Assembly (NCBI GenBank): GCA_017435025.1
Contig: JAFSFU010000006.1
Coordinates: 1 to 11,356 of the forward strand
Source of the DNA: Lachnospiraceae bacterium
Lineage (GTDB): Bacteria > Bacillota_A > Clostridia > Lachnospirales > Lachnospiraceae
DNA: 11,356 nucleotides
Direction of reading: 5' to 3'
Part shown: piece by piece, positions 1 to 11,356 of the stretch
How positions within the stretch are numbered: the first letter of the stretch is position 1
How the letters are laid out: each line of letters opens with the position of its first letter
Made by a program: the position numbers and the translations under genes
The notes under the pieces: model-generated
Databases searched by the model: none
Told to the model about the DNA's origin: nothing
The model's input: the letters and a program-made list of their open reading frames with translations, nothing else

Positions 1-222
1 GTTTACGCCGAACTGCTTGCCGTCGCCTAAAAGCGCCTGGAAACGCGGAGTATCGTCCGGTGTGGAAATAATTAAGATCTCACGGATTCCGGCATTCATC
101 AGCACGGAAAGCGGATAGTAGATCATTGGTTTATCATAAATCGGTAAAAGCTGTTTGGATGTTACTTTTGTTAACGGGTAGAGGCGTGTGCCGCTGCCGC
201 CTGCGAGAATAATTCCTTTCAT
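1..222 (-). CDS. rfbA: Glucose-1-phosphate thymidylyltransferase, N-terminal 74 residues (partial at window edge)
   Basis: This enzyme (RmlA/RfbA) joins dTTP and glucose-1-phosphate to make dTDP-glucose, the first step of dTDP-L-rhamnose synthesis for cell-surface polysaccharide. Only the first 74 codons lie in the window. They read as the nucleotidyltransferase Rossmann start: [18 protein letters not shown] holds the GGxGTRL nucleotide-binding loop, followed by [18 protein letters not shown], a hallmark of RmlA rather than GalU. The strand after that ends in [10 protein letters not shown], also RmlA-like. The ATG at 222 follows a good Shine-Dalgarno (AAGGAGA, four bases before the start) and an extended -10 promoter at 292-300, so it probably starts its own transcript. 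The rest of the gene and the expected rmlBCD partners would lie to the left, outside the window. Identification is by recognised motifs and is close to certain for the family. Confidence 0.93.
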
Positions 223-291
223 AGGCTCTCCTTTTCTGCTTTTGTTATTGTTTTTCCCAAAAAATGGGCGCAATACACCTATTTTCTTGAT

Positions 292-300
292 ATTATATCA
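292..300 (-). promoter_or_regulatory. Extended -10 promoter for rfbA
   Basis: Read on the minus strand, TGATATAAT is a perfect TATAAT hexamer preceded by the TGn extended -10 motif. The -35 at 17 bases spacing is poor (TTTTAA, overlapping the stop codon of the upstream ATL gene), which is usual for extended -10 promoters. It lies about 70 bases upstream of the rfbA start. The leader between them contains a small CCCA/TGGG hairpin near 257-269. Confidence 0.6.
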
Positions 301-314
301 TATAGCAAGCTCTT

Positions 315-701
315 TTAAAAGGGCGAAGTTTGCTTGTTTTCTATCTCAGCAAATTTCTTGTGCAATTCCAGTGCCTCTTCCATGGTATTCTTCCATTGAT
401 ACCTTTTCAGGTCCGTTTTCCATCCATCCGGTGTCCACACCACTTCCACGCCATCCTCTGTCAAAAGGATTTTCTGCAGATCCGGCATGTCAAAGTGAAA
501 AGCGCCACTTAAGATTCCCCTGGAATTGACAACCCGGTATGCTGGAACTTCACCTGCCAGCCCCATCTTCAGAGCATAGCCAACCTGCCTGGAATTCTTC
601 GGTTTTCCGCACAAAAGTGCAATTTGTCCGTAAGTCGCCACCTTCCCCTCCGGAATGCTCCGACAGACGATTCCGACTCGATCATAAAAGTCCTTCTGCA
701 T
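315..701 (-). CDS. Alkyltransferase-like (ATL) MGMT-family DNA-binding protein, catalytic Cys replaced by Ala
   Basis: ATL proteins share the DNA-binding domain of O6-alkylguanine-DNA alkyltransferase, bind alkylated guanine without repairing it, and flag the lesion for nucleotide excision repair. With the ATG at 701 it has 128 residues. It shows the family start FYDRVGIVCRSIPEGKVATYGQIA (the Tyr of TYGQ is the base-flipping Tyr), the arginine-finger segment SRQVGYAL (Arg38), and an active-site segment PAYRVV at residues 53-58 where true alkyltransferases have PCHRV. The acceptor Cys is therefore Ala, as in the Thermus ATL protein; other ATLs have Trp. The start was chosen because GGTGGA lies seven bases before this ATG and the family consensus begins right there; a GTG at 713 in the same frame is an alternative. 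The gene follows the MATE gene by about 21 bases, so the two are probably co-transcribed. Family certain; repair role inferred. Confidence 0.88.
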   Translation of the reverse strand: MQKDFYDRVGIVCRSIPEGKVATYGQIALLCGKPKNSRQVGYALKMGLAGEVPAYRVVNSRGILSGAFHFDMPDLQKILLTEDGVEVVWTPDGWKTDLKRYQWKNTMEEALELHKKFAEIENKQTSPF

Positions 702-722
702 ACATTCATCCACCCGTATATC

Positions 723-2114
723 CTAATCTACCAGACGTTTGCTCTTCCATTTGCCGGATCTGAACCGCCAGTAACCGCCGATGCTGTTAAAGAGCCAGTG
801 CGGAGCCATCGCGATCCACATGCCGATGATGCCCCAGTCCAGCCATACCGCAAACACAAAGGAACCGGACAGACGGCCGATCAAAAGTCCCAGCACTGCA
901 ATACGCATGGTAAACTTTGCATCGCCGGCCGCACGGATCGCAGATACCAGCGGACCGGATGATGTTCCCAAAAGTACAGTCCACAAGGTATGGATCGCCA
1001 CCAGGACGCCGGCATACCATCTCGCCTCGTCCGACAGAGAATAGAGATTCAGCACGATCGGCAGTGAGAGCATCACACATGCGTTGACGATCATCGAACC
1101 AAACTGTGCGATCAAAAGCATCTTCTTCGTATAATAAGTTGCCTGTTCATAGTCACCGGCACCGACACATCGACCGATGACGGTCGGAATCGCCAGACTC
1201 ATGGCACCGTTGACGATGGTATTGATATTGTCAATCGAAACTGCAACGCCATTGGCCGCAATCTGTGCCGTACCAAAAGTGGCGATCACGCTTGTCAGCA
1301 CCACACGACAGATCTGGAACATGCCGCTCTCCACACCGCTCGGAATCGCGATGGAAAGAATCTTTCGGATCAGTTCTTTATTCCACGCAAAAATCTCTCG
1401 GATATGTACCGAAATCGGCCACTTGTCATCCCGCAGCAGCATGCACATCACAACCGCCGCCGTAATTCTGGAAACCAGGGACGGAACTGCAACACCTACG
1501 ACTCCGGCGCGGAATACGAATACACCGATCGCATTTCCGATCACATTCATCACGTTCATGCCAAGAGACACCTTCATCGTGATCTTAGAATTTCCCATGG
1601 CACGGAACAGCGCTGCAAACGCGCTGTATGCAGCCATGAATGGGTAAGAAAACGCCGTAATGATCAGATAAGTCAGTGCCGCATCCATAACATCTGGTTC
1701 AATCTGACCAAACAGCAGACCTAGCAGCGCCCGATTTCCCACCATCATAAAGCCAAGAAATCCAAGAGACAGCGCCACAGAGATCATAACCAGCTGACTG
1801 GCCGCTTTCTTTCCGGTCTTAATATCTCTATTTCCTATAAACTGTGATACCACGATCGTTCCACCGGTCGCCAGTGCATTGAATACATACAAAAAGACTC
1901 CGTTGATCATGTCCACCAGCGACACACCGGAAATGGCCGCCTCGCCTGCATGGGACACCATCATCGTGTCTGCCACTCCCACCAGCATCACAAGGATCTG
2001 TTCGATGATCAGCGGCACGATCAATGCCTTCAAGTCCATATTGGAAAACATCTGCCGCTCTGCCGGAATATGATCCCGCGGCGGCTCTATTAATTTTGCA
2101 AATAATCGCGACAT
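723..2114 (-). CDS. MATE-family multidrug/cation antiporter
   Basis: This is a polytopic membrane protein of 463 residues, the usual MATE length (12 membrane helices), exporting organic cations or other small molecules in exchange for Na+ or H+. Seen in the sequence are the N-terminal helix ending in VGVADTMMVSHAGEAAISGVS, a MATE signature (VDT-like plus the following small-residue helix), the segment NALATGGTIVVSQFIGNRD, and the repeated second-half equivalent GVESGMFQICRV followed by AANGVAVSIDNI. The start at 2114 (MSRLFAKLIE) is preferred over an upstream in-frame ATG at 2189. It has GAGGA at a normal distance, and the longer version would read through a hairpin and promoter and adds a Cys-rich non-membrane tail. 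A TATAAT promoter lies at 2149-2178. The ATL repair gene follows directly. The substrate cannot be told from sequence; DinF-like and NorM-like members both occur in this clade. Confidence 0.92.
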   Translation of the reverse strand: MSRLFAKLIEPPRDHIPAERQMFSNMDLKALIVPLIIEQILVMLVGVADTMMVSHAGEAAISGVSLVDMINGVFLYVFNALATGGTIVVSQFIGNRDIKTGKKAASQLVMISVALSLGFLGFMMVGNRALLGLLFGQIEPDVMDAALTYLIITAFSYPFMAAYSAFAALFRAMGNSKITMKVSLGMNVMNVIGNAIGVFVFRAGVVGVAVPSLVSRITAAVVMCMLLRDDKWPISVHIREIFAWNKELIRKILSIAIPSGVESGMFQICRVVLTSVIATFGTAQIAANGVAVSIDNINTIVNGAMSLAIPTVIGRCVGAGDYEQATYYTKKMLLIAQFGSMIVNACVMLSLPIVLNLYSLSDEARWYAGVLVAIHTLWTVLLGTSSGPLVSAIRAAGDAKFTMRIAVLGLLIGRLSGSFVFAVWLDWGIIGMWIAMAPHWLFNSIGGYWRFRSGKWKSKRLVD

Positions 2115-2148
2115 AACGTTTCTTCCTCTCATGTTGTCAATCTTGTTT

Positions 2149-2178
2149 ATTATACAACAAGAGCGCTGCATTTCGCAA
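2149..2178 (-). promoter_or_regulatory. Promoter for the MATE-ATL operon
   Basis: On the minus strand there is TTGCGA (positions 2178-2173), an 18-base spacer and a perfect TATAAT (2154-2149), about 35 bases upstream of the MATE ATG at 2114. The -35 lies inside the hairpin at 2161-2183, so the end of the upstream unit and the start of this one are interleaved. The -10 is strong; the -35 matches at four of six positions. Confidence 0.5.
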
Positions 2179-2183
2179 CGCTC
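2161..2183 (-). terminator. Hairpin after the ECF S-component gene (weak terminator or attenuator)
   Basis: The minus-strand RNA can form GAGCG-x-TGC paired with GCA-x-CGCTC (one A/C mismatch) around a five-base loop, followed by TTGTTGT. It begins 15 bases after the S-component stop codon. The T-run is short and interrupted, so termination may be partial, which would let riboswitch-controlled transcripts continue into the MATE gene. Confidence 0.4.
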
Positions 2184-2197
2184 CCGCAAAAATCATC

Positions 2198-2707
2198 TTA
2201 TCTCACATTCTCCGCCATTCGCAGCGTGGAAATGATCGGCATGATCAGCATGCCGCAAAAGAAATTGCTGACACCATGTATCATGTCGAAAGGCAATCCC
2301 GATACGATCCAGGATACCATTCCTTCAAAACTCAATCCGAACAGAATTGCCTGCGCCGGTGCATACAGCAGACCGTAACAAAATCCATGAATCGCACAAA
2401 CGATCATATATACGATCGGGCGAACTTTTGTCGGCATCCGCTTCGGCAAAAGCATCGTCACCGCCCATAGAACGGTCCAAATATAAGTATAGGGTACCCA
2501 CCAGGTTGAAAAACCATTGAGCAGACCGGTCAGCAGCACAAAAATGTAAATCGGATACAGCGCCTTTTTTCGATAAACAACGGTTGTCGCCATAACGAAC
2601 ACTCCGATCAGGTGGATGTTCGGTGCCAGATCCATAATGATCTTCGATGCATACATGACAGCACCCAACATGGCAAAGATGGCTGTTTCTCTCACTGTCA
2701 GCTTCAT
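2198..2707 (-). CDS. ECF-type transporter S component, probable corrinoid (vitamin B12) substrate-binding membrane protein
   Basis: S components are small membrane proteins that bind a vitamin and pair with a shared EcfA/A'/T energising module. This 169-residue protein has the typical S-component size and layout: the N-terminal segment KLTVRETAIFAMLGAVMYASK, a short loop, then about five more hydrophobic stretches (for example GVFVMATTVVY, YPIYIFVLLTGLLNGF, VYMIVCAIHGFCYGLLYA). The start at 2707 was chosen because its ATG follows the stop of the lipoprotein gene by one base (TAG-T-ATG), which implies translational coupling; an ATG at 2749 lies inside that gene. It sits in a transcript headed by a cobalamin riboswitch, next to a transcobalamin-like domain protein, so B12 or a corrinoid precursor is the likely ligand. 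It may correspond to the CbrT/CblT class, but I cannot confirm that subfamily. No EcfA/T genes are in the window; they are probably encoded elsewhere. Confidence 0.8.
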   Translation of the reverse strand: MKLTVRETAIFAMLGAVMYASKIIMDLAPNIHLIGVFVMATTVVYRKKALYPIYIFVLLTGLLNGFSTWWVPYTYIWTVLWAVTMLLPKRMPTKVRPIVYMIVCAIHGFCYGLLYAPAQAILFGLSFEGMVSWIVSGLPFDMIHGVSNFFCGMLIMPIISTLRMAENVR

Positions 2708-2708
2708 A

Positions 2709-3182
2709 CTACTTCGCCATACGGAAGGAATAAACATCTTCCTCCACAATTTCCGTCAATTCTACACCGGTCGTACCGTACTCGCCATTCACATAGAATG
2801 CCCAATAGACTTTGTCCTTGTCGTAATCGGCCTGGATTCCGTTGACACTCTTCACATACAGGCCATACGGTCCCTCATCGCCATCGATAAGCTCCAATGC
2901 GATCAAGGCTTCACCGACGGTCTCCGCGTCAGTGTGAATCTCGAACCATGTCTCAGCCCCATCCAGATCCACTACGGAAAAGTCAAACACCTTGCTTCCT
3001 TCACCGAGAACCGTGACCTCCGCATCTGCGCTTTGATCGGCAGCTGCCTCCTCCGTCTTCGATATCGGTGTCTCCTTTTTTTCTGCATTGCCACTGCAGC
3101 CAGTTGTAACCAGCGCCATAGCCACAATCAGCGCCATACAAAGGATCCATGACAACGCTTTTTTCAAACGTTCTTTCTGCAT
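2709..3182 (-). CDS. DUF4430 (transcobalamin C-terminal-like) lipoprotein
   Basis: This is a secreted, lipid-anchored protein of 157 residues. Residues 1-28 form a signal peptide (KERLKK basic start, hydrophobic core), ending in a VTTGC lipobox with Cys29 as the lipidation site. A low-complexity Glu/Ala/Asp linker spans about 31-54. Residues about 55-157 form a single DUF4430 domain: beta-strand FDFSVVDLDG, then ETWFEIHTDAETVGEAL, the YGLYVKSVNGIQADYD segment, and the diagnostic YWAFYVNGEYGTTGVEL. This domain is related to the C-terminal half of intrinsic factor and transcobalamin, which covers the upper face of B12. AAGGGG at 3193-3198 is the ribosome binding site. A cobalamin riboswitch lies upstream and an ECF S component directly downstream, so it probably captures corrinoids at the cell surface and hands them to the S component. 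Domain assignment is strong; the handover role is inference. Confidence 0.85.
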   Translation of the reverse strand: MQKERLKKALSWILCMALIVAMALVTTGCSGNAEKKETPISKTEEAAADQSADAEVTVLGEGSKVFDFSVVDLDGAETWFEIHTDAETVGEALIALELIDGDEGPYGLYVKSVNGIQADYDKDKVYWAFYVNGEYGTTGVELTEIVEEDVYSFRMAK

Positions 3183-3207
3183 CTTCTTTGTCCCCTTATG
3201 CTATTTT

Positions 3208-3239
3208 TGCAGGATATCCACCAAATGTGCTCTCCTGCA
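3208..3239 (-). other. Leader hairpin just upstream of the lipoprotein ribosome binding site
   Basis: A perfect 7-bp inverted repeat (TGCAGGA/TCCTGCA) encloses an 18-base loop, 10 bases before the AAGGGG ribosome binding site of the lipoprotein gene. On the minus strand no T-run follows, so it is not a terminator in that direction. It could be part of the riboswitch expression platform that controls translation. On the plus strand it is followed by TTTCTTTT but no gene precedes it. Confidence 0.35.
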
Positions 3240-3365
3240 TTTCTTTTATCCCCAGTAACCGGCACTCGCGGCATTTGCTTTGTGAACAACTACATTCACC
3301 CAATCAAACTATTGAGGATTCCTGTCCGGATATTCCGGCTCGGCACTTCTTGTTCCGCCTTCTCA

Positions 3366-3481
3366 GATTTCTCCAATGACATGTCCCCGGATGTGGCTCC
3401 GGGTCAGAACAAAACGTTTCATATGCCTCACGGCGACGGGCTCGCACAGGTCTTCCACCTGTTTCCCCAGACATTTGAAAT
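3366..3481 (-). ncRNA. Cobalamin riboswitch (aptamer)
   Basis: On the minus strand the aptamer core is read at 3467-3428: GGGGAA, then the stem ACAGGT/ACCTGT around GGAAG, then GCGAGCCCGTCGCCGTGA, matching the conserved cobalamin-element blocks (GGGAA, GGTG..A..CC, CCCGC, YGTGA). The second conserved block appears at 3392-3378 as TCCGGGGACATGTC, close to the usual TCCGGAGACCTGCC. The outer stem closes: ATTTC and AATG on the 5' side (3481-3473) pair with CATT and GAAAT on the 3' side (3378-3375 and 3371-3367), with a small internal bulge. An inner hairpin CCCGGA/TCCGGG is also present. The aptamer leads by about 180 bases into the transcobalamin-like lipoprotein and S-component genes. Cobalamin riboswitches normally shut expression off when B12 is plentiful. 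I see no T-run terminator between aptamer and gene, so translational control is more likely. A candidate -10 (TAAAAT, 3485-3480) would cut into the closing stem, so the true promoter is probably further upstream. Confidence 0.85.
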
Positions 3482-3500
3482 TTTATCACACTTCGACGAC

Positions 3501-3529
3501 TTGTACAACATAGCGTCATGTGTTAAACT
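3501..3529 (+). promoter_or_regulatory. Candidate promoter for plsC
   Basis: TTGTAC (3501-3506), a 17-base spacer and TAAACT (3524-3529) lie about 80 bases upstream of the plsC start. Both hexamers are imperfect. The -35 is part of the palindrome TTGTACAA, which could equally act as a -35 on the other strand. Tentative. Confidence 0.3.
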
Positions 3530-3608
3530 ATAGAAAAAATTTATGGTGCCGGATTCATTTTCCGTGTACTGATTAAAATTCATAACTGAAAGAAAAGGAA
3601 GTAACTAT

Positions 3609-4322
3609 ATGAATCGTATTGTATATATGTGTCTCAAGAGTTTCTGGAAAGTACCGCCGGCATGGTTCAAACTGTGCAAGTATGCGAAAAATCCGGAAAA
3701 ATACAGCAGAAAAGAAATGTATGATCACATCCGCTATATTATGCAGACGGCTGTCACCTCAGGCAATATCAATCTGAAAGTATCCGGAACCGAATTAATG
3801 CCTGCAGAAGACGGTTTCTTTATTTACGGAAACCACCAGGGCATGTTCGATGCAGTGGCAATCCTTGCTGCCTGCGAACGTCCGCTGTCCGCAGTTTTCA
3901 AAAAAGAACTGAGCGATATTCCTTTCTTAAAACAGGTTATCGCCTGCACGGACTCTTATGCCATGGACCGCGAAGATATCCGTCAATCGATGGAAGTCAT
4001 CATGAAAACCGCCAAAGATGTGGTTGAGAAAAAGAAAAATGTCCTGATCTTCCCAGAGGGAACCAGAAGTAAGAACGGCAACCGGATGGGCGAGTTCCAC
4101 GCCGGAAGTTTCAAGAGTGCCCAGAAGGCAAAATGCCCGATCGTTCCCCTCGTCTATATCGACAGTTACAATGTTCTCGACAAACCTGGCACCGATCCGA
4201 TGACTGTACAGCTTCATTTCCTGGAACCAATCCCATATGAAGAGTACAAATCTATGAAAACCCAGGAGATTGCGGCAATGGTGAAAGAACGGATTCAGGC
4301 TGTGATCGATGCGAATACGTAA
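3609..4322 (+). CDS. plsC: 1-acyl-sn-glycerol-3-phosphate acyltransferase (PlsC family)
   Basis: PlsC adds the second acyl chain to lysophosphatidic acid, giving phosphatidic acid for membrane phospholipid synthesis at the cytoplasmic face. The 237-residue protein carries the acyltransferase blocks in order: motif I NHQGMFD (His76 and Asp81, the catalytic HX4D), motif II around AMDRED (residues 118-123), motif III FPEGTRS (148-154, glycerophosphate binding), and motif IV PIVPLVYID (177-185). There is no strong N-terminal membrane helix, only an amphipathic stretch (FWKVPPAWFKLCKY), as in many short Firmicutes members. AAGGAAG eight bases upstream supports the ATG. It is the only plus-strand gene in the left half and stands alone, divergent from the riboswitch unit, with its own terminator. 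The exact acyl acceptor is not provable from sequence; other lysolipid acyltransferases share these motifs. Confidence 0.9.
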   Translation: MNRIVYMCLKSFWKVPPAWFKLCKYAKNPEKYSRKEMYDHIRYIMQTAVTSGNINLKVSGTELMPAEDGFFIYGNHQGMFDAVAILAACERPLSAVFKKELSDIPFLKQVIACTDSYAMDREDIRQSMEVIMKTAKDVVEKKKNVLIFPEGTRSKNGNRMGEFHAGSFKSAQKAKCPIVPLVYIDSYNVLDKPGTDPMTVQLHFLEPIPYEEYKSMKTQEIAAMVKERIQAVIDANT

Positions 4323-4343
4323 GTAATATTATAGATAATATTG

Positions 4344-4392
4344 AAAGAACTGCTGCAATCGTAGATAAGTACGAAAGCAACAGTTCTTTTTT
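4344..4392 (+). terminator. Intrinsic terminator of plsC
   Basis: A 9-bp stem, AAAGAACTG (4344-4352) with CAGTTCTTT (4381-4389), runs into a T-tract ending at 4392, 22 bases after the plsC stop. The loop is long but contains inner pairing possibilities (GC/GC, GTA/TAC). Confidence 0.75.
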
Positions 4393-4397
4393 AACCC

Positions 4398-4420
4398 AAA
4401 AACGGACTCCGAAGAGTCCG
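4398..4420 (-). terminator. Intrinsic terminator of the symporter/aldolase operon
   Basis: On the minus strand CGGACTC-TTCG-GAGTCCG forms a perfect 7-bp stem with a stable UUCG tetraloop, followed directly by TTTTT. It lies about 75 bases past the symporter stop and back-to-back with the plsC terminator, so the two convergent units are well insulated. Confidence 0.88.
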
Positions 4421-4494
4421 CCATGGGGGAGGAGAGGGGATAGAAATTATGTATCTGAATTACTGCAGTATAAGATCAAAAATCATTTTTACAT

Positions 4495-5730
4495 CTATGC
4501 CGATGTACCAATTCTTGCTGCGCGACGTTCTTCCATTTTGGCAACACAGATTGTACCAACCATATCTCCCATACAGTTACCTGTAGTAGTTGCCATATCA
4601 AAGATTCGATAGAAACCAGCCATGATACCAACAATTTCAACAGGAAGACCAAACGTAGCGACTACTGTAGCAATTTTAACAATGCCGCCGCCAGGAATAC
4701 CACTGCCAGCAGAAGAAAGTAATGTTGCCACAATAATGATTCGTAACATTGTGCCAAGGTCAAAAGAAACACCGTTCATCTGAGCAATGAACAGAAGAGT
4801 GGTGGTAAATCCGATTGCCATACCATCACTATTCATGCTGGCTCCCAACGGAATTGTAAATGCAGAAATACGATCCGGAATATGAAAAACTTCCTTAGCT
4901 GTACGAAGGCTGTTCGGGATATTGGCAGTGCTGGAACAGGTTGCCATAGTAAATGTCCATACAGGGGTTGCCTTTTTCAGGAATGTGAAAATGTTCATGC
5001 GAGCGAAAACCGCAAGGAATGTACCATAAACAAGAACAATCTGAAGAAGGATCGTTAACCAGTGAGTTGCTACAAGACCCGCCATGGAGGTGAATATTGC
5101 AAAACCATAAACACCAAAAGAATCTGCCATTAAGAATAAAACACCTACCGGGGACAGCTTAATGACAATGCGCAGATACTCCGTTACCAAAGAATTCATT
5201 GCAGAAAACCAGCTCAACACCGTTTTCTTGTGTTCTTCATTCTTCATTTTCAAAATCGCAATGCCCAACATAATTGAAATTGACATGGTCGGCAAAATAT
5301 CTGCGTTCGCAAACGTTTGGAACATATTGGATGAGAATAAACTTGTGAAGAAGGTTGGTATACTCATTGTCGTAGTGTCTACTTCGCTCATTTCCAATCC
5401 TTCTATAACAGCAAGTGTTCCGGGCTTAATAATGCTGGTTGTGATCAGGGCCAAAACAATAGCAAAAATCGTGGTCATCACATAGTATACCATAATGCGA
5501 ACAGCGACACGGCCAAACTCAGCCAAACTATCCTGACCGCCGATAGCAGTGACAAGAATGCATACGATCAATGGAATCTGAATCATTTTGATACAGTTAA
5601 GCCAAATCGTACCAATAAATTTGTAGGCGCTCATCTGCTCACCAAACACCAATCCCAAAACAGAACCCACGATCATTGCGATAAAAGTCAACATCGCTGT
5701 TGACGGCATTTTCATCTTTTTCATTTTCAT
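4495..5730 (-). CDS. DAACS-family (dicarboxylate/amino acid:cation) symporter, predicted neutral amino acid substrate
   Basis: This is a 411-residue membrane symporter of the glutamate transporter (GltPh/DctA/SstT) fold with both re-entrant hairpins. HP1 carries TCSSTANIP (264-272) where glutamate carriers have a serine-rich motif. TM7 reads NSDG (300-303) in place of NMDG, keeping the Na+-site Asn and Asp. HP2 is SSAGSGIPGGG (339-349). TM8 is DMATTTGN (378-385), keeping the substrate-amino Asp378, Thr382 and Asn385. The TM8 Arg that binds the substrate's acidic side chain (Arg397 in GltPh) is Thr381 here, and the partnering TM7 Thr (314 in GltPh) is Met304. Human ASCT1, a neutral amino acid carrier, has Thr and Ala at these places. 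A neutral substrate such as Thr or Ser is therefore inferred. The gene begins 17 bases after the threonine aldolase and shares its transcript. GGGAG sits very close to the ATG at 5730; an ATG at 5724 has better spacing and may be the real start. Confidence 0.9.
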   Translation of the reverse strand: MKMKKMKMPSTAMLTFIAMIVGSVLGLVFGEQMSAYKFIGTIWLNCIKMIQIPLIVCILVTAIGGQDSLAEFGRVAVRIMVYYVMTTIFAIVLALITTSIIKPGTLAVIEGLEMSEVDTTTMSIPTFFTSLFSSNMFQTFANADILPTMSISIMLGIAILKMKNEEHKKTVLSWFSAMNSLVTEYLRIVIKLSPVGVLFLMADSFGVYGFAIFTSMAGLVATHWLTILLQIVLVYGTFLAVFARMNIFTFLKKATPVWTFTMATCSSTANIPNSLRTAKEVFHIPDRISAFTIPLGASMNSDGMAIGFTTTLLFIAQMNGVSFDLGTMLRIIIVATLLSSAGSGIPGGGIVKIATVVATFGLPVEIVGIMAGFYRIFDMATTTGNCMGDMVGTICVAKMEERRAARIGTSA

Positions 5731-5747
5731 TTTCTCCCTTCTATCGC

Positions 5748-6785
5748 TTACAAACTCTTGTCAAGTTCTTTCACGATATTGATAGCCTGTATTGTCTGGT
5801 CTTCTGTTATTCCATGATAGAAAACCATACGAACACGCGTATCCGTGGAACGGCTAAGCCAAAGTCCTTTCTCCTTCGCTCGTACAATAACTTCATCTGC
5901 ATTCAATCCGGTATCTGTAACATCCAGGATCAAAATATTGCTTTGAATGTTTTTGAGTGTATGAATCTTTTTCAGATTTCCTAAAGCTTCCCAGGCCATC
6001 TTTGCCTTACGATGATCTTCTGCCAAATTAGAAATATTATGATTCAAAGCATACAAACCGCAAGCCGCAAACACACCGGCCTGACGCATTGCGCCACCCA
6101 AAAATTTTCTTGTTTTTGCCGCTTCAAGGATAAACTCTTTCTTTCCACAAAGCATAGATCCAACAGGGGCTCCCAATCCTTTAGAAATACAAAACATAAC
6201 AGAATCCACGTATTTACAGATTTCTTCTGCACTGTTCTGTGATGCAACAGCCGCATTAAATAATCTGGCTCCATCCATATGAATCGGAATACCTGCTCGA
6301 TCTGCCAAACGTCGAAGCTCTTTTAAAACATGGATTGGAATATAGGTTCCTCCGGCTGCATTATGGGTATTTTCAATACAAAGCAGTTTCGGTTTTGCAT
6401 TTTCTAATATATCTTCGATTTCTTTGGTATCAGGATAACCATCTTCCGTCAAATGATAAAAAATCGGATTCATTTGACCGCACCTCGGATCACAAACAGC
6501 TTTTTCTACATTGTAGATATGCTGATTCGCATCCATCAGCACAAGATCCCCCGGTTGACAATATGTCAAAACTGCTACATGGTTTCCCATCGTGCCAGAG
6601 GGCAGCAAAATGGAGCGTTCCATTCCGGTCAACTCGCATGCACGATCTTCAAGTGCAGAAACCGTCGGATCTCCACCGCGACCATCCCCATCCAGTCTTC
6701 CTGAATCACCTAAAGGTGCATCCAGAATACATTGAAGCATCTCCCTGCTGGGAAGGGTTACGGTATCACTTCGTAAATCAATCAT
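5748..6785 (-). CDS. ltaE: Low-specificity threonine aldolase family PLP enzyme
   Basis: Threonine aldolases cleave L-threonine or L-allo-threonine (and other beta-hydroxy amino acids) to glycine and an aldehyde. The 345-residue protein starts with the family signature MIDLRSDTVT, then SGTMGNHVAVL, the His of NQHIYNVEKA (His89, stacking on PLP), ENTHNAAGGTYIP, HMDGARLFN (Asp171, contacts the pyridine nitrogen) and the PLP-lysine segment SKGLGAPVGS (Lys202), followed by GGAMRQAGVFAA. The ATG at 6785 was chosen because it begins the signature and has GGGAGG upstream; a longer in-frame start at 6836 has no support. One region is unusual: where the E. coli enzyme has GDDVYGDDP, this one has a longer loop (residues 26-40, GDSGRLDGDGRGGDP) without the Tyr, which may alter substrate choice. 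It is the first gene of a two-gene operon with the symporter and is divergent from the LysR regulator. Family certain; exact substrate open. Confidence 0.92.
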   Translation of the reverse strand: MIDLRSDTVTLPSREMLQCILDAPLGDSGRLDGDGRGGDPTVSALEDRACELTGMERSILLPSGTMGNHVAVLTYCQPGDLVLMDANQHIYNVEKAVCDPRCGQMNPIFYHLTEDGYPDTKEIEDILENAKPKLLCIENTHNAAGGTYIPIHVLKELRRLADRAGIPIHMDGARLFNAAVASQNSAEEICKYVDSVMFCISKGLGAPVGSMLCGKKEFILEAAKTRKFLGGAMRQAGVFAACGLYALNHNISNLAEDHRKAKMAWEALGNLKKIHTLKNIQSNILILDVTDTGLNADEVIVRAKEKGLWLSRSTDTRVRMVFYHGITEDQTIQAINIVKELDKSL

Positions 6786-6857
6786 AGATAAACATCCTCC
6801 CTTTCTTTTCGTCAAATCGGTAAGTTTTCTATGCAATAAGGCGCCTTTTCAATTAAA

Positions 6858-6887
6858 ATTTTAACAACATTCTTGACAAATAGTCAA
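6858..6887 (-). promoter_or_regulatory. Promoter of the threonine aldolase/symporter operon
   Basis: On the minus strand TTGACT (6887-6882), an 18-base spacer and TAAAAT (6863-6858) each match consensus at five of six positions. The -10 lies in a perfect 12-base palindrome, TTAAAATTTTAA (6853-6864). The -35 is the right arm of the inverted repeat at 6873-6887. Confidence 0.65.
6873..6887. promoter_or_regulatory. Inverted repeat containing both -35 boxes; candidate LysR operator
   Basis: TTGAC-AAATA-GTCAA is a perfect 5-bp inverted repeat with a 5-base centre. It contains a T-N11-A arrangement typical of LysR-type regulator sites. Both divergent -35 hexamers fall within it, so a bound dimer would affect both genes at once. 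LysR binding is inferred from position and symmetry. Confidence 0.5.
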
Positions 6888-6902
6888 ATATAAATGTATA
6901 AA
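6873..6902 (+). promoter_or_regulatory. Promoter of the LysR regulator gene
   Basis: A perfect TTGACA (6873-6878), an 18-base spacer and TATAAA (6897-6902) lie about 35 bases before the LysR start. The -35 is the left arm of the inverted repeat shared with the divergent aldolase promoter. Confidence 0.75.
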
Positions 6903-6906
6903 TAGT

Positions 6907-6928
6907 TATATAAACAAAAATTTATATA
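6907..6928 (+). repeat. AT-rich inverted repeat in the LysR leader
   Basis: TATATAAA (6907-6914) and TTTATATA (6921-6928) form a perfect 8-bp inverted repeat with a CAAAAA loop. The right arm touches the GGTGG ribosome binding site of the LysR gene (6929-6933). It could be a second protein site on DNA or a weak RNA hairpin affecting translation. Confidence 0.4.
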
Positions 6929-6936
6929 GGTGGTTT

Positions 6937-7881
6937 ATGTTTTCAAATAAGGATTATGTTTATTGTATTTATAAAGAAAAAAGCTTTAGCAAAGCAGCAG
7001 ATAAATTGCATATCTCGCAGCCATCCTTATCTGCCACTATTGCCAAAGTAGAAAAACAACTTGGAATGAAAATTTTCGAACGAAAAACGAAACCAATTTC
7101 TCTGACACCATTCGGAGTGGAGTATATTCGCGGAATTGAACGGATCAACGAAGTGGAAAAATACCTGCAGGCACTGGCATATGATATTCATACCCTGCAA
7201 AGCGGAAGTCTGGCAGTAGGAGCCAGTAACTTGAGTGTATCTTCTTTTGTCCCTAAAACCATAGCGAAGTTCAAAGAGTTGTATCCCAACATACATGTCG
7301 ATCTGGTTGATACAAGCGCTGTAAAATCCAGCCATATGTTAGATACCGGTGACTTAGATATGGTAATTACCAATTGGCCATATGATCAAAACAAATACTT
7401 CCGTCAAAAATGCAGTAATGAGCATTTAGTATTGGCAGTTCCCAGCAAGTATTCCATCAATACAAAACTTCAATCGAAAATGTTAACCCTGGAAGAACTG
7501 ACAAGCGGAATTTCTGACGAATTGTCGGGAACCGAAGTTTCCCTCTCAGAATTAGAGGACATTCCATTTATTCTTCTCCGGCAAACCAGCGCTTTACGCA
7601 GATGTACAGATATGATGTTTAAAGAATGTCAAATGGAGCCCAGGATTGTATTGGAAACCGATTATTCTGCCATTGCCTATAATATGGCAAGTATTGGAAT
7701 GGGTGCAACGATTATCAGCAACCGCTTAGCCATTGATCATCCCGGAAATAGCTCTATCTGCCATTACAAGCTAAGCAGTCAATATAGTACGTTAAATACC
7801 TATATCTGCTACAGCAAAGGAAGATATTTAACTCCACCCATGAAGAAATTTATTGAAATGCTGCAAGAAGATTCTAAATAA
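6937..7881 (+). CDS. LysR-family transcriptional regulator
   Basis: This 314-residue LysR-type regulator has the standard layout. An N-terminal winged helix-turn-helix (residues 1-60) contains FSKAADKLHISQPSLSATIAK as the DNA-reading helix pair, ERKTKPISLTPFG is the wing, a linker helix covers about 61-88, and a periplasmic-binding-protein-like effector domain runs from about 91 (GSLAVGASNLSVSSFVP) to 310. The ATG at 6937 matches the family start (MFSNKDYVY); GGTGG lies only three bases before it, so translation may be modest. The gene is divergent from the threonine aldolase/symporter operon and their promoters share one inverted repeat. It is therefore most likely the local regulator of that operon and of itself, with the amino acid or a breakdown product as inducer. 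That role and ligand are inference from gene order. A strong terminator follows. Codon use is AT-rich compared with the release-factor genes to the right. Confidence 0.9.
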   Translation: MFSNKDYVYCIYKEKSFSKAADKLHISQPSLSATIAKVEKQLGMKIFERKTKPISLTPFGVEYIRGIERINEVEKYLQALAYDIHTLQSGSLAVGASNLSVSSFVPKTIAKFKELYPNIHVDLVDTSAVKSSHMLDTGDLDMVITNWPYDQNKYFRQKCSNEHLVLAVPSKYSINTKLQSKMLTLEELTSGISDELSGTEVSLSELEDIPFILLRQTSALRRCTDMMFKECQMEPRIVLETDYSAIAYNMASIGMGATIISNRLAIDHPGNSSICHYKLSSQYSTLNTYICYSKGRYLTPPMKKFIEMLQEDSK

Positions 7882-7904
7882 GATCACAAATTGCAAAACA
7901 AAAC

Positions 7905-7966
7905 CGGCGTCCACAGACACTCACGAAACATTCGCAACATGTGTCCATAGACGCCGATTTTTATTA
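7905..7966. terminator. Bidirectional terminator between LysR and popT
   Basis: CGGCGTC (7905-7911) pairs with GACGCCG (7950-7956), and GACAC (7916-7920) with GTGTC (7941-7945), separated by a symmetric 4/4 internal loop. On the plus strand ATTTTTATT follows; on the minus strand the stem is followed by GGTTTTGTTTTG. It can end the LysR transcript and the convergent popT transcript, whose stop codon overlaps the plus-strand T-tract. Confidence 0.82.
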
Positions 7967-8806
7967 TTCTACCTCAAACTTCTGATTAAACGCATCCAGT
8001 GCCAGCGCTGCCGCAATACCGGCTGCGATGCAGATCACATTGACAATGGCCGCGCCAGCGGAAGCTGTAAAGCTGCCAAACGGAATGATCATAATGGTCG
8101 CTGCGATAACAACACCGATGATCGCATGGAATGCAACGGAATAATGATGATCAAACAGGGAATTTACTGCTTTCGCAAATAAAATTACTGTTGCCAGCGC
8201 ACCGATACCTCCCGGAATACAGACGGACATATCGAGATGACCAATGCCTGCCACAAACGGCTCGTACAAGCCTAACGGCATCAGCAGTGTGGAAAAACTC
8301 ATACCAGGCGCAATGATACTCAGCGCAAGGCAGAATCCGCAGAACACATACCAGATTACATTCGGCTCAATCTGCACAGACATCACGCGTAAGCTGATGA
8401 GCAGCGCAAAGATTGCGATCATGGCGATCACCATCGATACGAAGGATGCATTGTTTCGACCTTCTTTTCCGGCCTCGCGGAACAGGGACGGAAGCATACC
8501 GGTGATCAGACCGATGAAGACACACACGGACGGATCCGGATATTTATCCAGTAAAAAGGAAAGAAGATTTGCAACGCCCAAAAAACCGACGATCAAACCG
8601 ACACCATACGGGAACAACTTCGGAAAATGCGTTTTAAATTTACGGATCGGATCTGCCAGGAATTCCATAATGGTTTTATAAACACCAAACACAACCATCA
8701 GGACACCTCCGGAAATACCCGGAAGTACAGCTCCAAGTCCGATCAGCGCACCCTGAAACACATGAAATCCGATTTGAATCGGGGAAGATTTTTTTTCTTT
8801 ATTCAT
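7964..8806 (-). CDS. popT: DUF368 membrane protein, polyprenyl-phosphate transporter (PopT family)
   Basis: DUF368 proteins have been shown to return undecaprenyl phosphate, the lipid carrier for peptidoglycan and surface polymers, across the cytoplasmic membrane. The 280-residue protein has the family's internal repeat: GLGAVLPGISGG (residues 23-34) followed by GVYKTI in the first half, and SIIAPGMSFSTLL (163-175) followed by GLYEPFVAGI in the second. Each repeat has a re-entrant PG motif, within about eight hydrophobic segments. The start at 8806 has GAGGTG seven bases upstream. It has its own promoter (8868-8897) and a hairpin-containing leader, and ends at a bidirectional terminator, so it is a single-gene unit. 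The family is clear; assignment to the exact substrate rests on what is known of DUF368 homologues, not on this sequence. Confidence 0.88.
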   Translation of the reverse strand: MNKEKKSSPIQIGFHVFQGALIGLGAVLPGISGGVLMVVFGVYKTIMEFLADPIRKFKTHFPKLFPYGVGLIVGFLGVANLLSFLLDKYPDPSVCVFIGLITGMLPSLFREAGKEGRNNASFVSMVIAMIAIFALLISLRVMSVQIEPNVIWYVFCGFCLALSIIAPGMSFSTLLMPLGLYEPFVAGIGHLDMSVCIPGGIGALATVILFAKAVNSLFDHHYSVAFHAIIGVVIAATIMIIPFGSFTASAGAAIVNVICIAAGIAAALALDAFNQKFEVE

Positions 8807-8828
8807 AGTTTGACACCTCTTTTTGTTT

Positions 8829-8880
8829 ATGGATTCCTAAATCTGATATGTAGTCATATCTCTCTTAATTTTAAATCCAT
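8829..8880 (-). other. Nested hairpins in the popT leader
   Basis: In the 5' leader, the outer arms ATGGATT/AATCCAT (7 bp) enclose a perfect inner hairpin GATATG-ACTA-CATATC (8845-8860). The outer 3' arm lies about 20 bases from the popT start codon. It does not match a riboswitch class I recognise. The outer 5' arm overlaps the spacer just upstream of the proposed -10, so it may act as DNA (an operator) rather than RNA. Confidence 0.35.
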
Positions 8881-8897
8881 ATTGGTCTGGTTGGTAA
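8868..8897 (-). promoter_or_regulatory. Candidate promoter of popT
   Basis: On the minus strand TTACCA (8897-8892), an 18-base spacer and TAAAAT (8873-8868) match at four and five of six positions. The -35 begins six bases after the long hairpin that follows prfA. Confidence 0.45.
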
Positions 8898-8902
8898 CAT
8901 AA

Positions 8903-8940
8903 ATGCCCTATACCGACCGTACTCGATCAGTATAGGACAT
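8903..8940 (-). terminator. Long wobble-rich hairpin after prfA (probable terminator)
   Basis: The minus-strand RNA forms a 16-bp stem without mismatch around a six-base loop (GAGTAC). The arms are 8940-8925 and 8918-8903. Four of the pairs are G-U, which become A-C mismatches in the plus-strand RNA, so the structure belongs to the prfA-side transcript. The stem ends 25 bases after the prfA stop. The following tract (TTATGTT) is T-poor, so termination may be inefficient, or the hairpin may mainly protect the 3' end. Confidence 0.6.
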
Positions 8941-8965
8941 ATCATTTCTGTCTGTATTTCCTAAA

Positions 8966-10042
8966 TTACACTTCGTCGTTCATCTTAGCCAGCTTCGCTG
9001 CCTGGTCAGCGGCGATCAGACTGTCGATGATCTCCTGAATGTCACCGTTCATGATCGGCTCCAGTCTGTACAGAGTCAGTTTGATTCTGTGCTCTGTCAC
9101 ACGGCCCTGCGGGAAGTTGTAAGTACGGATCTTCTCGGAACGGTCGCCGGTACCGATCTGGCTGCGGCGCTCTGCCGCTTCCTCGTTCTGGCGACGCTCC
9201 AGCTCCAGATCATATAACTTGGAACGCAGTAAACGGAACGCTTTTTCCTTGTTCTGCAGCTGAGACTTCTCAGTCTGGCTGTAGATTACGATACCGGTCG
9301 GCATATGGGTCAAACGTACCGCGGAGTCAGTTGTGTTGACACACTGACCACCGTTACCGGACGCACGCATTACGTCGATACGGATATCTTTATCTTCGAT
9401 CACGATATCGAATTCCTCAGCCTCCGGCATAATTGCTACGGTTGCTGTGGATGTGTGGATACGACCGCCGGACTCTGTCTCCGGAACTCGCTGTACACGG
9501 TGAACGCCGGACTCATATTTTAATTTAGAATATGCGCCCTGACCGGTAATCATGAATTCAACTTCCTTCATACCGCCGATTCCACTCTCACTTACGTTGA
9601 TCAGCTCACATTTCCATCTCTGGCTCTCTGCATAATGCACGTACATACGGTATAACTCAGCTGCGAATAATGCTGCCTCATCACCGCCTGCACCGGCACG
9701 GATCTCAACGATAACGTTCTTATCATCATTCGGGTCCTTCGGAAGAAGCAAGATCTTGATCTTGTTCTCAAGCTCTTCGATTGCCTTCTTTGCATCAGCC
9801 AGCTCTTCTTTTGCCAGTTCTCTCATCTCTTCGTCAGTCTCCTCCTCAAGAAGAAGAAGGCTGTCTTCCACTGTCTGTTTTGCCTGAGTATACTCTTTGT
9901 ATGTCTCTACCAACGGAGCCAGATCTGCCTGCTCTTTCATCAGCGCGCGGAACTTTCTCTGATCGTCAGTAACAGACGGGTTGCTCAGTTCAAACATAAG
10001 CTCTTCATAATGTTTTACAATATCTTCTAAACGGTCAAACAT
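8966..10042 (-). CDS. prfA: Peptide chain release factor 1
   Basis: RF1 reads UAA and UAG stop codons in the ribosomal A site and triggers release of the finished protein. At 358 residues it has the normal length. An N-terminal helical domain (1-100) is followed by domain 2 with the stop-codon-reading PxT tripeptide, PET at residues 187-189 within [18 protein letters not shown]. Domain 3 has the catalytic GGQ at 231-233 in [16 protein letters not shown], and the C-terminal [20 protein letters not shown] is conserved in class-I factors. The PxT form separates it from RF2, which has SPF and needs a frameshift site; none is seen here. GGAGG six bases before the ATG is a strong ribosome binding site. 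Its modifier gene prmC lies 39 bases upstream on the same strand, so the two are co-transcribed. A long hairpin follows the stop. Confidence 0.97.
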
Positions 10043-10081
10043 GGGTAACCTCCTGTTACGCTTGGTTGCAGCTGTAAAATC

Positions 10082-10972
10082 TTATACAGTCTGCCATCTG
10101 CCGCAGACCACTCGGTCGTTGCCTGCCAGATCTTTGATTACTTTTGTATCTTTAAATCCATGGGCATCCAGCAGATTGACAACTGCTTTGCCCTGGTCAT
10201 GTCCTATCTCAAAATAGACTGCTCCATTCTTCTTCAGGAACCGTCCGCACTCTTCGGCCAGTTTCCGATAGAAAAACAGACCGTCCTCCGTACCGTCTAA
10301 CGCATTTCTCGGTTCAAAATCGCGAACTTCCGGCTCCAATCCCTCGATCACTTCACTTGGGATATAAGGTGGATTGGATACGATCAGATCAAATCGATCC
10401 CGCTCCGGGTCAAATGCCCCGAACAAGTCACTGTGACGAAAACGCACCGCACCTTCCCCAAGGATCGAATCCGCATTCTTCTCTGCCACTTTCAGTGCTT
10501 CCACGGAAATATCCGCCGCTTCCACATGCTGATATCCGCCAAGTTTCGCCAGACTGACGGCGATGCATCCGGATCCGGTACACATATCCAAAACTGATAA
10601 CTGCGTCTCCTTATGGGAATTCAGTACTGTCTCCACCAAGGTCTCTGTATCCTGTCTCGGAATCAGAACATGGCGGTTCACAAAAAACTCCAGACCCATA
10701 AATTCCTGGTTTCCCAGAATATGCTGCAGCGGTTCTCTCTTGGCACGTCGCTCGATATCCTCCGCATACGCGTTAAGCGCCTCCGGGGATGTCTCCGCCT
10801 TTTCCACCGAACACATCAGATACCGCATTCGGCTGATGCCAAAAGCACGCTCAAACAGATACCACGCATCCAGGCTGTACTCTTCGATGCCGGCTTCTTT
10901 CAGCCGGTTCTGACCTGCCGCCAAAAGTGCTCCCCAGGTCTTGCCTGCTGCCTCTGCGATCTCCGGCTTCAT
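10082..10972 (-). CDS. prmC: Release factor glutamine N5-methyltransferase
   Basis: PrmC transfers a methyl group from S-adenosylmethionine to the GGQ glutamine of RF1 and RF2, which speeds peptide release. The 296-residue protein has the N-terminal helical substrate-recognition domain (about 1-90, including RREPLQHILG-like RAKREPLQHILG), the link FFVNRHVLIPRQDTE (97-110), the SAM-binding motif I LDMCTGSGCIAVSLA (128-142), and the catalytic SNPPYIPS with the NPPY tetrad at 200-203. The C-terminal part includes ALDGTEDGLFFYR and VYFEIGHDQG, both typical of PrmC. The ATG at 10972 overlaps the stop of the DUF1385 gene by one base (TAATG), with GGAG upstream inside that gene, so translation is probably coupled. 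The substrate, RF1, is encoded next in the same operon. Confidence 0.96.
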   Translation of the reverse strand: MKPEIAEAAGKTWGALLAAGQNRLKEAGIEEYSLDAWYLFERAFGISRMRYLMCSVEKAETSPEALNAYAEDIERRAKREPLQHILGNQEFMGLEFFVNRHVLIPRQDTETLVETVLNSHKETQLSVLDMCTGSGCIAVSLAKLGGYQHVEAADISVEALKVAEKNADSILGEGAVRFRHSDLFGAFDPERDRFDLIVSNPPYIPSEVIEGLEPEVRDFEPRNALDGTEDGLFFYRKLAEECGRFLKKNGAVYFEIGHDQGKAVVNLLDAHGFKDTKVIKDLAGNDRVVCGRWQTV

Positions 10973-11356
10973 TACACCGTCTCCTCTTTCTTTGCGAAAT
11001 ATCCCTTCGGATACTTCTCCGGGAAGTTCTCCTCCAGATATTCCTGCCAGTCAAACACCTGCTCCACAGCTGCGATCGCAACCTCGATCATCGGCTCCTC
11101 CGGCTCGAACGTAGTGAGCCCCTGCATCCAGAGTCCCGGCATGCTGACAATATCCATAAACTTGGAATTGCTGCGTCCTGCCAGGCGAAGCACCTCATAG
11201 GAGACACCCGCAATGATCGGGATCAGAATGATTCGGCTGAGCATTCTGAGCCATACAGTCTCCACACGGATCACCATAAAGAACAGAATACTGATCACCA
11301 TAACGATCAAAAGGAAGCTGGTTCCGCAGCGCTTGTGCTCTTTGGAACTCTTCATA
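10972..11356 (-). CDS. DUF1385 (YqhQ-like) membrane protein, C-terminal part (5' end outside window)
   Basis: The last 128 or so codons of a DUF1385 protein are present. The visible sequence opens in the middle of the conserved HKRCGTSFLL block, which lies well inside full-length family members (about 300 residues). The Met at 11355 is therefore internal, not a start. Two hydrophobic segments follow, FLLIVMVISILFFMVI and IILIPIIAGVSYEVL. Then come the conserved WMQGLTTFEPEEPMIEVAIAA and a cytosolic acidic tail ending KYPKGYFAKKEETV. The function of the family is not established. It is often found directly before prmC and prfA in Clostridia, and here its stop codon overlaps the prmC start, so it is part of the same operon. 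Confidence 0.9.
   Translation of the reverse strand, partial: MKSSKEHKRCGTSFLLIVMVISILFFMVIRVETVWLRMLSRIILIPIIAGVSYEVLRLAGRSNSKFMDIVSMPGLWMQGLTTFEPEEPMIEVAIAAVEQVFDWQEYLEENFPEKYPKGYFAKKEETV

What the first reader, a model, noticed from the sequence alone, without database searches (positions are those of the whole stretch)
2198..3481. Riboswitch-controlled transcobalamin-like lipoprotein paired with an ECF S component
Seen: a clear cobalamin aptamer (both conserved blocks and a closing stem) leads a two-gene unit in which a lipoprotein with a DUF4430 domain is followed, one base after its stop, by an ECF S component. Known: DUF4430 is related to the C-terminal domain of intrinsic factor and transcobalamin, and ECF importers normally work without a separate extracellular binding protein. 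Inference: this would be a B12 uptake route in which a surface lipoprotein captures corrinoid and passes it to an S component, an arrangement that departs from the usual ECF model and parallels the animal B12 carriers. The lipoprotein is small (one domain), so it may clamp the ligand over the S component rather than act as a stand-alone binder.
Basis: partly seen in the sequence, partly recalled or inferred. Interest (0 to 1): 0.72.

Follow-up and report, generated by a model that had tools for sequence, protein, structure and literature searches.

The report
B12 importer with transcobalamin-like lipoprotein
This gut-bacterial gene pair, switched by vitamin B12, joins a B12-type membrane importer part to a surface protein with the same fold as half of the human B12 carriers, so bacteria and animals may grip B12 with the same kind of domain; the general idea was predicted in 2007.

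The parts
3480..3507 (-). promoter-like site (TGTACA, 16 nt, TG before TAAAAT) just upstream of the aptamer
   Evidence: 9 of 12 matches; 2 sites found in the scanned stretch against 2.5 expected by chance, so weak on its own. A TGNTATAAT element stands in the same place in 13 of the 30 aligned leaders (counted by eye; three of the 30, the window among them, were cut too short to show it).
3323..3473 (-). cobalamin riboswitch aptamer (Rfam match 3328-3468) with closing stem 3473-3467 / 3329-3323
   Evidence: 39.1 bits, E 3.8e-07; closing stem read; paired changes in 30 leaders.
3183..3322 (-). leader between aptamer and lipoprotein gene, with a Shine-Dalgarno-like AAGGGG at 3197-3192; probable expression platform, mechanism not resolved
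   Evidence: MFE -37.9, z -1.51; no terminator-like site in 2000-3700.
2709..3182 (-). 157-aa lipoprotein: signal peptide and lipobox Cys29, linker of about 30 residues, one DUF4430 / transcobalamin-type SLBB domain (about residues 60-157)
   Evidence: PF14478 4.3e-09; AF2 of residues 55-157, pLDDT 96.4, pTM 0.88; structural match to IF, HC, TC.
2198..2707 (-). 169-aa ECF S component of the CbrT type
   Evidence: searches (E 9.5e-05; 2.2e-05; 1.8e-20 with diverse profile) to 6fnp_A; 6FNP is ECF-CbrT.
2149..2193 (-). intergenic stretch before the MATE gene with an inverted repeat (read by eye) and a promoter-like site (TTGCGA, 18 nt, TATAAT); probable end of the two-gene unit
   Evidence: Promoter-like site (no more than chance expects; the terminator scan found none); the MATE gene is not conserved next to the pair.

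Best explanation
The unit is a corrinoid (vitamin B12 family) importer of the group II ECF type with an extra extracellular subunit. Shown: a cobalamin riboswitch precedes a lipoprotein with a transcobalamin-type beta domain and a CbrT-type S component, the two genes go together across many species, and 12 of 12 related host genomes examined carry an EcfT gene. Inferred: when corrinoid is scarce the riboswitch lets the pair be made; the lipoprotein, tethered to the outer face of the membrane, binds corrinoid through its beta-hairpin face as isolated human TC-beta does, and presents it to, or closes it over, the outward-facing cavity of the S component; the shared EcfAA'T module then topples the S component and releases the corrinoid inside. 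In transcobalamin the beta domain closes onto an alpha toroid; here the S component most likely takes that partner's place.
Against: No binding, complex or transport was tested. L. delbrueckii ECF-CbrT transports cobalamin as a purified complex of CbrT, EcfT, EcfA and EcfA' (PMC5997447), so the lipoprotein may be dispensable. The window's S component matches no Pfam or NCBIfam model and its AF2 model is poor (pLDDT 54.3). Nineteen of 80 loci have no riboswitch above cut-off within 800 nt, among them L003, whose genome G008 has its single riboswitch elsewhere, before a BtuFCD/cbi region. L046, L067 and L076 have the lipoprotein and no CbrT-type S gene in the locus. In the four hosts with CbiD a BtuF-like protein is present too, so the pair is not their only route. 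Nineteen of 30 phylum loci have a longer S component with no DUF4430 found within 1.5 kb. Most host genomes are metagenome assemblies and may be incomplete, and the one BtuF query does not exclude a divergent BtuFCD.
Confidence: 0.76

Rival explanations
1. The pair imports another B12-related substrate (cobinamide only, a lower-ligand base such as dimethylbenzimidazole, or cobalt); B12 riboswitches also control such genes.
For: B12 riboswitches are described before cobalt transport genes (PMC2667541, passages). CbrT itself takes cobinamide as well as cobalamin (PMC5997447).
Against: Eight of 12 chosen hosts show no CbiD and no CobS, so cobalt, cobinamide or a free base would be of little use to them. 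The S component's only PDB match is CbrT and the lipoprotein has the fold of corrinoid carriers.
Confidence: 0.12
2. The lipoprotein is an accessory not needed for transport: it stores or concentrates corrinoid at the surface or acts as a sensor, while the S component works alone with the ECF module.
For: ECF-CbrT of L. delbrueckii transports as a purified four-subunit complex (PMC5997447). L046, L067 and L076 carry the lipoprotein without a CbrT-type S gene in the locus.
Against: Pairing in 30 of 30 and 11 of 11 S loci, down to S components 26% identical to the window's, argues for joint function.
Confidence: 0.2
3. The lipoprotein is a free-standing binding protein in the manner of BtuF that captures corrinoid and hands it on, without forming a closed clamp with the S component.
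For: Isolated TC-beta binds corrinoid by itself (PMC5599065). The lipoprotein has a linker of about 30 residues between lipobox and domain.
Against: In transcobalamin the beta domain is one half of a sandwich and TC-alpha/TC-beta assembly depends on cobalamin (PMC1796856; PMC5599065). One relative fuses the toroid half to the S component, which suggests close contact.
Confidence: 0.4

Closest known systems
ECF-CbrT of Lactobacillus delbrueckii (PDB 6FNP, PMC5997447)
   Same: S component is homologous over nearly its whole length (profile E 1.8e-20); no ECF module gene was seen next to the window's pair, so a shared module is expected.
   Different: Studied and crystallised as CbrT with EcfT, EcfA and EcfA' only, although its gene lies in nrdJ-cbrS-cbrT-pduO; cbrS occurs once in the text, in that cluster name, and what it encodes is not said in what I read.
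Bacterial transcobalamin-like SLBB proteins (Burroughs 2007, PMC1796856)
   Same: Same domain clade (transcobalamin-like, DUF4430), secreted or surface-anchored, predicted to scavenge B12, in operons with ECF-type genes (CbiO/CbiQ).
   Different: The words riboswitch, ECF and lipoprotein and S-component do not occur in its text; here a single-domain lipoprotein pairs with an S component alone, under a B12 riboswitch.
LGG_02295 / LRHMDP2_2713 of L. rhamnosus, named 'Additional lipoprotein component of putative cobalamin ECF transporter' (PMC9963975)
   Same: DUF4430 protein with the same predicted role; its gene neighbours rtpR (adenosylcobalamin-dependent reductase), and both proteins fall on aeration (log2 -1.8 and -2.0).
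   Different: A name in a proteomics table with no test; no riboswitch or S component in the passages read. Its sequence was not compared here.
RUMGNA_00854 of Ruminococcus gnavus (PDB 3u7z, 'putative metal binding protein')
   Different: Named a putative metal binding protein in the PDB title; nothing seen here bears on a metal.
Human intrinsic factor, transcobalamin, haptocorrin
   Different: Animal proteins are two-domain carriers (toroid plus beta domain); the window protein is one domain behind a lipobox, and no toroid was found among the window proteins scanned.
BtuFCD
   Same: Cobalamin-type ABC import, also behind a B12 riboswitch in one of the hosts (G001).
   Different: Different binding protein and permease families (Peripla_BP_2, FecCD).

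Membership tests
Cobalamin riboswitch (RF00174) | score above the family's gathering cut-off | tested here: met
   39.1 against 31.5 bits
Cobalamin riboswitch (RF00174) | conserved, covarying secondary structure with closing stem | tested here: met
   23 of 35 pairs with both-sided changes in 30 leaders; the Rfam match covers model positions 45-169 only
Cobalamin riboswitch (RF00174) | binds cobalamin and changes expression | not testable with these tools
   needs in-line probing or a reporter
Transcobalamin-like SLBB domain (PF14478) | Pfam gathering score | tested here: met
   37.1 against 23.8 bits
Transcobalamin-like SLBB domain (PF14478) | beta-grasp fold with beta-hairpin insert after the helix, matching the TC/IF beta domain | tested here: met
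Transcobalamin-like SLBB domain (PF14478) | corrinoid binding | not testable with these tools
   no ligand modelling available
Intrinsic factor / transcobalamin carriers | alpha toroid plus beta domain in one protein | tested here: not met
   157-aa single-domain protein; Pfam shows only DUF4430; no toroid among the window proteins scanned
ECF S component, CbrT type | sequence homology to CbrT | tested here: met
   6fnp_A E 9.5e-05 single sequence, 1.8e-20 diverse profile, no other PDB chain at E <= 1
ECF S component, CbrT type | six-helix S-component fold | tested here: inconclusive
   AF2 model of low confidence, pLDDT 54.3
ECF S component, CbrT type | an ECF module is present in the host | tested here: inconclusive
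   EcfT/CbiQ in 12 of 12 related host genomes; the window's own genome is not held
ECF S component, CbrT type | ATP-dependent cobalamin uptake with the ECF module | not testable with these tools
   needs reconstitution
BtuF-type substrate-binding protein | Peripla_BP_2 domain | tested here: not met
   only DUF4430 in the window lipoprotein; the BtuF-like protein of host G001 does hit Peripla_BP_2

The most novel reading that the evidence does not exclude
The beta domain of the animal B12 carriers is, in bacteria, the lid of an ECF S component: lipoprotein and S component close over one corrinoid as the two halves of a clamp, the S component standing where the alpha toroid stands in intrinsic factor. 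Bacteria then show intermediate states (minimal lid plus S; lid plus toroid plus S; toroid fused to S), and the animal carriers would derive from a bacterial ECF accessory.
Probability: 0.35. Interest if true: 0.8.

Novelty: new variant of a known kind. Interest (0 to 1): 0.57.

Why it matters
ECF importers are described with the S component as the substrate-binding protein (PMC5997447). A near-obligate external partner for one S-component family would change that picture for B12, give gut Firmicutes such as the 8 of 12 hosts without CbiD or CobS a defined B12 route, suggest a role for a solved but unassigned structure (3u7z), and tie bacterial B12 uptake to the origin of intrinsic factor and transcobalamin. 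The pieces are small, so a crystal soak or ITC could settle it quickly.

Tried and rejected
The AF2 job on the S component with 25 close relatives gave a poor model (pLDDT 54.3) and was not used. A joint model of lipoprotein and S component across the one-base spacer was considered and not run, because the lipoprotein's C-terminus is outside and the S component's N-terminus most likely inside (recalled topology), so a covalent join would distort it. Sequence searches with the whole lipoprotein reach 3u7z but not the animal carriers; the domain profile reaches Transcobalamin-1 (E 0.0022) while intrinsic factor stays at E 0.37 and 0.38, so that link rests mainly on structure. PF02965 as a marker of B12-dependent methionine synthase was a poor choice (2 of 12 genomes) and was replaced by PF02310 (12 of 12). 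That the MATE gene belongs to the unit was dropped: it is not conserved beside the pair. The terminator scan found none, so the expression platform is unresolved. A metal-binding role (name of 3u7z) was set aside: nothing here supports it.

Negative rows. Riboswitch: 19 of 80 loci have no hit in range; L022, L027 and L028 have little upstream sequence, and L061 and L068 have a canonical one farther up. Adjacent S: 6 of 80 lack it (L046, L067, L070, L073, L074, L076); L073 ends at the contig edge, L070 has the S gene 2.5 kb on after an insertion, L074 has a different PF12822 S gene upstream. Reverse test: of 38 S matches in 37 of 120 genomes loci were returned for 30 and only these were examined for the neighbour; two of the 30 (G001, G008) were already known from the forward search, and the DUF4430 genes were found with my own profile, six of them confirmed by Pfam. 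Of 34 family genomes with an S match at E below 1e-16, 19 have an over-cut-off riboswitch within about 1.1 kb upstream on the same strand, one more is sub-threshold (G102, 29.3 bits), G124's lies 4.2 kb upstream, and 13 have none near (counted by hand from the tables). Phylum sample: 19 of the 30 loci returned have a longer S component with no DUF4430 within 1.5 kb by my profile; the split into compact (up to 203 residues) and longer (216 or more) was made after seeing the table. Ten larger regions were then fetched, chosen after seeing the riboswitch table, so they illustrate the expanded operon and do not measure its frequency. Three regions of my first list (G302, G183, G337) were dropped; G302 and G183 have no riboswitch hit and G337's lie on other contigs. 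Eight of the ten were Pfam-scanned; all eight encode at least one DUF4430 protein, while my profile saw it in only two of the ten (L159, L160), so the profile under-detects.

Full report
What is in the window. On the minus strand, 3468-3328 matches the Rfam cobalamin riboswitch above its gathering score (39.1 against 31.5 bits, E 3.8e-07). A seven-pair stem (3473-3467 with 3329-3323) closes it. An alignment of 30 leaders (the window and 29 related loci) keeps this closing helix and the core with paired changes: 23 of 35 predicted pairs have a change on both sides. The first gene (3182-2709) encodes a 157-residue lipoprotein whose only Pfam domain is DUF4430 (E 4.3e-09). One base after its stop, the second gene (2707-2198) encodes a 169-residue membrane protein. 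The window's own genome is not held, so host properties come from relatives. The nearest loci are in Lachnospiraceae metagenome genomes (L001, 72% for the lipoprotein); L001 and L002 also keep the window's acyltransferase gene nearby.

The S component. It matches no Pfam or NCBIfam model. Against all PDB sequences it finds one chain only, 6fnp_A: E 9.5e-05 alone, 2.2e-05 with 25 rows of close relatives, 1.8e-20 with a diverse profile of 33 rows. 6FNP is ECF-CbrT, the cobalamin importer of L. delbrueckii (PMC5997447), which takes up cobalamin and cobinamide (introduction, structure section and discussion read). My AF2 model of the S component is too poor to use (pLDDT 54.3).

The pairing. A scan of one genome for each of 84,980 species with the lipoprotein alignment gave 164 relatives, of which the best 80 were kept. 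The S gene lies 0-45 bp downstream in 74 of 80. A cobalamin riboswitch above cut-off lies within 800 nt upstream in 61 of 80 (tallied in 119; median distance 67 nt). Clustering the neighbouring ORFs shows that the lipoprotein and the S gene are the only common families (71 loci each; the next is in 11). The reverse test started from the S component: 37 of 120 genomes of G001's family match. Loci were returned for 30 of the 38 matches, and all 30 have a DUF4430 gene on the same strand within about 225 bp upstream (own profile, six confirmed by Pfam). Two of the 30 genomes were known already. The 17 more distant of these S components are only 26-35% identical to the window's. Of 34 such genomes with S matches at E below 1e-16, 19 have an over-cut-off riboswitch within about 1.1 kb upstream on the same strand, with scores from 34 to 121 bits; chance would give far less than one (rough estimate). 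In a phylum sample 74 of 299 genomes match. Among the 30 loci returned, all 11 compact S components (one of them G001 again) have a DUF4430 gene beside them; the other 19 are longer and show none within 1.5 kb by my profile.

Need for B12. I examined 12 host genomes, chosen from the 80. Each has one or two cobalamin riboswitch matches in the whole genome (G003's single one, in front of its pair, is below cut-off at 29.7 bits). EcfT/CbiQ is in 12 of 12. B12-binding domains are in 12 of 12, the best one in each lying in an ORF of 789-843 residues, about the size of methionine synthase (recalled). CbiD is in 4 of 12, CobS in the same 4, and a homologue of the BtuF-like protein of G001 in the same 4. 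In G001 the second riboswitch, and in G008 the only one, stands before a CbiK-type gene and a gene with a sub-threshold NEAT match; in G001 a Peripla_BP_2 protein, a FecCD permease and an ABC ATPase follow. G008 (L003) has no riboswitch hit at its lipoprotein/S pair, a row against the rule. In the other 8 genomes, which show none of the three markers, the riboswitch matches found belong to the lipoprotein/S locus, in G010 and G011 in its extended form. Metagenome genomes may be incomplete, and one BtuF query does not exclude a divergent BtuFCD; G002, whose record bears a strain name and no MAG label, also lacks all three markers.

Expanded relatives. In L070 and L068 a further, canonical B12 riboswitch (119.3 and 115.8 bits) leads a secreted protein and a second lipoprotein close to the minimal pair. 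In L070 the first is of the squalene-cyclase/prenyltransferase toroid type (Pfam E 7e-05, below cut-off) and the second has DUF4430; the L068 copies look alike by eye and were not scanned. In L061 a B12 riboswitch (64.7 bits) leads a 1697-residue protein with DUF4430 and S-layer domains before the pair. The longer S components (216-292 residues) were followed up in ten regions chosen after seeing the riboswitch table. In all ten a B12 riboswitch (56-140 bits) lies upstream on the same strand. Eight regions were Pfam-scanned and all eight encode DUF4430 proteins, with S-layer domains in six (L157, L159, L162, L164, L165, L166) and toroid matches in several, ahead of EcfT- and EcfAA'-like genes and the S gene (CbiQ confirmed by Pfam only in L157, the other module genes judged by eye). 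In five Pfam-scanned proteins the S component is fused behind two ABC ATPase domains. In one genome (G246, 3.7-Mb contig) the S component is fused to an alpha toroid and S-layer domains in a single 737-residue frame with a hydrophobic segment between them. That segment resembles a signal peptide, so the product may be cleaved; it is one case. The toroid is the other half of intrinsic factor and transcobalamin.

Mechanism. Shown are the riboswitch match, the fold, the S-component family and the linkage. Inferred are corrinoid binding by the lipoprotein, contact between the two proteins and dependence of transport on it. [quoted passage not shown] abstract and passages). A lone beta domain that binds corrinoid and then closes onto a partner is therefore a precedent, and the S component is the obvious partner here. 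Whether it is a closed clamp or a simple hand-over is open; I put the clamp at about one in three.

What was known. Burroughs 2007 (PMC1796856; passages, section 7 part 1 of 2) defined the clade, noted signal peptides, toroid fusions, operons with CbiO and CbiQ, and hosts that usually lack key B12 synthesis enzymes, and predicted scavenging of B12 or its precursors; it also proposed that animals got these proteins from low-GC Gram-positives. A DUF4430 protein of L. rhamnosus (LGG_02295, LRHMDP2_2713), whose gene neighbours the adenosylcobalamin-dependent rtpR, is named 'Additional lipoprotein component of putative cobalamin ECF transporter' in a proteomics table (PMC9963975; passages). Full-text searches for DUF4430, transcobalamin-like lipoproteins (9, top 20 of 61 listed), CbrT and CblT (14, top 20 of 222 listed), bacterial homologues with S components and riboswitches, that annotation phrase (55), SLBB and transcobalamin (87) and S component with toroid or SLBB (109) listed no paper that I could recognise, from titles, abstract starts and the passages read, as describing or testing the riboswitch-lipoprotein-S unit. 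The library lacks most subscription journals, and Rodionov 2009 was not held. I therefore rate the locus a variant of a known kind whose existence was foreseen, with the near-obligate S pairing, its riboswitch and the S-toroid link as the fresh evidence.

Noticed in passing
window 4495-6836 (-) and 6937-7881 (+): A sodium:dicarboxylate symporter gene (PF00375) next to a beta-eliminating lyase (PF01212; threonine-aldolase-like, recalled), divergent from a LysR-type regulator: looks like a regulated amino-acid uptake and cleavage module.
   Followed up: partly
window 723-2189 (-): A MATE-family transporter follows the pair after an inverted repeat and its own promoter-like site; not conserved at this place in related loci.
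   Followed up: partly
window 7964-11355 (-): Undecaprenyl-phosphate translocase-like gene (PF04018; NCBIfam PopT model below its cut-off) next to release-factor, PrmC and DUF1385 genes.
   Followed up: no
L074:3301-4444: A DUF4430 lipoprotein directly behind a different S component (PF12822, weak Thia_YuaJ) with no CbrT-type S gene in the locus: a possible second S family using the same kind of lipoprotein.
   Followed up: partly
L153:1116-3326 (-), L157:2616-4826 (-): Single 737-aa frame: S component, hydrophobic segment, alpha toroid, S-layer domains.
   Followed up: partly
L111:1951-2889 and L114:3237-4121: Next to a CbiK-type chelatase gene behind a canonical B12 riboswitch lies a secreted protein with a sub-threshold NEAT match; NEAT domains are known for haem (recalled), so a corrinoid or haem role is open.
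   Followed up: no
P0126, P0128, P0132 and similar proteins of about 248-269 aa: Lipoproteins that by eye hold two tandem copies of the DUF4430-like repeat, close in sequence to the window's single-domain protein; their neighbours were not examined.
   Followed up: no
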